60,785 nucleotides of DNA from a virus. The stretch is from positions 1 to 60,785 of the IMG/VR virus record IMGVR_UViG_3300010885_005045, one strand, 5' to 3'. Below the pieces are notes generated by a model. The model was not told where the DNA came from, made no database searches, and saw only the letters and a list, made by a program, of their open reading frames with translations. The position numbers and the translations under genes were made by a program. Shown piece by piece: positions 1 through 60,785 of this stretch (within the stretch, counting starts at the first letter, position 1; every line of letters begins with the position of its first letter).

Positions 1-2
1 CT

Positions 3-470
3 GAGACATTGGAAGTCATTAAGAAGAAGACTGGTCTTCCTGATTATGTTGTTAATGAATATATGCAGGGACAGAAGGCTAAGATTGAGATGGCTTATAC
101 TAAGGCATCTGAGTTAGTTGGTGGTCGGGAAGAGTTGAGTAAACTCTTTGTCTGGGCTAGCAAGAACCTCAGTCCTGCAGAACAAGCTTCAGTCAATCAG
201 AACCTAGCATCGGCATCTTGGGATGTAGCCCTCTATGGGCTTCAGGCTAAGTATGCTAAGACCACACAGACAAGCAAGGGTGCAGAACCCAAGCCAACCG
301 CAAGAGGGCAAATCCCTATTGCATCAACGCAACAAGGACTCACTGGTTATCAAACCAAGCGTGAGTTCTCTGCTGAACGAAACAACCCTAACTTTAACAA
401 CAATCCAAAGTTTAGGGAATATGTTGAACAGCGAATGATGCGTACAAATTTCTCTAATCTACCCAAGTAA
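3..470 (+). CDS. Capsid assembly scaffolding protein, C-terminal part (partial)
   Basis: The reading frame is already open at the left edge, so the N-terminus is missing; about 156 residues remain. The segment is polar and probably helical, and ends in a basic, asparagine-rich tail (NPNFNNNPKFREYV, then MMRTNFSNLPK). It lies directly before the major capsid gene, as gene 9 does before gene 10 in T7. Scaffolding proteins of this family direct procapsid assembly and leave before DNA packaging, and the basic C-terminal end usually contacts the coat protein. The call rests on position and C-terminal character; family members are usually about 250-300 residues. Confidence 0.75.
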   Translation, partial: ETLEVIKKKTGLPDYVVNEYMQGQKAKIEMAYTKASELVGGREELSKLFVWASKNLSPAEQASVNQNLASASWDVALYGLQAKYAKTTQTSKGAEPKPTARGQIPIASTQQGLTGYQTKREFSAERNNPNFNNNPKFREYVEQRMMRTNFSNLPK

Positions 471-498
471 TCCGTCTTTCGAGACACCGGATTATTTC

Positions 499-557
499 TG
501 AAGTCCCATGATAAGCAAAGCCCCCATATGGTAATGGCTGGCTTTCATGGGACTTCA
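499..557 (+). promoter_or_regulatory. Long hairpin upstream of the capsid gene
   Basis: A 13-bp perfect inverted repeat (TGAAGTCCCATGA at 499-511 and its complement at 545-557) continues inward as AAGC/GCTT with one bulged base. It sits in the gap between the scaffold and capsid genes. No T-run follows, so it is more likely an RNA-processing (RNase III-like) or mRNA-stabilising structure than a terminator. That role is inferred. Confidence 0.55.
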
Positions 558-649
558 CTCGACTACTAGACTCTTTTTGAACAATCGAAAGGTTGAGTTC
601 ATTTTAGTCTCAAATAAAAAACAAGTTTCTATTTTAAGGAGAAACACAC

Positions 650-1972
650 ATGGCATTTCAGACAAGCTCCGATAATATCGCAGCAGCAAATTTTTCATTA
701 CCCCGTACTACTGCATCCGCAGGTCCCGATGGAACCGGAACTAATAAGCTTTGGCTCCCACTGTGGTCTGGCGAAGTTATTAATGCATATGATCAATACA
801 ATATGTTTGAGAATATGATCACCACTAAGAGTCTTACTGGTGGTTTCTCATATGAGTTCCCTATGACGGGTACCGTTGACCTTCGTCCATCGTGGGATGC
901 AGGTGTGGAACTCATGGGTGGTAGCTCAGCAAGCAGTTCCATTAAGGTTCAGCTTGATAACCGCCCTATGGCAGCTCACTTTGAAACTGATAACATTGAT
1001 ATGCTTATCACTCAGTGGGACTATCGTTCTGAACTGGCTCGTCAGGCTGGCTTGCAGCTTGCTAATACCCGTGATAAGCAGCTGGCAATTGCTCTTGCAG
1101 CTGCTTGCGCGGTTCCTCAGCTTACCGGAACCGTACCGAGCGGAGGTGATGCTCGTGGTGTTGCAGCGGCAGCATTCCAAGCACCAGCAGTAGTTAGCAC
1201 TAGCATTGTTGCTTCTGCTGCTACTGAAACTGAGTGCTTAAAGGTTCTGCAGGAAATTGAGAATTATCTTGTTGTCTGCCAAGAGAACGATATTGCAGTT
1301 ACTGATGTATACTGCGTTGTTACTCCAAAGGTATTCCAAGTCATTCGTGCGCTTGGTATTCCAAGAAGCCCAAGTATCTTGGCTGGCTCCACTGTTGTTG
1401 GTAGTGCTTTCGTTAATAACCCAATGTTTACTGGTGCCGATGAATATGGTGCTGGTGCTCCGATTTCAGTGGGTATGAATCAAATGACTGATAGTCTTGA
1501 TTACATGGGTGTCAAGATTGTTAAGACCAATCACTTGCCTAAGACCAATCTTAACATCACTGCTAACAACATTGGTAGTGGTAAGTATAACTTAAACTGC
1601 GCTGCTACTGCAAATGCAGCTGGTGCAAGCGGAGCTAATCAGGGTTTTGAAACTCTCTTTAGCTTCTATGGTATTATCTTCCAGACTAACGCTGTTGCTG
1701 GTCTGTCTTTACAGGGCATGAAGGTTGACACGGTTCAGGATGTTCGCCGTAACACCCAGTTCACGGTTGCTAGCATGCTTAAGGGTACTGGTATCGTTCG
1801 TCCAGAAACTTGCCGCGCTCTTATCTCCGGCTCTGGTTCGACTGTTACCCGTGCCGCACTTGTAGCGCATTTCGAGAGTGCAAGTGTTAAGTCCGCTACA
1901 GCAACTGATGCTGGTGCAACGGTTAACACCAACTTTGCTAACGGCTTCGGCGGTGAGTACGCTCAGGCTTAA
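650..1972 (+). CDS. Major capsid protein
   Basis: This 440-residue protein follows scaffold and precedes tail tubular A, as T7 gp10 does. It forms the icosahedral shell (HK97-type fold in this family). The N-terminus carries LWLPLWSGEVINAYDQYNMFENMI, typical of T7-like coat proteins, and the middle is rich in Ala and Gly. It is longer than T7 gp10A (345 residues). The RBS is strong (AAGGAG, 8 nt before ATG). Stable hairpins flank it on both sides and a terminator follows, consistent with a separately stabilised, highly expressed mRNA. I found no slippery site near the stop that would produce a T7-style 10B extension; the alternative frames close within a few codons. Confidence 0.9.
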   Translation: MAFQTSSDNIAAANFSLPRTTASAGPDGTGTNKLWLPLWSGEVINAYDQYNMFENMITTKSLTGGFSYEFPMTGTVDLRPSWDAGVELMGGSSASSSIKVQLDNRPMAAHFETDNIDMLITQWDYRSELARQAGLQLANTRDKQLAIALAAACAVPQLTGTVPSGGDARGVAAAAFQAPAVVSTSIVASAATETECLKVLQEIENYLVVCQENDIAVTDVYCVVTPKVFQVIRALGIPRSPSILAGSTVVGSAFVNNPMFTGADEYGAGAPISVGMNQMTDSLDYMGVKIVKTNHLPKTNLNITANNIGSGKYNLNCAATANAAGASGANQGFETLFSFYGIIFQTNAVAGLSLQGMKVDTVQDVRRNTQFTVASMLKGTGIVRPETCRALISGSGSTVTRAALVAHFESASVKSATATDAGATVNTNFANGFGGEYAQA

Positions 1973-2023
1973 TGATTAATTTTATCTTTTACTCTGTCTG
2001 CGAATTTTTATCCGCTGATTAGT

Positions 2024-2034
2024 AGGAGGTGATC
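2024..2034 (+). promoter_or_regulatory. Orphan extended Shine-Dalgarno sequence
   Basis: AGGAGGTGATC is fully complementary over 11 bases to the 3' end of typical bacterial 16S rRNA. No ATG, GTG or TTG follows at a usable distance: the only GTG lies inside the element, and the next gene starts at 2103 with its own AAAGGAGG. It lies 52 nt after the capsid stop and just before the terminator. Confidence 0.5.
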
Positions 2035-2042
2035 GTTTATCT

Positions 2043-2080
2043 ACCCCCGGCTCCCTTAAGTGGGAGCCGGTGGGTTTTTT
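2043..2080 (+). terminator. Rho-independent terminator after the capsid gene
   Basis: The GC-rich stem CCGGCTCCC/GGGAGCCGG, with loop TTAAG and additional flanking pairs, is followed by TTTTTT. The position after the capsid gene matches the T7 T-phi terminator, which limits transcription into the tail genes. Confidence 0.88.
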
Positions 2081-2102
2081 CTAACAACTAAAGGAGGCTA
2101 CT

Positions 2103-2780
2103 ATGGGCTTAATAACTAAGCTACAGGCAATTAATCAAATGCTACTGGCTTCAGGTGAGAACCTTGTAGCTGACCTTGAGGGTGAGTCGGGTATTGATAC
2201 TGGTATTGCTGACACCCTACTTGAACAAGCAAGCATTGACCATCAACTCAGAGGTCTTGCTAGTAATAAATTTATCCGTAAGTTTGAACTTACAACCAAT
2301 GGCTACATTGTTTTACCTACTCCAGATTCTGATGAGTCTGGTATCTTAGCCGCTGAGTTATTATCACAACACCAAAATGAGGATAATTTAATAATCAAAG
2401 CAAGAATATTAAACAATGCATCTCCTGCTCGTATGTGGAATGTAACAGACAATACCGATATTTGGGAATCTGCTAAAGGTCCTTATTATATTGAATTCAC
2501 AATGAAGCTACCTTGGGAGAACCTAGAGACTTCAGTACAGAGAGCCATCATGGCTACTGCTATGCGTCACTACCAGAGTATTACTCAGGGTGATGAAGCA
2601 ACTGATGCCTTCTTGGGATACCAAGAACAACTCTTTACACTTAAGAGTAGAGCAGCAGATGTTAATGACAAGAAGAAAAACATCTTTGACAGCAACAACA
2701 TGCTTAGAGATGTTGCAATGCGTACTCGTTATTTTAGTGATCCTAATCGGTTTAGATACTTTCGCAGTGGAGGTTTTTAA
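2103..2780 (+). CDS. Tail tubular protein A (T7 gp11-like)
   Basis: This 225-residue protein is the expected head-tail adaptor or tube ring between portal and nozzle. T7 gp11 is 196 residues. Visible features are a helical N-terminus (LQAINQMLLASGE), typical of this family, and a C-terminal ...LRDVAMRTRYFSDPNRFRYF segment. It sits between capsid and tail tubular B and shares 1 bp with the next gene. The RBS AAAGGAGG is ideal. The assignment is supported by the N-terminal signature, size and gene order. Confidence 0.85.
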   Translation: MGLITKLQAINQMLLASGENLVADLEGESGIDTGIADTLLEQASIDHQLRGLASNKFIRKFELTTNGYIVLPTPDSDESGILAAELLSQHQNEDNLIIKARILNNASPARMWNVTDNTDIWESAKGPYYIEFTMKLPWENLETSVQRAIMATAMRHYQSITQGDEATDAFLGYQEQLFTLKSRAADVNDKKKNIFDSNNMLRDVAMRTRYFSDPNRFRYFRSGGF

Positions 2781-5700
2781 TGGCTATTCGCAGACGAAGC
2801 CCACAGAGTGGCTATGCCTCAACCAAACTTCCTGTCTTCACAACTAACTCTGTTGGTAGACAGTCGCCTAATAGACGGCAACCAAACGAAGCAGAAAATA
2901 TTGACAATGCTTTAGTTTCCCTAGAGCGTAACTTTGAGAAACGACCCGGCTTTGAGATTGTACCGCAGAAGTCTGCAGCCGAGGCTAACTCATGGGATAC
3001 TTCATCCAATGCTATTCGATTAGATTTATATTCTTTAGCAGCTGTGCCAGCAAACCATGATCTATGGTACTACTGGTACAGCATCAATGAAGATAATACA
3101 TTTCTTGTTGTCATTGACTTTAGTGCAACAACGGATGCAGAAAAGTTATTCTATATCTTCAGAGTCTACCCCACAGGTAAGTGGGAAGATCTAACTCCAG
3201 CTACTCAAACAAATGCTAGTGGCGTTGTTAAGACAGACAGCCGTGCATACATCACACATAACCCCAACAGCAAGACAGCCAAGGAATCTCTTAAGGCTGT
3301 ATCACTGGGATCAAGCGTAGTTGTTCTTAATAAGAATGTACGAGCGGGATTCAGTTCTGATGTTACTGGGGATGTAAATACTGATGGTATGTTATTTGAT
3401 TTAAACGGAGATGTTACTGCAACTCCAGATGTCAATGGTCGTAAGATTAAATACTATACGGCAGCTAAGGTTGCCAAGGTATTTGACACGGGTGTGGATA
3501 CCCTACCAAGCACAGGCGATGATGTCTTACTTGGATGGAAACCTGCACTAGAAGTTGGTATCTCACAAGCAGTTGGTGGAGGTTCTACTTCTCATATTCA
3601 TTTATCTAACGCAGCATCTAATTTGGATGATACTTATAATTGGATGACTATATCAGTAACCTTTGCTAATGGGCAAGTAAGTACGGGACATAAAATAACT
3701 GACTATGTGGGTGCAACGCGACAAGCAATAGTTGATCCAGTCTTTCCACAAAGCCCAAATAATATAACCACAAGATATTCAATTAGTATTGCTTCATTAG
3801 CAGTTACTGGTAGTTTGGCAGCTGCTTCTGCTAGTGCTGCAACTACAATAACATTAGCATCTTCAGCGTCTATTATTAATGATGCTTATAAAGGACAGTC
3901 AATTGTTCTTGTAGGTGGTGGAGCTGGGACATATACTATTACGGGCTATGTAGGTCAGACAAAAGTAGCAACCATTTCTCCGGGATTATTAACTGCTGCT
4001 ACTACAGGTACTACCTATACTATTAATATAACCAATGCAGATTATATCTCTGCTGATGACTACTATTACTACAATTCAGCTCAGGCTTATTTAGGAAGTC
4101 GTGTTGATAATTTATCTACCATTAGACTACCACCTGAAAAAGATGATTGGTTCTCTAATAACTCAAAGCTAACTAGTACTACAGATGACAAAGCCAAGCT
4201 AATGCTTGAGTCTCTCTATGATAGTGACACTCTTCTTAATGGAATTATCAAGGGTCGTGGTAAGATCTTCTTCACACTCAATCCATATCTTAATACAACA
4301 AGTGGATACTATAGAGTCATTAGTTGGAACCCAACTGAGCAGAAATATTATTATGCCACTGGAGATGCAGACAGAGAAATCTTTACTTACTCAGGAGTAA
4401 CTAATGGTAAAACACATACAGTTGAAATCACTACAACAGGTAGACCTTATCTCCAAAAGATTAGAACACCTGATGAACACTCTTACATTGATCCCAAAAG
4501 AATGCCACAGAAGCTTGTGGTGTCTATTGATTCATCCAATGTAACCGCATGGAACATGGAGCCAATCAAGTGGTCCGCTAGAACCACAGGTGACAAGACA
4601 ACCAATCCGGGACCGAGTATCTTTAAAACTGTAGACCGCAAGAAGCTTAAGCATGTAAAGATTAACTCCATCGCAGTCTTTAAAGATAGACTATGGTTCT
4701 CCGCTGATGATGTTATCTTCTCATCTGAGATGGGTGAATATGAATCACTCTTCCTTAAGGATGCAGAGAATATTATCACAACAGATCCTATTGACATTCG
4801 TGTCTCCTCAAATAGCTACTGTGAAATCACAAGTATGACTCCCTTTGAAGAGTATATGTTTATCAATACCAAGGCTAACATTCAATTCCAATTGATGTCT
4901 TCCGCAGGTATGGAACTGTCGCCAAGCAATGTAGCGGTAGCCCCGGTTACCTACTATGGTACTGCGCCTATCCTAGACCCACAGTTTATTGGATCGCGTC
5001 TATACTTCTTTGATTCCCAGAAGCTCTTCCTCTTTACGGGTAAGGGTACAATGGGCTACGCCTCTGCTGTAGAGGTTTCAAGCACAGCAGCTGGCTATTT
5101 ACCAAAGAACTACAGGACTGCAGCCACAGCCCCCGCACAGGACACTCTACTGTTTGTAGATGATGATAATAGAAACCATATCTACGGCTATGTCAATCGG
5201 TTTAGTGGGGATAGAGTTGTACAGAATTCATTCTATCGCTATATCCTAGATGATACAGATTCTATTGAGACACTACAGTGCTTTGCTAATAACATGTATG
5301 TTGTCAGTAAACGAGAAACTAGTCTGGGTAGTAATACCTATGCTTATTATCTTTATCGTAACTACATGTTAAATGAAGATGTGTATGTTCCTCGTCTTGA
5401 CCGTATGTTTAAGATGAAGATTATTAACTCAGTGACTCAACCTGTTAACTATAATGCTAAGTATGATCCATACACAGCAATGACAACTTATCGCATACCC
5501 GGACATACCAATATAGCTGATATTGACAAATACTTTGTTGTTCTCTTTAAAGGTTGGTCAAATAATGGTGGGCAGTTTGAAGAAGATCTCAGTAATGTAG
5601 CCATACAACCCTTTAGTGTAACTAATAAAACAGATGATGGAGACTATACTGAGATTGTAGTCATTGGTGCAAACTACGCAATCAATAATTACTATGTATA

Positions 5701-6085
5701 CATTGGTCTTAAGTTTAAGATGAATGTAGAACTCAGTACTCTGTTTGTACGGGATGAAAATAATAATATTATTGATGGTGTATTGAATATCCGTAGTGCT
5801 ATCTTTAGACACTACTTCACTGGACCATATGATATCGAAGTAACCCATAGAGGTAGACCCGCATTCACAACTAGCTATATTCCAACAAGACCGGAGTATA
5901 CAATCTATGAAGATACTTTACCTTTAGAGATATTCCAAAAGCAAGGTGAGTTTGTATCCAAGATTCTTGGATACTCAGATTCAACTACTATTAGAATTAC
6001 CAGTGAATACCCAACCCCAGTTAATATTACAAACATGGAGTTCAAGGGTAAGTTTAAACAGAAATACACAACCATTGACACTTAA
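2780..6085 (+). CDS. Tail tubular protein B / nozzle (T7 gp12-like)
   Basis: A 1101-residue tail nozzle protein, longer than T7 gp12 (794 residues). The N-terminal part (FTTNSVGRQSPNRRQPNEAENIDNA, then ERNFEKRPGF) is the characteristic family start, where the chain anchors on gp11 and counts the mRNA-like start of the beta-propeller. The rest is beta-rich and full of Tyr, Asn and Thr. Residues about 330-420 form a Ser/Ala/Thr-rich insert (SLAAASASAATTITLASS) that looks like an Ig-like or adhesive decoration and could explain part of the extra length. It is translationally coupled to tail tubular A through a 1-bp overlap. Confidence 0.88.
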   Translation: MAIRRRSPQSGYASTKLPVFTTNSVGRQSPNRRQPNEAENIDNALVSLERNFEKRPGFEIVPQKSAAEANSWDTSSNAIRLDLYSLAAVPANHDLWYYWYSINEDNTFLVVIDFSATTDAEKLFYIFRVYPTGKWEDLTPATQTNASGVVKTDSRAYITHNPNSKTAKESLKAVSLGSSVVVLNKNVRAGFSSDVTGDVNTDGMLFDLNGDVTATPDVNGRKIKYYTAAKVAKVFDTGVDTLPSTGDDVLLGWKPALEVGISQAVGGGSTSHIHLSNAASNLDDTYNWMTISVTFANGQVSTGHKITDYVGATRQAIVDPVFPQSPNNITTRYSISIASLAVTGSLAAASASAATTITLASSASIINDAYKGQSIVLVGGGAGTYTITGYVGQTKVATISPGLLTAATTGTTYTINITNADYISADDYYYYNSAQAYLGSRVDNLSTIRLPPEKDDWFSNNSKLTSTTDDKAKLMLESLYDSDTLLNGIIKGRGKIFFTLNPYLNTTSGYYRVISWNPTEQKYYYATGDADREIFTYSGVTNGKTHTVEITTTGRPYLQKIRTPDEHSYIDPKRMPQKLVVSIDSSNVTAWNMEPIKWSARTTGDKTTNPGPSIFKTVDRKKLKHVKINSIAVFKDRLWFSADDVIFSSEMGEYESLFLKDAENIITTDPIDIRVSSNSYCEITSMTPFEEYMFINTKANIQFQLMSSAGMELSPSNVAVAPVTYYGTAPILDPQFIGSRLYFFDSQKLFLFTGKGTMGYASAVEVSSTAAGYLPKNYRTAATAPAQDTLLFVDDDNRNHIYGYVNRFSGDRVVQNSFYRYILDDTDSIETLQCFANNMYVVSKRETSLGSNTYAYYLYRNYMLNEDVYVPRLDRMFKMKIINSVTQPVNYNAKYDPYTAMTTYRIPGHTNIADIDKYFVVLFKGWSNNGGQFEEDLSNVAIQPFSVTNKTDDGDYTEIVVIGANYAINNYYVYIGLKFKMNVELSTLFVRDENNNIIDGVLNIRSAIFRHYFTGPYDIEVTHRGRPAFTTSYIPTRPEYTIYEDTLPLEIFQKQGEFVSKILGYSDSTTIRITSEYPTPVNITNMEFKGKFKQKYTTIDT

Positions 6086-6096
6086 CGGAGATACAT

Positions 6097-9000
6097 ATGA
6101 CAACATATGATAATTTAAATATAGCAACAACAACATTGGTGTTTCAGGGATCAGGAAATACATCTGTCGCATCTGGAATATTTGACCTAAGCTCATTAGC
6201 TTTTTTACCAAACATTCCTTTAATTGATCAGATTGAAGTAGAACGAGTGTTTGATACAGGTTATGATACTAAATTTGGTAGCTACTCTTTTACTATTGCT
6301 AATCGTAGAGAGATGTTTATTTTTCCAAAGAATTGGTATTCAATTAATGAACAGACAAAAGTATTAACATTTAAAGATCTTTCTACTATTCCACTTTATG
6401 ATGATAATGGTTTATATTATCCTTACTCTAGGAGTTATGACTTTCCTAGCGGACCCAATCTTGATATTCCAACTGTTCAAGCTATTTCTACACAGGTAGG
6501 TGCTATTACTCGACAAGCAGATATAGTTTATATTCGGCGTAAGACCCCTTCAATAAATAGTATTGTAACATTTGCACCCGGTACACGATTAACTACTACC
6601 CAATTAAACTTACAGTTTGATCAATTAAAATTTAACATTCAAGAGTTAGTAGCAAAGTTTCGTAATGAAGCTATTTTAAAGTATGACGAGAATGCAGTAG
6701 ATGGTCCTTTCCTTGGACAGGGCGATCTTAAGATGAATAATAATTACATCAAAGATGTTAACTCGCCAGCATTTACACTATATAACCAAAATATTACAGA
6801 TGCTTCAGGTCTTAACTTTTCTGCAAATACTTTTCTTGTTAATTTAGGTGCTGTAGCTAGTGGTATAATTAATGGAACCTTACATAGAACAGGTCTTAAT
6901 TCTAGTCCTCCTGTATTTTCTGGGGATTATGATGCTGGTAACCTTAAGTTAATTAACTTGACTAATGGTTCCAGTGCTCAAGATGCCGCTACTATGGGTC
7001 AGATTAGTAATGCAAGTAACATAACAACGGGTACTTTAAACCCAGCTCTATTTACAAACGCAACTATTCCTTTAGAAAAACTTTCTGCTTCACGAGTAAC
7101 CTATACTCTTCCTGAGGCTGCTTTACCTAATGCCAATGCTCTAAGTGCAACTACAGCTTATGGTTCATCAACTGCTACCAATACAAACAACATAATCTAT
7201 GCATCTGTAGATCCCAAAGGAAGAATTACTTCTGTTGGACATCGCAATCTAACTGTAGATGATCTTCCAACTTCAGGTGTAAATAGTACCCCAACTATTT
7301 ATGGTGCTAGTGGTAAAGTTCCACAAATAACTGTAGATACTAAAGGTCGTATTACAGTAGCTGCGGATAGAACTTTAGCTGCCACAGATATCCCTGCTGT
7401 TAATGCTACTGCAATTACTGGTGCTCTTGTTGCAGGTAATCTACCTTTAGTATCTGGTTATAGTGGAACAACCGCAACAACCAATATTCCCACTAGCATC
7501 ACTGTTGATACCTTTGGTCGTGTGACCGCAGTAGCTAGTAGTGGGCTTACAGCTAGTAATATCTCAGATTTTAATACTGTAGTTAGAAACAATAGACTTG
7601 ATCAAATGGCTGCTCCTACGGCATCTGTAAGTCTTAATAACCAAAAGATTTTACTTTTAAGTGATCCCACTATTGCTACAGATGCTGCAAATAAAAACTA
7701 TATAGATACAAATTTTACTTCAACTGCAAATCTTAATGCTGCGGTTCAGGCAAATAGACTTGATCAAATGACTGCGCCTATAGCAGCTGTAACTCTTAAC
7801 AACCAAAAGATTACAAATCTAGGCACACCAACTCTTGCTACAGATGCTGCAACTAGAGGTTATGTAACGGGCTATGCAGCTCCTCTATCAACTTTTTCTG
7901 CAGATGTAACTAGTGTTATTCAACCAAATGCTGTTTATTGGGATTCCGGTAATAGTGTATTCACTGCTAGCCGTAGTTCAACTAGAACAAAAGTTCGTGG
8001 TGTTGCTACACCATTAGATGCAAGTGATGCAGTTCCTTTAGATTACTTTACTGCCAATGCTCTTGTATCAAGTAGTGGTGTAATTACTGCTGGTGGAAGC
8101 AGACTAACAGGACTCGGCACTCCCGCCCCCGGAATGGCTCTTGGATCAGATGCTGTTAACTTTGCTTTACTTGAAAGTGTTGTTCTAACAAACGCACAGG
8201 CTTCAGGTCAGTTAGTTGGAAGTACTTTACCACAGGTTTATAGATCTGCAGCACCAACCCCAACAGCAAATAACCCAGCTACTGGTTGGAATAGATATGC
8301 TTTTGCTTTTGTAGATGGAACAAATCCACTATATGCAACAACAAGCACAATGGTTATTGTTGAAATTGAGGGTAGTAGTGTTAAGTGTGTTCCACAAACT
8401 GCTGCTCCAACATCCGGTAATGTATTTAATGGTTGGTTTTATTTAGATATTTCTGGTTCCACAAAAACAGTTTATCTATATACCAATCCTGCAATAACTG
8501 GAACCAATGTTATTATTAGAAACTTTGGTTTATCTCGTCTTGTGTCTGGTGCAGCAGCTACAACAGCTTCCACTGGTTTAGTTGCTATTACTTCAGGTAA
8601 TGATGGTGGTATTAGCGTAACTGGACTTGGCTATATTGCATTAGTTCCTGCTACAGCTGCACAACTTGGTGGTCTAAAGTTAGGCACAGGTTTAAGTGCA
8701 GGTAGTGGTGGTACTGTAAATGTTGCTTTTCCAACTGCTACTAATAGTGCTCTTGGTCAGGTTTTTGTTCCTGCTGTTGGTACAAGTGGCTTAAATTTAA
8801 ATACCTCAACAGGTGCTTTATCTTTACCTACAGCTACAACTACTCAGCTTGGTGGTATTAAACTCGGCAATACTCTTTCTATTTCTAGTGATGTTGTAAA
8901 TGTTGTTTTCCCAACTGCTACTAATAGTGCTCTTGGTCAGGTTTTTGTTGCTGCAGTTGCTACAAGCGGTTTAAGTTTAGACCTTGCAACAGGTGCATTA

Positions 9001-10905
9001 TCCTTACCAACCGCTTCAACAACACAATTAGGTGGTGTTAAAATTGATACAACTGCTGGCTTAACAAACACTAGTGGTTTAATTTCAGTAACTCGAAGTG
9101 ATTCTACTAGTAGTAACTCTACTACAACTTTAGCTAACTCTAAAGCAGTAAGTGATCTTAAGGGTCTTTCAATGTTGCTTGATGGCACTCAAACCATGAC
9201 GGGCAAACTAAAAACATTTGCATCAACTGCAAGTGTTGCAAGTTTAAATGTTCCAATTGGTAGTGCTGTAACAAGCCGAACATCGGGTGATATATGGAAT
9301 GTAAGTGGTAATCTCCAATATAGTCCTGATGGGACTGCAATAAAAACTCTTGCTTATCTTGATAGTTCTATCACAGGTAATGCAGCAACAGCTACAGCTT
9401 TAACTCCCGGTGGAGCTATTACTTTGAGTGGTGCAGTAACTTCTTCTGCTACTACTTTTACAGGAAGTGCTATATCTATAGCTACGACCCTTGCTGCTGG
9501 TCAGGCTGTAACAGCCGTTACTGGTGCGGGAGCAAATGCAATAACTGCAACAAGAACAATTGATTCAGTTGCTTTAACTCTACCACAAAATATTGGAACT
9601 GCTAGTGATGTTCAGTTTAATTCAGCTAGACTTGGTAATATTACTTTAAGTGCTAATACCATTAATACTGCTGCTACTACTGGTAATCTAATCATAGATT
9701 CTGCTGGTGGTACTACAACAATTAATGATACTGTGAGTATTGCAGGACCTTTAACTGTTACTGGCAGTAATGCAACTACCCTTGGTGGTGCAGTAACTCT
9801 TGGTAGTACGCTTGCTCTTAGTAATGCCCCTTGTACAATTGCTCTTGGTAACACAGCGGGTGCAGCTCTTACCTCTATTAATAGCGCAGGTTCTGCAACA
9901 GGTGTTAATCAAATTGGGGATATTATTCTTCGCACCCCTGCTAATGGCAGAGCATTCTTAGTTGGTAATGCTACAAACACAACAGTAACCGCAGCTAATG
10001 ATGCTATTATTACTGAAGGAGTATTAGCTAGTAGAATTGCTGGACTTAGTAGTACATACATGTCTAGCAATGGGGCAACCAGATCTACTACAGGAGATCA
10101 AATTCTTGGAGTTGGCACTGATACTGGTAGTTTTATTGTTAAAACTGGTGTTACACCAGTAGCCAAACTAACCATTGCAAACAATGGTGTTGCAACTTTT
10201 GCTAATCAACTCAAAGTTACCACTGGTGGTTTGCAAGTTATTGCGGGTGGTCTATATGTTGGTGCTACTGGAACGGAGTCAAATGTTATTAACAATGGCT
10301 TACTTGTTCAAAATGGTAATGTTAGTTGTAGTGCAGATGTAACTGCTAATATTCATTTAACCAGTAAGCTTTATGTGGATACTTCTTTTGCTAAACTTGC
10401 CGGGTCTGAGGCAAATCCTTCACTTACTGCACTCTGGGATTCTCAAGCTTGGATAAGAGCAGCGACTGCAATGGGTTTCCATTCTTACACAGCTAATACA
10501 AATCAAGTTTGTAATGCGGGTGTTACTACTATTGATGCTACAGACTTTAAAGTAGGTGTTCCACATTATTGTCCCCTTTCAAATCCCGGTGGAGGTAATG
10601 TTAGTATTACTATTAATCTCAGTGTTCCATATGGTTATAGGGTGGTTCTTCTTTATAAAAACTCTTCGGCAGCAAGTTTTTTAAATGCTGCGTGGACTGT
10701 CACTGGTATATATACGGATACAAGAGCATCTTTTGCTACAATGTTAACTAAAAGAACTGCTGGTGGAGGAACATTCTCAAATTGGACTTTTGGAACAGAA
10801 TTTACATCAACAACTCCCGGTGCTCCTTATACATATCAACTAGCTAATAATGCATCTGTTAGTAATGGTCATACCCATGACTTTATTTTTATGCGTATAG
10901 CTTAA
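6097..10905 (+). CDS. Tail fibre protein
   Basis: This 1602-residue fibre probably binds the host receptor. Residues 1-180 resemble the T7 gp17 N-terminal attachment domain, including VFDTGYDTKFGSYSF and a helical LTTTQLNLQFDQLKFNIQELV. The shaft consists of degenerate beta repeats: NRLDQMAAP..., NRLDQMTAP..., then TTTQLGGIKLGN and TTQLGGVKI modules. The C-terminal tip (about 1470-1602) ends NGHTHDFIFMRIA, without an obvious intramolecular chaperone motif. The gene directly follows the nozzle gene. In T7 the fibre gene instead follows the internal virion genes, so this order is rearranged. Confidence 0.85.
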   Translation: MTTYDNLNIATTTLVFQGSGNTSVASGIFDLSSLAFLPNIPLIDQIEVERVFDTGYDTKFGSYSFTIANRREMFIFPKNWYSINEQTKVLTFKDLSTIPLYDDNGLYYPYSRSYDFPSGPNLDIPTVQAISTQVGAITRQADIVYIRRKTPSINSIVTFAPGTRLTTTQLNLQFDQLKFNIQELVAKFRNEAILKYDENAVDGPFLGQGDLKMNNNYIKDVNSPAFTLYNQNITDASGLNFSANTFLVNLGAVASGIINGTLHRTGLNSSPPVFSGDYDAGNLKLINLTNGSSAQDAATMGQISNASNITTGTLNPALFTNATIPLEKLSASRVTYTLPEAALPNANALSATTAYGSSTATNTNNIIYASVDPKGRITSVGHRNLTVDDLPTSGVNSTPTIYGASGKVPQITVDTKGRITVAADRTLAATDIPAVNATAITGALVAGNLPLVSGYSGTTATTNIPTSITVDTFGRVTAVASSGLTASNISDFNTVVRNNRLDQMAAPTASVSLNNQKILLLSDPTIATDAANKNYIDTNFTSTANLNAAVQANRLDQMTAPIAAVTLNNQKITNLGTPTLATDAATRGYVTGYAAPLSTFSADVTSVIQPNAVYWDSGNSVFTASRSSTRTKVRGVATPLDASDAVPLDYFTANALVSSSGVITAGGSRLTGLGTPAPGMALGSDAVNFALLESVVLTNAQASGQLVGSTLPQVYRSAAPTPTANNPATGWNRYAFAFVDGTNPLYATTSTMVIVEIEGSSVKCVPQTAAPTSGNVFNGWFYLDISGSTKTVYLYTNPAITGTNVIIRNFGLSRLVSGAAATTASTGLVAITSGNDGGISVTGLGYIALVPATAAQLGGLKLGTGLSAGSGGTVNVAFPTATNSALGQVFVPAVGTSGLNLNTSTGALSLPTATTTQLGGIKLGNTLSISSDVVNVVFPTATNSALGQVFVAAVATSGLSLDLATGALSLPTASTTQLGGVKIDTTAGLTNTSGLISVTRSDSTSSNSTTTLANSKAVSDLKGLSMLLDGTQTMTGKLKTFASTASVASLNVPIGSAVTSRTSGDIWNVSGNLQYSPDGTAIKTLAYLDSSITGNAATATALTPGGAITLSGAVTSSATTFTGSAISIATTLAAGQAVTAVTGAGANAITATRTIDSVALTLPQNIGTASDVQFNSARLGNITLSANTINTAATTGNLIIDSAGGTTTINDTVSIAGPLTVTGSNATTLGGAVTLGSTLALSNAPCTIALGNTAGAALTSINSAGSATGVNQIGDIILRTPANGRAFLVGNATNTTVTAANDAIITEGVLASRIAGLSSTYMSSNGATRSTTGDQILGVGTDTGSFIVKTGVTPVAKLTIANNGVATFANQLKVTTGGLQVIAGGLYVGATGTESNVINNGLLVQNGNVSCSADVTANIHLTSKLYVDTSFAKLAGSEANPSLTALWDSQAWIRAATAMGFHSYTANTNQVCNAGVTTIDATDFKVGVPHYCPLSNPGGGNVSITINLSVPYGYRVVLLYKNSSAASFLNAAWTVTGIYTDTRASFATMLTKRTAGGGTFSNWTFGTEFTSTTPGAPYTYQLANNASVSNGHTHDFIFMRIA
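8731..8949 (+). repeat. In-frame direct repeat in the fibre shaft
   Basis: A 39-bp segment at 8731-8769 recurs exactly at 8911-8949. The offset is 180 bp (60 codons), so the fibre module is repeated in frame. Flanking modules are similar but diverged. Confidence 0.85.
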
Positions 10906-10915
10906 GGAATAATCT

Positions 10916-11170
10916 ATGAATGAGAATAACATTGGTATCTATGTTTCGGTATTACAATTAGCTATTCTCACCATTGGGGTAGTTACTGTTATTATACGCC
11001 TAGGCAAAAGGGAGGCTCAAATCGACAACAGCATGGCAGAACTTCTTCTATTAAAGGACATAACTAGAGATCTAGTTAAGACTGATATTGAATTAGGAAA
11101 AAACATGGTGGCTGTAATGGTTGAGTTGAAGGAACTACGGTATCGTATTGAGATGCTGGAAAGGAATTAA
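10916..11170 (+). CDS. Small membrane protein with coiled coil (lysis cassette candidate)
   Basis: An 84-residue protein with one N-terminal membrane segment (residues about 8-28, VSVLQLAILTIGVVTVII) followed by a charged helical/coiled-coil tail. This is the topology of an inner-membrane spanin (Rz-like) or a small holin. It is followed by a lipoprotein gene (1-bp overlap) and another small membrane protein, which supports a lysis role. No family is recognised by eye. Confidence 0.5.
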   Translation: MNENNIGIYVSVLQLAILTIGVVTVIIRLGKREAQIDNSMAELLLLKDITRDLVKTDIELGKNMVAVMVELKELRYRIEMLERN

Positions 11171-11640
11171 TGCGTAAGATATTCTTACTAGTTTTTCTTA
11201 CAGGATGTTCCTCTGTTAATGAGATATCATCAAGCACTTATAAGATACAAGCAAGTGCTTTACAGATACTTAATACGGAGGACATCGTAGTCGCCCACAA
11301 ATACGCCCGTAACATCCTTGGTGAATCTGAGGACATTGCGGGTATCTTAGGCAATATAAAAGACAGTACCCCTTGGTGGGCAGACCTACTTAGCTACGGC
11401 TTTATTGCCCTAGCTATAGTAGGTGTATGTGTACTCTTGTGGTACACAGGAATTGGTACATTAATTAAGAAGGTAGTATATTCTCTTGGGTTGTTTATCC
11501 CAGAGAAGAAGATTCAACAAGCTAAGTTGCTTGCTGAAGCCAAGGACGAATCAGATCCTACTACCATTAGAGAAGCAATCGCAGCATTCAGAGCAGGAGA
11601 TCCTGCCTTTGATGCTGCATATAAGAAAGTACAAGGATAA
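11170..11640 (+). CDS. Predicted lipoprotein with a membrane segment
   Basis: A 156-residue protein with a lipoprotein signal at the N-terminus (KIFLLVFLTGC, Cys13 as the lipidation site). A second strong hydrophobic segment lies at about residues 77-99 (LSYGFIALAIVGVCVLLWY), followed by a charged tail. Outer-membrane spanins are short lipoproteins, but they lack an internal membrane segment, so this is not a classical Rz1. It could be a lysis protein or a host surface-modifying (exclusion) lipoprotein. Confidence 0.5.
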   Translation: MRKIFLLVFLTGCSSVNEISSSTYKIQASALQILNTEDIVVAHKYARNILGESEDIAGILGNIKDSTPWWADLLSYGFIALAIVGVCVLLWYTGIGTLIKKVVYSLGLFIPEKKIQQAKLLAEAKDESDPTTIREAIAAFRAGDPAFDAAYKKVQG

Positions 11641-11644
11641 TATT

Positions 11645-11758
11645 ATGGCATCATTTATCGGTTCAGTTTGGTTTGCATGTCTTCTTTGCGTGGTTGGCTA
11701 TATCGCTGGATCAGTCGTTCCAGTGAGTAAGCTGCCTGAGCTGTTCAAGAAGAAGTGA
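11645..11758 (+). CDS. 37-residue membrane peptide (possible holin)
   Basis: MASFIGSVWFACLLCVVGY... forms one membrane helix with a short lysine-rich C-terminal end (FKKK). The start is ATG after AAGGATAATATT. The stop overlaps the GTG start of the small terminase by 4 bp. Size and place next to the terminase resemble the T7 holin (17.5) position, but it has only one membrane helix. Confidence 0.5.
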   Translation: MASFIGSVWFACLLCVVGYIAGSVVPVSKLPELFKKK

Positions 11759-11979
11759 ATAAAGAACTTATCACTCAATTAAATGCTCGTCTTATTGAGC
11801 GTCTTCTAGACGATCTTCAAGACGATACAAAGAGTACCCCCGGTCTGTACCAAGTCATTCGTGGCGTGGTCAACGACAACCGGGAAGCTCTAGATGGTAT
11901 CCCTACGACCTCCCTTGACACCCTAGAGGTGGCAATGAAGGCTAAGATGCCATTCAAATTTAAGTCTACCCAGATTTAA
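11755..11979 (+). CDS. Terminase small subunit (T7 gp18-like)
   Basis: A 74-residue protein beginning with GTG. The segment LIERLLDDLQDDTKSTPGLY followed by QVIRGVVNDN matches the helical pattern of T7-type DNA maturase A (LADL..SP.LY..I). These proteins recognise the concatemer and regulate the large subunit. It is slightly shorter than T7 gp18 (89 residues) and lies immediately before the large terminase gene. Confidence 0.75.
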   Translation: MNKELITQLNARLIERLLDDLQDDTKSTPGLYQVIRGVVNDNREALDGIPTTSLDTLEVAMKAKMPFKFKSTQI

Positions 11980-11984
11980 CACAA

Positions 11985-12016
11985 CGGTTCCTAGGGGCAG
12001 GAATGCCCTTAGGAAC
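11985..12016 (+). terminator. Strong hairpin before the large terminase gene
   Basis: A 14-bp stem (GGTTCCTAGGGGCA / TGCCCTTAGGAACC, one G-T pair) with a GGAA tetraloop. Only a weak T-rich tail (ATTTGATT) follows. Two smaller hairpins (GGGCTA/TAGCCC and CCCC/GGGG) follow before the next gene. It may be an attenuator or processing site rather than a full terminator. Confidence 0.5.
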
Positions 12017-12102
12017 CATTTGATTGTACTTGGGCTAGCAAGATAGCCCATTTACTGAGAAACCGTTTATAGCCCCTGCTAGGGGGTTTAGAAAGGAAGC
12101 CC

Positions 12103-13788
12103 ATGAAAGCTCCCCCAGAAGTCCTAGAAGACTTTAGAAACCATCTTTACTTTTGTTTCAAGTACCTAGGCTTGGGTCAACCTACCCCTAAACAATACGC
12201 TATGGCACATCGGCTCCAAGTAGGAACTAAGGATATGCTCCTACAGGCAGGGCGTGGTGACGGCAAGTCTGTAATCATGGCATGCTATGTCTCATGGTTA
12301 CTCTTGTTAAATCACAATACTACAATACTTGTATTATCAGCAGGGGCTGACCGGGCTATTAAGTTTGTATTCCAGACCAGAGCTATCTTAACTCAGGTTC
12401 CTTACATGAAGGATCTTGAGCCATTAGAGAATGACAAGGACAGTGCCTTTGGTTTTAATGTACATACCCGTACCCAGTTCGGACAGGATCTGTCAGTAAC
12501 TGCTAAGGGTATTACCTCACAGATCACAGGTCTACATGCTGATCAGATCATTGGTGATGATGTTGAGATTGTAGAAAACTCTGACTCCCCTCAGGCTAGA
12601 GAGAAACTCTGGGAGAGATGCTTGGAGTTAGAGAATGTAGTAAATAAAGTTGATGTGGCTAGTATCCGATTCTTAGGTACACCACAATCTAAAGACTCTG
12701 TATATAATAAACTAGGTGGGATTTACCCCACCGTTAAGTTTCCGGCTGTCATGCCAGACTTAACTAACCCCGAAGAGATAGAAAATGTTGATGAATATAT
12801 TCTTGGTCTGGGCTTTGAGCCGGGAGAATCGACTCAGCCTGAAAGATTTCCCACAGAAAAGCTTGCTGAAATTGAAGCGAAGATTGGTCCGACCAACTTT
12901 GACTTACACTACAAGCTTAAGACATCGACTTCAGATGTCAAAAGATACCCCCTTAGATTAGAAGATTTAATTGTATTAGATGTAGATCCACAGGTCTTCC
13001 CAGTCAAGGTAGTTCATGCTAAGAGTGTAGTCAATAAAAGAGTCTCTTCATTTGGTATGAAGGGTGATCTTGTTTATGAGCCTATGCATATTGAGCCATC
13101 CTTTGTCCCCTACAATCAGACGGTCTTATTCATAGATCCCTCAGGTCGTGGTGCGGATGAGACAGCTCTGTGTGTGGCTTCCTTTGCTCATGGTTATATT
13201 GTGATACATGAATTGACAGGCATTCAAGGAGGATACGATAGTGTTACCCTTATGAAGATCTGTAAGCTTATTAATCAATACAAGATTAACCTTGTTAAGT
13301 ATGAGTCTAACTATGGTGATGGTATGTTCGGTAAGATCATCCAGCCTGTCATTGCACAGAACTGTGGACAGATTGGTATTGAAGAGTACAAGGTTACCGG
13401 ATCTAAGGAGAATAGAATCTTAAGTACACTTGAGCCAATCATGGCACAACACCGTCTTGTATTTGATGTTGGAGTTATCCAAGACAAAGAGAATCAGATG
13501 CAGATCACTCGACTACAGAACAAGCGTGGTGCTCTTAAGCATGATGACCGTGTTGATGTACTCAGTGCTGCTGTGTCCCATTGGGTTAATGCTTTGGCTA
13601 TTGATCCAGATAGAGAATTGATTTACAAACAACAGGAAGACTACAAGAATCAGATTAAAGATTGGATGGGAAACAAAAGAGTACTTGGTCTTCTAGGTGA
13701 TAGAATCTCCGGTGCTGTCTTGTTGAATGGAAAGGATATTCCAAAGGGTAAGTTCGGTAAATCTATATTAAAAAGAAATCGTAAATGA
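12103..13788 (+). CDS. Terminase large subunit
   Basis: A 561-residue packaging motor ATPase and nuclease, close in size to T7 gp19 (586). The ATPase half has a Walker A (LLQAGRGDGKS, about residues 46-56) and a Walker B-like IIGDDVEIV (about 149-157). The nuclease half has FIDPSGRGADETALC (about 344), YESNYGDGMFG and a C-terminal DDRVDVLSAAVSHW acidic motif. It docks on the portal and fills the procapsid. The start ATG follows AGAAAGGAAGCCC. Confidence 0.95.
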   Translation: MKAPPEVLEDFRNHLYFCFKYLGLGQPTPKQYAMAHRLQVGTKDMLLQAGRGDGKSVIMACYVSWLLLLNHNTTILVLSAGADRAIKFVFQTRAILTQVPYMKDLEPLENDKDSAFGFNVHTRTQFGQDLSVTAKGITSQITGLHADQIIGDDVEIVENSDSPQAREKLWERCLELENVVNKVDVASIRFLGTPQSKDSVYNKLGGIYPTVKFPAVMPDLTNPEEIENVDEYILGLGFEPGESTQPERFPTEKLAEIEAKIGPTNFDLHYKLKTSTSDVKRYPLRLEDLIVLDVDPQVFPVKVVHAKSVVNKRVSSFGMKGDLVYEPMHIEPSFVPYNQTVLFIDPSGRGADETALCVASFAHGYIVIHELTGIQGGYDSVTLMKICKLINQYKINLVKYESNYGDGMFGKIIQPVIAQNCGQIGIEEYKVTGSKENRILSTLEPIMAQHRLVFDVGVIQDKENQMQITRLQNKRGALKHDDRVDVLSAAVSHWVNALAIDPDRELIYKQQEDYKNQIKDWMGNKRVLGLLGDRISGAVLLNGKDIPKGKFGKSILKRNRK

Positions 13789-14282
13789 GTATAGCTGTTG
13801 TGACAGGTATTGGTCCCCGTACTGGTACTTCATTTGTAATGCAGAGTGCTAAGAAGGCAGGACTTCCCATTATAGGGGAGGCATTTAATAACATAGTTGT
13901 TCCTAAACATAATCCTGAGGGCTACTGGGAAACAAACACACTCAATCCCAAAGAACTTAATAACCATATTGTTAAACTTTGGTATCCTAATTTAATCACC
14001 ATTAACACAAACAGAATATCTCGTATTGTTGTCTTAGAAAGAAAAGATAAGCTGGCTCAGATGTATAGTATATATAAAGTCTTTAAAGACGAGTGTGAAC
14101 TACATCCTATCTTTCTTGATCTGATCAACCCCGTGGATATATTTTACGAGCATGCTACTTATTTAAATGAGTGGCTCAATAAACAAAATCAAAATAAAAT
14201 AATGCGGGTAAATACTGAGGATCTTACAGATTCAATACCAGATATCTTATCCTTCTTAGAAAGAGGACTCAAATGGGAGTAG
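13785..14282 (+). CDS. Sulfotransferase-like P-loop protein
   Basis: A 165-residue protein. The N-terminal VVTGIGPRTGTSFVM resembles the PAPS-binding loop of sulfotransferases (x-G-x-P-R-S-G-T). RISRIVVLERKDKLAQMYS (about residues 82-100) resembles the 3'-phosphate-binding strand with its Arg and Ser. It is shorter than cellular sulfotransferases (usually over 250 residues), so the substrate-binding parts may be reduced. It overlaps the large terminase stop by 4 bp and the next gene by 10 bp. Substrate unknown; a nucleotide kinase is an alternative. Confidence 0.5.
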   Translation: MSIAVVTGIGPRTGTSFVMQSAKKAGLPIIGEAFNNIVVPKHNPEGYWETNTLNPKELNNHIVKLWYPNLITINTNRISRIVVLERKDKLAQMYSIYKVFKDECELHPIFLDLINPVDIFYEHATYLNEWLNKQNQNKIMRVNTEDLTDSIPDILSFLERGLKWE

Positions 14283-15013
14283 CAATTGCAATGGGCGGTA
14301 TGGCATTAGCCTCTGGAGTTATGGGTGCATTAGGTGCATCTAGCCAAGCAGATGCCGCAGCAAAAGCAGCAGAGATCCAGCAACGGAATGCAAACTTTCA
14401 GAACCAATGGGCAAAGGCAACGCAAGACAGAAATGTTATGCGTGAGTTCCAAGCCAACCTTCAGCGTAGTGCTCAGATTGAAAAGGGTGCTGCAACTGAA
14501 CGAGCACTAGCAGAGTACTATTTAGACAAGTCATTCTCAAATCAAAAGAGTACACTAAGCAAGCAAACCTCACAGGTCAATGCACAGTTCATCTCTTCAA
14601 TGACATCCCGTGGTATCACTGCAAACAGTGGCACTGCTAGAGCAATGCTTCGTCAGAACATTGAAGCCCTAGGTAGCAACATGGTAGCCCTCAAGCTGAA
14701 CCATCGTAGTGCTTACCAAGACATCATCACACAACAACAAACAAGACTAGGACAACGAGGCAATGCCTTTGCTCCAGACCTTGGAGTCTTTATCCCATCT
14801 AAGGGTGGTATTGCTAACAATTCCTCAACTGCATTGACTACTGGTTTAATTCAGGCTGGTCTGCAGGGAGCATCTGTTGGTATCCAAGCTCAGATGCAGT
14901 ATGGTGGTGGAAGTAAAACACCTGCGGCGGGTGGTTCCGGTGGTCTAATGGGCATGGGTGGAATGCCAAGTCCAAGTTTAGGTAATACTGGTTTTAGTAA
15001 TTTTAGATTTTAA
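14273..15013 (+). CDS. Internal virion protein (T7 gp14-like)
   Basis: A 246-residue protein. The hydrophobic, Gly/Ala-rich N-terminus (AMGGMALASGVMGALGASSQ) is followed by a long helical region (AAEIQQRNANFQNQWAKA...), then a Gly-rich C-terminus. This is the pattern of T7 gp14, which is ejected first and forms the outer-membrane pore for DNA entry. It begins the block of four ejection-protein genes. T7 gp14 is 196 residues. Confidence 0.72.
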   Translation: MGVAIAMGGMALASGVMGALGASSQADAAAKAAEIQQRNANFQNQWAKATQDRNVMREFQANLQRSAQIEKGAATERALAEYYLDKSFSNQKSTLSKQTSQVNAQFISSMTSRGITANSGTARAMLRQNIEALGSNMVALKLNHRSAYQDIITQQQTRLGQRGNAFAPDLGVFIPSKGGIANNSSTALTTGLIQAGLQGASVGIQAQMQYGGGSKTPAAGGSGGLMGMGGMPSPSLGNTGFSNFRF

Positions 15014-15025
15014 AGAGAATAACAA

Positions 15026-16069
15026 ATGGCTAAAAAAGATTTATACTCTTCATTGCAACAGATTGCAACGGAAACAAATACCAATGCCGTTGAGGCAGTT
15101 AACACTGAAGAGATGATTGACAAGCAAGACATTGCTAAGATTAATCAGATCACAGAGTTAGCAACTAAGATGTACCCTACTAACGCACAGAATAGATTCA
15201 ATTACTGGAAGAACAATAATTCCCTCGACAGTCTTTCCAACAACAGTAGAAACTACTTCTGGAAGGAATACGAGAAGATGCACCCGTCTGGTAAGGATGG
15301 GGCAATCAGTGACTTTATCAACACCAGTCTTATTGAACTAAATAATATTAGTGGTGTCTCCAGTAAAGAGTTCTTCCTACGAGATCGTATGGCTAACTCC
15401 CCTGAGTGGGCAAGAACAGCCTTAGCTCCGGAGTTGGCTAAACTATCTACTGTAGTAGCTACGGCTAACTTCAGTAAGGCTAGTCAAGTCTACTCTAACT
15501 CATTGAGTGGTAAGGTTAATAAGTTCCTTATGGACAATGAGCTAGACCCTGATGTGTCTACTGACCAACACTCCGCTGACTTCATGAAGCTAGAACAAAT
15601 GAACTTGTTTGATGTAGCCTCGGTAGTGAATGGTCGTATTGGTATCTACAATCAGAATGGAACCTTTGTCCCAAGCTTTGGTCTACAAGACCGTAAGCAA
15701 GCTTTACCAAATGATCCCTATGGTGCTCCTTCATTTGCTGAGCAAGTCTTAGTTAAAGACACAGCAACACAGCCAATCAAGGAAGCCATTGAGAATAAGA
15801 TCTATTCCCAACGCAGTGTTATCTCTAGACAAGAGCAGCAATCAGCAATGGAAGTCTCTAAGCTTTTAGAGTCAGGTCATTATAACATTGATAGATGGAA
15901 TGAAGCCTTTGCAGTTAACCCAGAGTCTTCCGCTAAAGAGCAAGTATATCGTGGTCTTCGTGGAGAGATTGCATCTGGTCGAGTTAAAACAACAAAAGAA
16001 CTAACAGAAAGTATTTATACAGCTATGTCTAAATACCCTAATATGTTTGGAGATACAACCAATGGCTGA
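15026..16069 (+). CDS. Putative virion/ejection protein
   Basis: A 347-residue, mostly helical, polar protein with no recognised catalytic motif. It sits between the gp14-like and gp15-like genes and overlaps the next gene by 8 bp, so it is most likely another internal virion component. No direct family recognition. Confidence 0.5.
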   Translation: MAKKDLYSSLQQIATETNTNAVEAVNTEEMIDKQDIAKINQITELATKMYPTNAQNRFNYWKNNNSLDSLSNNSRNYFWKEYEKMHPSGKDGAISDFINTSLIELNNISGVSSKEFFLRDRMANSPEWARTALAPELAKLSTVVATANFSKASQVYSNSLSGKVNKFLMDNELDPDVSTDQHSADFMKLEQMNLFDVASVVNGRIGIYNQNGTFVPSFGLQDRKQALPNDPYGAPSFAEQVLVKDTATQPIKEAIENKIYSQRSVISRQEQQSAMEVSKLLESGHYNIDRWNEAFAVNPESSAKEQVYRGLRGEIASGRVKTTKELTESIYTAMSKYPNMFGDTTNG

Positions 16070-19000
16070 TACGAATATACAGAAGGAATTAAGTAATTTA
16101 CTCGGTAAGAAAACACTAGACCCTTTAGAGCAGACTGTTTTTGAAACAGGACCTAAGGGTGGGTTTACTCCTCCTGAGTCTGTTAACCTCTACAAGGAAA
16201 CTCCAACCCAATTTGGACAGCAACCTATTGGAGTTGAAGGTGCTGATATTGATTGGTATGCATTAGGCGAGAGTGGATTTAAGATTGCCAATGAAACCTT
16301 TGGTGCAGTAGTTAATCATTTGATTTCATCTAAGGGTAATGCTATTGCCGAACTTAAGGATGCTTATTCAACCAAATTGAATGATGCCTATATTGAACTG
16401 AACACAAGACAAGCTAATGCTAGAGCTAAAGGTGAAGCAATAGACCAGCCAATTATAGATGGGTTAATTACAAATATTAATAAACTCAGAACTGAATGGG
16501 ATGAAAAAGCTCGAAAGGTGGTAGAGAATAATAAAGGTAGTTTATTCCAACCAGCTATTGATTACTGGGATCCTAATCTAGATATTAAAAGTTTAGGCTC
16601 TAAGTACCAAGAACTTGCCTTAAGAGTTCGTTCTTCTGATAGAGATATCTCTGCCGCATCAACAAAGCTTTTGTTTGATGCTCAATTCAATAACATTGGT
16701 AAGCAGAAGAAAATCTATGATGTAGTACAAATGAAAAATGGTGTCATTGATTGGGATCCTAGTCTTACCGGAACAGATCTAGTTAAGTCTGGAGAAGCAC
16801 CAATTAATGAAGAACCCGGTACTTTACCTCCCGGTTCCGTAGTAGGTGGTACTCCTTATTTCATGGAGCTTGATAGTAAAACTGGAAACTATGTATCCAG
16901 AAAAGACGGAGCAGGTAATGACCTTATTAAATTAAACCCAGCTACAGGTTTGTGGTATATGAATCCCGTAGCTGATACAACTGAGATGACGGGTGATGAA
17001 CGCATTTACTCAGTTAGTTTAGCACAGAATCATTTTATGCCTGAGTTCAACAAACGATCAGCCCTTATGAGTCATCAAGGAAACTTGACACCAGAGACAG
17101 CTGCTAGAATGAAATTCCTTGGAACTAAAGGTATCTTAACGCAGCAAGAAGCTTTTGAAATGGGTGCATATGGTATGATGATTCCAGATGCTGCCATAGC
17201 CTATGAGTTAAAAAACCAAGGTTTCAATGAAGAAGTTACTGGTCGAATTCTATTGGCAACAGATGCTGTTCGTAGTGGCGTATCTATAGAAAACATGGGA
17301 ACGGTATTAGATATCAGACCTGAGAATGTAGTGGAAGCCAGAAAGTCATTGGATAGTCTAAGTTCCAGAGATGGACTAAAGGGTGGTCGCTTAGTAGATG
17401 CAAATACTATTAACAACGAAGTCTTAAGACCAGTTTTTAAATTCATGTTGGATATGGATGAGACTCAAGCAAACGATCTATTAGTTACTATGGAAAAAGA
17501 TGGTATTGTAGATCCAGGTGGCAACAGTATGGCTAATCTTTTACAAAGTAATCCACATTTACAAAAGACTGCCTTAAGATTGCTAGCTCATATTGAAGCA
17601 CAAAGATCCCAGTTTTCTACCAATGGTGTATTAGACAAAACAAAACTAGAACCTTTTGTAAAACAGTTTATTGCAGACTCAAGACAACAAGCAGGTCTTG
17701 TTGTTATTACAGATCAAAATGGTTATAAGGTAGCGGTTCAAAATCAAAACCTATCGCGTCAAAACCAAACAAAAGCAACATCCTCAGATGTTTTAGCTCT
17801 TAATATTTCCGATACTAATCTTGATTATACTCCAGAAAGATCTTATGAAGTTGCCGTAAAGAATGTTAAGGGTACTTTTTCAAGTCTTGATGTGGATTTA
17901 TTTACAGCAATGTATAATAATATGGGAATTGAAACTACAGCAAGTATGAGAGATCAAACCAAAGTGTTGCGTGATCTTCCTATTGGAGAACAACTAAGAT
18001 TGGGTTTAGCCTGTACTCCTGTTATATTAGAAAAATATGGTTATGTGTTTGATAAAGCATTAAGTAAAGAAGAAGACTTGATTCGGAAATCACAAGCAGC
18101 AATGAAGGCATGGACAGACATTCTTCCAGCTAATCAATGGGAGTCTTCTTATGTAATCTCTCCTAAGAATCAAGCCTATGCAACAGCTGCTAATGGTGGC
18201 ATTCCCATTGGCTTTAAAAGTATGAAGACCAAAAGTGGTGTCAACCTAATGCCTTTGCTTGTTCCACCAAGTGCAACTACATATAGCAATGGTTGGTATA
18301 CTCCAACAAAACAAGATGGCGAACCTTTCTTTAAACTTCCGGCTAGTGATAATAGACAGAACATGGACAATCTAGACAAGAGTTTAAAAACTACAATAGC
18401 TAAGCGAGAGAGTGGCGCAGAACTTTACAGTATGACCACACGAGATAATGCTTCTGCCTATAGACCACAATCAGTTGATGTTGCAATATCGCAAGCAAAC
18501 TTTGTAAACAACGGCGCAGTTGCTAGAGTATTTAGTAATCAGAATGATATCTTTTTAGATTCTATGACTACCGAACAAGTAAGTACTCTCTTAATTGTAA
18601 ATTATGATAAGCTTATAGAAGCAGCAAAAGCTAGTAAAGAAACTGCTGGTGTAGTTCCAATTCTATTAAATGATTTTGGTGTAACTCCAGTTCTATTAAG
18701 TAATTTTGGTGGTATGAGTAAACCTATTATCTTTAGCCAAGAAAACCTAGATCGTATGTTAGTTCAAGCTAAAGCAAAGGGTGCTAAAACTCTTTCTGAT
18801 TTTGCATCCTTTACTATTGGTGTAGCTGTAGCTAAACTTAAAAACAAAAAAGAATTAAATCCGTGGGATAAACAAGCTGCTCAGAATGCAGAAGAAGCAA
18901 TGATCCCCACAGATATGGTTATTCCGATACGAGCAGAACAACAAGAGCTACAAACAATTAAAGAAGGTGATTTACTGGTACCATCTGGTAGTAATGAAGG

Positions 19001-20387
19001 AATGGTTTTATATCAACCTAATTCTACTCCCTTTGTGAACGGTATGGCTACCTTGAGTAAGACTGGTTACAACATCTACAAGTCAAAAAAAGGAAATGTT
19101 TTCTACGCTTTTAAAGCGGGTGAAACTATTGATACTAAAGACTTGGATTTATACTTTGATGCTGCTAAACCTAATGAGGATTCAGCTACTTATACTAAAC
19201 GCTTTAATGCAACCTTTGGTGATATTTTAATTAATAATAAAAATGCAGATACAATTAAAAGCACCGTTAAAAGTATGCTTGGGGCTGCAACTCAAACGCC
19301 CATTGAAGCATCTTTTAAAAAGCAAACTGTATTACCATCAAGTAGTATTAAAGCTTTTCAAAAGGACATGGCTAGTTTCTTAAACCGAAATGATCTGATG
19401 TCTTCAATTGATCCGGCAACCAAGTTAGAAATTAAAACTTACGACTTTGCTGGTCTTTACTTAGAGACAGGGGAGCTACCAGAAGAATGGTCAGACCTTC
19501 CTGCTAAGTTTGCCTTGCCGGGTAACTCTAGATATCCAATAACAGAGAAGCCTAAGCCTTCTGCTCCTGTTGCTTTACTACAAGCTATTCCAAATGCAAT
19601 GCAAGACACAGGAACAAGTCCAGATCCATTCCAAGAATTAGGAAGAAACTTACAAGAGCGTGGCTATAAAAGTTTAAAGTCTGCAGAACTTAGTGAAGCT
19701 CTTGCACAAAACAACTTAGATTCGGTATTGTCACAAACCATTGGTGATCCTATTTCTATTCTTAGAACACGAGATGAAGATGTTAAAAATCTTCCACAAG
19801 ATACAGCAAACTTTCTTTTATCGGCATTTGATAAACAAACATCAACTAGAGTTATTCAAGAAATTCTTGATGAAGATGAGCAACCTATGTATGGTGTTTC
19901 TAAATCTATTTATATGAAAGTTATTGCAGATTTTGTAGCAAAGAAGTGGGAACCAGCTGCTCTTGAGTATCAGATTAGAACCGCTTTAAAAAATGATCGT
20001 GTATTAAAAGAGAAACAAGGATCCACACAGTTTATGACTGTCAATGAAGCTATTGCTTCTATTGATTCATCGACCTTTCCTTTAGATCCACAGGTAGAAA
20101 AACAGTGGATAGATACTGCAGTAGAAGCTTATAATGTTGAGCAAAGAATTGCAGCAATTGATAACAAAGTAGTTCAACCTTATGATCTAAATAAAAAACA
20201 ACAAGACAAAATAAAGGAGTATGAACTATTCCGACAGTTTGAATTAAAGTTAAGAGATCCAAAACAATTTGCAGATCTCCGACAAGACTTTTTAATGCAT
20301 TGGTTACTGCCTCAAAGCAGAGCAACTAAATTCACTCCAGATGATCTCTGGATTAAAACAATTACAAAACGATTGCTACAAAAGTAA
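16062..20387 (+). CDS. Large internal virion protein (T7 gp15 position)
   Basis: A 1441-residue protein counted from the ATG at 16062. An in-frame TTG at 16047 exists, but the ATG overlaps the previous stop in the usual way and is preceded by TTGGAG. It is mainly helical and polar, with internal segments such as GNNLTPETAARMKFLGTKG and no signal peptide. T7 gp15 (747 residues) sits at this place and forms the periplasmic tunnel, so the position implies an ejection-core role; the length is about double. Family membership is inferred from gene order. Confidence 0.6.
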   Translation: MADTNIQKELSNLLGKKTLDPLEQTVFETGPKGGFTPPESVNLYKETPTQFGQQPIGVEGADIDWYALGESGFKIANETFGAVVNHLISSKGNAIAELKDAYSTKLNDAYIELNTRQANARAKGEAIDQPIIDGLITNINKLRTEWDEKARKVVENNKGSLFQPAIDYWDPNLDIKSLGSKYQELALRVRSSDRDISAASTKLLFDAQFNNIGKQKKIYDVVQMKNGVIDWDPSLTGTDLVKSGEAPINEEPGTLPPGSVVGGTPYFMELDSKTGNYVSRKDGAGNDLIKLNPATGLWYMNPVADTTEMTGDERIYSVSLAQNHFMPEFNKRSALMSHQGNLTPETAARMKFLGTKGILTQQEAFEMGAYGMMIPDAAIAYELKNQGFNEEVTGRILLATDAVRSGVSIENMGTVLDIRPENVVEARKSLDSLSSRDGLKGGRLVDANTINNEVLRPVFKFMLDMDETQANDLLVTMEKDGIVDPGGNSMANLLQSNPHLQKTALRLLAHIEAQRSQFSTNGVLDKTKLEPFVKQFIADSRQQAGLVVITDQNGYKVAVQNQNLSRQNQTKATSSDVLALNISDTNLDYTPERSYEVAVKNVKGTFSSLDVDLFTAMYNNMGIETTASMRDQTKVLRDLPIGEQLRLGLACTPVILEKYGYVFDKALSKEEDLIRKSQAAMKAWTDILPANQWESSYVISPKNQAYATAANGGIPIGFKSMKTKSGVNLMPLLVPPSATTYSNGWYTPTKQDGEPFFKLPASDNRQNMDNLDKSLKTTIAKRESGAELYSMTTRDNASAYRPQSVDVAISQANFVNNGAVARVFSNQNDIFLDSMTTEQVSTLLIVNYDKLIEAAKASKETAGVVPILLNDFGVTPVLLSNFGGMSKPIIFSQENLDRMLVQAKAKGAKTLSDFASFTIGVAVAKLKNKKELNPWDKQAAQNAEEAMIPTDMVIPIRAEQQELQTIKEGDLLVPSGSNEGMVLYQPNSTPFVNGMATLSKTGYNIYKSKKGNVFYAFKAGETIDTKDLDLYFDAAKPNEDSATYTKRFNATFGDILINNKNADTIKSTVKSMLGAATQTPIEASFKKQTVLPSSSIKAFQKDMASFLNRNDLMSSIDPATKLEIKTYDFAGLYLETGELPEEWSDLPAKFALPGNSRYPITEKPKPSAPVALLQAIPNAMQDTGTSPDPFQELGRNLQERGYKSLKSAELSEALAQNNLDSVLSQTIGDPISILRTRDEDVKNLPQDTANFLLSAFDKQTSTRVIQEILDEDEQPMYGVSKSIYMKVIADFVAKKWEPAALEYQIRTALKNDRVLKEKQGSTQFMTVNEAIASIDSSTFPLDPQVEKQWIDTAVEAYNVEQRIAAIDNKVVQPYDLNKKQQDKIKEYELFRQFELKLRDPKQFADLRQDFLMHWLLPQSRATKFTPDDLWIKTITKRLLQK

Positions 20388-20424
20388 TCCTCTTTATGGC
20401 GCACTGCCCCCAGAAAGGATATGA

Positions 20425-23400
20425 ATGATTGATTATGTAAACAACTTTCCTATAGTACCGGAGTCACCAGCGGAGACACCAAGGCTTAGTCTTAAAACTT
20501 ATACAAGTGATGTACAGTTTCTTATGGGAATGCAAGGTGATCTTAATATTCCCGATGTCTCTAAAAAACTAGACCCTAATGCATGGGTTTTAACTTATCC
20601 TAATGAAGTAGTAGAACGAGATACCTTTAATGAGTATCTTGCTAATACCAACTTGTTGTCTTCCTTACAAGGAGGACAGCAAGGTATTGTTAATAAGATG
20701 GCAGAATGGTTTGGGTTTGGACCTAATGAGTTTCAAGACTATTCAAAAGGAGCAGCAATGCGAGCTGCTATTATGGGTAGAAATCCTTTAGCTGTAGTTA
20801 AGTATGGCGATAGTGATTTAACTCCAGAGAAGCTTGATAAGGCTAGAGGTCTAGTTAAACTCTTAGCACCTATTGCAAATCAAGAAGAACAAAACCCAAA
20901 TGTTTTAACTCCAACTCAACAGCGATTACAAAAAGCTGAAGAGCTTTTGCAATATGGATTAGCTAGAAAAACAGTTAAAGAAAGATTGGGTTTCTCAACC
21001 AAAGAAGGTTTGCTTTCTCAGTCTACTTTATATAGTCTTTTTTTAGGTAAGAGTGATTTAGATATAGCTAGAGGTGTTGATGACATCCTTGCTATTCGTA
21101 ATAAAGTTGATCCGTCATTTGATCCTGAGTTGTGGTGGGATGCTTTAGATCCACGAGTTAAACAAGGTTTTATAGAAAATAATATATCACCTAATTTAAT
21201 TTATACCGCAACAAACGAAGATGAAGCTAACTATAGAATTAATGAAGTCTTAGTTAAAAATAATGTTCAACAAAGAATTGAACAATATAAACCACAATGG
21301 GTTGATACTGGTAGATTACTAGTTGATAACTTAGTTGGTGGTGTTATCAATTCTCCGGATAGTATTCCATTTGCCGCTTTAGAATTAGGTGCAGCAGCTG
21401 CAACATTTGGTATTAGTTTGATACCATCTATTGCTGTTTCAACCGCAACTACAGCAACCACAGGTCTAACTACTTTTAGAGTAGCTCGAAATGTGGTTGA
21501 AACAATTGCCAAGCTTCCTTTAGGTATGGCTCCATCCTATGCTAAGAACTTAGGAATGTTAAACTCTGCAGTAATGACAGGTGCTATCTTTGGTGTAGGT
21601 AATGCCCTACAAGAAACTGCCCGACAGAACAAGCTGATTGCTTATAGTGCAGCCCTTAACTATGCCGATCCAGAAAGTCAGAAAGACTATGATATTGCAA
21701 GCATTGCTTGGGCTGGTGGCGAAGGCTTTGCACTTGGTGGAGTTGGTTTTGGTTTACTACCTACAGTTATTGGTAGTACTGCTGGAGCTTTTCTAAACAG
21801 ACTTAAGGGTGTTAATGTTGCCCCTGTTGGGGATGCTGTAGTTCGTATGAGTACAGACAAACGCTTTACTTATGAAGGCACACGCCTTGGGGAAACCATA
21901 GGTTACTTTAATAAGAAGTTAACTCGTAAAGAAGTGGTTGTAGACTTGCCAGTACCAGAAAAGGTTATTACTGAATCTATCCTAGAGGGCGTAGAGCCGA
22001 CTCCTGAGCGCATCCAAGCAGAGACTACCACAGCTAGAGATCGTACCGATGCTCGTGCTGCAGTGACTCCTGAGGCTGCTACAGCAACCCCTGATGTCCC
22101 TATGACCAGACGCTTGGACAATGAAACCAGACAAGCCTATGCCGAACGCACAGGTACTAATGGTACTCTGAGTAACATCATTGAGTTTGTTACAGAGTTG
22201 TCTCGTAAGAACTCAGCTGGTGACGCAGTTGAGGAACGCGCTTCCCTTACTGGGAAGGGTGAAACCTTTGGTGACATGGGAACCACAGATAGACTACGGA
22301 TTCTACATGCAGCCGAAGAGCATCTGGTTACTACCAGACGCAAGGAAAAAGAAGCAGGTCTATTAACCCCCGCTCGTGATAAGATCTATGCCACTATGGA
22401 AACACAGCGGCGAGCTATGATTAAAAACTATACCAAGTCTTTGTCTAAGCCAGAGCGTAAGGCTCTTAGTGAAAGTCTTGGTGGTGTTAAAGGACCTCGT
22501 AAAACTATTACTGAACATGTTGCCGATGCTAGATCTACTGTGGTTACCGCAGCAGCCAAGAATGAATCAGCTGAAAAAGCTGCAGTTAGTTTGTTGGAAA
22601 CAGCACGAGAGATCGTAGCCAACCCATCAAAGAAAGCTGAACTTACTGCTGATCTACCAAAGGAAGTTTTAGATATTGTTGATAGTACAGTTACTGAACT
22701 TGCACTAACCAACACTGTCAGCGACAGTACCGTAGATGCTATCAAGGCAAACATTTCGGGAGAAGCATATACTCCAGTCAATAGACTCCATGAAGATATT
22801 AAAAAATCTTTAAGTCTAAAACGACTAGATCCAAAACGAACGGCTCTTATTGCCAAACTTAGAGAAGATGTTTCTCTATTCGTTTCTTTGGTCACAGGTA
22901 ATAAGGAACATGCTCAACGATTCTTTGACTTCACAGAAGAACTTGTAGCTAAGAATATTATTACTAAGACTGATAGAGAGTTGCTTTTAGCTTCTGTTGT
23001 TCATCTTAACTTTGATTCTAAAGCCTTTGATATTAAATATAGTGTCGAAGCTTTTGTTAGCAAAGATGGAAAACCACAGGGTACTCGCCTTGCAGACTTT
23101 GACACTAAGAAGAAAATAGTTAGAATCAATTCTACTTCAGATGACAAGTCATCCAATATGCGAACACTTGCTGTCCTCCATGAGTTAGGGCATGCATACT
23201 TCCAAGCTGCAGCCACTGGTGATATTTATCTCAACGCTTTAAAGTTATACAACAATCTGATTAAAGATTCTAAAGCATCAACGCTTCTTAACATTAATGT
23301 TGCAACCCTAGCAGATCCTCTGCTGGCATCGGGATACCTTACCTCGTATCATTTACAGAACATGGAAGAAACATTTGTTAATACTTTCTCACTTGTTTTG

Positions 23401-26400
23401 TTTACCGAAGCAGAAACATATTCTGTTATTGCAGCTCTCAAGCCTGTAGAAGTTTCTCTATTTAAGAGAGTGCTTAAGGATTTAAAGGAAAGTATTATTT
23501 TTGCTGCTAGTGTCTTTAACTCTTCAGATCATTACACGGTAGCTAGTGCCTTAATCAAAAAAATTACAGAGCTAGACACCGCAGCTAATGATGCTATCTC
23601 AGTTCCAGACTTGGTATCGGCAATGACTACAGCTCTTAAGCAAAATAAGTTTAAGAGAGATCTTGCTCCTTCTCTGTCTGTCGTTCAGACGGATAAGGGA
23701 ACAAGAATTAGTAACTCTATCTCAATGGTTGAGGCTTCACTCAATGATCAATTTGGTGCCGTTGTTGGTAAACTACTTGGTCGTGGAGAGAATAAACTTG
23801 CTGGTGGTTTAGTTATTGCTAGTAATGCTAGTGACTTAGCTACCAAGTTTAAAGAAAAAACCGGACGAGATCTAGATGAAGATACTCTTGATAGTATTAA
23901 AGCAGATAAGATTAAAGCTGAAGGTACAGCAAGAGCATGGATGATCTTTGCTGAAAATAAAAAACTTGTTAACTTTACACAGATTAGATCTGTTGCAGAT
24001 GCTAGAGTTCAAGCTCAAGCTCACTATGAAAAATTAATAAGCACAGTACCAGCATTTGATCCTGATGCTTACATTAATTCTATTACAGATCTTGAACTTG
24101 AAAACTTACCACTAACAGTTAGAACTTCTGTTGCTGAATATCGTAAAGGTAATAAAGACGCAGCTCTAGTTAATTTGTTAGAAGATGTTACTGTTGCTCG
24201 ACAAAATAGTATTGATAGGTGGAAAGAAGGATTAGAAGTAACTAATCCCACCTTTGCTGCTGATCCTTTCTTTAGAGATTATGTGGTTACTACAGTCATG
24301 GCGCAGTTTAAAACAGACTCAGCTAACACAGGATTACCTTTTAATAAAGCAGCATTAGATCTTGTCTATGCAGAAATACAATCTGGTTTAGCTCCAAGAT
24401 TTGATGTTACCTATCGTAAAGCATTACTTAAACTTACAGAAGATTTAGTTGAAATTGGTGATGCTGATAATGGTTGGCGCAGAATTCCTATGTCAGATGT
24501 AGCTGATCCAGATTTTGACTTAAGAGTTAATCAACTACAAAGTTGTAGTGCTTCAGGCTGGTGTACACAAGATTATATGGCAGCTCCTTATATTCAAGGA
24601 GGTGACTTCTGGACTTACATACATAAGGGTAAACCAACTGTTGCTGTTAGATTAGAAAACAATAATTATAATGTCGGAGAAATGCAAGGATTAGCTAATA
24701 ATGGTTCTGTACCTATAGAACATGTAGATAAAATTAATCTTTTAATTAACTCTGGTAAATTACCTACATTAGATGCAACTCAAATAAAAGCAATGCAACG
24801 CGCAAATGAAGTAGCAATAGCAGAAGCTGCTATTAAAACTGCAGGAGGCGTTCAATTTAAACCAACAGCTACACATACTCAAGGTCGTTCGGGAACACCG
24901 ACAGCTGTTAAGCAATTAGAAATATTTGCTGGAACATATGCTCAAACTGCTATTAAATGTTATAGAATGCCTGATGGTTCTGTAACATTAATTGGAGATG
25001 GTTATTTACAACTAGGAGATGATCTAGTTTCTGAGTTACTAAATGTAACTGAACTTATTGGTAACTTTACTATAGGAACAGAAGAAAGAGTTAGGGGAAC
25101 TGTTAGAAAAGTTAATCGTTTACCTAACTTGCGTAAAATAACAGGCAAACTTCATATAAATGAAGATGTTGATTTACCTGGATTAAAGACTGTAACTGAT
25201 GGAATTCAAGTAAACAACTATGACATAAAAATTAATATTGATAATTTAGAAAGTTTGCAAGGAGGACTAGAGTTTCTTGAGTATCGCGTAAATGTAAAGT
25301 ATGGTACTAGACCTGTTGTGAGCATGAAAAATTTAAAACTTATTGAAGGTGCAGTTGATCTTATAACTAATAATAATATTAAAGTTATTATGCCAGCTCT
25401 AAAAAAAATTGATGGCAAGTTTACAGTAGCTACACTGGGAACATACATAGTTTGGCAACCCAACAATAGACTGACCTTTGAAAGTTTGACAGAAGTAACA
25501 GAACAAATAACAATTAGTAGTGTTAATCTCCCCGCCCTTATTGATCATGATGGTCTATTGCACTTACAAGAAAATTGTAGTCTACCTAATCTTATTGGAG
25601 TTGATGATCTTAGACTTTATGCAAAAACAGAAGCAGATACACTTCCTAGTTTAAAAACAATATATGATAAATTTGATTATCTAACAGATGTTTTTTTACC
25701 CCAATTAGAAACAATTGGTGGTGATGTAGTTGCATTTACACACTCAGATGCTAGTTTAGATTTACCTAATTTAACTTCTATAGGTGGATCTATTGACTTT
25801 AATAATATGGGTTCTGCATACACTGTATACAAGCTTCCTCGTTTAAGTCGTGTGGATGGAGTAGTAACAATAAATACAGACAAAGCAGAACTACCATCTT
25901 TATATTCGGTAGGTTATTTAAATGTTAAACATACTTCTACAATAGGTGATAGTTTTATTAATGGTTATCGCCAGTCAGGTGCTCCAGTTATAACTTTGCC
26001 TAGTTTAGTAAAAGTGTTTAAGAATTGTACTTTTGAAACACCTGTTTCTGCTCCTATTTTAAAAAGAGTTGATGGCTCTTTATTTATAACTAGTAAGTGT
26101 TTAGCCCCTAAGTTAGAAATTGTTAATGGCGATGTTACTATAAAAGGTAAAGTAGATCTTTCAAGTTTAAGATTAGTTGGAAAAAATCTGCATAATTTTA
26201 ATATAGACACTTCTTTATATGCTTTACGAGAAGTTCGAGGAAATTTATACCTTGGTCCTGACCACAAACTTAATAAGTTTCCAGGAATTAGCGATGGTCT
26301 AAAAGTTGGGGGTGATGTTCTTATATCTAAATATACTATAGATAAACAAGGTGTAAGCGCATGGGATTATATGATGGTTGAAGTTGCCACTGATAAACTA

Positions 26401-29400
26401 TTGGGTTTTAGAGGTATTGAAAATAGAGCTGACTTAGGCGATAGCTTTATACGCTATTCTGCTAATGGCGAAGTAGCTGGACTCTATGATCCTAAGTCTG
26501 GTTTAATGTTTCTTGTTGCCTCAGCTCTTACTGATGGCACTGCCCCATCTGTATTAGCGCATGAAGTAATGCACGGTGTTGCAACCAAAGCAATGGAAGC
26601 CAGAGCCTTAGATCTTGTTAACAGTCGTGCTGATACTACTGCAACGCCTGAGTTCCAAAGTTTTATGGCTAAGGTATATGATCGAATGGCTAAAGCAAAT
26701 GTTACTGATAACCCAGCTGAAGCTATTGGTTATATCGTAGAAGAGGCAATGTTAGCGGGTCGTATCAATGGCTTTAGTGTTATTGATAATACCTTCATTG
26801 CTAAGATTGTAGATCTCTTTGGTGAAAAGATTGGTAGTATAATCCGAGATGTGGTTGCTTCTGTTCGTGCTCGTCTATATAAAAATGGAATGAACATGAC
26901 ACTCTCTGTTGATGATATGTTAGCATTTGCTAAAAATGGTTTACATACATTGGCAGACGGTGAGGCAACTCCGGTTAAGGATACTACTGTCAAGGCTTCT
27001 ACGATTGCTAATGACAATGAGAGTATTAATAACTTTAACAACACTGTAACACAGTGGTTGAAATCTAATACATCTCAAGCCCAGCCCAATATAAATCCAA
27101 AGAACTTTAGATTTAGTCAGGGCGAAGTTGATCTTATTAGCAATGGCTTAGGTGATCCTTCTATGATTATTGCAATGGCTATAGTTAAGAGTAGCGGTAA
27201 TGAGGTCATCAACTCTGATGGCAAACTTACTGTTCACATGAAAACTTTAGTTGATGCTTATAATTCCCATAAGCAAGCTCAGTTTAATTCAATGCTAGTT
27301 AAAGTTACATGGCTATTAACAACGCAAGAATTTAAACAGATGGCTGGAATGAATCTAAAGGAAAGACAAACCTTTATTGAAACCAAATTGTTTAATGCTA
27401 AAAAGTTTAAGACCGGAGCCACAGAGAAAACTCTACTACCAGCAACCTACCAAGAGCGCGACATAGCAGATGTTTATAATGTGAGTTACTGGGGAACAAC
27501 CGCAGATAGTTTAATCAACTTGCTTGAGAGTGGTTTAGAAACTCAAACCAGTAGTGCAACTAAAGCTAAGAATAAATTAAAGACACCAACAGATGTTTTA
27601 AGTGTGGGTGATATTAATACTTTGCTTGCTGATGTACATGGTAATAAGTTCTTAACAGCTACTCTTATTGAGACTCTTCGGGAGCATCTTAACAACAATG
27701 GTTTAAGTGATATTGCAGAGCTTGTTGTTATGCAACACCACAAAGCTTATATCAAATCACTACAATCACAAGGTGTGTTTAATATTGAAGAACCAACTTG
27801 GTCTTCTCAAAACATTGCTTTAGATTCTATCAGTGCATTCTTGTCTGATAAAAATAGTACGCATCTTGCTTTACCTATCTTAAATAAAAACATTGATCCC
27901 GTACTCATTAAAAAATTGAGTGAGCGTCCCAACATGACTCCTGAAAAGGTACTAGTTGGTATTCACAAAATGATTAAAGATGGGTCAATTGTTTTAAATG
28001 AGATTACTGGTAAGTGGGAAATTCCGCGTAAGAAGATAGCTGTTGCAGTGACTGATGCTGCTACAACTGATGCAATTGCGGATGGTAGTCAAGTCCTTAC
28101 TTTAGAAAATCTTAATGATATTGCTGCTAAACTGTTTACAAAGAAATTGATTACAGATGCACAAGCTAGTATTATTTTTGAGAAACTAGATTATGTTCAT
28201 AGCAAGATTAAAGATGGTACATTAACTACGGAGAATGGTCTTATTCGTCTTGCAGCAACTATGGCTAGAAACGAATTATTGGATGAAGTTCGTAGTAGAG
28301 ATGGTACTACTGAAGATTTAGTAACCAAAACAGGAACTGAAAAAGACCGTAAAAAAGGTCCTTCACTAGTTGATTTACGATCTGGTAAGCTTAAGAAAAC
28401 AACACTTAAGGAATTTAAAAAAACAAGATACCACGCTGCTATAATATGGAATAACTTATCAAACAACGCTTTATTTACAGAAGAAGAAGTTTCATTAGTT
28501 AGAGGTTTATTAGCGTTTGAATCTGATGAAGCATTAGCAAAAAACTCAGAAGAGTTTCTTGGTAAGAAAAAAAGTGCAAGCACTATTGGTAGTGATCGAA
28601 GAGCACTTATAGAAAAGTTTGATAGTATTGGTAAAGCTATTAACTATAGCCCAGATGATACACCCCAATCTATCCAACTTAAACTTGCAAGGTATATTAA
28701 AACTTTAGATAATGTAATTACAGAAACTACAACTAAGCCGATGAAAACAACGGAAGTTGTGGCTGACATTGCTAAAACACCAGTAACACCAACAGTGCCT
28801 AACCCAGTTGATACTGGAAGTAGGCTGCTGGAAAAACAAGCATTAGCTGCTAAGCTTGTTAATAAAAATCCAGATCCTGTTATTACACCAAGTACAAAGG
28901 TAGACGAAGGAACTTTGTTTAGAGCTACTTCGGAAACTACTGGTGGTAAACCAGAAGCAGTACTACGACCAGAGAAACAAGTGGATGCTATCATTGAAAA
29001 CAGTGAAGTGTCAACTAAAGAAGCTGTGTCGTTTGTTCCTAAGAAGCCACTGACAATGACCATGACCTCTGCTGAGTTTATGGCTAACCCAGTTAAGATG
29101 GCATCTACTATGAAGGTTGCAGATAGAATGGGCGTTGATGCTCTTGTCTTCTCAGATGGTGTAGTAATGCCTATCAAGAAAGATGCTCCAGTAGTTATTG
29201 GTAAAGTTGAAACTAATGTTAAGCCCGGTGTTGAGTCTGTAACTACATTGACAGTTACTAAGGGTGTGCCAACAAAGCGTGTTAGAGAAAAAAAACCGCC
29301 TGTTAAGGCAGAACCTATTGCTGAGAAAACTGTAGAGGCAACTACCGTAACAGATGTTGCTCCACCTCCAGCTCCAGCTGTAGCCCCTGAAGAACCTATT

Positions 29401-32400
29401 GGTGTTGTTAGAGATGGCGCACCAGTTAGAGTTACTAAGACAGGTGGCATTGAAGGTCCGACTCCAGTTAAGACTGTATCAGAAGTTGTTAAGACTACTG
29501 AGACAGAAAGAATAGAGCGGATTGTAAATGATGATAAGGATCTACTTCGTGACAACGGAATGGACCAAGGGTTCTTAAAGTTATTCTTAAAGAACTATTG
29601 GACACGAATGCAGAACATAGACTTATCTCGTGATACTTATTCTCCAACCCTGCTGTCGCTGTGGACAAAGTTTGTTACAATCAACAAAGCAATTGTTGAA
29701 GCTAACAGAGCTGTCTTTGGTGATGATGGCGTAGCCAAGTTCTGGATTACAGTAGATAAGTTACGAGCTGAGAATATTAAGAAGCTTGCTACTGTTCCGG
29801 GTCACAAGTCTATGTCAGAGCGTCAACTCATGGTACTTGCTGCCAAGGAAGTTGGCGATGCTTACATGCCTCCAATCTTATTGGATGAATTGAATATTGT
29901 TAATACCGCTGAAGGTACATTTACTTTAACTGCCAAGGAAACAAAGACACCTAGAAAGAAAGTAAGTGATGCAACTAAGGATGAGTCTCCTGTACCTGTG
30001 CCACCAGAACCAACTCCAGTTCCAGCTCCTAAGGCTGGTGAGGAGGTGTCGGAAGTTATTCCACTGAAGCCAGTACAAGAGACACCAAGAGCTGATGTTG
30101 CTCCGTTGATTAAAGAAGCTACAACTAACTCCGAAGAAAACGCATCTGTTCTACTGCGTCAAAGCAGTCTCATTGGTGCAATCTTTGGTGGTAGTGAACG
30201 AGCATCTAGAAACTGGTGGAGAGCAATGAATAGTTGGATGGCTAATGCAACCCAGTCTGCTAGTAAGACAGGTCAGACAATTAGAAACCTTCAAAAGAAT
30301 ATTCGATTCTTAGCTCGGTTGTTTGAAGACAACAGAGCACAGACCGGACATTTAACTGCAGCAGGTAAGGAAGCTTTCCGAACTGCAAGACAATGTAAGT
30401 CTGATGAAGCTAGATTGATTACCCGTATTGCTAGACAACAACTCTTAGTTAATAAAAGATTAAAGGATAGCGGACTGGCTGCAGATAAGATTCGGGCTGT
30501 TGGTGTACTAAGTTATACCAAGCTTTCAGAAGGTGTTAATGTTACTCCTGCCGATCTTGTAGCTCTAGGGTTATCTCCAGAGTTATCAAAGGAAGTAGCA
30601 ACAGAGACTAATGTTCTTCTAAAAGTTTTACGACAGACCAATCAAACCATCTTAGATTTACAAGCTGACACAGGTTTAGGACATGTTTCATCTCATGATG
30701 GTACTCCACTTGATCCTATGAAGTATGCTCCGATTCAATTGAATCATGAAACCTTTGGAGCTATGAGTCCAACTGAACGGGCTACCTTTGTAGCTGCTTT
30801 GGTAAAAGCTCGTAGAGCGCGTAAGTTAAAGACACCAGTCTTAGATATCAATACACTTATTGTTCTTGGTTGGTTGGATGTTGCTCCATCAAAAGAAGCA
30901 AGAGGTACTGTCTTGTTTGCTGGAGATCGGGAATTTAGAGCAGGTGATTCAACAAACAGTTTAAGTCCTGAAACTTTAGCTGGTCTAAAAGAAGCTGAGT
31001 ATCCAATCACTATTGGTGAGCAAAAGATTCTAGAACAGTTGGCTAATAAAGCTGACTCACATAATTTCTTTATGCTTAAAGCTAATGGTGTTAGTACTCT
31101 GTATCGAATGCCTAAGGTTATAAATGATTTATCTAAAGCAGATCAACTTCGTTACGCTGAAGCTGTTGGTGGTAATAAAGCTTTGTATACTCAACGGTGG
31201 CAAGATTACCTAAAGGGTAAAGATCTTATTGAAGCTGAGATGGATGAGATGTTAGACTTCAAGACAAAGAAGGGAGCTTATAGTGAGTACAATCGAAAGA
31301 CTGGTACTAACATTGATAGACCCCTTATGCGTGTTGGTCAAGAAGAACAAAAAGCTTTAGCTATCCCCGGTATAATTCCTGAGGAAGTATTAGCTGATCC
31401 TATTATTCTTAAACACATCAGAACCAATCTTGCTGAAGCTTATAACTATTTCTTGAATGGTCGAGCATTTGAATTAATCTTCCAGAAAGAACTAGATAGA
31501 CTCCTAGGTACTCGTGGTGTCACAATGATAGACATCTTCCAACATGTGGGTGTTCAAGCAAGAGAAGATTTAGAAGCTATAGCCGTAGCTGAAAACTGGT
31601 CTAAAGGACAAACCGAAGCAAGACTATCTGATATTGATTCTGGTATGGCTAGACTTAGAGAAGAGTATATGTATAATGCAGATACACTTCCTATGCTCCC
31701 ATACCAAGATCAGTATGCTGCTCGTATTAGTTTGGCTCTAATGAAAACTAAGATTGCTCCGGGATATTTCTTTGGTGCATTGCCAGAGCTTATTATGGAA
31801 ACACTAAAGGCAAGTCCTTTAGCTATCCCTAGAACTCTGATTCAAAACTTACGGTATCTTGCTGGTGATCTTCGGTTCTCTAAGAATGCTTTAATGAATA
31901 ACTCTGAGCTTGGAGATATGATCTTTGGATTAGAAAATATTAAACATGACTTTAGTTCTCGCTTCTTAGGTGAAGTAGGACAAGGAGCATTTGAATTAGA
32001 TTCTAAACTTAAGACTAAGTTTGTTAACTCCAGTCCTAGTCAAGGTGTGATTGATACTGGTATTCATGGTCTTGAAACAGTATCTAAGGTTGCTGAGTCT
32101 ATTGGTTCGCTACAAGCTATAACCAACATGACCAGAGCAATGGCTAAGACTAGAGTACAGCGTATGCTTTATAAGCACATTAAAAAAGGTAGAATCCAAA
32201 AGCTATTGACTGCTTTAGAAGATCCTAAGTTAATGAAGATCATGCAAGACTACATGGTTGCAGCTGAGACTGATGCTGCTGCTGAGCGTAAGCTTTGGAA
32301 ACAATTCTCTACTATTGCCAGACAGTATGGCTTTGGGTTTAATCCACAAGAAGCTTTGGTCTTCTTGAAGTATGGTTTAAATTCTGTAGAGAAGATTAAA

Positions 32401-33438
32401 CATCTAGAGTATCTCATTAAGGGAACTGACCCTAAGGGTGATGGTCGAGTTAATATCCATGATATGGTTGACATGTATTGGCAAGCTAAGAACAAACCTG
32501 TAGTTGGCATTAAGCCAGAAGTACTGGAGCAAGTTATTAGTTCTTATGCCCATACCTTAGAAGATCTGGTTGTTAAAACATCTTCACCTGAACCTACGGG
32601 TTTAGGTAAGGTTACTACTATTGATTCTAAGACAGCCCTTGGTAAACTCTGGTATGCTCTTGGTTCGTATCTCCGTGGCTTCCAAGATAGTGTTATCTTA
32701 GACTACGGTAGCCGAAGTACTCTTCATTACCTCGCTGCTAACATGGTCCTCTATGGGACTATTGATACTCTCATTGGTTTATTCCGTGAGTGGATTGCTG
32801 GCAGAGAGGGTGAAGATATTGTAGAAGAGTTCTCCGAGAACCCATCTGCCTTTGCTGTCCGTGTAGCTAAGTCAGCTCCTATCTTGGGAACCTCTCAGGC
32901 TGCTCTAGAAGCAGTCCTAAGTGGCTTCAGTTACATGGCTGGTGGTACTTGGAGATCTTATGGTACCCCAATGGAATCTATTGGTATAGGGGCTGCTGCC
33001 TCTGCTGCTGAGGATATCTATCGTGGTGCTAAGGGTATTGCTGAACAAGCCACAGCTGAACAAACAGATTATACAAAGGTAGCAAAGGGAGTTGGCGATA
33101 TTGTCGCTGTTAACTCTTTGTTAAACCGTAGTCCGTTTGCTGTAGCTGCTAGATCCCTAGAAGCTTCAGGAACCTTAGAACAAAAGGGAGCACTACAGTC
33201 TTACCTAGATGCAATCCAAAGAGAACCGTATCCTTATGCTAAGCTCCAAAGGCAACAGCAAAGGAACCCTACACCGTCTGCCTTACCTCCGACACAACCC
33301 AGAAACTTTATGCTTGAGGAACAAGCCATTGAAAAGGCTAGACTCAAGCAAGCTGGGAAACCTTATAGTGGAGACATGTCAAAGGGTATAGCTGGTGTGT
33401 CAGGTTCCCTAGGGGATCTCTTAGGTAATGCCCAATAG
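20425..33438 (+). CDS. Giant 4337-residue multidomain ejection protein (T7 gp16 position)
   Basis: One uninterrupted 13-kb frame, over three times the length of T7 gp16 (1318). Visible parts in order: Gly/Ala-rich hydrophobic segments at about 313-400 and 430-460; a first zincin motif HELGH (919-923) with downstream EE (981-982); a CSASGWCT segment (1374-1381) that resembles the PcfJ-like/WCT region of phage polyvalent proteins; leucine-rich beta repeats of LPxLxxIxG type (about 1550-1955); a second zincin HEVMH (2046-2050); a sigma-70-like stretch (about 2580-2735); Pro/Ala-rich linkers (about 2978 and 3187); and a helical C-terminal third with a hydrophobic LGLFREW-like segment near 4100. 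The architecture resembles DarB-type polyvalent proteins delivered with the DNA. No lytic transglycosylase motif was found. The RBS is GAAAGGAT. The C-terminus overlaps a phage promoter. Confidence 0.8.
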   Translation: MIDYVNNFPIVPESPAETPRLSLKTYTSDVQFLMGMQGDLNIPDVSKKLDPNAWVLTYPNEVVERDTFNEYLANTNLLSSLQGGQQGIVNKMAEWFGFGPNEFQDYSKGAAMRAAIMGRNPLAVVKYGDSDLTPEKLDKARGLVKLLAPIANQEEQNPNVLTPTQQRLQKAEELLQYGLARKTVKERLGFSTKEGLLSQSTLYSLFLGKSDLDIARGVDDILAIRNKVDPSFDPELWWDALDPRVKQGFIENNISPNLIYTATNEDEANYRINEVLVKNNVQQRIEQYKPQWVDTGRLLVDNLVGGVINSPDSIPFAALELGAAAATFGISLIPSIAVSTATTATTGLTTFRVARNVVETIAKLPLGMAPSYAKNLGMLNSAVMTGAIFGVGNALQETARQNKLIAYSAALNYADPESQKDYDIASIAWAGGEGFALGGVGFGLLPTVIGSTAGAFLNRLKGVNVAPVGDAVVRMSTDKRFTYEGTRLGETIGYFNKKLTRKEVVVDLPVPEKVITESILEGVEPTPERIQAETTTARDRTDARAAVTPEAATATPDVPMTRRLDNETRQAYAERTGTNGTLSNIIEFVTELSRKNSAGDAVEERASLTGKGETFGDMGTTDRLRILHAAEEHLVTTRRKEKEAGLLTPARDKIYATMETQRRAMIKNYTKSLSKPERKALSESLGGVKGPRKTITEHVADARSTVVTAAAKNESAEKAAVSLLETAREIVANPSKKAELTADLPKEVLDIVDSTVTELALTNTVSDSTVDAIKANISGEAYTPVNRLHEDIKKSLSLKRLDPKRTALIAKLREDVSLFVSLVTGNKEHAQRFFDFTEELVAKNIITKTDRELLLASVVHLNFDSKAFDIKYSVEAFVSKDGKPQGTRLADFDTKKKIVRINSTSDDKSSNMRTLAVLHELGHAYFQAAATGDIYLNALKLYNNLIKDSKASTLLNINVATLADPLLASGYLTSYHLQNMEETFVNTFSLVLFTEAETYSVIAALKPVEVSLFKRVLKDLKESIIFAASVFNSSDHYTVASALIKKITELDTAANDAISVPDLVSAMTTALKQNKFKRDLAPSLSVVQTDKGTRISNSISMVEASLNDQFGAVVGKLLGRGENKLAGGLVIASNASDLATKFKEKTGRDLDEDTLDSIKADKIKAEGTARAWMIFAENKKLVNFTQIRSVADARVQAQAHYEKLISTVPAFDPDAYINSITDLELENLPLTVRTSVAEYRKGNKDAALVNLLEDVTVARQNSIDRWKEGLEVTNPTFAADPFFRDYVVTTVMAQFKTDSANTGLPFNKAALDLVYAEIQSGLAPRFDVTYRKALLKLTEDLVEIGDADNGWRRIPMSDVADPDFDLRVNQLQSCSASGWCTQDYMAAPYIQGGDFWTYIHKGKPTVAVRLENNNYNVGEMQGLANNGSVPIEHVDKINLLINSGKLPTLDATQIKAMQRANEVAIAEAAIKTAGGVQFKPTATHTQGRSGTPTAVKQLEIFAGTYAQTAIKCYRMPDGSVTLIGDGYLQLGDDLVSELLNVTELIGNFTIGTEERVRGTVRKVNRLPNLRKITGKLHINEDVDLPGLKTVTDGIQVNNYDIKINIDNLESLQGGLEFLEYRVNVKYGTRPVVSMKNLKLIEGAVDLITNNNIKVIMPALKKIDGKFTVATLGTYIVWQPNNRLTFESLTEVTEQITISSVNLPALIDHDGLLHLQENCSLPNLIGVDDLRLYAKTEADTLPSLKTIYDKFDYLTDVFLPQLETIGGDVVAFTHSDASLDLPNLTSIGGSIDFNNMGSAYTVYKLPRLSRVDGVVTINTDKAELPSLYSVGYLNVKHTSTIGDSFINGYRQSGAPVITLPSLVKVFKNCTFETPVSAPILKRVDGSLFITSKCLAPKLEIVNGDVTIKGKVDLSSLRLVGKNLHNFNIDTSLYALREVRGNLYLGPDHKLNKFPGISDGLKVGGDVLISKYTIDKQGVSAWDYMMVEVATDKLLGFRGIENRADLGDSFIRYSANGEVAGLYDPKSGLMFLVASALTDGTAPSVLAHEVMHGVATKAMEARALDLVNSRADTTATPEFQSFMAKVYDRMAKANVTDNPAEAIGYIVEEAMLAGRINGFSVIDNTFIAKIVDLFGEKIGSIIRDVVASVRARLYKNGMNMTLSVDDMLAFAKNGLHTLADGEATPVKDTTVKASTIANDNESINNFNNTVTQWLKSNTSQAQPNINPKNFRFSQGEVDLISNGLGDPSMIIAMAIVKSSGNEVINSDGKLTVHMKTLVDAYNSHKQAQFNSMLVKVTWLLTTQEFKQMAGMNLKERQTFIETKLFNAKKFKTGATEKTLLPATYQERDIADVYNVSYWGTTADSLINLLESGLETQTSSATKAKNKLKTPTDVLSVGDINTLLADVHGNKFLTATLIETLREHLNNNGLSDIAELVVMQHHKAYIKSLQSQGVFNIEEPTWSSQNIALDSISAFLSDKNSTHLALPILNKNIDPVLIKKLSERPNMTPEKVLVGIHKMIKDGSIVLNEITGKWEIPRKKIAVAVTDAATTDAIADGSQVLTLENLNDIAAKLFTKKLITDAQASIIFEKLDYVHSKIKDGTLTTENGLIRLAATMARNELLDEVRSRDGTTEDLVTKTGTEKDRKKGPSLVDLRSGKLKKTTLKEFKKTRYHAAIIWNNLSNNALFTEEEVSLVRGLLAFESDEALAKNSEEFLGKKKSASTIGSDRRALIEKFDSIGKAINYSPDDTPQSIQLKLARYIKTLDNVITETTTKPMKTTEVVADIAKTPVTPTVPNPVDTGSRLLEKQALAAKLVNKNPDPVITPSTKVDEGTLFRATSETTGGKPEAVLRPEKQVDAIIENSEVSTKEAVSFVPKKPLTMTMTSAEFMANPVKMASTMKVADRMGVDALVFSDGVVMPIKKDAPVVIGKVETNVKPGVESVTTLTVTKGVPTKRVREKKPPVKAEPIAEKTVEATTVTDVAPPPAPAVAPEEPIGVVRDGAPVRVTKTGGIEGPTPVKTVSEVVKTTETERIERIVNDDKDLLRDNGMDQGFLKLFLKNYWTRMQNIDLSRDTYSPTLLSLWTKFVTINKAIVEANRAVFGDDGVAKFWITVDKLRAENIKKLATVPGHKSMSERQLMVLAAKEVGDAYMPPILLDELNIVNTAEGTFTLTAKETKTPRKKVSDATKDESPVPVPPEPTPVPAPKAGEEVSEVIPLKPVQETPRADVAPLIKEATTNSEENASVLLRQSSLIGAIFGGSERASRNWWRAMNSWMANATQSASKTGQTIRNLQKNIRFLARLFEDNRAQTGHLTAAGKEAFRTARQCKSDEARLITRIARQQLLVNKRLKDSGLAADKIRAVGVLSYTKLSEGVNVTPADLVALGLSPELSKEVATETNVLLKVLRQTNQTILDLQADTGLGHVSSHDGTPLDPMKYAPIQLNHETFGAMSPTERATFVAALVKARRARKLKTPVLDINTLIVLGWLDVAPSKEARGTVLFAGDREFRAGDSTNSLSPETLAGLKEAEYPITIGEQKILEQLANKADSHNFFMLKANGVSTLYRMPKVINDLSKADQLRYAEAVGGNKALYTQRWQDYLKGKDLIEAEMDEMLDFKTKKGAYSEYNRKTGTNIDRPLMRVGQEEQKALAIPGIIPEEVLADPIILKHIRTNLAEAYNYFLNGRAFELIFQKELDRLLGTRGVTMIDIFQHVGVQAREDLEAIAVAENWSKGQTEARLSDIDSGMARLREEYMYNADTLPMLPYQDQYAARISLALMKTKIAPGYFFGALPELIMETLKASPLAIPRTLIQNLRYLAGDLRFSKNALMNNSELGDMIFGLENIKHDFSSRFLGEVGQGAFELDSKLKTKFVNSSPSQGVIDTGIHGLETVSKVAESIGSLQAITNMTRAMAKTRVQRMLYKHIKKGRIQKLLTALEDPKLMKIMQDYMVAAETDAAAERKLWKQFSTIARQYGFGFNPQEALVFLKYGLNSVEKIKHLEYLIKGTDPKGDGRVNIHDMVDMYWQAKNKPVVGIKPEVLEQVISSYAHTLEDLVVKTSSPEPTGLGKVTTIDSKTALGKLWYALGSYLRGFQDSVILDYGSRSTLHYLAANMVLYGTIDTLIGLFREWIAGREGEDIVEEFSENPSAFAVRVAKSAPILGTSQAALEAVLSGFSYMAGGTWRSYGTPMESIGIGAAASAAEDIYRGAKGIAEQATAEQTDYTKVAKGVGDIVAVNSLLNRSPFAVAARSLEASGTLEQKGALQSYLDAIQREPYPYAKLQRQQQRNPTPSALPPTQPRNFMLEEQAIEKARLKQAGKPYSGDMSKGIAGVSGSLGDLLGNAQ

Positions 33439-33450
33439 TTGGGGCTACTA
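33434..33450 (+). promoter_or_regulatory. Putative phage RNA polymerase promoter P1
   Basis: AATAGTTGGGGCTACTA, identical to the copies at 37798 and 55054 and near-identical at 46591. It overlaps the stop codon of the giant gene (TAG lies inside it) and points toward the early/genome-end region. Flanking CCC upstream and AGATAG downstream are partly shared with the other copies. Confidence 0.75.
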
Positions 33451-33512
33451 GATAGATACTTAAGGGATACCTTAGGTTCATCTATAGGTTTTAAAATTAT
33501 GTTATTGAATTA

Positions 33513-33547
33513 TATAGTATACTATAGTCCCTTAGGTAACCTAAGGG
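33513..33547. repeat. AT-rich perfect palindrome and adjoining CCTTAGG palindrome
   Basis: TATAGTATACTATA (33513-33526) is a perfect 14-bp palindrome. It is followed by CCCTTAGGTAACCTAAGGG (33529-33547), 9-bp arms around one central base. CCTTAGG/CCTAAGG words recur nearby at 33464-33570. Symmetric elements like this can be protein-binding, origin or terminase-recognition sites; the position just after the last late gene fits a genome-end region. Confidence 0.55.
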
Positions 33548-33596
33548 TAACCCTAGTTAACCTAAGTGTTAATTACAATATTATATAAACATACAG

Positions 33597-33628
33597 ATCC
33601 TAGGTCCCCGAAAGGGGATCTAGGATTA
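33597..33628 (+). terminator. Terminator-like hairpin at the end of the late region
   Basis: A 13-bp stem ATCCTAGGTCCCC/GGGGATCTAGGAT (one G-T pair) with a GAAA tetraloop, followed by TATTTAAGG. It would end late transcripts after the giant gene. The weak T-run makes efficiency uncertain. Confidence 0.6.
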
Positions 33629-33855
33629 TTTAAGGAATAGAGCACTCCGGGGTTTACCCCCCGGTTAATCCCTTGTCGATTTCCTATGGGGTCCCCGGAT
33701 CCCTCTGGGGCTACCGGAGGACATCAACACAAACAACCCCACACAGGGCAAGCTAAGGGGATCCCTGAGGAATCGACTAGAGGGGTCAAAAATTAGCGAA
33801 GGGGTATCCCCCCAAAGGGGCGGCGCGGCACCCCCCGGTGCCCTCCGGGGCGCGT

Positions 33856-33932
33856 GTCCGATAACCTAGGGGTGCGGCAAGTCCGATAACCTGAGTCCGA
33901 TAACCTTTGGCGATCCCATAAGTTATCGGACT
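33856..33932 (+). repeat. Three tandem GTCCGATAACCT repeats with an inverted copy
   Basis: GTCCGATAACCT occurs at 33856, 33881 and 33895. The inverse (AGTTATCGGAC) at 33921-33931 pairs with the third copy to form an 11-bp stem (AGTCCGATAAC/GTTATCGGACT) followed by TTGTTTG. The last unit could be a terminator or a switch in which any of the three copies pairs with the single inverse copy. Confidence 0.7.
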
Positions 33933-34292
33933 TTGTTTGCATAGTCTGCGGATTTAAATTCGTGTTCCGTTAGTGGTTGTACAACTAAATGCCCTACCGT
34001 TAGGGTACGCGATCAAGAGAATCGCTACAGTATGTTAACGGCTCCGACAGTATGCGCGTTAGGCATACGGCAGGGGATTACGCAGGACATGGGCAGGAGC
34101 CATAGAGCCATAAGTCGTAACATTCCCTACTTCAGGTAACCCCTGATTGCCGTATCCCGAAGCCCAAGTGTACTATCGGACGGGATATCCGATGCTCAGC
34201 ACGGATAGTATAGTGGATGGGGGTTTGAAACAACCCTGTCCGTGCGGTAACCTAGCAAGTTACGCGCATATATACACACGACTTTACAGAAT

Positions 34293-34334
34293 CCGGTATA
34301 CCCTGCCTTCTTTCGGGAAGGTGGGGTATATCGG
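34293..34334 (+). promoter_or_regulatory. 18-bp hairpin in the early leader (RNase III-like)
   Basis: Positions 34293-34310 and 34317-34334 pair over 18 consecutive base pairs, four of them G-T, with a 6-nt loop (TTTCGG). A second hairpin with one bulge follows at 34336-34364. Long uninterrupted stems without a T-run, placed before the first early gene, resemble T7 RNase III sites. Confidence 0.6.
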
Positions 34335-34408
34335 CTAGGGTACACTCGCAAGGGTGTACGCCTATCCGATACCATCGTGGTACGCGGATTCATTGTAAAG
34401 GAGACATT

Positions 34409-34846
34409 ATGACCTACGATATGTTTGTCCGGGTTGCTACGGCTTGTAACCTCAAGGGTGCATTCGCTGAGGCTTTGGAGGGTAACAGTACCCTTATCAA
34501 CGGTAAGTTAAAGGACATCGTGGTGTTCACTGAGAACGGCAAGGTATCCCAACGGATTATGCCTCTTCTCATGGAACAAGTGGCATACATTATGCCACCC
34601 AACTGTTCATCCAAGTACAGTATGCTAGCGGTACTTCTTGGAAAGTCTGGGATTCCTGCCGCTGAGTTTAGGTGGCGCGGTAAGGAAGGAGAAACATCGG
34701 ATACTGCCAAACAGTATACCGCATGGGCTATGGACTTCTTGTCCTGCCACTTCACTACTCTCAAGTTTGAGAATGAAGCGCAGGGGTATGTAGCCAAGAA
34801 GCGTACGGATATCCTCGCGGATGTCCTCGACAGTATCGTGATCTAA
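34409..34846 (+). CDS. Early protein, unknown
   Basis: A 145-residue protein and the first gene after the structured control region. It has an ideal AAAGGAG RBS. It is mixed alpha/beta with no membrane segment or recognised motif. As the first early gene it may act in host takeover or defence evasion, as T7 0.3 does; that is positional inference only. It is flanked by hairpins on both sides, suggesting a separately processed mRNA. Confidence 0.7.
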   Translation: MTYDMFVRVATACNLKGAFAEALEGNSTLINGKLKDIVVFTENGKVSQRIMPLLMEQVAYIMPPNCSSKYSMLAVLLGKSGIPAAEFRWRGKEGETSDTAKQYTAWAMDFLSCHFTTLKFENEAQGYVAKKRTDILADVLDSIVI

Positions 34847-34873
34847 GTATCACCCGCTACTTCCACAGGGGAG

Positions 34874-34915
34874 TAGACGGTAGGGTATACCTGCAAGGGT
34901 ATGCTCTACCGTCTA
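34874..34915 (+). promoter_or_regulatory. Hairpin between early genes
   Basis: TAGACGGTAG (34874-34883) pairs with CTACCGTCTA (34906-34915), and an inner GTATACC/GGGTATGC stem adds further pairs. It shares the words GGTA, GGGTATACC and CTACCGT with the hairpins at 34293 and 35239. Probably RNA processing; no T-run follows. Confidence 0.55.
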
Positions 34916-34941
34916 TTCGCTACTCTAATGAAAGGATCCGA

Positions 34942-35235
34942 ATGAAGGGTTATCAGCACACGGTATTGCAGTCGTATGTTAGTCGTGCAGTAAAGTCTGG
35001 CACTTTGCAAGACGCTAGTATAGCGATTGCCTACCTTAGTAAGGTAACGGGTAAAGGCTACGAGGTATGCGCTGCGGCACTTCGGTCAAAGTATGGTATT
35101 CGCCATGCTCCGGCAGTATGTGCTACTAGGGGTATGTGGTGTGCTAAGGATCTGTCAACGCCAGTAGGGTATGACAAGGTTAAGGTTAAGTGGGTTCGGG
35201 CTGATGTTCCAACCGAAGCCATTGTTAACATCTAA
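34942..35235 (+). CDS. Early protein, unknown
   Basis: A 97-residue basic protein with RBS GAAAGGAT. The N-terminal half is helical; Cys residues occur at about 54 (YEVCAAAL), 71 (PAVCATRG) and 78 (MWCAKD), but the spacing does not give a clear zinc motif. Hairpins lie before and after it. No function assigned. Confidence 0.65.
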   Translation: MKGYQHTVLQSYVSRAVKSGTLQDASIAIAYLSKVTGKGYEVCAAALRSKYGIRHAPAVCATRGMWCAKDLSTPVGYDKVKVKWVRADVPTEAIVNI

Positions 35236-35238
35236 TAC

Positions 35239-35487
35239 GGTATACCGTAGGGAAATCTACGGTATATCTTTGGTCGCTTGTATCCTCCTCAATACAAGGT
35301 AGTTGCTGACTACTAATCCGTTAAGACTCAGCAAAGGGTAGTTCCCGATACTATGCTTGTCGTAGGCATATAGAATAACTTTACATTAGGTAAGGCAGGA
35401 TATGCCTAGTGTAACCTATTCGCCCTGTCACTTTGTAACTTAAGGATAAGTTACTGGTATACCGTAGGGAAACCTATGGTATATCTT
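35239..35487 (+). repeat. Duplicated hairpin flanking a gene-free stretch
   Basis: GGTATACCGTAGGGAAATC (35239) and GGTATACCGTAGGGAAACC (35456) start two copies of a roughly 33-bp unit. Each forms ATACCGTAG / CTACGGTAT-type 9-bp stems. The second copy changes one C to T opposite G, so pairing is kept as G-U. Between them are smaller hairpins (TTGCTGA/TCAGCAA, TAACTTA-type). The gap of about 290 bp holds no gene. Confidence 0.65.
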
Positions 35488-35526
35488 TCGTATGGTTTGC
35501 TTTCTTTCTTTAACAAGGAGAATGAT

Positions 35527-35778
35527 ATGGAATTGTACAACGAAGGTAAATATGTGGAGGATCACTTTAACGATGGCACCCCTCTTGTTATTGAGGAGTG
35601 TAATAAAGGTGGGTTTGAGGTGTTTCCCTATGAGGGTGAGGGTAAAGATGTTACTGATTCAGTATTCTTCTTTACTCTGGCTGATGTCTTTGAGTGGGCA
35701 ACCACTCAGTTAAAGTATGACTTTGATGTTAAGTTCAAGGAGTACCTTACCATTACTAAGAAGAAGGAGACAGTCTAA
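35527..35778 (+). CDS. Early protein, unknown
   Basis: An 83-residue acidic protein; the start chosen is the ATG at 35527, after AAGGAG. Aromatic-rich middle (FFFTLADVFEWATTQL) and lysine-rich end. Starts a tightly coupled run of small genes. Confidence 0.65.
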   Translation: MELYNEGKYVEDHFNDGTPLVIEECNKGGFEVFPYEGEGKDVTDSVFFFTLADVFEWATTQLKYDFDVKFKEYLTITKKKETV

Positions 35779-36008
35779 TGGCACTAACTATCATTGATGC
35801 ATTCTTTAATAGCGGGGAGGTTATTGTTCTGAGACAGATCCCTAATGAACAAGGTGGTGGATGTCGTATGTATCCACTACATGATCCTTGTAATAACGAG
35901 GACTTTATCTGCACTCAGTCAGCGTTACTATACCTTGATGGTTACAAGGTGAAGTATAATATCAAGTCGAATGATACCACCATCTATGTCACAAAGGATA
36001 CAGCATGA
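35778..36008 (+). CDS. Early protein, unknown
   Basis: A 76-residue protein, mixed beta/loop, with Cys in GGGCRMYPLHDPCN and FICTQ. The stop of the previous gene overlaps its start by 1 bp; its own stop overlaps the next start by 4 bp. Confidence 0.62.
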   Translation: MALTIIDAFFNSGEVIVLRQIPNEQGGGCRMYPLHDPCNNEDFICTQSALLYLDGYKVKYNIKSNDTTIYVTKDTA

Positions 36009-36256
36009 ACGAAACAGAAGTAAAGAAGATGTTGACTGCGGCACAAGCGTACATTGTATATCTTGAGAAGAAGGAACTTACTCTCTTGTCAAAGGTTCAT
36101 GAGTTAGCAGGTGAGGTTGGTAAGTTAGACAAGACTAATGCTATGCTTGTCAAGTCTAATGAAGACTTGGCTGCGAAACTGAATTACTTTAGGGCTTGTA
36201 ATGATAATCAAGCCAACCTTATTATCCAACTACGGAAGGACTCTCATGTCTGGTGA
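36005..36256 (+). CDS. Early coiled-coil protein, unknown
   Basis: An 83-residue, almost fully helical protein with heptad-like Leu/Val spacing (ELAGEVGKLDKTNAML). Similar in design to the next gene and probably its diverged paralogue. Overlaps the next gene by 11 bp. Confidence 0.62.
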   Translation: MNETEVKKMLTAAQAYIVYLEKKELTLLSKVHELAGEVGKLDKTNAMLVKSNEDLAAKLNYFRACNDNQANLIIQLRKDSHVW

Positions 36257-36485
36257 TATTAAGAAGATGATTGTTGATCTGACTGACCTGATTACGGAGT
36301 TAGTCGAGGCTAATACTCGACTAGAGACTGCTAATGCTATCCTTAAGACGGGCAATGAAGGGTTTACTAATACCCTTAAGTATTATGCCGCTACTGTTGG
36401 CAAACTTGAGGAGCAGGTTGAATCACTTAAGAAGACTATCAATAAGATGAATGGTGTTAGTAAGTGGACGGAGGTAGAAGTATGA
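36246..36485 (+). CDS. Early coiled-coil protein, unknown
   Basis: A 79-residue helical protein starting at the ATG at 36246 behind GGAAGGA. The region ANTRLETANAILKTGNEGFTN aligns by eye with the KTNAMLVKSNEDLAAKLNYF region of the previous gene, pointing to tandem duplication. Confidence 0.6.
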   Translation: MSGDIKKMIVDLTDLITELVEANTRLETANAILKTGNEGFTNTLKYYAATVGKLEEQVESLKKTINKMNGVSKWTEVEV

Positions 36486-36604
36486 GTATCTTTCTACCAT
36501 GTATCGGTGGTATGATTGGTGTGCTCATTGTAGCATGCCTACTGTACTGTGTTGAAGAGAACAAAGCAATCAATCGAAAGGACTCTGATGGAAGTAACTA
36601 TTAA
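36482..36604 (+). CDS. 40-residue membrane peptide
   Basis: MSIFLPCIGGMIGVLIVACLLYC is one membrane helix, followed by a short charged tail. The ATG overlaps the previous stop (ATGA). Unknown role. Confidence 0.5.
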   Translation: MSIFLPCIGGMIGVLIVACLLYCVEENKAINRKDSDGSNY

Positions 36605-36812
36605 AGGAGAGGATGTGCTAGTAGTACTCGCTCTATTGCGGGATACTATTGTTGATAATGCTCAGGAACTACATGCTCGTGAGCAACAAGACTATGATAC
36701 TCCTGCAGAGTATGAGATTGCCCATATGGGTACTGTCTTTACGATTAGTGTGATGGCTTCAATATATAGTAAGATGTTTACTAACATGGTGTATCCGGAG
36801 GCTACGCAATGA
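36588..36812 (+). CDS. Early protein, unknown
   Basis: A 74-residue helical protein. The ATG at 36588 is preferred over an upstream GTG because AAAGGA lies 6-11 nt before it. Contains HAREQQDYDTPAEYEIAHMG. Confidence 0.58.
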   Translation: MEVTIKGEDVLVVLALLRDTIVDNAQELHAREQQDYDTPAEYEIAHMGTVFTISVMASIYSKMFTNMVYPEATQ

Positions 36813-36991
36813 CACTATGGCAAGTCATGATCATATACGATGATCAGTATGAGATGTTACAGAAAGAATCTATGAGTCTATGGGCTGTGGATAAACTTGA
36901 TGTGATCATTAGCATTGGATACATCTATAGCAAGCGTACTAAAGAACACTTGCGTTCAGTAATCTTTGAGGAAACAACAGATGACGAATGA
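36809..36991 (+). CDS. Early protein, unknown
   Basis: A 60-residue protein, 4-bp overlap with the previous gene. Has the short beta-helix-beta look (WQVMIIYDDQYEM) common in small phage early proteins. No motif. Confidence 0.55.
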   Translation: MTLWQVMIIYDDQYEMLQKESMSLWAVDKLDVIISIGYIYSKRTKEHLRSVIFEETTDDE

Positions 36992-37190
36992 TTATAAAGT
37001 ATTGGAACCGTATGATATTGTCCTTGTGTATACACCTAAGGAAGATACTGAGAACTCAGTTGGTGCCGAGGTTGAGCACACCTTCTTAGTCTACGCATAC
37101 TCACCTGCGGATGCTGTTAGGGGGCTGAAGCAACTGTTTGCAGGTGTTACAATTATTGCTGTTATCTTTGGGTCTGAGTCTCCTCCATAA
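36981..37190 (+). CDS. Early protein, unknown
   Basis: A 69-residue protein starting at the ATG at 36981, behind GAGGA. Beta-rich with EHTFLVYAYSPADAVRGL. Overlaps the previous gene by 11 bp. Confidence 0.58.
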   Translation: MTNDYKVLEPYDIVLVYTPKEDTENSVGAEVEHTFLVYAYSPADAVRGLKQLFAGVTIIAVIFGSESPP

Positions 37191-37198
37191 GGATCTAC

Positions 37199-37390
37199 AT
37201 GAAAGTAAAGAAGAAGAAGCAGAAGAAGGTGACTACTACTCCGTGCCATGTGGTTCGGATGAATGGTCAAGTAAAGATTATCTTTGATAGTCTGTATGAC
37301 GCTAAGCGTTATGCCATTACGCTTGGGTTGACATATGCAGGTGCTGATATCGACCTATACTCCTACCCTATGGTAAATCCAGAATGGTGA
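37199..37390 (+). CDS. Basic early protein, unknown
   Basis: A 63-residue protein with a strongly basic N-terminus (KVKKKKQKK), suggesting nucleic-acid contact. The start follows AAGGATCTAC. Confidence 0.58.
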   Translation: MKVKKKKQKKVTTTPCHVVRMNGQVKIIFDSLYDAKRYAITLGLTYAGADIDLYSYPMVNPEW

Positions 37391-37394
37391 ACCG

Positions 37395-37544
37395 ATGAGA
37401 ATTCTAATTGTTGTAGAGATTAATGATATCACTGATATTGAATCTCAGGCTGCTGATAATGCATTGATGATGATTACGGATGCAATGCAACACTTTCCCT
37501 ATTCATGGTATGTTGATGAGGTAATCCAAGATGAACAAATCTAA
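37395..37544 (+). CDS. 49-residue early protein, unknown
   Basis: MRILIVVEINDITDIESQAA... is beta-alpha-beta-like with an acidic C-terminus. It overlaps the next gene by 14 bp. RBS weak (GTGAACCG). Confidence 0.48.
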   Translation: MRILIVVEINDITDIESQAADNALMMITDAMQHFPYSWYVDEVIQDEQI

Positions 37545-37740
37545 GTATGTTATCGTTCAAGCCCTGTGTAAGGGTGAGATGTGGTATAATGTTATAGTGG
37601 ATGGAGTATACACTAATGGATTCAGAGATAAGTGTGATGCCCTGTCCTATGGATGGTGGTATACAACTCATGGTAAAGAGGTTGCCAATGGGCAACAAGA
37701 CTATATGGATAGGACTTGTATTAACATACAAGGATCCTAG
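37531..37740 (+). CDS. Early protein, unknown
   Basis: A 69-residue protein with Trp/Tyr-rich beta pattern (YGWWYTTHGKEVANG). Ends just before phage promoter P2. Confidence 0.55.
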   Translation: MNKSKYVIVQALCKGEMWYNVIVDGVYTNGFRDKCDALSYGWWYTTHGKEVANGQQDYMDRTCINIQGS

Positions 37741-37797
37741 ATGGGATCCGATATGCGCCGGGGAAACACAAAGTCTTGCACTATCGGCACTCTGCCG

Positions 37798-37814
37798 AAT
37801 AGTTGGGGCTACTA
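37798..37814 (+). promoter_or_regulatory. Putative phage RNA polymerase promoter P2
   Basis: Exact AATAGTTGGGGCTACTA, followed by TAAG. It lies in a 95-bp gap upstream of a gene block that includes the tRNAs and the polymerase gene itself, which would give self-amplifying transcription. Confidence 0.75.
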
Positions 37815-37835
37815 TAAGTACGAAAGGAACTTGGG

Positions 37836-38099
37836 ATGAGAATTAATAATCACACTTACACAATTTATAGCGAGTCACATGGTAACATTGATGTAGACTT
37901 TAGTATACAATGGACTATTCAAGATGGTGAGTGGGAGATGGGTACTGTACATATTCATGACTTCTATCCTACTATAGTTGACTATAGTGAGGTAAAAGAA
38001 TTGTTAGATAATGTTATTGAAGAGTTGAACTTCAACCCTCTTACACCTTATCGCGGTGAAGAGGATACCTATGATACCTTACCATCAGGAGCAGACTAA
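37836..38099 (+). CDS. Early protein, unknown
   Basis: An 87-residue acidic protein with beta strands then a helix (VDYSEVKELLDNVIEELNF). First gene after promoter P2; RBS GAAAGGA about 10 nt upstream of the start. Confidence 0.62.
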   Translation: MRINNHTYTIYSESHGNIDVDFSIQWTIQDGEWEMGTVHIHDFYPTIVDYSEVKELLDNVIEELNFNPLTPYRGEEDTYDTLPSGAD

Positions 38100-38311
38100 T
38101 GTCACCCTCTACTACAATCATCTCTGATAACATTAAGTTTATTAAAGAAGTGGCTGATGTCTTTCATTATTGGATCGAAGATCCTAAGAAGAGGGATGAT
38201 GCTCAGCGTATGTTAAATGAGTTTGATACTATGACAGTCGATAAGTTTTATCTTACTGAAGATGAAGAATTGTTTATTAACCAACTTGACCACCTACTGG
38301 AGACACAATGA
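38099..38311 (+). CDS. Early protein, unknown
   Basis: A 70-residue acidic helical protein; 1-bp overlap with the previous gene and 4-bp overlap with the next. Confidence 0.58.
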   Translation: MSPSTTIISDNIKFIKEVADVFHYWIEDPKKRDDAQRMLNEFDTMTVDKFYLTEDEELFINQLDHLLETQ

Positions 38312-38523
38312 AGACTGATATTGAAACTGCTGTTGCTACTCTTGTTGACCTGATTACTAAGGACTTGACGGATAAGATTAACCTTATCTGTGAGCACTCT
38401 ATTACTGCCTACTTGGATAGTAATGACTGTCGTTACCTTATCAAGGATAGTGTTAGTGAGCAAGTAACCACTCTCGTTGAAGATCAGATCTCTGATATGT
38501 CCCTCTCAATTAGTATCGACTAA
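38308..38523 (+). CDS. Early protein, unknown
   Basis: A 71-residue acidic, helical protein (TAVATLVDLITKDLTDKINLI). Coupled on both sides. Its helical composition is compatible with a small binding protein. Confidence 0.58.
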   Translation: MKTDIETAVATLVDLITKDLTDKINLICEHSITAYLDSNDCRYLIKDSVSEQVTTLVEDQISDMSLSISID

Positions 38524-38735
38524 TGGATATCATCACCGCATATATGATTGTCCTTCTTACTGAGAAGGGTATTGATGTTGGTGAGGTTCCCGCTGATAAG
38601 TTTGATGCGTGGACTAAGAATATGCATGCTAATTTTAAATCGTATGTTAGTGGTATGATCCCTGAAGATTGGTATATACCACCAACTTATGAATGGACTG
38701 ACGAACTACCTGATATTAATGGAGAAGAAGACTGA
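38523..38735 (+). CDS. Early protein, unknown
   Basis: A 70-residue acidic protein ending in a Trp/Pro/Asp-rich tail (WYIPPTYEWTDELPDI). Confidence 0.58.
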   Translation: MDIITAYMIVLLTEKGIDVGEVPADKFDAWTKNMHANFKSYVSGMIPEDWYIPPTYEWTDELPDINGEED

Positions 38736-38956
38736 TGATAGAAATTCCGCTACTGATTCTTATGTTTGGATTTATTGCACATGTTGTTATCAATATTGTT
38801 AGTGACATCTTAAGTCGTAAACATTATGATACTCGACTGCATGAAGTGAATGAACGATGTGATGGTTTGATTAAGTGGTGTCAACTATTAGACAACCAAC
38901 TTAGTGGTATGCGTATGGATAACAGAACTGTCCCTCTCAAGAAGAAGAAGAAGTAA
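38735..38956 (+). CDS. Small membrane protein with coiled coil
   Basis: A 73-residue protein with an N-terminal membrane helix (IPLLILMFGFIAHVVINIV) and a helical tail ending in a lysine run. Directly before tRNA-Ile. Confidence 0.58.
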   Translation: MIEIPLLILMFGFIAHVVINIVSDILSRKHYDTRLHEVNERCDGLIKWCQLLDNQLSGMRMDNRTVPLKKKKK

Positions 38957-38960
38957 ACAG

Positions 38961-39036
38961 AGAAGGGTGGCTGAAACGCAGTTATAGCGCACACCTTATA
39001 AGTGTGAGTATGTGGGTGCAACTCCCGCCCCTTCTA
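38961..39036 (+). tRNA. tRNA-Ile (anticodon TAT)
   Basis: A complete cloverleaf: 7-bp perfect acceptor AGAAGGG/CCCTTCT, D stem GCTG/TAGC, anticodon stem CACAC/GTGTG with loop CTTATAA, variable loop AGTAT, T stem GTGGG/CCCGC with loop TGCAACT (non-standard second base), discriminator A. No encoded CCA. Reads ATA, a codon that is rare in many bacteria. Confidence 0.85.
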
Positions 39037-39049
39037 TTAAAGGAATCAT

Positions 39050-39220
39050 ATGGCTCTACATACTATAGTAGTGTTCCCCGATGGGGAAACTTGGAATACA
39101 ATCAATGGATGTTATATGTGTGTCGTAACTGATGAGCAGTTTAATAATCTTTGTAGTGGTGTTGCATATCCCCGTGATATAGAACCATTGATTCACATTC
39201 AACTACATGAAGGAACCTAA
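39050..39220 (+). CDS. Early protein, unknown
   Basis: A 56-residue protein with RBS AAAGGA 6 nt upstream. Starts just after tRNA-Ile; stop overlaps the next start by 1 bp. Cys-containing GCYMCVVTDEQ segment. Confidence 0.52.
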   Translation: MALHTIVVFPDGETWNTINGCYMCVVTDEQFNNLCSGVAYPRDIEPLIHIQLHEGT

Positions 39221-39444
39221 TGATCTTACCCGACTTAGATGCTAATGAAACTATCTATGAGACTGCTGATCGTATGTATGATTGGCTCCGTCTTCATGGG
39301 TTTGCTGTTACTATACTTACGCCTGATGATTTAGAAGTTGAACCTAAACAAGATAAGATTAATACAGAAACAATCGAGCTTGAGATGCAAGCCGCTGGTC
39401 TTAACTACATCGAATGGATTAAGGAAGGATACTACAATGACTGA
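39220..39444 (+). CDS. Early protein, unknown (paralogue pair, first copy)
   Basis: A 74-residue acidic protein. ETADRMYDWLRLHGFAVTIL, then TPDD and AAGLNYIEWIK, aligns with AYSWIRKQGYAVAMW, TPEE and TAGYEYINEMK in the next gene. Confidence 0.6.
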   Translation: MILPDLDANETIYETADRMYDWLRLHGFAVTILTPDDLEVEPKQDKINTETIELEMQAAGLNYIEWIKEGYYND

Positions 39445-39715
39445 TGTCTTTGTGTACAATAAGGATGAAAGTATTGAAGAGAATGTATACCAAGCATACT
39501 CTTGGATTCGTAAGCAAGGGTATGCTGTTGCTATGTGGACACCTGAAGAGATGACATTGGATCCTAAGCATTACAAGGAGACTGATGGGTATGCTCAGTT
39601 CAGAGAAGACCATCTTGAAAGTGCAATGATTACTGCGGGTTATGAATATATTAATGAGATGAAGCGTGTTCTCTCTATTGATCCTAACTATGAGGAAGAT
39701 GATAATGAAGATTGA
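39437..39715 (+). CDS. Early protein, unknown (paralogue pair, second copy)
   Basis: A 92-residue acidic protein from the ATG at 39437, behind AAGGAAGGA. Recognisable paralogue of the upstream gene, with a short insertion in the middle. Confidence 0.6.
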   Translation: MTDVFVYNKDESIEENVYQAYSWIRKQGYAVAMWTPEEMTLDPKHYKETDGYAQFREDHLESAMITAGYEYINEMKRVLSIDPNYEEDDNED

Positions 39716-40133
39716 TATTGCTAAGCAATGGGTTGATGCTCTTAAGTCTGGTACTTATCAACAAGGAACAGGTAAACTACATGCCACAGATATTAATGGG
39801 ACATGTATGTACTGCTGCCTTGGTGTGCTGTGTGATCTGTATATGCAACAGAATCCTGATGAGTTAGATGTTAAGGTTGTTACTCGTAAGTCAGATGTAT
39901 TCCTTCAACACACTCAGATGTTGAGTATAGGTGATGACTCTATTACTGTCTATGATAATGATAGTCTTGTGTTACCATTGCGTGTTCGTGAATGGGCAGG
40001 TATGAGCGATGCTCTTGGACGATTCATTGATAGTGAGTCACATGGACAAGACTCTTTGGCAGAACTGAATGATCATGGTATGTCATTCGCTGCACTTGCG
40101 GATGTTATTACTGAACATGTTGATGAACTTTAA
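39705..40133 (+). CDS. Conserved phage protein of unknown function
   Basis: A 142-residue protein starting at the ATG at 39705 (behind GAGGAAGA). TCMYCCLGVLCDLYM is a recurring signature of a widespread phage family. It continues with a central LPLRVREWAGM and a C-terminal ALADVITEHV helix. Function unknown. Followed by the tRNA cluster. Confidence 0.68.
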   Translation: MKIDIAKQWVDALKSGTYQQGTGKLHATDINGTCMYCCLGVLCDLYMQQNPDELDVKVVTRKSDVFLQHTQMLSIGDDSITVYDNDSLVLPLRVREWAGMSDALGRFIDSESHGQDSLAELNDHGMSFAALADVITEHVDEL

Positions 40134-40139
40134 ACCACT

Positions 40140-40213
40140 GTCCTTGTATCTCAATTGGATAGAGGCATCGGTTTCTACCCGATAGGTTACTGGTTCGAGT
40201 CCAGTCAGGGACG
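40140..40213 (+). tRNA. tRNA-Arg (anticodon TCT)
   Basis: Acceptor GTCCTTG/CAGGGAC (one G-T), D arm TCTC/GAGG-type, anticodon stem ATCGG/CCGAT with loop TTTCTAC, variable AGGTT, T stem ACTGG/CCAGT with loop TTCGAGT, discriminator G. Reads AGA, common in the phage genes. Confidence 0.9.
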
Positions 40214-40216
40214 CTT

Positions 40217-40271
40217 TGGTAGGTGCATATACAATAGGCTTTGACCCTATCATGCTATGTATTCTACCTAT
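40217..40271 (+). ncRNA. tRNA-like remnant between tRNAs
   Basis: GTAGGT (40219-40224) pairs with ACCTAT (40266-40271) and an internal ATAGG/CCTAT stem has a 7-nt loop CTTTGAC, which would read as anticodon TTG (Gln). D and T arms are absent. It may be a decayed tRNA or a processing spacer. Confidence 0.35.
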
Positions 40272-40344
40272 GGCACGGTAGACCAATGGCAGAGTCTACA
40301 GACTTAAAATCTGTGTAGTGTGGGTTCGACTCCCACCCGTGCTA
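40272..40344 (+). tRNA. tRNA-Leu (anticodon TAA), short variable arm
   Basis: Acceptor GGCACGG/CCGTGCT, D stem of three pairs, anticodon stem ACAGA/TCTGT with loop CTTAAAA, T stem GTGGG/CCCAC with loop TTCGACT, discriminator A. The variable loop is only 5 nt (GTAGT), unlike the long arm of bacterial tRNA-Leu. The anticodon would read TTA. Confidence 0.78.
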
Positions 40345-40349
40345 CTATA

Positions 40350-40421
40350 GGGATTGTAGCTCAATGGTAGAGCAGTCGGCTTTTAACCGATTGGTTAAGA
40401 GTTCAAGTCTCTTCTGTCCCA
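40350..40421 (+). tRNA. tRNA-Lys (anticodon TTT)
   Basis: Acceptor GGGATTG/CTGTCCC (one T-T mismatch, one G-T), D arm AGCTC...GAGC, anticodon stem GTCGG/CCGAT with loop CTTTTAA, T stem AAGAG/CTCTT with loop TTCAAGT, discriminator A. Reads AAA/AAG. Confidence 0.85.
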
Positions 40422-40439
40422 CTAAGAAAGGATACTATC

Positions 40440-40709
40440 ATGGTGTTTGATACTGAGTTAGAGAAACTAATTAACGCAATTGTTATTATCGAATGGGAAG
40501 ATATCTCTGGGTATGCTGACTCATGGATGGATAAGAAAGACATCTATGATATGCACCCTCATCAATGTATAAGTATTGCTAAACTCTATGAGTGTAATCA
40601 AGAGTACATTACTGTTGCTGCTACTTGGGATGATGTTGGTTCTATTGTATCGGATGTTAATTGCATACCGATTGGCTGTATAAAATCTATTAAGAAGGTA
40701 AAGATATGA
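40440..40709 (+). CDS. Early protein, unknown
   Basis: An 89-residue acidic protein with RBS AAAGGA. Beta-alpha pattern, Cys at HQCISIAKLYECNQE and NCIPIGCIKS. Follows the tRNA cluster; 4-bp overlap with the next gene. Confidence 0.6.
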   Translation: MVFDTELEKLINAIVIIEWEDISGYADSWMDKKDIYDMHPHQCISIAKLYECNQEYITVAATWDDVGSIVSDVNCIPIGCIKSIKKVKI

Positions 40710-41008
40710 ATGAGACATTCACTAAGACATTAACAATTGACCAAGATAATTATACTGTGCTGCAGTTTATGCTTATTGAACCATCTCGTTTCAGTGAGCC
40801 TGAAGCGGTGTATGATGTGGTATTCTCCATTCTCAATGTGAGAAATGGCGAAGTTAATTCAATGAATCAGCGTATTAGTATTAAGGATATTGAATCACTA
40901 TGGACTATGCAATGGGATTGCAAGCGTACTTATGAAGCAAGACAAAAGCAAATGGCTGAAGAAAGAACTCAAGCCAAAGAAGAAGTTACCTCCGTACAAG
41001 CGGACTAA
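40706..41008 (+). CDS. Early protein, unknown
   Basis: A 100-residue protein with an N-terminal beta region and a C-terminal charged helix (TYEARQKQMAEERTQAKEE). No motif recognised. Confidence 0.6.
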   Translation: MNETFTKTLTIDQDNYTVLQFMLIEPSRFSEPEAVYDVVFSILNVRNGEVNSMNQRISIKDIESLWTMQWDCKRTYEARQKQMAEERTQAKEEVTSVQAD

Positions 41009-41062
41009 GATACGGCATCTTGATACACAAGACCGTGATGAAGAGAACCCTAAAGGAAACTA

Positions 41063-42043
41063 ATGGCACATAACATTACAGATACTGATGGTGCAGTCTA
41101 TAGTAAGACTGCCGCATGGCATGGACTTGGCTTGGTTATTCAGGAAGATATGTCACCTACTGAGGCAATGAAGATTGCTGGTCTTGATTGGACTGTTAGT
41201 AAGGTTGGTCCAGTAACCGCAGGTGATGCTACCTCTGATGACTACAATGCTATTGTTCGTAGTGACAACAATGCTATCTTGTCTATTCAATCACCTGACT
41301 ATCAGATCGTACAGAATAGTGAAGTCTTTGAGATGGCATACAATCTTGGTGCTGACATTAAGATTGAGTCTGCTCTAAGTATGGGTGGTGGTAAGCGTTT
41401 GGTTGTCTTGTGTAAGACAGGAGAGATTGATGGTGTCAATGGACATGATCCTATCGCACAGTATATGGCACTCATTAACAGTCATGATGGTACTCTTGCT
41501 GAGCAAGCACTACCTACTACTGTTCGTATCGTATGTCAGAATACATTGAGCATGGCTATGGCAGGTGGTAAGAAGTCCTTCCGTATTGTACACTCAGGTG
41601 ACATGAAGAAGAAGCGTGAGGCTATGGCATCAGCCCTTAAGTTCTACGCTATGTCCGGTAAACTCTTTGAAGATAAGGTACAAACTCTTGTTCGTAAGGA
41701 ACTTACTAAGTCAGAGATCCAGAAGTTCTGGTTGGATGTATGGGGTATGGTTGAAGAGCCAGTTGTGGCTAATCCAACATTACCCGATGACTATGAGAAC
41801 TATCTCCGTGCTACTGTAACCATCCGCAAGTGGGCTGATACCTTTGATGCTGAACGGGCTGAGTTAAATGGATGTAGTGCTAACCTTTGGCTTGCTGCTA
41901 ATGCAGTAACCAAGGAACTTCAGCATCGTATCCCTGCTCGTGGTCGTAAGCCATCGTTTGAATCGTCTGCCTTTAGTAATCTCCTTGGTAAGAATCAAGA
42001 GACTACTATGGATGTGATGAAGTTTGCACTCACCCTTGTCTAA
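41063..42043 (+). CDS. DUF932 (phage/plasmid-like) protein
   Basis: A 326-residue protein with the family's typical N-terminus: KTAAWHGLGLVIQEDMSPTEAM, then AGLDWTV, and NTLSMAM in the middle. DUF932 proteins are common in phages and plasmids; no biochemical role is established. The family usually measures 250-350 residues, so this is full length. RBS AAAGGAAAC. Confidence 0.85.
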   Translation: MAHNITDTDGAVYSKTAAWHGLGLVIQEDMSPTEAMKIAGLDWTVSKVGPVTAGDATSDDYNAIVRSDNNAILSIQSPDYQIVQNSEVFEMAYNLGADIKIESALSMGGGKRLVVLCKTGEIDGVNGHDPIAQYMALINSHDGTLAEQALPTTVRIVCQNTLSMAMAGGKKSFRIVHSGDMKKKREAMASALKFYAMSGKLFEDKVQTLVRKELTKSEIQKFWLDVWGMVEEPVVANPTLPDDYENYLRATVTIRKWADTFDAERAELNGCSANLWLAANAVTKELQHRIPARGRKPSFESSAFSNLLGKNQETTMDVMKFALTLV

Positions 42044-42051
42044 GGATTAAC

Positions 42052-42153
42052 ATGATCGAGTTTATTACTATCATGTTTGTTCTTATGTTTGGGATTGCAC
42101 TACTGTCTATTGCGTTTGCTGCTACTGTATCATTCTTTAAGGAAACACTATGA
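42052..42153 (+). CDS. 33-residue membrane peptide
   Basis: MIEFITIMFVLMFGIALLSIA... is one membrane helix, with the stop overlapping the next ATG (ATGA). RBS AAGGATT. Confidence 0.48.
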   Translation: MIEFITIMFVLMFGIALLSIAFAATVSFFKETL

Positions 42154-42413
42154 CAAAGACTAAGAAGGCTAAGAAGTATTACTATGTGTTCATCTTTGAT
42201 GGCACTGTTGATTACCTTGATGTCCGTGAGGATATCATGGATACTGATCCAACATTTATGACAGCCTATGAGGGATCGGGATATGCATTCTATAACAATG
42301 CGTTTGATATTAGCTTCAAGTGTACCCCTGCTGTATATAAACGGCTTGCTGCTTATGTCCGTAGGCATCATGGTGATGCACTTATCTCTGTTGATCGTTA
42401 CACGCAGGACTAA
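42150..42413 (+). CDS. Early protein, unknown
   Basis: An 87-residue basic protein with KKAKKYYYVFIFDG at the N-terminus and AAYVRRHHGD near the end. Immediately before the RNA polymerase gene. Confidence 0.6.
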   Translation: MTKTKKAKKYYYVFIFDGTVDYLDVREDIMDTDPTFMTAYEGSGYAFYNNAFDISFKCTPAVYKRLAAYVRRHHGDALISVDRYTQD

Positions 42414-42430
42414 CTTAACCAAGGAGATGC

Positions 42431-44902
42431 ATGTCTAAACTGTGGGATTCATTATCTAAAGAAGAACAAGATAAAAGAACTGCACTACAAGTTATCTCTG
42501 AGGAAGATATGCTTTGCCTATCGGAACATAAATACTGGGATGCATACAATGCTAACCCTGATGAGGGTATCCCTGAGCAAACATTGATTGACGCATGTGT
42601 CATCCATCTTACACCCTTCTACCAGCAATGGATAGATACGGTATCACAGAATAGGAAGACACCTGAATGGGCATTCCCTTTGTTTGCTGTTGGTGCTGCT
42701 AAGATGGCAGACATTACTATTAGATCACTGATTCTCGAATGGTTTAACTCTGCTTTCTGGGAGCGTAAGTATGAGAACGATCTGTTCCCATTGCCTACTG
42801 CTCAACACATAGCACATGTTATATCTGAGATGGTAGTGGAGATTGTAGCCTATCAACAGGCTAAGAAACAATTCCGTGAGGATTGGCTCAAGCAATCCCA
42901 CTACCAGAAGAAGTGGACTACTAAGAGATGCAAGGCGTTTGCCTATAAGATGGGTACTCTTAATAAGAAAACCTTCTCAAGGAAACAACGCGAAGACTTT
43001 GGTCATCACATGCTACGCATAGCGGAGATGTCCGAAGTCATTAACTTAAAGAACATTCGTAAGCATACAGGCAAGCGATGGAGTGAGCGTGTTGTAGTTA
43101 CCTTTACTGATGACATATTGAGTGAACTTAATAAGCGTCATCAGGATGTGATTGCTACTGCTGCCCTGCTGTATCGACCAATGATTATCCCACCAATTAA
43201 ACATACTCTAAGTAGTAGTGGTGGAAATCTACTACCCCATATCCGTAAGCCTGTAGTACAGAAGTTTAAGGATGTAATGTGGGATGAGAAGGTACACCAG
43301 AATGGTAGCCTTCCATCAGAGATAGTAGTCACTGGGCTTAATGCTATGATGCATACCGAATGGTCAATCAATGAGCGAGTGCTAGAGATAATGACTACAC
43401 TCTTTAAGAACAACACACGAGATGCTAACCTTCCCGTGTATGACTTCTCAGCCTTTGACTTTGCTGATCCCTATCCTAAGGATGGGACTAAAGAAGAGAA
43501 GGCTAAGTGGTGTCAGCTCAAGGAAGAAACCTATAGCAATTGGTATAAGGAAGAACGATCACGAGGTCGTATGCTTGTCCGGATTAAACTGGCACAATCA
43601 TTAATCCCTTTGAAGTTCTTCTACCATATTTATACATGTGACTTCCGTGGTCGTGCTAATGCAGCATGTGATTTACTTAGTCCACAGTCAAGTGACTTTG
43701 ATCGTGGTCTTATTCAGTTTGCTCAGCCAAGGAAACAAACATCCATTGGTTTGTATTGGTTAAAGATTCATGTCGCTAATCTATTCGATCAGGACAAGAC
43801 AACCTTTGATCAACGAGTTAAGTGGGTCGATGATAACATGGACATGCTTAAGAGAATCAATGATGATCCCTATGCTACCCGCTCTGAGTGGGTATCACAT
43901 AAGAAGAAAAAGAATCCAAGCTTCCAGCGTATCGCTGCTGTCTTTGATCTGTGTCGTACTGATGGGTTAACTCAAGTGCCTGTGCAAATGGATGGTTCAT
44001 GCAATGGTGTTCAGCATTGGGCTGCACTTATGCGTGACCCTTATCTTGCCAAGAAAGTTAACCTCATACACACTAAGAAGCCCGAAGATCTATATCAGTA
44101 TGTTGCTGATGTGATGACATCTAATATGGTGTCAGTACAAGATGCAGATACTAACAATGGAAAATGGGCGAAAAAATTTATAGAGTATTGGAAGGGTAAC
44201 ATTGACCGCTCTGTGTGTAAGAGAGCAGTAATGACTGATCCCTATGGTGTTACCTTCTATGGTATTCGCAGGTACTGTAAGACTGAGGGTCACCTTGATT
44301 GGGTTGGTAAGGATGAGATTGCTGGGGCTGTTGTCGAGTTAGCTACCTTCATTGATGCTGCCCTCAAGGGTACATTGGTCGAGGCTAACAAGGGCAAGGC
44401 ATGGCTCAAGGTGGTGGCTGATATGGCTAGTGAACTAGGTAAGAATGTTGAGTGGACTACCCCGTGTGGGTTTAAAGTAGTACATCAATACTATGAGATA
44501 CTAACTAGACGATCAGTAGCTAAGTTATTCGATATGAAAGAGTTACACTTTGGCTCACCCGATAAGGAAACAATTGATGGTGGCTCAGTTAATCTAGCCA
44601 TCTCCCCTAACTATATTCACTCACTTGATGCAAGTCATATGTGGTGTACCATATATAGAATGGTTGGTGCTGGTATTGAACAGTTCAGTATGATCCATGA
44701 TTCATATGGTTGTCCTGCACCCGATGTTAATCTAATGCGTATGTTTACTAATGAAGAGTTTTGTGCAATGCACACTACCAACCTATTAGATGACATGCGG
44801 ATCGAAGTATCAAAAGCATTAAAGATTACAGTACCTGATGCACCACCTACTGGTTCATTAAACATTAAGGATGTTTTAGATGCGGAGTATTTCTTCCAAT
44901 GA
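42431..44902 (+). CDS. Single-subunit DNA-directed RNA polymerase (T7-like)
   Basis: An 823-residue polymerase, compared with 883 in T7 gp1. Motif A: DGSCNGVQHW with catalytic Asp521. Motif B: CKRAVMTDPYG with Lys597 and Tyr605. Motif C: MIHDSYG with Asp757, preceded by PNYIHSLDASHM. It transcribes middle and late genes from phage promoters, most likely the repeated AATAGTTGGGGCTACTA element. It sits downstream of promoter P2, so it may enhance its own transcription. RBS AAGGAG, 5 nt from ATG. The stop overlaps the next gene by 4 bp. Confidence 0.97.
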   Translation: MSKLWDSLSKEEQDKRTALQVISEEDMLCLSEHKYWDAYNANPDEGIPEQTLIDACVIHLTPFYQQWIDTVSQNRKTPEWAFPLFAVGAAKMADITIRSLILEWFNSAFWERKYENDLFPLPTAQHIAHVISEMVVEIVAYQQAKKQFREDWLKQSHYQKKWTTKRCKAFAYKMGTLNKKTFSRKQREDFGHHMLRIAEMSEVINLKNIRKHTGKRWSERVVVTFTDDILSELNKRHQDVIATAALLYRPMIIPPIKHTLSSSGGNLLPHIRKPVVQKFKDVMWDEKVHQNGSLPSEIVVTGLNAMMHTEWSINERVLEIMTTLFKNNTRDANLPVYDFSAFDFADPYPKDGTKEEKAKWCQLKEETYSNWYKEERSRGRMLVRIKLAQSLIPLKFFYHIYTCDFRGRANAACDLLSPQSSDFDRGLIQFAQPRKQTSIGLYWLKIHVANLFDQDKTTFDQRVKWVDDNMDMLKRINDDPYATRSEWVSHKKKKNPSFQRIAAVFDLCRTDGLTQVPVQMDGSCNGVQHWAALMRDPYLAKKVNLIHTKKPEDLYQYVADVMTSNMVSVQDADTNNGKWAKKFIEYWKGNIDRSVCKRAVMTDPYGVTFYGIRRYCKTEGHLDWVGKDEIAGAVVELATFIDAALKGTLVEANKGKAWLKVVADMASELGKNVEWTTPCGFKVVHQYYEILTRRSVAKLFDMKELHFGSPDKETIDGGSVNLAISPNYIHSLDASHMWCTIYRMVGAGIEQFSMIHDSYGCPAPDVNLMRMFTNEEFCAMHTTNLLDDMRIEVSKALKITVPDAPPTGSLNIKDVLDAEYFFQ

Positions 44903-45138
44903 CTAAGGTATTTAAAGTTACTAGTGAGGGTGATCTAGAAGAAGCAGTAAGATTGTTTACTGCCTTAGCTGCATCTGTTAAAAAGAAAAAGAAAATATCC
45001 TTTTGGTTTCCAACGGAAGCCCTTAGTGATATCTTCTTACAAGCTGCGTACCTAGACTTCTCTATGCGAAACATAGAGCCGCAACCAAACATGAATGTAG
45101 AAATTTTTATTGAAGGAGAACCTGATGACAGCGATTAA
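44899..45138 (+). CDS. Small protein, unknown
   Basis: A 79-residue protein with a central KKKKKISFWF and an acidic tail. Translationally coupled to the polymerase; overlaps the next gene by 14 bp. Confidence 0.6.
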   Translation: MTKVFKVTSEGDLEEAVRLFTALAASVKKKKKISFWFPTEALSDIFLQAAYLDFSMRNIEPQPNMNVEIFIEGEPDDSD

Positions 45139-45352
45139 GATGACTGTGTTACAGAACTTGAAGCCACACAGACGATTGACAGGACAGAAGTGGAGAGATG
45201 GTGATCTCTATGATAGTTGGAATCAACTGCAGAAGGATCACTTTGATGGACTCATTGATCTCTATGCACCTATTGTTGAAGAGGGTCGTGAGCCTATGCC
45301 ATCTGTTGCACAGCAATGGAAAGATGCATACAAATGGAGAAACCATAAGTGA
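45125..45352 (+). CDS. Small protein, unknown
   Basis: A 75-residue protein from the ATG at 45125, behind GAAGGAGAA. Basic helix and Trp-rich C-terminus (QQWKDAYKWRNHK). Confidence 0.58.
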   Translation: MTAIKMTVLQNLKPHRRLTGQKWRDGDLYDSWNQLQKDHFDGLIDLYAPIVEEGREPMPSVAQQWKDAYKWRNHK

Positions 45353-46005
45353 GTAGAGTACTAGTAATTGGAGACACTCACTTCCCTGCTGTCCTTGATG
45401 GTTACCTTCAGTTCGTGAAGGATATCAAGGCAGAGTATAAGTGTGACACCATCGTACATATCGGTGACATCGTTGACCATCATTGCATTAGCTTCCATGC
45501 TAAGCATCCGGATCATCCGGGTGCGGTGAGTGAGTACCGCAATGCAATGGAACAGATTAAGGAATGGAAGTCTACCTTTAAGAACATGGTAGTTACCATT
45601 GGTAACCATGATGAGCGTGTGCTTCGACTTGCAGGTGATGCAGGTATCCCTGACTTTTACTTGAAGACTTATAATGAGGTCTACAATACTAAGTGGTCAT
45701 GGGTAAAGAACCATACCGTTGATAGAGTCTTCTATCATCATGGTACTGGTGGCTCTAGTATGTACCCATCATTCAACACAGCCAAGGCACTTGGTATGTC
45801 TGTTGTAGCAGGGCATCATCACTCATGTGCAGGTATCAACTGGCAGGTCAGCCCTCTCAATGCTATCTTCGGTATGAATGTAGGCTGTGGTGTAGACCGC
45901 AAGCACATCGGTATGAAGTACGGTGAGAACAATATCAAGAAGCCCGTGATTAGTTGTGGTGTTGTCATTAATGGCGCACCATATTTAGAACTGATGCCAT
46001 TATGA
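45349..46005 (+). CDS. Calcineurin-like metallophosphoesterase
   Basis: A 218-residue enzyme with all family motifs in order: GDTHFP (about 8-13), HIGDIVDHH (about 37-45), TIGNHDER (about 83-90), and GHHHS near 156. These bind a dinuclear metal centre. Substrate cannot be read from sequence; nucleic-acid or cyclic-nucleotide phosphodiesters are options. GTG start, overlapping the previous stop by 4 bp. Confidence 0.88.
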   Translation: MSRVLVIGDTHFPAVLDGYLQFVKDIKAEYKCDTIVHIGDIVDHHCISFHAKHPDHPGAVSEYRNAMEQIKEWKSTFKNMVVTIGNHDERVLRLAGDAGIPDFYLKTYNEVYNTKWSWVKNHTVDRVFYHHGTGGSSMYPSFNTAKALGMSVVAGHHHSCAGINWQVSPLNAIFGMNVGCGVDRKHIGMKYGENNIKKPVISCGVVINGAPYLELMPL

Positions 46006-46571
46006 AAATAACAATTGACCTACCCTATGTAGTTGAACCACATGGTTCTATTAATCACCAAGTCTTATTAAACATGGTGATAGAAGCACATGCTAACTCA
46101 GCAAGGAATAATCCTAACGCTAGTTCAATGGCATGTCTTAATGCGAGTGGTACAACAGGACGCTTAGAGAATGCATTAGCTTCGGCTATCTTAACTCTTG
46201 GTGTCTATCATGCACCTATCTCTGAGGCTCGTCTGATGTTAATCACATCTACTAGAGATATAGTAGACATCCTCAATAGGAAGATTCCTATTGCTGGCTT
46301 TGGTAATTCCTTTTATAAGACTGGGATTGATCCGGCATGGCAAGATGTAGCAAACTATATCGAAGCCTACCATCCGTGGTATCACTTTAGAATACAAGAG
46401 ATCAAGAGTATTATTGGTCAGCAAACTCAGAAAAACATTTATCCTAATGCTGCTATGTATAGTGCAGTCTTATGTGAGATCCTAGGATTTAAGGAAGGCA
46501 CAGAGATTTCTCTGTTCATCCTCGCCCGGATCCCTACATGGACAGACATGGTGGTAAATCAAAAGACTTAA
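46002..46571 (+). CDS. Citrate-synthase-like protein lacking key catalytic residues
   Basis: A 189-residue protein matching the C-terminal half of citrate synthase by pattern: GVYHAPISEARLML (His70, at the HGGA position); IAGFGNSFYKTGIDPAW (for GFGHRVYK..DPRA), where the catalytic His is Asn102; KNIYPNAAMYSA (for LYPNVDFYSG), where the catalytic Asp is Ala151; and LFILARIPTWTDM (for FALARTVGWIAH). Full citrate synthases have about 370-430 residues, so the N-terminal half is absent. It is unlikely to make citrate. It may bind a CoA-like ligand or a host protein. The assignment is by eye; a structural comparison would decide. Confidence 0.6.
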   Translation: MKITIDLPYVVEPHGSINHQVLLNMVIEAHANSARNNPNASSMACLNASGTTGRLENALASAILTLGVYHAPISEARLMLITSTRDIVDILNRKIPIAGFGNSFYKTGIDPAWQDVANYIEAYHPWYHFRIQEIKSIIGQQTQKNIYPNAAMYSAVLCEILGFKEGTEISLFILARIPTWTDMVVNQKT

Positions 46572-46590
46572 CATTAGCCCCAATAAGCCC

Positions 46591-46607
46591 TATAGTTGGG
46601 GCTATAG
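46591..46607 (+). promoter_or_regulatory. Putative phage RNA polymerase promoter P3 (variant)
   Basis: TATAGTTGGGGCTATAG keeps the ATAGTTGGGGCTA core of the other copies. It lies in the 65-bp gap before the ssDNA-binding gene block. Confidence 0.65.
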
Positions 46608-46636
46608 AAGATATTATTTTTTAGAAAGGAGGAAAT

Positions 46637-46873
46637 ATGAATACTGAAACTAATACCGAGACTGAAACAAAGGAACAAGTTCCTGCTATCCGTACCGATA
46701 GTGTTGTTGCGTATCTTAGTCAGCTTTCGGCTGGCTTAAGTCAGCTCGCATCTGGCATGAATACTATTGTAATGGATTTGAATATGCAAGTTGACAATAT
46801 CAACGCATCATTAAAGAAGGAAACTACGAATGAACAAGAGCAAGTTAAAGAAGATGCCACAGTTTGTAACTGA
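46637..46873 (+). CDS. Small protein, unknown
   Basis: A 78-residue protein with a Thr/Glu-rich N-terminus and a helical, low-polarity middle (YLSQLSAGLSQLASGMNTIV). RBS AAAGGAGG is ideal. It overlaps the next gene by 44 bp and lies directly after promoter P3. Confidence 0.6.
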   Translation: MNTETNTETETKEQVPAIRTDSVVAYLSQLSAGLSQLASGMNTIVMDLNMQVDNINASLKKETTNEQEQVKEDATVCN

Positions 46874-47372
46874 AGTAGTCGAAGTTAAGTGGAGCAATCT
46901 ACTTAAGCCAGACATTGCTTTCGGTGAGGCATCTGCCAACCATAACATTACTGTTGTCTTAGACAAGACACTTGATAAGGTTCTCAAGGATATCCTTAAG
47001 AAGTCAGGTGCTACTAAGATCAATGGTATCATGGAGAAGGATGGATTGCGTACCTTCAAGGCTAAGAGCCGAGTACATGTTGAGGAAGGTAAGTTCCCTT
47101 GTGTTGATTCACAGGCTACCCCAACCGATACCGTACCGTTTGGTGGAGATAAGGTAAGACTTAAGCTTTCACCATGTGTTATCACACGAGACAATAGTCT
47201 TAGTGTGTACTTAAATGGCATTCAGATCATTGAGAAGAATGCCAACAACATTACAGGTGGTTCAGGTTTTGATGCAGTAGATGGTGGCTTCGTGTCAACC
47301 GCTACTCCAACTAAGTCTGCACCAGCACTTGTTAATGTTGAGGAAACAGAGGATGAAGATCTCCCATTCTAA
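46830..47372 (+). CDS. Single-stranded DNA-binding protein (T7 gp2.5-type)
   Basis: A 180-residue protein. Beta-rich core with VVEVKWSNLLKPDIAFG, FGGDKVRLKLSPCVI and SVYLNGIQIIE, and an acidic C-terminal tail (VEETEDEDLPF) ending in Phe, as in T7 gp2.5 and other phage SSBs. The tail recruits replication partners. Size and position before the resolvase and replication genes agree. Confidence 0.8.
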   Translation: MNKSKLKKMPQFVTEVVEVKWSNLLKPDIAFGEASANHNITVVLDKTLDKVLKDILKKSGATKINGIMEKDGLRTFKAKSRVHVEEGKFPCVDSQATPTDTVPFGGDKVRLKLSPCVITRDNSLSVYLNGIQIIEKNANNITGGSGFDAVDGGFVSTATPTKSAPALVNVEETEDEDLPF

Positions 47373-47745
47373 TCAATGGAGATTTAATCTGAATCCAGTT
47401 GCCGCATCAAGACCTAGGGTCGGTAAATGGGGAGCGTATTACACAGGTACTTATAAAGAGTTCAGAGAGAAAGCAGCAGAGGTAGTATGGGATATTCTAG
47501 GTACAGACTTAGAACCCATGACTGGTCCTCTTGTTGTTGACATTGAACTCTATGTTAAGAAGCCTAAGGCTACTGAGTTAGACGCGCCTCGCCCTGATAT
47601 TGATAACTTTGCTAAAGCTATACTTGATACAATGAACAAGAAGGTTTGGGAAGATGACTCTCAAATCATTTCCCTACATGTAACTAAGCAATGGGCAGCT
47701 ACAGGTGAAGATGGTTACTTCACTCTGTCAGTAAGCAACCTATAA
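47353..47745 (+). CDS. RusA-family Holliday junction resolvase
   Basis: A 130-residue nuclease counted from the ATG at 47353 (AGAGG upstream). It contains the family block PRPDIDNFAKAILDTMN followed by KVWEDDSQI, with Asp residues that bind metal at the RusA active site, and an N-terminal ASRPR segment. It resolves branched replication or packaging DNA, the task done by endonuclease I in T7. Overlaps the SSB gene by 20 bp. Confidence 0.88.
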   Translation: MKISHSNQWRFNLNPVAASRPRVGKWGAYYTGTYKEFREKAAEVVWDILGTDLEPMTGPLVVDIELYVKKPKATELDAPRPDIDNFAKAILDTMNKKVWEDDSQIISLHVTKQWAATGEDGYFTLSVSNL

Positions 47746-47828
47746 CTGGTGTATTGATCGGTCTTAGTCCAAGCAGTCCGGCACTTGTTGACTGAGATAG
47801 ATCCGTTGACTTTATTGTCACCACCATA

Positions 47829-47863
47829 GGAAGGGAGGGGGAGAAATCCCCCTTCCTTTTTTC
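47829..47863 (+). terminator. Rho-independent terminator
   Basis: GGGGGA/TCCCCC with outer GGAA/TTCC pairs, GAAA loop and six T's. Ends the SSB-RusA transcript before ThyX. Confidence 0.85.
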
Positions 47864-47895
47864 TAAAGTAAAACACTTATCGGAGAAACAAAAGT

Positions 47896-48555
47896 ATGAT
47901 ATACGAAGAGATGTCCGTAAAACACTTACTCAAAATGGGTAGTGATAATACCGTAGTAGATGCTGCTCGTGTTTCTTTTGCTAAGGAAGCAGCCAACTAC
48001 ACTGAGCTACAGAATGTAAAGCTTATTACTTATCTCGCTAAGCATAAGCATTGGAGTCCGTTTGCCCATTGTACCCTGCAGTTTCATATCAAGGCTCCGA
48101 TCTTTGTTGCAAGGCAGCTAGCCAAGCATCAGGTTGGTTTCGCATGGAACGAAGTTAGTAGACGGTATGTAGACTACGAGCCTACCTTCTGGTCACCACA
48201 GAGTAACTGGAGGGCAGCAGCAGAGAACAAGAAGCAAGGCTCATCCTCTGAGTATGTGAAGGATAGCGCATTAGTACAACAGTGTTATAATGAATCAATC
48301 AAATCTTCTCTCAGTACTTACAAGCTCATGCTATATGAGGGTGTCTGTCCTGAGCAAGCAAGGACAGTACTACCACAGTCTATGATGACTGAGTGGTATT
48401 GGACTGGTTCACTCTATGGTTTCAACAGGGTATGTCAGCTCCGTCTTGACGAACACGCACAGGATGAGTGCCGACAAGTAGCCTTAGCAATATCTGATTG
48501 TTGTGCTAGAGCATTTCCCATATCATGGATGGCATTAAATGGATCGCTGGGTTAA
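47896..48555 (+). CDS. thyX: Flavin-dependent thymidylate synthase
   Basis: A 219-residue enzyme that methylates dUMP to dTMP using FAD and NADPH. The family motif appears as KHQVGFAWNEVSRRY (about residues 77-91; the usual form is RHRxxSxNExSxRY), so the first Arg is Lys and the second Arg is Gln. C-terminal YGFNRVCQLRLDEHAQDE matches the helix carrying the substrate-binding Arg. With dUTPase and RNR it builds the dTTP supply. Confidence 0.9.
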   Translation: MIYEEMSVKHLLKMGSDNTVVDAARVSFAKEAANYTELQNVKLITYLAKHKHWSPFAHCTLQFHIKAPIFVARQLAKHQVGFAWNEVSRRYVDYEPTFWSPQSNWRAAAENKKQGSSSEYVKDSALVQQCYNESIKSSLSTYKLMLYEGVCPEQARTVLPQSMMTEWYWTGSLYGFNRVCQLRLDEHAQDECRQVALAISDCCARAFPISWMALNGSLG

Positions 48556-48614
48556 TTGTTGGCTATAGGTAGTAATAATTAGCAGACATAATCAAAAATT
48601 GTAAAGTATATTTA

Positions 48615-48830
48615 ATGGATAAACTAAATGATTTAAAATTACATGGTACTTCTAATATGGAAGAAACTTTTAAACCAGATTTAATCACACTTCTACAAGA
48701 GGAACGCGATGCGGCTCGTATGGAACTACTAGCATACGATGCCTTGCATGGACGGATACCACTAAAGCAAGCAGCTAAACTAAGACAATGGGGATACCTA
48801 ATAAAGGAGGATTCAATTGGCAAAAGATAA
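48615..48830 (+). CDS. Small protein, unknown
   Basis: A 71-residue helical, charged protein (LQEERDAARMELLAYDAL). The RBS is weak; an internal ATG (48657) is an alternative start. Overlaps the next gene by 14 bp. Confidence 0.52.
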   Translation: MDKLNDLKLHGTSNMEETFKPDLITLLQEERDAARMELLAYDALHGRIPLKQAAKLRQWGYLIKEDSIGKR

Positions 48831-48978
48831 ACCGTGGATCAAAGCTAAGAGGCGTGATCACACAACAGGGAATGGTAAGGGTGATAAGTACCGTCCGGTT
48901 GATCGTGAAATTTATGAAAAAAATTATGAAGCTATCTTTGGTAAACCAAAAGAAATAAATAAAGATGAACCTAAATGA
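48817..48978 (+). CDS. 53-residue basic protein with TTG start
   Basis: TTG at 48817 follows AAAGGAGG by 8 nt, which fixes the start. AKDKPWIKAKRRDHTTGNG is strongly basic and the C-terminal half is mixed-charge, suggesting nucleic-acid binding. Overlaps the next gene by 14 bp. Confidence 0.6.
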   Translation: MAKDKPWIKAKRRDHTTGNGKGDKYRPVDREIYEKNYEAIFGKPKEINKDEPK

Positions 48979-49174
48979 ACTCGAAGAACTGGTGTATGAT
49001 TTGGCGGCACTTAGTCACAAGCTTGGGCGTATTGAAACAGATGGGACAACAAGTCAAAACAAGTACGATAAATTGGTTGACGAGCGTAACGATATCAAGG
49101 CATTAATTAAATCTGGCTTTAATCAAATGTCAGACAACACCACCTTAGGGTGGGGCAAGGGTAAAGATGAGTGA
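48965..49174 (+). CDS. Small coiled-coil protein, unknown
   Basis: A 69-residue helical protein (LEELVYDLAALSHKLGRIE) with a Gly/Lys-rich tail. Overlaps the next gene by 8 bp. Confidence 0.58.
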   Translation: MNLNELEELVYDLAALSHKLGRIETDGTTSQNKYDKLVDERNDIKALIKSGFNQMSDNTTLGWGKGKDE

Positions 49175-49448
49175 ATTAGATGGATGGTTGCAAATGAATT
49201 TTCCTGTTGGTTCTTTTATAGTACACTCGGATGCTGCTGGTATTGGTGGTGATGATAGGTTGTACTTACGCATTCAGATGTCTAATAAGAATGTTAACTT
49301 TATTGTTTACGAATCTGAGGATCCTAATGGATATCGAACAGATGAAGATCAGGCTATAGCAAGCTTTTGTTTTAGCCCAGAGTTTCTTATCAAGCTAGCA
49401 AAGATCGGATCAATTGATTTAAATGAGTCTATTCCAAAGCAAGACTGA
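49167..49448 (+). CDS. Small protein, unknown
   Basis: A 93-residue acidic beta-rich protein (RLYLRIQMSNKNVNFIVYESE). Overlaps the primase-helicase start by 26 bp, so it is translationally coupled to it. Confidence 0.58.
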   Translation: MSELDGWLQMNFPVGSFIVHSDAAGIGGDDRLYLRIQMSNKNVNFIVYESEDPNGYRTDEDQAIASFCFSPEFLIKLAKIGSIDLNESIPKQD

Positions 49449-51150
49449 GTGTCCACGCTGTGTACAGAATGGTGCAGATCGTAGTGGTGACAACCTTGCA
49501 GTCTATGATGATCATGTGTATTGTTTTAAATGCAAGTATTACCGCTCTTCTAAAGGAACAGAGATGACAGATGAACTTACTACAACAACCCCTAAAGAAT
49601 TTAAAGTGCTCACTGGTTCTTACATTGATCTTGAGGATCGCGGCGTTACGGAAAAGACTTGCCGCATGTATGGCTATCAGGTAGCCAAGATTAATGGCAA
49701 GGAAGTACACATTGCTAACTACTATCAAAGTGGTGAGCTATTAGGACAACACCTTCGCGGTCCTAACAAACAGTTTGCTTGGCGTGGTAGTGCCAAAGGT
49801 TTAGAACTCTTTGGTCAGAACCTATGGAAGGCAGGAGGCAAGCGGCTTATCATTACTGAGGGTGAGATTGATTGTATGACAGTCAACCAAGTACTCGGTG
49901 GTACATGGGCTGTCGTGTCTATCCCCAATGGTGCTACCTCTGCAGCCAAGTCTATCAAAGAGAATCTTGAGTTCATTAACTCATACGCTGAAGTTGTCCT
50001 ATGCTTTGATATGGATGAGGCAGGACAGAAAGCTACTATGGAAGTTGCTGATCTACTTCCTCCGGGTAAGTGCAAGATTGCTAAGCTTCCATACAAGGAT
50101 GCTAGTGAGTGCTACATGAATGCTCAGACCAAGCAATTGGTATCAGCACTATGGGAAGCACAACAGTATTCTCCTGATGAGATCATGCACATCTCTAAAG
50201 TTATTACAGACTCACAGTCTATGAACCATGCTCGTGTCTACCCCTTCCCTTACGATGGTCTATCAGAGTTCCTGATTGGTCAGCGTAGTGGAGAGATTAC
50301 CCTATGGGCATCCGGTACTGGGTCTGGTAAGTCTACTATACTTCGTGAGCTTATGATGCATCACCTAGTAGAGGGTCGTAGTGTTGGGTGTATCATGCTT
50401 GAGGAATCTCCACAGGAAACTATGGATGATATGATTAGCTTGATACTTAACAAACCAGTCCGTGCTATTAGAGCAGGACGAATGATGAATGAATTGCGTA
50501 CCATGCTTGGCAAGAAACAAATCAACATGGCTATGGTTGATGATCTTACTGATGAGGAGTACGCAGCAGCTAAGGCACAACTGTGTGGCACAAACTTCTA
50601 TGTGTATGACCACTTAGGTAACAGTGCAATGGCTAATCTACTGGCTCGTATGGAGTTTATGGCAACCTCCCTTAAGGTGGATGTCATTGTGCTTGACCAT
50701 ATTACCGCTGCTGCTGCAGGACTTATGAGTATGCAGACTAAGGATGTCGAGGGTGGTAACTCAGAGCGTATCATTATTGATACACTCATGAAGGAACTTC
50801 GTGCTATTGCTGTGCGTACAGGTGTGCATGTAGACATCGTATCACAACTCAAGAAGAGTGACAAGGCATACGAAGAGGGTGACCGTATTACCCTGCAAGA
50901 TCTGCGTGGCTCAGGTGCATTGGCATCTGTACCTAACACAGTCATTGCTTTGGAGAGAGATCGACAGAACACAGACGAGAAGATTGCTAACACCACACTA
51001 GTTCGTGTACTCAAGAATCGTTTGACTGGTCGAGCAGGTATTGCAAGTACATTATATTATGACCATGTGTCAGGCAGACTAGAAGAAATTGGATTCGCTA
51101 TTGCTGAGGATGGCTCAGTAGTATTTGAACCACAACAACAGGAGTTCTAA
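49423..51150 (+). CDS. DNA primase-helicase (T7 gp4-like)
   Basis: A 575-residue replicative primase and helicase (T7 gp4A is 566). Zinc finger: Cys10, Cys13, Cys34, Cys37. TOPRIM: IITEGEIDCM and LCFDMDEAGQ. RecA-like helicase: Walker A ASGTGSGKST, Walker B VIVLDHITAA, and a C-terminal LRGSGALASVPNTVIALERD. It primes the lagging strand and unwinds the fork with the DNA polymerase encoded next. An internal RBS (see 49552) would also give a form without the zinc finger. Confidence 0.95.
   Translation: MSLFQSKTECPRCVQNGADRSGDNLAVYDDHVYCFKCKYYRSSKGTEMTDELTTTTPKEFKVLTGSYIDLEDRGVTEKTCRMYGYQVAKINGKEVHIANYYQSGELLGQHLRGPNKQFAWRGSAKGLELFGQNLWKAGGKRLIITEGEIDCMTVNQVLGGTWAVVSIPNGATSAAKSIKENLEFINSYAEVVLCFDMDEAGQKATMEVADLLPPGKCKIAKLPYKDASECYMNAQTKQLVSALWEAQQYSPDEIMHISKVITDSQSMNHARVYPFPYDGLSEFLIGQRSGEITLWASGTGSGKSTILRELMMHHLVEGRSVGCIMLEESPQETMDDMISLILNKPVRAIRAGRMMNELRTMLGKKQINMAMVDDLTDEEYAAAKAQLCGTNFYVYDHLGNSAMANLLARMEFMATSLKVDVIVLDHITAAAAGLMSMQTKDVEGGNSERIIIDTLMKELRAIAVRTGVHVDIVSQLKKSDKAYEEGDRITLQDLRGSGALASVPNTVIALERDRQNTDEKIANTTLVRVLKNRLTGRAGIASTLYYDHVSGRLEEIGFAIAEDGSVVFEPQQQEF
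49552..49566 (+). promoter_or_regulatory. Internal RBS and start for a short helicase form
   Basis: AAAGGA at 49552-49557, six bases before an in-frame ATG (49564, Met48), just after the zinc finger. T7 gene 4 makes its 4B form by the same arrangement (internal start at Met64). Confidence 0.62.
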
Positions 51151-52841
51151 TGAAAGTATGTGTACTTGATATTGAAGGAAATGGTTTAGCTGAGTTGATA
51201 TTAGATTCTAAAGGTAATCCTCACAAGGAAGTTACTCGTGTATTATGTGCAGCTACCAAGATTCCTAATCAAGAACCAGTACTTTGGTTAGAACATCAGA
51301 TGCCTGAGCTTGTAAATTACCTCAAACAATTTGATGTTATTATCGGTCACAACATCTTGGGGTATGACTACCCGGTCATGCGTAGGCTGTACAATATGGC
51401 TATGCCTAAGCGTATTGTTGATACACTGATCATCAGCAAGCTAATGCATCCAGACATCAACACCCACCCATTCAAAGACAACTCACTCAAGTCATGGGGT
51501 ATACATCTTAACTTTCCTAAGTCAGAGTATACCTTGGGCTGGACTAGTTACAACCTAGAGATGGGCAAGTACTGTCAGCAGGACACTCGACTTGGCGAAG
51601 CTATCTTCAATAAACAAAAGAGTTTTATATCAGACAACAAAAATATTGTAGCCTTTGAGCATACAGTATCTACAATTTTAATGGAGCAAGTGTGCAATGG
51701 ATTTAATTATGACCTTGATGCCGGAGAAGAGTTGTATAAAAACCTTATGCTGGAAAAACTTGGTATCGAAGATGAAATGCGTCAAGTCTTCCCTGACCGG
51801 ATTATCATTAGACATTCGCCCAAGACAGGCAAGAGACTCAAAGACAAAGTAGATACCTTTAACCCCGGTTCTCGACAACAAATAGCTAACCGTCTTATCG
51901 AAAGATATGGATGGAAACCACAAGAAACTGAGAAGGGAAACCCAAAGGTAGATGAATCCGTGTTGGCTGTGTTAGACTATCCAGAAGCAAAGACACTCGT
52001 AAAGTATTTCAATGCAATCAAGTTAATGGGTATGGTTGAGGACTGGAACAGTCGATCAATCAATAGTCGAGACAAGCGTATACATGGCAACATCAATCCA
52101 CAGGGTGCAGCGACAGGTCGTTGTACTCATAGTCAGCCCAACATAGCACAGGTAAGTGGTGATCACAGAGCAAGAGAACTCTGGCTATGTGATCCCAAGC
52201 AGGTGTTAGTTGGTGCTGACTTGTCGGGGTTGGAGCTTCGTATGCTTGCTCACTTCATGGCTAAGTATGACAACGGTGAATATGGTAAAGTACTCCTAAC
52301 AGGAGACATTCATACACACAATCAGAAGGCAGCTGGACTCAGCTCACGAGCATTAGCAAAGTCTTTTATCTATGCGTACCTCTATGGTGCGGGTGACAAG
52401 AAGATTGCTTTAGTTTGTAGTTGTAGTATTGGTGAGGCTAGAGGATTACGAGAACGCTTTCAGAAAGAAATCCCTGCCCTTACTAAGGTGCAGGACATGG
52501 TAAAGTATGAAGCACTCAAGCACAAGGGTGTACTCCTGCCTGATGGTAGGCGTGTACCCGTGCGTAGCGAACACGCTGCCCTCAACACCCTGCTGCAGGG
52601 TTCAGGAGCCATCGTAAGCAAGTACTGGATGGTCGAGGCGTTCAAGGCTATCAAGCCAGCAGGAGCCAAGCAGTTGGCTTATGTGCATGACGAACTACAG
52701 TACTCATGTCCGGCAGATACTGCCGATGTATTTGGTAAGGCTGTTACTGCCGCTGCTACTACAGCAGGTGAGATGTTAAAGATGAATATTCGTATTGATG
52801 CAGAGTACTGCATTGGTAAGTGCTGGGCTGATACACATTAA
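51150..52841 (+). CDS. Family A DNA polymerase (T7 gp5-like)
   Basis: A 563-residue enzyme with 3'-5' exonuclease and polymerase domains. Exo: LDIEGNG (about 5-11), IIGHNILGYDYP, and YCQQDTRLGEAIF. Polymerase: motif A ADLSGLELRM (Asp357), motif B RALAKSFIYAYLYG (Arg400, Lys404), motif C VHDELQY (Asp514). It is about 140 residues shorter than T7 gp5 (704), so the thioredoxin-binding insertion is probably absent and processivity may be obtained in another way. It shares 1 bp with the primase-helicase gene. Confidence 0.95.
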   Translation: MKVCVLDIEGNGLAELILDSKGNPHKEVTRVLCAATKIPNQEPVLWLEHQMPELVNYLKQFDVIIGHNILGYDYPVMRRLYNMAMPKRIVDTLIISKLMHPDINTHPFKDNSLKSWGIHLNFPKSEYTLGWTSYNLEMGKYCQQDTRLGEAIFNKQKSFISDNKNIVAFEHTVSTILMEQVCNGFNYDLDAGEELYKNLMLEKLGIEDEMRQVFPDRIIIRHSPKTGKRLKDKVDTFNPGSRQQIANRLIERYGWKPQETEKGNPKVDESVLAVLDYPEAKTLVKYFNAIKLMGMVEDWNSRSINSRDKRIHGNINPQGAATGRCTHSQPNIAQVSGDHRARELWLCDPKQVLVGADLSGLELRMLAHFMAKYDNGEYGKVLLTGDIHTHNQKAAGLSSRALAKSFIYAYLYGAGDKKIALVCSCSIGEARGLRERFQKEIPALTKVQDMVKYEALKHKGVLLPDGRRVPVRSEHAALNTLLQGSGAIVSKYWMVEAFKAIKPAGAKQLAYVHDELQYSCPADTADVFGKAVTAAATTAGEMLKMNIRIDAEYCIGKCWADTH

Positions 52842-52849
52842 GGAGACAC

Positions 52850-53182
52850 ATGTCTAAGTTAGAATTATATATTGCTGGTCCTATGAGAGGATATCCTAAC
52901 CATAACTTTGAGGCTTTCTATAAGGCTGAGAAGAAGTGGACTAAGAATCCTGCGGTAACTAAGATACACAATCCCGCTAAGATGGATGAAGATGAGGGGT
53001 TTGATCCCTCTACTGTTGAGGATTCATTAGATCATCTTCGTGCTTGCATGAAGCGTGACATTGATGCTATCCTTCAATGTACTGGGATGGTAATGCTCTG
53101 TGGTTGGGAGCATTCGGAAGGTGCGAGGGTTGAACATTCACTAGCTACATATCTAGGGATGCCGATCTTCTATGAAAGTTAA
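52850..53182 (+). CDS. DUF4406 / nucleoside deoxyribosyltransferase-like
   Basis: A 110-residue protein with LYIAGPMRGYPNHNF at the N-terminus and WEHSEGARVEHSLA near the end. These are the sugar-phosphate-binding strands of the nucleoside 2-deoxyribosyltransferase fold; DUF4406 members are widespread in phages. It may handle deoxynucleosides or nucleotides, but the substrate is unknown. RBS AAGGAGAC. Confidence 0.72.
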   Translation: MSKLELYIAGPMRGYPNHNFEAFYKAEKKWTKNPAVTKIHNPAKMDEDEGFDPSTVEDSLDHLRACMKRDIDAILQCTGMVMLCGWEHSEGARVEHSLATYLGMPIFYES

Positions 53183-53675
53183 TGGAAGAATTGTATTCTA
53201 CAACTTCAAGAAGGTACAAGGGTGGCGATACTATGCCATTCGTTTACTATCTTGGAGCCGTCATACTCATGCTCACATTGAGTTTGATCTAAGTATACCA
53301 TTTGCTTTTGTAGTGGTAGATCGTAAGCCAGTAAAGGTAATGAGACTTGCCAATCTTAAACAACTAAAGATAAGCAAGTACTATGAGTTTGATCTAGGAT
53401 CTATAGACATGAGTGAAGAAGATATTACTTTTGCTTACAAATATAAACCACTCAATAGTTATAAGCTGCTAGTGTATACACTCATAGGTAAACACATTGG
53501 TATGAAACAACCAACCAATTGTATTACTTTTATATGTGACTATTTAAAATTCAAAGGTTGGGATACACCCAATCTGTTCAATCCTAAACAACTATGGGAA
53601 AGCTTACATGATAACGATAATGATCGGTGGACAGGCAAGAGTCGGGAAGACAACACTAGCAAAGTGGATCAGTGA
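53172..53675 (+). CDS. Possible permuted papain-like (NlpC/P60-type) hydrolase
   Basis: A 167-residue protein. THAHIEFD (His at about residue 37) and a later PTNCITFICDYL (Cys at about 118) follow the His-then-Cys order of permuted papain-fold hydrolases (YiiX/YebB-like). It is the only window protein with a hint of peptidase or amidase fold outside the virion proteins. Alternatives: an unrelated small protein. It overlaps the next gene by 68 bp. Confidence 0.4.
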   Translation: MKVNGRIVFYNFKKVQGWRYYAIRLLSWSRHTHAHIEFDLSIPFAFVVVDRKPVKVMRLANLKQLKISKYYEFDLGSIDMSEEDITFAYKYKPLNSYKLLVYTLIGKHIGMKQPTNCITFICDYLKFKGWDTPNLFNPKQLWESLHDNDNDRWTGKSREDNTSKVDQ

Positions 53676-54348
53676 GTACGCTTATAACAATAAGTATACA
53701 CCAGTGATTGTTCCCTTTGCTGCTGCCCTTAAGGAAGAGGCGGCTAAGAAGGGATACACTAAGGATACCAATCAAGAAGAGTATCGTGAGTTCTGTCAGA
53801 CCCTTGGCTCTACTATGAGAGAACAAGATCCAGACTACTGGGTTAAACAATTCCGTATTAGGATTAAGAAACTGTATGAGGAAGAACAAGCTGCCCTAAA
53901 GGCTGACCCATCTATCTGGCATGAGAAGGTTGTCATTGTAGATGACTGCCGCTATACCAATGAGATCGCTGCTGCTCGTGACATCCGTGCTCTTACAGTC
54001 TTTGTATCAGCAGGTGAGCGTGAACTCCCTGAGGAGTTTGCAGAGTGGAGAACACATGAGTCTGAAGCACTAGCAATTGCTATTGAGACAGGCAACAAAC
54101 AATATGAAGATATGTTTCACTACACTCTAAAGAATGATGAGAGTGAGGCAGCATTCAAAACTAAGTGTAATACAAAGTTTGATGAATGGTTTCACCTACT
54201 CTCCGAATCAATGTTAGATGATTTGTGTAACTGTGAGCTGTGCCTATCCTCAAGAGAAGACAGACTACCTGATGGAGATACTGTGTTCAAAGAGATCATG
54301 GAAATTTTTATAGATAAGGAAGACGATGATAAGCCAACCAAGACCTGA
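53608..54348 (+). CDS. Deoxynucleoside monophosphate kinase-like protein
   Basis: A 246-residue P-loop protein: GGQARVGKTT (about 7-16), then KVVIVDDCRYTNEI (about 108-121) as Walker B plus substrate segment, and EWRTHESEAL. The pattern fits T4 gp1-type dNMP kinases that raise dNMPs to diphosphates. The last ~50 residues, which include CNCELC, are additional. It belongs to the nucleotide-supply block. Confidence 0.7.
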   Translation: MITIMIGGQARVGKTTLAKWISEYAYNNKYTPVIVPFAAALKEEAAKKGYTKDTNQEEYREFCQTLGSTMREQDPDYWVKQFRIRIKKLYEEEQAALKADPSIWHEKVVIVDDCRYTNEIAAARDIRALTVFVSAGERELPEEFAEWRTHESEALAIAIETGNKQYEDMFHYTLKNDESEAAFKTKCNTKFDEWFHLLSESMLDDLCNCELCLSSREDRLPDGDTVFKEIMEIFIDKEDDDKPTKT

Positions 54349-55105
54349 TACTGCTGTGCTTGACGGAGACATCATTGCCTATCGTGCTGCCTTTTGGGCA
54401 GACCAAGAAGGCATTGAGTACCTTGCGGAGCGCATCGAACATGATGTCAAGGCATGGACTCCAGTAGGAGTAACGAAAGTATATGTGGCTATCTCCTGTG
54501 ATCGTAAGGATAACTTTCGTAGACAAGTGTGGGAACCATATAAAGCTCATCGGGATGTGAAGAAACAAGCACCAGATTGTTTATCATATGCTGTTGATTT
54601 AATTAAACAGAACGACATACTCTTTGTTCCTACCCTAGAGGCTGATGATATTATGGGACTTATGGCTTCAGGCAATAAGGCTATTGCCGTAACCATTGAC
54701 AAGGATCTCCGGTCTGTACCGGGGTGGCATTGGAACCCAGACAAAGAAGTTAAACCGCTGGAACTTGATACTTATACCGCTGACTTTAACTTCCATAAGC
54801 AATGGATCATGGGTGATACGACTGATAATATCCCCGGTATCTGGAAGTGGGGACCTGCCAAGGCAGAGAAGTGGCTTAAGTATGTCCATCCAAGGAACTG
54901 GACAGCCGCCGTATTGGCAGCTTATGACCAAGCTAAGCCTCAGGATATGGATAGATATGGATATGATTACTGTCTCGCTATGGCTAGGTGTGTACGCATC
55001 CTTAGACATGGTGAATATAACAAGAAAACTAAGTCCGTACTATTGTTTGACCCAATAGTTGGGGCTACTAAGAGTGATACTCAAGGGAACACTAATGAAC
55101 ACTGA
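54326..55105 (+). CDS. 5'-3' exonuclease (FEN-like, T7 gp6 role)
   Basis: A 259-residue nuclease. N-terminal AVLDGDIIAYRAAF, middle LEADDIMGLMA and TIDKDLRS, and a helix-hairpin GDTTDNIPGIWKWGPAKA with metal-binding Asp residues. It removes RNA primers and degrades DNA 5' to 3', giving recombination ends and host-DNA nucleotides. ATG behind AAGGAAG. Its 3' end contains promoter P4. Confidence 0.9.
   Translation: MISQPRPDTAVLDGDIIAYRAAFWADQEGIEYLAERIEHDVKAWTPVGVTKVYVAISCDRKDNFRRQVWEPYKAHRDVKKQAPDCLSYAVDLIKQNDILFVPTLEADDIMGLMASGNKAIAVTIDKDLRSVPGWHWNPDKEVKPLELDTYTADFNFHKQWIMGDTTDNIPGIWKWGPAKAEKWLKYVHPRNWTAAVLAAYDQAKPQDMDRYGYDYCLAMARCVRILRHGEYNKKTKSVLLFDPIVGATKSDTQGNTNEH
55054..55070 (+). promoter_or_regulatory. 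Putative phage RNA polymerase promoter P4
   Basis: Exact AATAGTTGGGGCTACTA inside the end of the exonuclease gene, 25 bp before dUTPase. It would drive dUTPase, RNR and, by read-through, the portal and capsid genes up to the terminator at 2043. Confidence 0.75.
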
Positions 55106-55607
55106 TGTAAACCAATACAACACTGAGTCTTTAACTATTGCTAATCAAAACAATTACAATACTTCTACTTATATCCATAGTGATTCTAAGATCCCTATGG
55201 TACTCCATGATAGAGACTGTGCTCCAGCCTACCATACCAAGGGTGCAGCCGGAGCTGATCTTAAGATCACTACGGACACTACGCTACTCCCCGGAGTAGT
55301 AACTAGAGTACCTACAGGGGTTAGCTTAGCTATCCCTGAGGGCTATGTAGGTTTACTCTTTATGAGATCAGGTCTTTCTAACAAGGGAATCAACTTAGCC
55401 AACTCAGTTGGTGTCATTGATTCTGATTATCGTGGTGAGATTTGGTTACCACTTATTAACAATTCAACAATAATACACACTCTTAAACGGGGTGATCGTG
55501 TTGCACAGATTGCCTTCATGCCCGTTACACAGTTCTCGTTTGTCTCTGTAGATAAACTTCCTAATACTGTGCGAGGCGAAGGTAAGTTTGGAAGTACAGG
55601 AGTCTAA
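55095..55607 (+). CDS. dut: dUTP diphosphatase (trimeric dUTPase)
   Basis: A 170-residue enzyme starting at the ATG at 55095 (AAGGGA upstream). Motifs: AGADLKI (1), MRSGLSNKGI (2), GVIDSDYRGE (3), RGDRVAQIAF (4), and RGEGKFGSTG (5). Splits dUTP to dUMP, which feeds ThyX and keeps uracil out of DNA. An N-terminal extension of about 35 residues is not part of the core fold. Promoter P4 lies just upstream. Confidence 0.95.
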   Translation: MNTDVNQYNTESLTIANQNNYNTSTYIHSDSKIPMVLHDRDCAPAYHTKGAAGADLKITTDTTLLPGVVTRVPTGVSLAIPEGYVGLLFMRSGLSNKGINLANSVGVIDSDYRGEIWLPLINNSTIIHTLKRGDRVAQIAFMPVTQFSFVSVDKLPNTVRGEGKFGSTGV

Positions 55608-57496
55608 TGGATACATTTCAAAAGTTTATTGCTATCAGTCGTTACAGTCGTTGGCTTGATAAAGAAAATCGTAGAGAGACTTGGGATGAGACTGTCGATA
55701 GGTGGTGGAATTACTTTACTGGTAAAGCCCCTGTCCTTCTGACACGGACAGATATCAGAGATGCTATCCTTAATCTAGAAGTACTGCCAAGTATGCGTGG
55801 GTTGATGACCGCAGGTCCAGCATTGGATCGTGATCATACTGCCCTATACAATTGCTCATACATTGAGATTAATAAAACAACTTCCTTCTCTAACCTCATG
55901 TACATTCTTATGTGTGGTACTGGAGTAGGCTATACGGTTGAGCGTAGATGCACCGACAAACTTGGGACTATCCCAACAATACATAAGATGTTTGATACAG
56001 TTATGTTTGTTGAGGATAGCCGCGAGGGTTGGTGTGATGCACTTAACAATCTACTTGACAATCTTTACAAGGGTATCCACATTAAGTGGGACACAAGTAA
56101 GATTCGTAAGTCAGGTGAAAGACTAAAGACCTTTGGTGGTAGAGCAAGCGGTCCTGCCCCACTAGAAGAAGTCTTTAGATTTGTAGTACAGACATTCTAT
56201 TCTGCCCAAGGTCGTAGACTTACGCCCCTTGAGTGCCATGATATCTGCTGCAAGATTGCTCAGTCAGTCATTGTGGGTGGTGTACGCCGCTCCGCTATGA
56301 TCTCTCTAAGCGATCTAGCAGACCGTGAGATGGCTACTTGCAAGAGTGGTGCGTGGTGGCAAGCCTCAAGTCATCGTGCCTTAGCAAACAACTCAGCCAT
56401 CTACAATGGTAGACCATCAATGGGTCAGTTCCTCGAAGAGTGGACAGACTTATACAACTCCCATAGTGGAGAGCGTGGTCTTTGTAATCGTGATGCAATG
56501 AAGGACATTGCAGTCAAGGCAGAGCGTGGTGAGGATCATTACTATGGGACTAACCCATGTAGTGAGATCATCCTACGCCCTAATCAATTCTGTAATCTAT
56601 CTACTGTTGTTGTCAATGCAACTGATACACAAGAGTCGTTAGAAAAGAAAATTGAAATGGCTACCATCATTGGTACTATCCAAAGCATGTTTACTTACTT
56701 CCCTTACCTATCAAAGGATAAGACATGGCAGGATAACTGTGAAGAAGAGAGACTGCTTGGTGTATCCATGACAGGTATCTTTGACAACAAGTTAATGTCC
56801 GGTCTACTGGGACATGGCAGACTTAAGTATGTCCTTGAGGATCTACGAGAGACAGCCATCAAAACTAACCTTGACTGGTCTAAGAAGCTAGGTATCAATC
56901 CAAGTAAATCAATTACTTGTATTAAACCAGAAGGTACAACTTCATGTCTTGCTTCGTCAGCCAGTGGATTACATCCCCGGTATGCTGAGCATTACTTTAG
57001 AAGAGTCCGTATCGACAAGAAGGATCCACTCTACTTCATGATGAGAGATGCCCAAGTACCAGTAGAAGATTGTGTAATGAATTCAGATTCAACTGCAGTC
57101 TTTACCTTTGTTCAGGCTGCTCCATCGGGATCACTAACTCAGAATGAACTATCAGCTATTGATCATCTTAACTTATGGTTAACTTATCAAGAGCACTACT
57201 GTCAGCACAAGCCAAGCATTACTGTTAACTATGCTGACAATGAGTTTCTTCCTGTAGGTCAGTGGGTGTGGGATAACTTTGATAAGATTTCTGGTATATC
57301 TTTCTTACCTAAGTCTGATCATGTATATGCACAAGCTCCCTTTGAATCTATATCGCTAGAAACATATAATAAATTTCCAGTTATAGATGTAGACTTTAAC
57401 AATCTATCTCTCTATGAAAAGACTGATACAACAACATCATCTCACACCTTAGCCTGTACTGCAGGAGCTTGTGAGATAATTGATCTAAGGGGATAA
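55607..57496 (+). CDS. nrdJ: Adenosylcobalamin-dependent ribonucleotide reductase (class II)
   Basis: A 629-residue reductase making dNTP precursors. Markers: NCSYIEI (about 83-89), GTGVGYTVER, VGGVRRSAMISLSD, active-site NPCSEI, CIKPEGTTSCLASSASG phosphate loop, and a C-terminal CTAGAC Cys pair that re-reduces the active site. The arrangement is that of monomeric class II enzymes, which need vitamin B12 but no second subunit or oxygen. It overlaps the dUTPase stop by 1 bp. No cone for allosteric effectors could be judged. Confidence 0.92.
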   Translation: MDTFQKFIAISRYSRWLDKENRRETWDETVDRWWNYFTGKAPVLLTRTDIRDAILNLEVLPSMRGLMTAGPALDRDHTALYNCSYIEINKTTSFSNLMYILMCGTGVGYTVERRCTDKLGTIPTIHKMFDTVMFVEDSREGWCDALNNLLDNLYKGIHIKWDTSKIRKSGERLKTFGGRASGPAPLEEVFRFVVQTFYSAQGRRLTPLECHDICCKIAQSVIVGGVRRSAMISLSDLADREMATCKSGAWWQASSHRALANNSAIYNGRPSMGQFLEEWTDLYNSHSGERGLCNRDAMKDIAVKAERGEDHYYGTNPCSEIILRPNQFCNLSTVVVNATDTQESLEKKIEMATIIGTIQSMFTYFPYLSKDKTWQDNCEEERLLGVSMTGIFDNKLMSGLLGHGRLKYVLEDLRETAIKTNLDWSKKLGINPSKSITCIKPEGTTSCLASSASGLHPRYAEHYFRRVRIDKKDPLYFMMRDAQVPVEDCVMNSDSTAVFTFVQAAPSGSLTQNELSAIDHLNLWLTYQEHYCQHKPSITVNYADNEFLPVGQWVWDNFDKISGISFLPKSDHVYAQAPFESISLETYNKFPVIDVDFNNLSLYEKTDTTTSSHTLACTAGACEIIDLRG

Positions 57497-57499
57497 ACA

Positions 57500-58324
57500 A
57501 TGGCAAGACAAAGACAAACATTAGCTGGAGCAACAACAGCTCTTGCAAATTACAATACACAACTAACAGAACTAAATACAGATATTTCTGGTGTGCAGGG
57601 TGGTATTTTAAACATGGCAGATGTAGGACAAGGATCCTACTATAGTACTACTAAAGAAACTGCTCTGACCAAACAAGACTTGCCTAACTTTTCGGATATT
57701 TATAACCCGATGTATGCAAAGATGAAAGATGTTCGATTTACTGTAGGTGATGATATAACTACAGCAAACAACGATGCTGCTTTCTATGTCTTTAATCCAG
57801 AGACTGAAGCAAAAAGACAAACCGATATGCAAATTGATGTTGTTTCTAAACAGAACGAAGAGTTTGAACAGCAACAGCAACGCATTACTGAGTTTGTAAA
57901 ACAATCAGGCGAAGCACAAATGGCTGGTGTTTTAGACCAATACCTTGCATCAGTAACAAAGAACGCAAACACAGGTGTTATTAAAAGCACAGATGCTGAC
58001 TTTGATATAAACGCATATGCAGCAGCTGGCAATAGAAACAGAAGTTCTAGTATAGTTAATGGAAATAAAATTTATAGCTATAAAGCATCCGAAGAAGTGG
58101 CTGCTGCTAGACTACAGGCTTTTAGAGATGCAGAAACCCTGCGCTTTAGATCCGATCCTACTATACAAACAGCTCAGGCTACTATATATGCAGCAACACT
58201 TGCCGAACAGCGAAAAGAACTAGAAAAAAAAATTACTGATGCTGCTAACGCTGTAAAAAAACTCACACAAAAGCAACTTGACGCTGCAATTAAGGCTGCA
58301 CAGAAAGCAAATAGAAACAGATGA
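57500..58324 (+). CDS. Pre-portal protein, unknown
   Basis: A 274-residue, Gln/Ala/Lys-rich protein. N-terminal half polar, C-terminal half helical, ending in an AAxxAxKKLTQKQLDAAIKA-like run. It sits where T7 has gp6.5-7.3, small virion or host-range proteins. The sequence has no recognised motif. Confidence 0.6.
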   Translation: MARQRQTLAGATTALANYNTQLTELNTDISGVQGGILNMADVGQGSYYSTTKETALTKQDLPNFSDIYNPMYAKMKDVRFTVGDDITTANNDAAFYVFNPETEAKRQTDMQIDVVSKQNEEFEQQQQRITEFVKQSGEAQMAGVLDQYLASVTKNANTGVIKSTDADFDINAYAAAGNRNRSSSIVNGNKIYSYKASEEVAAARLQAFRDAETLRFRSDPTIQTAQATIYAATLAEQRKELEKKITDAANAVKKLTQKQLDAAIKAAQKANRNR

Positions 58325-58509
58325 TTACTAATATTGAACAAGCAAAAATGCGTTTAACTATTTCGGCACCAATAGATCTCCCTGAAGTTAAGCAGTTAAT
58401 CAAAGATCTTTATAATCAAATAGAAGAATTAAAAAATGAGATCAGAAAAGTATCCGAGAATAGATCCAGACCTGATAAAAATTCTGGAAGAACTGTACAA
58501 GCCCCTTGA
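58321..58509 (+). CDS. Small coiled-coil protein, unknown
   Basis: A 62-residue protein with a predicted helix (PEVKQLIKDLYNQIEELKNE). Overlaps the next gene by 74 bp in another frame; both have plausible composition, so one could be spurious. Confidence 0.5.
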   Translation: MITNIEQAKMRLTISAPIDLPEVKQLIKDLYNQIEELKNEIRKVSENRSRPDKNSGRTVQAP

Positions 58510-58627
58510 ATACGATGCTGACTGTGAAGAAAGCAAGTTTGCAAGACGATCTGCATTTAGAGCAGGGCAAATAGAAGTCGTAAACAAATTAAAAGCTGTG
58601 CTAAAGCAACAGCAAGGAGGCAAGTAA
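58436..58627 (+). CDS. Small protein, unknown
   Basis: A 63-residue charged protein (DPDLIKILEELYKPLEYDADCEE). ATG at 58436 inside the previous gene, weak RBS; the C-terminus beyond the overlap looks like a coding helix (RSAFRAGQIEVVNKLKAVL). Confidence 0.52.
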   Translation: MRSEKYPRIDPDLIKILEELYKPLEYDADCEESKFARRSAFRAGQIEVVNKLKAVLKQQQGGK

Positions 58628-58628
58628 T

Positions 58629-58961
58629 ATGGGTGGAAGCCCTAGTATTAGTGGTGGTATGACATACAAAGAACAAAAGCAGTTAATGGAAGACGAACGC
58701 AAATTCCAAAAGGAACAAGAAGAAGAGCGTAGAAAAGCAGCAGAAGATTCCGAGACTCGCCGTGTTGCTAGAGAAGCTATTGCTATGGCTAGAACCAAGG
58801 CAGATGAGCAAGCAGCAGTTCAGACATCCACTGCTGCAGAACAAGAAGCAATTATGGAAGCTCAGTCACAGTCTGAAGCACAGAGTACTAGAGGTATTCA
58901 AGGTGGTAACGCTAAGGCATTAGATTTTTATTCCGCATTATATAATGGTGTATCTACATAA
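58629..58961 (+). CDS. Coiled-coil pre-portal protein
   Basis: A 110-residue protein, MGGSPSISGG then a long charged helix (EDERKFQKEQEEERRKAAED) and a Gln/Ser/Ala stretch. RBS AAGGAGGCAAGTAAT. T7-like phages have small virion or assembly proteins here (7.3), so a tail or head role is possible. Confidence 0.6.
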   Translation: MGGSPSISGGMTYKEQKQLMEDERKFQKEQEEERRKAAEDSETRRVAREAIAMARTKADEQAAVQTSTAAEQEAIMEAQSQSEAQSTRGIQGGNAKALDFYSALYNGVST

Positions 58962-58971
58962 AGGAGTGTAA

Positions 58972-60585
58972 ATGAAAAACAATCTTGTTGAACGCTTCCG
59001 AATGTTAGATGCAATGCGAACATCTAAACTATACCGTGCTCGGCTATGTGCCGCACTAACTGTTCCAAGTCTTCTTCCACCTTCGGGTTGGACGGAAGAG
59101 ATGGAACTACCACAGCCAACATCCTCTGTTGGTGCGAGAGGTGTGACTTCATTAGCTAGTCGAATGCTGTCAGCAATGATGCCTTTGAATGACACACCCT
59201 TTTTTAAATTTGGTCTTCGGTCTGGTGTAGAACCAACCGCAGAAATTGGACAGTATCTTGAGACTATGAGTTATCAAGTCTATCGCAAACTTATTGGTAC
59301 TAACCTAAGAGAAACAATCTTTCAAACAATTCAAAATTTAATTGTAGTTGGGGATTGTTTAGTACATGAGATGGATGACTTTAAGTTTAGAGTTACCCGT
59401 CTAGATAACTATGCTGTACAGCGTACCGTTGCTGGAGATGTCAATGAGATTATTCATATTGAATATGATCTTGTAGATCCAGAGGCAATTAGCCCATACT
59501 CCTCTTTACCCGAATCCGCTAAGAGAGGTTACAAAAAAACATATTGTCAATATCTCAAGGAGGATAATCTATGGAAGTACACAAAGGAAGACGGAGATGG
59601 CAACCTACTGACAAGCGGTGTCTACGAAGTATGTCCTGTGACGGTCTTACGGTGGTACGGCATACCCGGAGAAAACTACGGGAGATCGCACTGCGAAGAT
59701 ATCCTAGGCGACCTATCAAGTCTTGATGGTTATACTAAGGCACTGCTTGATGGCATGGCAGCAGCCTCAGCCTTCTGGATGGGTATTGATCCATCTGGTA
59801 TTACTGAGGTAGATGATGTTTCTGATGCACCCAATGGCTCATGGATCCCCGTAAGACAAGCAGATGTATTCGTACTATCACCATCACAGACAATGAACCC
59901 ACAGATCTCAGCCGCTCAGACCGCTGTTGAAACTATGCGTAGAGAGATTGGTCAGGCATTCTTAATGTCTGCCTCCTCACTACCAAGTGGCGACCGCGTG
60001 ACTGCTACGGCTGTTCGTATGATTGGTTCTGAACTTGAGACAGTCTTAGGTGGAGCATTTAGTGCTATCGCTAGAGATCTCATGGAACCAATTGTCAAGC
60101 GATCTGTATTTTTAATGATTGAAAACGAAGAACTTGATACAAGAATGTATGAACAGTTCTTTGATGATGAAGGTGTATTATCTATTGAAGTAATTACTGG
60201 TCTTCAAGCCTTAAGTCGTGACACTGATTTGCAAAAGCTTATGCAGATGGGCGAGATGGTTCGCAATCTACCTGAGCAAGCAGCCGCTGCATTTAAATGG
60301 GAAGAGTATGCTAGAGCGTTGATTACTTCTCTTGGCTTTGATGCCCGTAATTGGGTACGCTCAGCTGAAGACATTCAACAAGAGCAGATGATGATGCAAC
60401 AGCAACAGGCTCAGCAGCAGATGACTCAGGCTTCCACACAGGCAACTGCTGGAGCAATGGGTAACATCATGGCACAGGCAGGACAACAAGATCTCGCACA
60501 GAATGGTGGACAAGGTATCATGAATGTTCTACAGAACTCAGGTGCTGACATGTCTGCATTTACAGGAGGACAACCTAATGGCTAA
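58972..60585 (+). CDS. Portal protein (head-tail connector, T7 gp8-like)
   Basis: A 537-residue protein, almost the same size as T7 gp8 (536). N-terminal LPPSGWTEEMELPQPTSSVG, then GARGVTSLASRML, is the family signature; the middle contains RREIGQAFLMSASSLPSGDRVTATAV, and the C-terminus is a long Gln-rich helix. Twelve copies form the DNA channel and dock the terminase. RBS AAGGAG. The stop overlaps the next start by 8 bp. Confidence 0.95.
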   Translation: MKNNLVERFRMLDAMRTSKLYRARLCAALTVPSLLPPSGWTEEMELPQPTSSVGARGVTSLASRMLSAMMPLNDTPFFKFGLRSGVEPTAEIGQYLETMSYQVYRKLIGTNLRETIFQTIQNLIVVGDCLVHEMDDFKFRVTRLDNYAVQRTVAGDVNEIIHIEYDLVDPEAISPYSSLPESAKRGYKKTYCQYLKEDNLWKYTKEDGDGNLLTSGVYEVCPVTVLRWYGIPGENYGRSHCEDILGDLSSLDGYTKALLDGMAAASAFWMGIDPSGITEVDDVSDAPNGSWIPVRQADVFVLSPSQTMNPQISAAQTAVETMRREIGQAFLMSASSLPSGDRVTATAVRMIGSELETVLGGAFSAIARDLMEPIVKRSVFLMIENEELDTRMYEQFFDDEGVLSIEVITGLQALSRDTDLQKLMQMGEMVRNLPEQAAAAFKWEEYARALITSLGFDARNWVRSAEDIQQEQMMMQQQQAQQQMTQASTQATAGAMGNIMAQAGQQDLAQNGGQGIMNVLQNSGADMSAFTGGQPNG

Positions 60586-60785
60586 GAAAGTTAATAAGGC
60601 TAGTATGCCTTGTAACAAACCTCGCAAGTCTCCTAACCCTGCTAAGAAACGAGTTGTAAAGGCTTGTGCTAATGGGCAAGAAAAGATCATTCATTATGGG
60701 GCAGCAGGTTATGGTAACAACTATAGTCCTGAAGCTCGTAAGTCTTTCAAGGCTAGACATAAGTGTGACTCAGCAAATAATAAAC
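60578..60785 (+). CDS. Small conserved basic protein (partial)
   Basis: The first 69 codons are present; the end lies beyond the window. MAKKVNKASMPCNKPRKSPN and YGNNYSPEARKSFKARHKCD are typical of a small Lys/Cys-rich family (DUF5872-like) seen beside portals. Related proteins run about 100 residues, ending in a Cys/Trp segment. Function unknown. Confidence 0.68.
   Translation, partial: MAKKVNKASMPCNKPRKSPNPAKKRVVKACANGQEKIIHYGAAGYGNNYSPEARKSFKARHKCDSANNK

Follow-up and report, generated by a model that had tools for sequence, protein, structure and literature searches.

A decamer complementary to the 3' tail of 16S rRNA (SD2) belongs to a conserved module that, by sequence comparison, T7-like phages carry between the major capsid gene and the tail genes. 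The same comparison establishes the parts of the module, their order and their conservation: in nine families (A–I) a mini-ORF and its stop are followed after 0–3 nt by SD2, then after 3–5 nt by AUCUA, and then by a terminator. As regards function, the reading that we favour, tentatively and with less than even confidence, is that translation opens a hairpin and that SD2 would then keep a 30S subunit docked close to the 3' terminus of the capsid mRNA.

Results

Gene context of the site

The window, i.e., the whole stretch of 60,785 nucleotides that was analysed, is, judged from its sequence, a contig of a T7-like phage. The major capsid protein gene (phrog_267) occupies positions 650–1972 of the + strand, with its TAA stop at 1970–1972. 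The first gene 3' of the terminator encodes a tail protein (phrog_446; 2103–2780, +) and has an RBS of its own, GGAGG (2093–2097, +), 5 nt 5' of its ATG. The intrinsic terminator in between, CCGGCTCCC-TTAAGT-GGGAGCCGG followed by a T-run (2043–2080, +; stem 2047–2070, T-run to 2080), stands at what we take to be the place where T7 carries T-phi. A T7-type single-subunit RNA polymerase (PF00940; 42431–44902, +) is also encoded, and bears on the coupling of transcription with translation discussed below. The elements of a T7-like late block, namely the capsid gene, terminator, tail genes and single-subunit polymerase, were all found in the window, along with further T7-like genes (a T7-type primase-helicase, a family A DNA polymerase and a head–tail connector). 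Among the relatives, terminator stems varied between spacer families, at least three unrelated stem sequences being present, and the position of SD2 5' of the terminator was kept despite this.

Other features of the window may be recorded here. The repeat CCCAATAGTTGGGGCTACTA, found at 33431, 37795 and 55051 (partial at 46588), probably serves as a promoter for the RNA polymerase that the phage encodes; a shorter form, CGACTACTAGA, lies at about 560–570, 5' of the capsid gene. Just 5' of the latter, the scaffold–capsid intergenic region (499–556) contains, by eye, a long inverted repeat (GAAGTCCCATGA ... TCATGGGACTTC). Two palindrome-like repeats of 36 nt (35239–35274 and 35456–35491; GGTATACCGTAGGG...CTACGGTATATC) are 92% identical. 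One ORF of 4337 aa spans 20425–33438, about one-fifth of the genome, and four tRNA genes, for Ile (tat), Arg (tct), Leu (taa) and Lys (ttt), lie within 38961–40422. Unusually for a phage, a 189-aa ORF (46002–46571) matches the citrate synthase C-terminal domain (PF00285; 46.7 bits, cut-off 27). When the window was compared with Rfam, only tRNAs reached the gathering score; at the capsid–tail site the best match was NsiR1, with 14.7 bits against 39.

SD2 and its pairing with 16S rRNA

SD2 is the decamer GGAGGTGATC at 2025–2034 (+), which in the window is part of the 11-mer AGGAGGTGATC (2024–2034, +), the sole exact copy in the 60,785 bases. The reverse complement of this 11-mer corresponds to the 3' end of 16S rRNA: a 38-nt query starting AAGGAGGTGATCC matched annotated 16S rRNA in the two rows listed, and was present in 5375 of 5426 E. 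coli genomes. A sequence-only reading of the window had held that the match outranks every RBS present, and this was borne out, since the predicted duplex of AGGAGGTGATC with the 16S tail (−20.9 kcal/mol) was the strongest of the window scan, the runner-up (−18.8 kcal/mol) being within a gene. Its placement of the 11-mer between the capsid stop and a strong intrinsic terminator was likewise correct. When up to one mismatch to AGGAGGTGATC was allowed, 2 matches were found against 0.85 expected, and hence as a bare word in one genome the 11-mer is not significant. The significance of the decamer rests on its conservation in the relatives, as compared below.

No ATG, GTG or TTG occurs 3–11 nt 3' of the GGAGG of SD2, so that the claim of a missing start codon held for these triplets, and SD2 has, judged by their absence, the character of a STAB-SD, i.e., a 16S-complementary SD with no translation start. 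The only start-like triplet at a normal spacing from SD2 is ATC (2039–2041). It opens the conserved ATCTA (2039–2043, +), which lies 4 nt 3' of the decamer (3–5 nt in the relatives), the AUC thus being near start-codon distance. ATCTA was present in all 75 decamer-bearing sequences, and the next base was C in 70 and G in five. Coding from the AUC was considered and rejected, the second codon being UAC or UAG. Two other candidates were also discarded: a start at the GTG within the decamer, for the reading frame 3' of it is not kept when the N3–5 spacer varies, and stop readthrough or frameshifting out of the mini-ORF, for the frames relative to the terminator were, by eye, inconsistent across families.

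The mini-ORF

That no gene lies behind the 16S match was likewise correct; a mini-ORF of 16 codons plus TAG (MINFIFYSVCEFLSAD; 1972–2022, +), however, directly precedes SD2. Its ATG overlaps the capsid stop (TAATG), and it ends 2 nt before GGAGG. A mini-ORF of 5–17 codons ending 0–3 nt 5' of the decamer was found in 74 of the 75 module sequences; in the remaining one (L378) it ends inside the decamer. The start takes two forms. An ATG no more than 12 nt from the capsid stop, as in the window, was seen in 57/75, and a TTG behind an SD of its own (SD1; AAGGAGG type or AAAGGGG) in 22/75, with five sequences having both and one neither.

In shuffled spacers such a mini-ORF appeared in 1–6.5% per family. 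It is this comparison that constitutes the actual test, as the first mini-ORF table was conditioned on a stop near the SD. The encoded peptides are unlike between families (e.g., that of the window, MIDSLSTFGFVFINRV, MFILS, MFTLS and MSLFVLQS), and a function of the peptide itself was rejected on this ground.

Predicted masking of SD2

A long hairpin was predicted at 1974–2041 (+), in whose core an anti-SD strand (1982–1993) pairs with the SD strand (2021–2032). RNAfold gave −47.5 kcal/mol and z −8.1 for 1973–2080, terminator included, and a z of about −2.6 for the window spacer alone. In the minimum-energy folds of all 75 sequences at least five bases of the decamer were paired upstream, although the spacers diverge; this count is weak by itself, as T-rich shuffled spacers likewise pair with GGAGG. 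When 11 representatives were folded with the terminator excluded, each outdid the bulk of its own dinucleotide-shuffled spacers, 0 to 20 of 500 being as good. In a second set, of ten family representatives, eight gave p < 0.05, and families H and I gave p values of 0.09 and 0.08 (L001, L053 and L134 were left out by name from one fold set). The families were set by eye and by text patterns, and they share ancestry; the Fisher values across them (9e-7 for the ORF, 5e-8 for the fold) are therefore too optimistic, the families not being independent. Within families A–F there was one double compensatory pair, and 15 of 1120 pair cells were broken. Support for the hairpin, which is a prediction, is that unrelated spacers arrive at the same fold. 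By this prediction SD2 is a second SD masked by base pairing, as in a translational attenuator. A conserved switch in which SD2 pairs downstream with ATCTACCCCC was rejected, since the CCCCC partner is absent in families G, H and I.

The computed cost of opening the decamer in the ten representatives was 8.7–15.1 kcal/mol. When the 24 nt that follow the capsid stop were blocked, it came to 3.7–5.9 kcal/mol in eight of the ten families. Such a block mimics a ribosome and lowers the opening cost, and hence translation of the capsid gene or of the mini-ORF could expose SD2. The gating sum failed for family I (10.9 kcal/mol) and was weak for family D (8.0 kcal/mol). The net duplex of SD2 with the 16S tail was favourable in all ten representatives (−5.3 kcal/mol or better).

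Conservation and distribution

With the capsid protein as anchor, 80 loci were retrieved, of which 78 were readable after the capsid stop (L040 and L079 are cut at the contig end). The decamer and ATCTA were found in 75 of these 78, the three loci without the module being L052, L054 and L055. When a distant capsid was used as the query in a further search, 59 loci were retrieved; after eight cut loci were dropped, 19 of the 51 readable ones had the module and 32 did not. The module is kept by a large group of bacterial viruses from lakes, and the relatives found are all metagenomic.

Among 109 distinct capsid–tail spacers, 70 had the exact GGAGGTGATC, five had GGGGGTGATC and 34 were without the decamer; since the set includes loci fetched by decamer-requiring patterns, 75/109 is not a prevalence. 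The 34 decamer-less spacers were at least two mismatches off and lacked ATCTA, with no intermediates, and in the three that were two mismatches off the best match to the decamer was the RBS of the tail gene. The GGGGGTGATC variant was confined to families H and I. It changes GGAGG to GGGGG, which pairs with the CCUCC of 16S rRNA by G-U. A role in 30S binding would fit this pattern, because the sole tolerated change in the decamer preserves the 16S pairing. The decamer and ATCTA were retained down to about 51% capsid identity, that of the window with families G and I being 51–52%. The sequence-only reading had staked its proposal on conservation in relatives, and this came out in its favour: in a spacer that changes fast, few parts are conserved as well as the decamer. 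Eleven viral contigs were checked over their full length: eight had a single copy of the decamer, two had two copies and one had none.

A quick capsid tree was made from 75 rows, of which 48 had the module and 27 did not; the presence label needs five changes on it, at least four of them forced by well-supported branches, and the module is found to either side of the midpoint root. These label changes, together with the presence on both root sides, indicate that the module is probably old in this phage group and was lost or swapped several times. Three loci (L061, L378 and L384) have capsids that group on the same tree and yet carry spacers of families B, E and D, which suggests that the module is exchanged as a cassette. 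The contigs of L044/L064 and of L432/L436 each have, near the contig ends, two capsid genes 85–86% identical, each with the module; these would be either wrap-around assemblies of two strains or real duplications.

In a comparison of the capsid with cultured phages, 37 records were obtained, identity being 24% where 86% of the protein was covered and at most 33% where a quarter of it was; among the matches listed from the cultured-phage collection, no capsid exceeded about 33% identity. A nucleotide search of the capsid–tail region against phages gave no match. A pattern scan of genome contigs gave three matches (an Akkermansiaceae MAG, an Arthrobacter and a Prevotellaceae MAG), with no module around any of them.

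Discussion

T-phi of T7 offers a parallel to the site, since there too, in a phage with a single-subunit RNA polymerase, an intrinsic terminator separates the major capsid gene from the tail genes; we know of no masked SD or mini-ORF at T-phi. In its overall arrangement the module resembles the leader of a translational attenuator from which the gene is missing. The cat leader is arranged in the same manner as the erm leaders. The latter have a short leader ORF and two SDs, the second of which is masked (PMC5118997). Like the erm/cat attenuators, the module has a short leader ORF (with an SD of its own in families D, F, G, H and I) and a second SD that is predicted to be hairpin-masked. Unlike them, it has no regulated gene after SD2, where there is no start codon and the terminator comes next; moreover, the masking strand is upstream of the mini-ORF's SD in families F–I, and there is no conserved stalling peptide. 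In cry3A of Bacillus thuringiensis, a start-less SD binds the 30S subunit and protects the mRNA (PMC4113751). SD2 resembles this STAB-SD in being complementary to the 16S tail without starting translation, 30S binding being the action proposed there. The two differ in location: the STAB-SD blocks RNase J1 from a position close to the 5' end of its mRNA, whereas SD2 lies after the capsid stop and before the terminator, i.e., at the 3' end, hairpin-masked and behind a mini-ORF. Among the titles and abstract openings listed from open-licence papers, none described such a 3' element.

In the mechanism that we propose, the spacer would fold so that its upstream strand masks SD2, and ribosomes at the capsid stop or on the mini-ORF would open the hairpin. 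The exposed SD2 would capture a 30S subunit, either post-termination or new, and as there is no efficient start codon 3' of SD2 the subunit would be held and not launched. On a well-translated capsid mRNA, the ribosome-occupied 3' end might shield the message or keep ribosomes off the terminator stem. Such an action would be that of a 5' STAB-SD, placed at the 3' end and gated by translation as in an erm/cat leader. The sequence-only reading had proposed that a 30S subunit could be held at the 3' end of the message, which would protect it or titrate ribosomes, and the comparison supports this in part. The mini-ORF, the masking hairpin and ATCTA, all three absent from that reading, speak for a site gated by translation and against a sponge freely open to ribosomes; a constitutive dock is unlikely because the hairpin lowers the accessibility of SD2. 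A further step, that the gated dock retains 30S subunits so that translated messages are marked and protected, or so that ribosomes stay local for late synthesis, seems to us rather doubtful.

Several points were counted against the dock. ATCTA is not accounted for by it. Within families, double compensatory changes are nearly absent from the predicted hairpin, and, taken singly, the folds of H and I fall short of significance. Several related clades on the quick capsid tree are without the module. A terminator hairpin already protects mRNA 3' ends. When RRF is depleted in E. coli and recycling fails, post-termination ribosomes appear in 3'-UTRs and are read as trapped and inactive (PMC7538156), and by analogy a parked subunit may be a cost.

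The alternatives that we weighed are each unlikely, and foremost among them is that the extended SD2 drives weak initiation at the conserved AUC, giving either a peptide of a few residues whose end lies within the terminator loop or a start–stop site, the latter in families F and I, in which UAG comes straight after AUC. The AUC is indeed the sole invariant codon-like triplet, 8–10 nt 3' of GGAGG. In Staphylococcus aureus, extended SDs go with the AUA or AUU starts of infC, ccpN and cvfC1, and non-canonical starts give about 10% of the AUG output in poor medium, as stated in the main text of PMC13009471, where AUC itself has no occurrence. The likeness to infC, ccpN and cvfC1 lies in an SD pairing extended start-proximally with a weak codon at normal spacing; the SDs described there start real proteins, whereas the AUC here would start six codons at most. 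The sequence 3' of it is terminator stem, and the variation of the base after AUCUA, which yields UAC or UAG, leaves no conserved peptide. Slightly less probable is that the tail gene, on read-through transcripts, uses SD2 as a distant or standby SD, so that capsid translation would raise tail translation. The SD of the Sinorhizobium meliloti metA SAM-II riboswitch is likewise followed by a terminator and by a start codon about 75 nt away, being needed for AUG2, 74 nt downstream with terminator U-stretches between (PMC9373788); SD2 lies 78 nt 5' of the tail ATG, also with a terminator in between. The metA SD, however, serves a downstream gene with a poor RBS, unlike the tail gene, whose own RBS is strong, and relatives without the module show similar-looking tail RBSs.

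Lower in our ranking stands an attenuator, in which ribosomes on the mini-ORF or a 30S subunit bound at SD2 overlap the 5' arm of the terminator and thereby set the read-through into the tail genes. The leader ORF and masked segment do adjoin the terminator, and from the dimensions of the ribosome a 30S subunit on SD2 would be expected to cover the lower 5' arm of the stem. On the other hand, the hairpin and terminator stems are not mutually exclusive in the folds, and the phage encodes a T7-type polymerase, an enzyme of a type that outruns ribosomes. Still less likely, in our estimate, is the release of a 3' sRNA (e.g., by RNase III cutting of the hairpin), whose exposed anti-16S seed might titrate 16S tails or host sRNAs, or, on read-through mRNA, a true STAB-SD near a processed 5' end of the tail message. 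A long paired stem, a seed-like decamer and a terminator with a U-run would suit such processing, and the cry3A STAB-SD works at a 5' end (PMC4113751); the mini-ORF and ATCTA would then be superfluous, and no Rfam family matches. The least probable of the five is that the 16S match is incidental, the decamer and ATCTA forming a site for another partner, such as the phage polymerase, a protein or packaging. ATCTA is co-conserved with the decamer, and we know of no ribosomal role for it; against this, all 10 decamer positions match the 16S tail, and G-U pairing accommodates the single change that is tolerated.

The holding of a 30S subunit was ranked first because the pairing would exceed what initiation needs, there is no efficient start, and the codon after AUC is not kept. 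Comparison of the sequences suggests, then, that the module parks or senses ribosomes where the coat-protein message ends. SD sequences are commonly regarded as 5' start signals, and this one is deeply conserved at the 3' end of that message. Its conservation there, masked and immediately behind a mini-ORF, implies that 16S pairing serves for something other than the initiation of an ordinary gene. The module is short and portable and can be placed after any reporter, and it would offer a natural system in which to follow the fate of ribosomes after termination.
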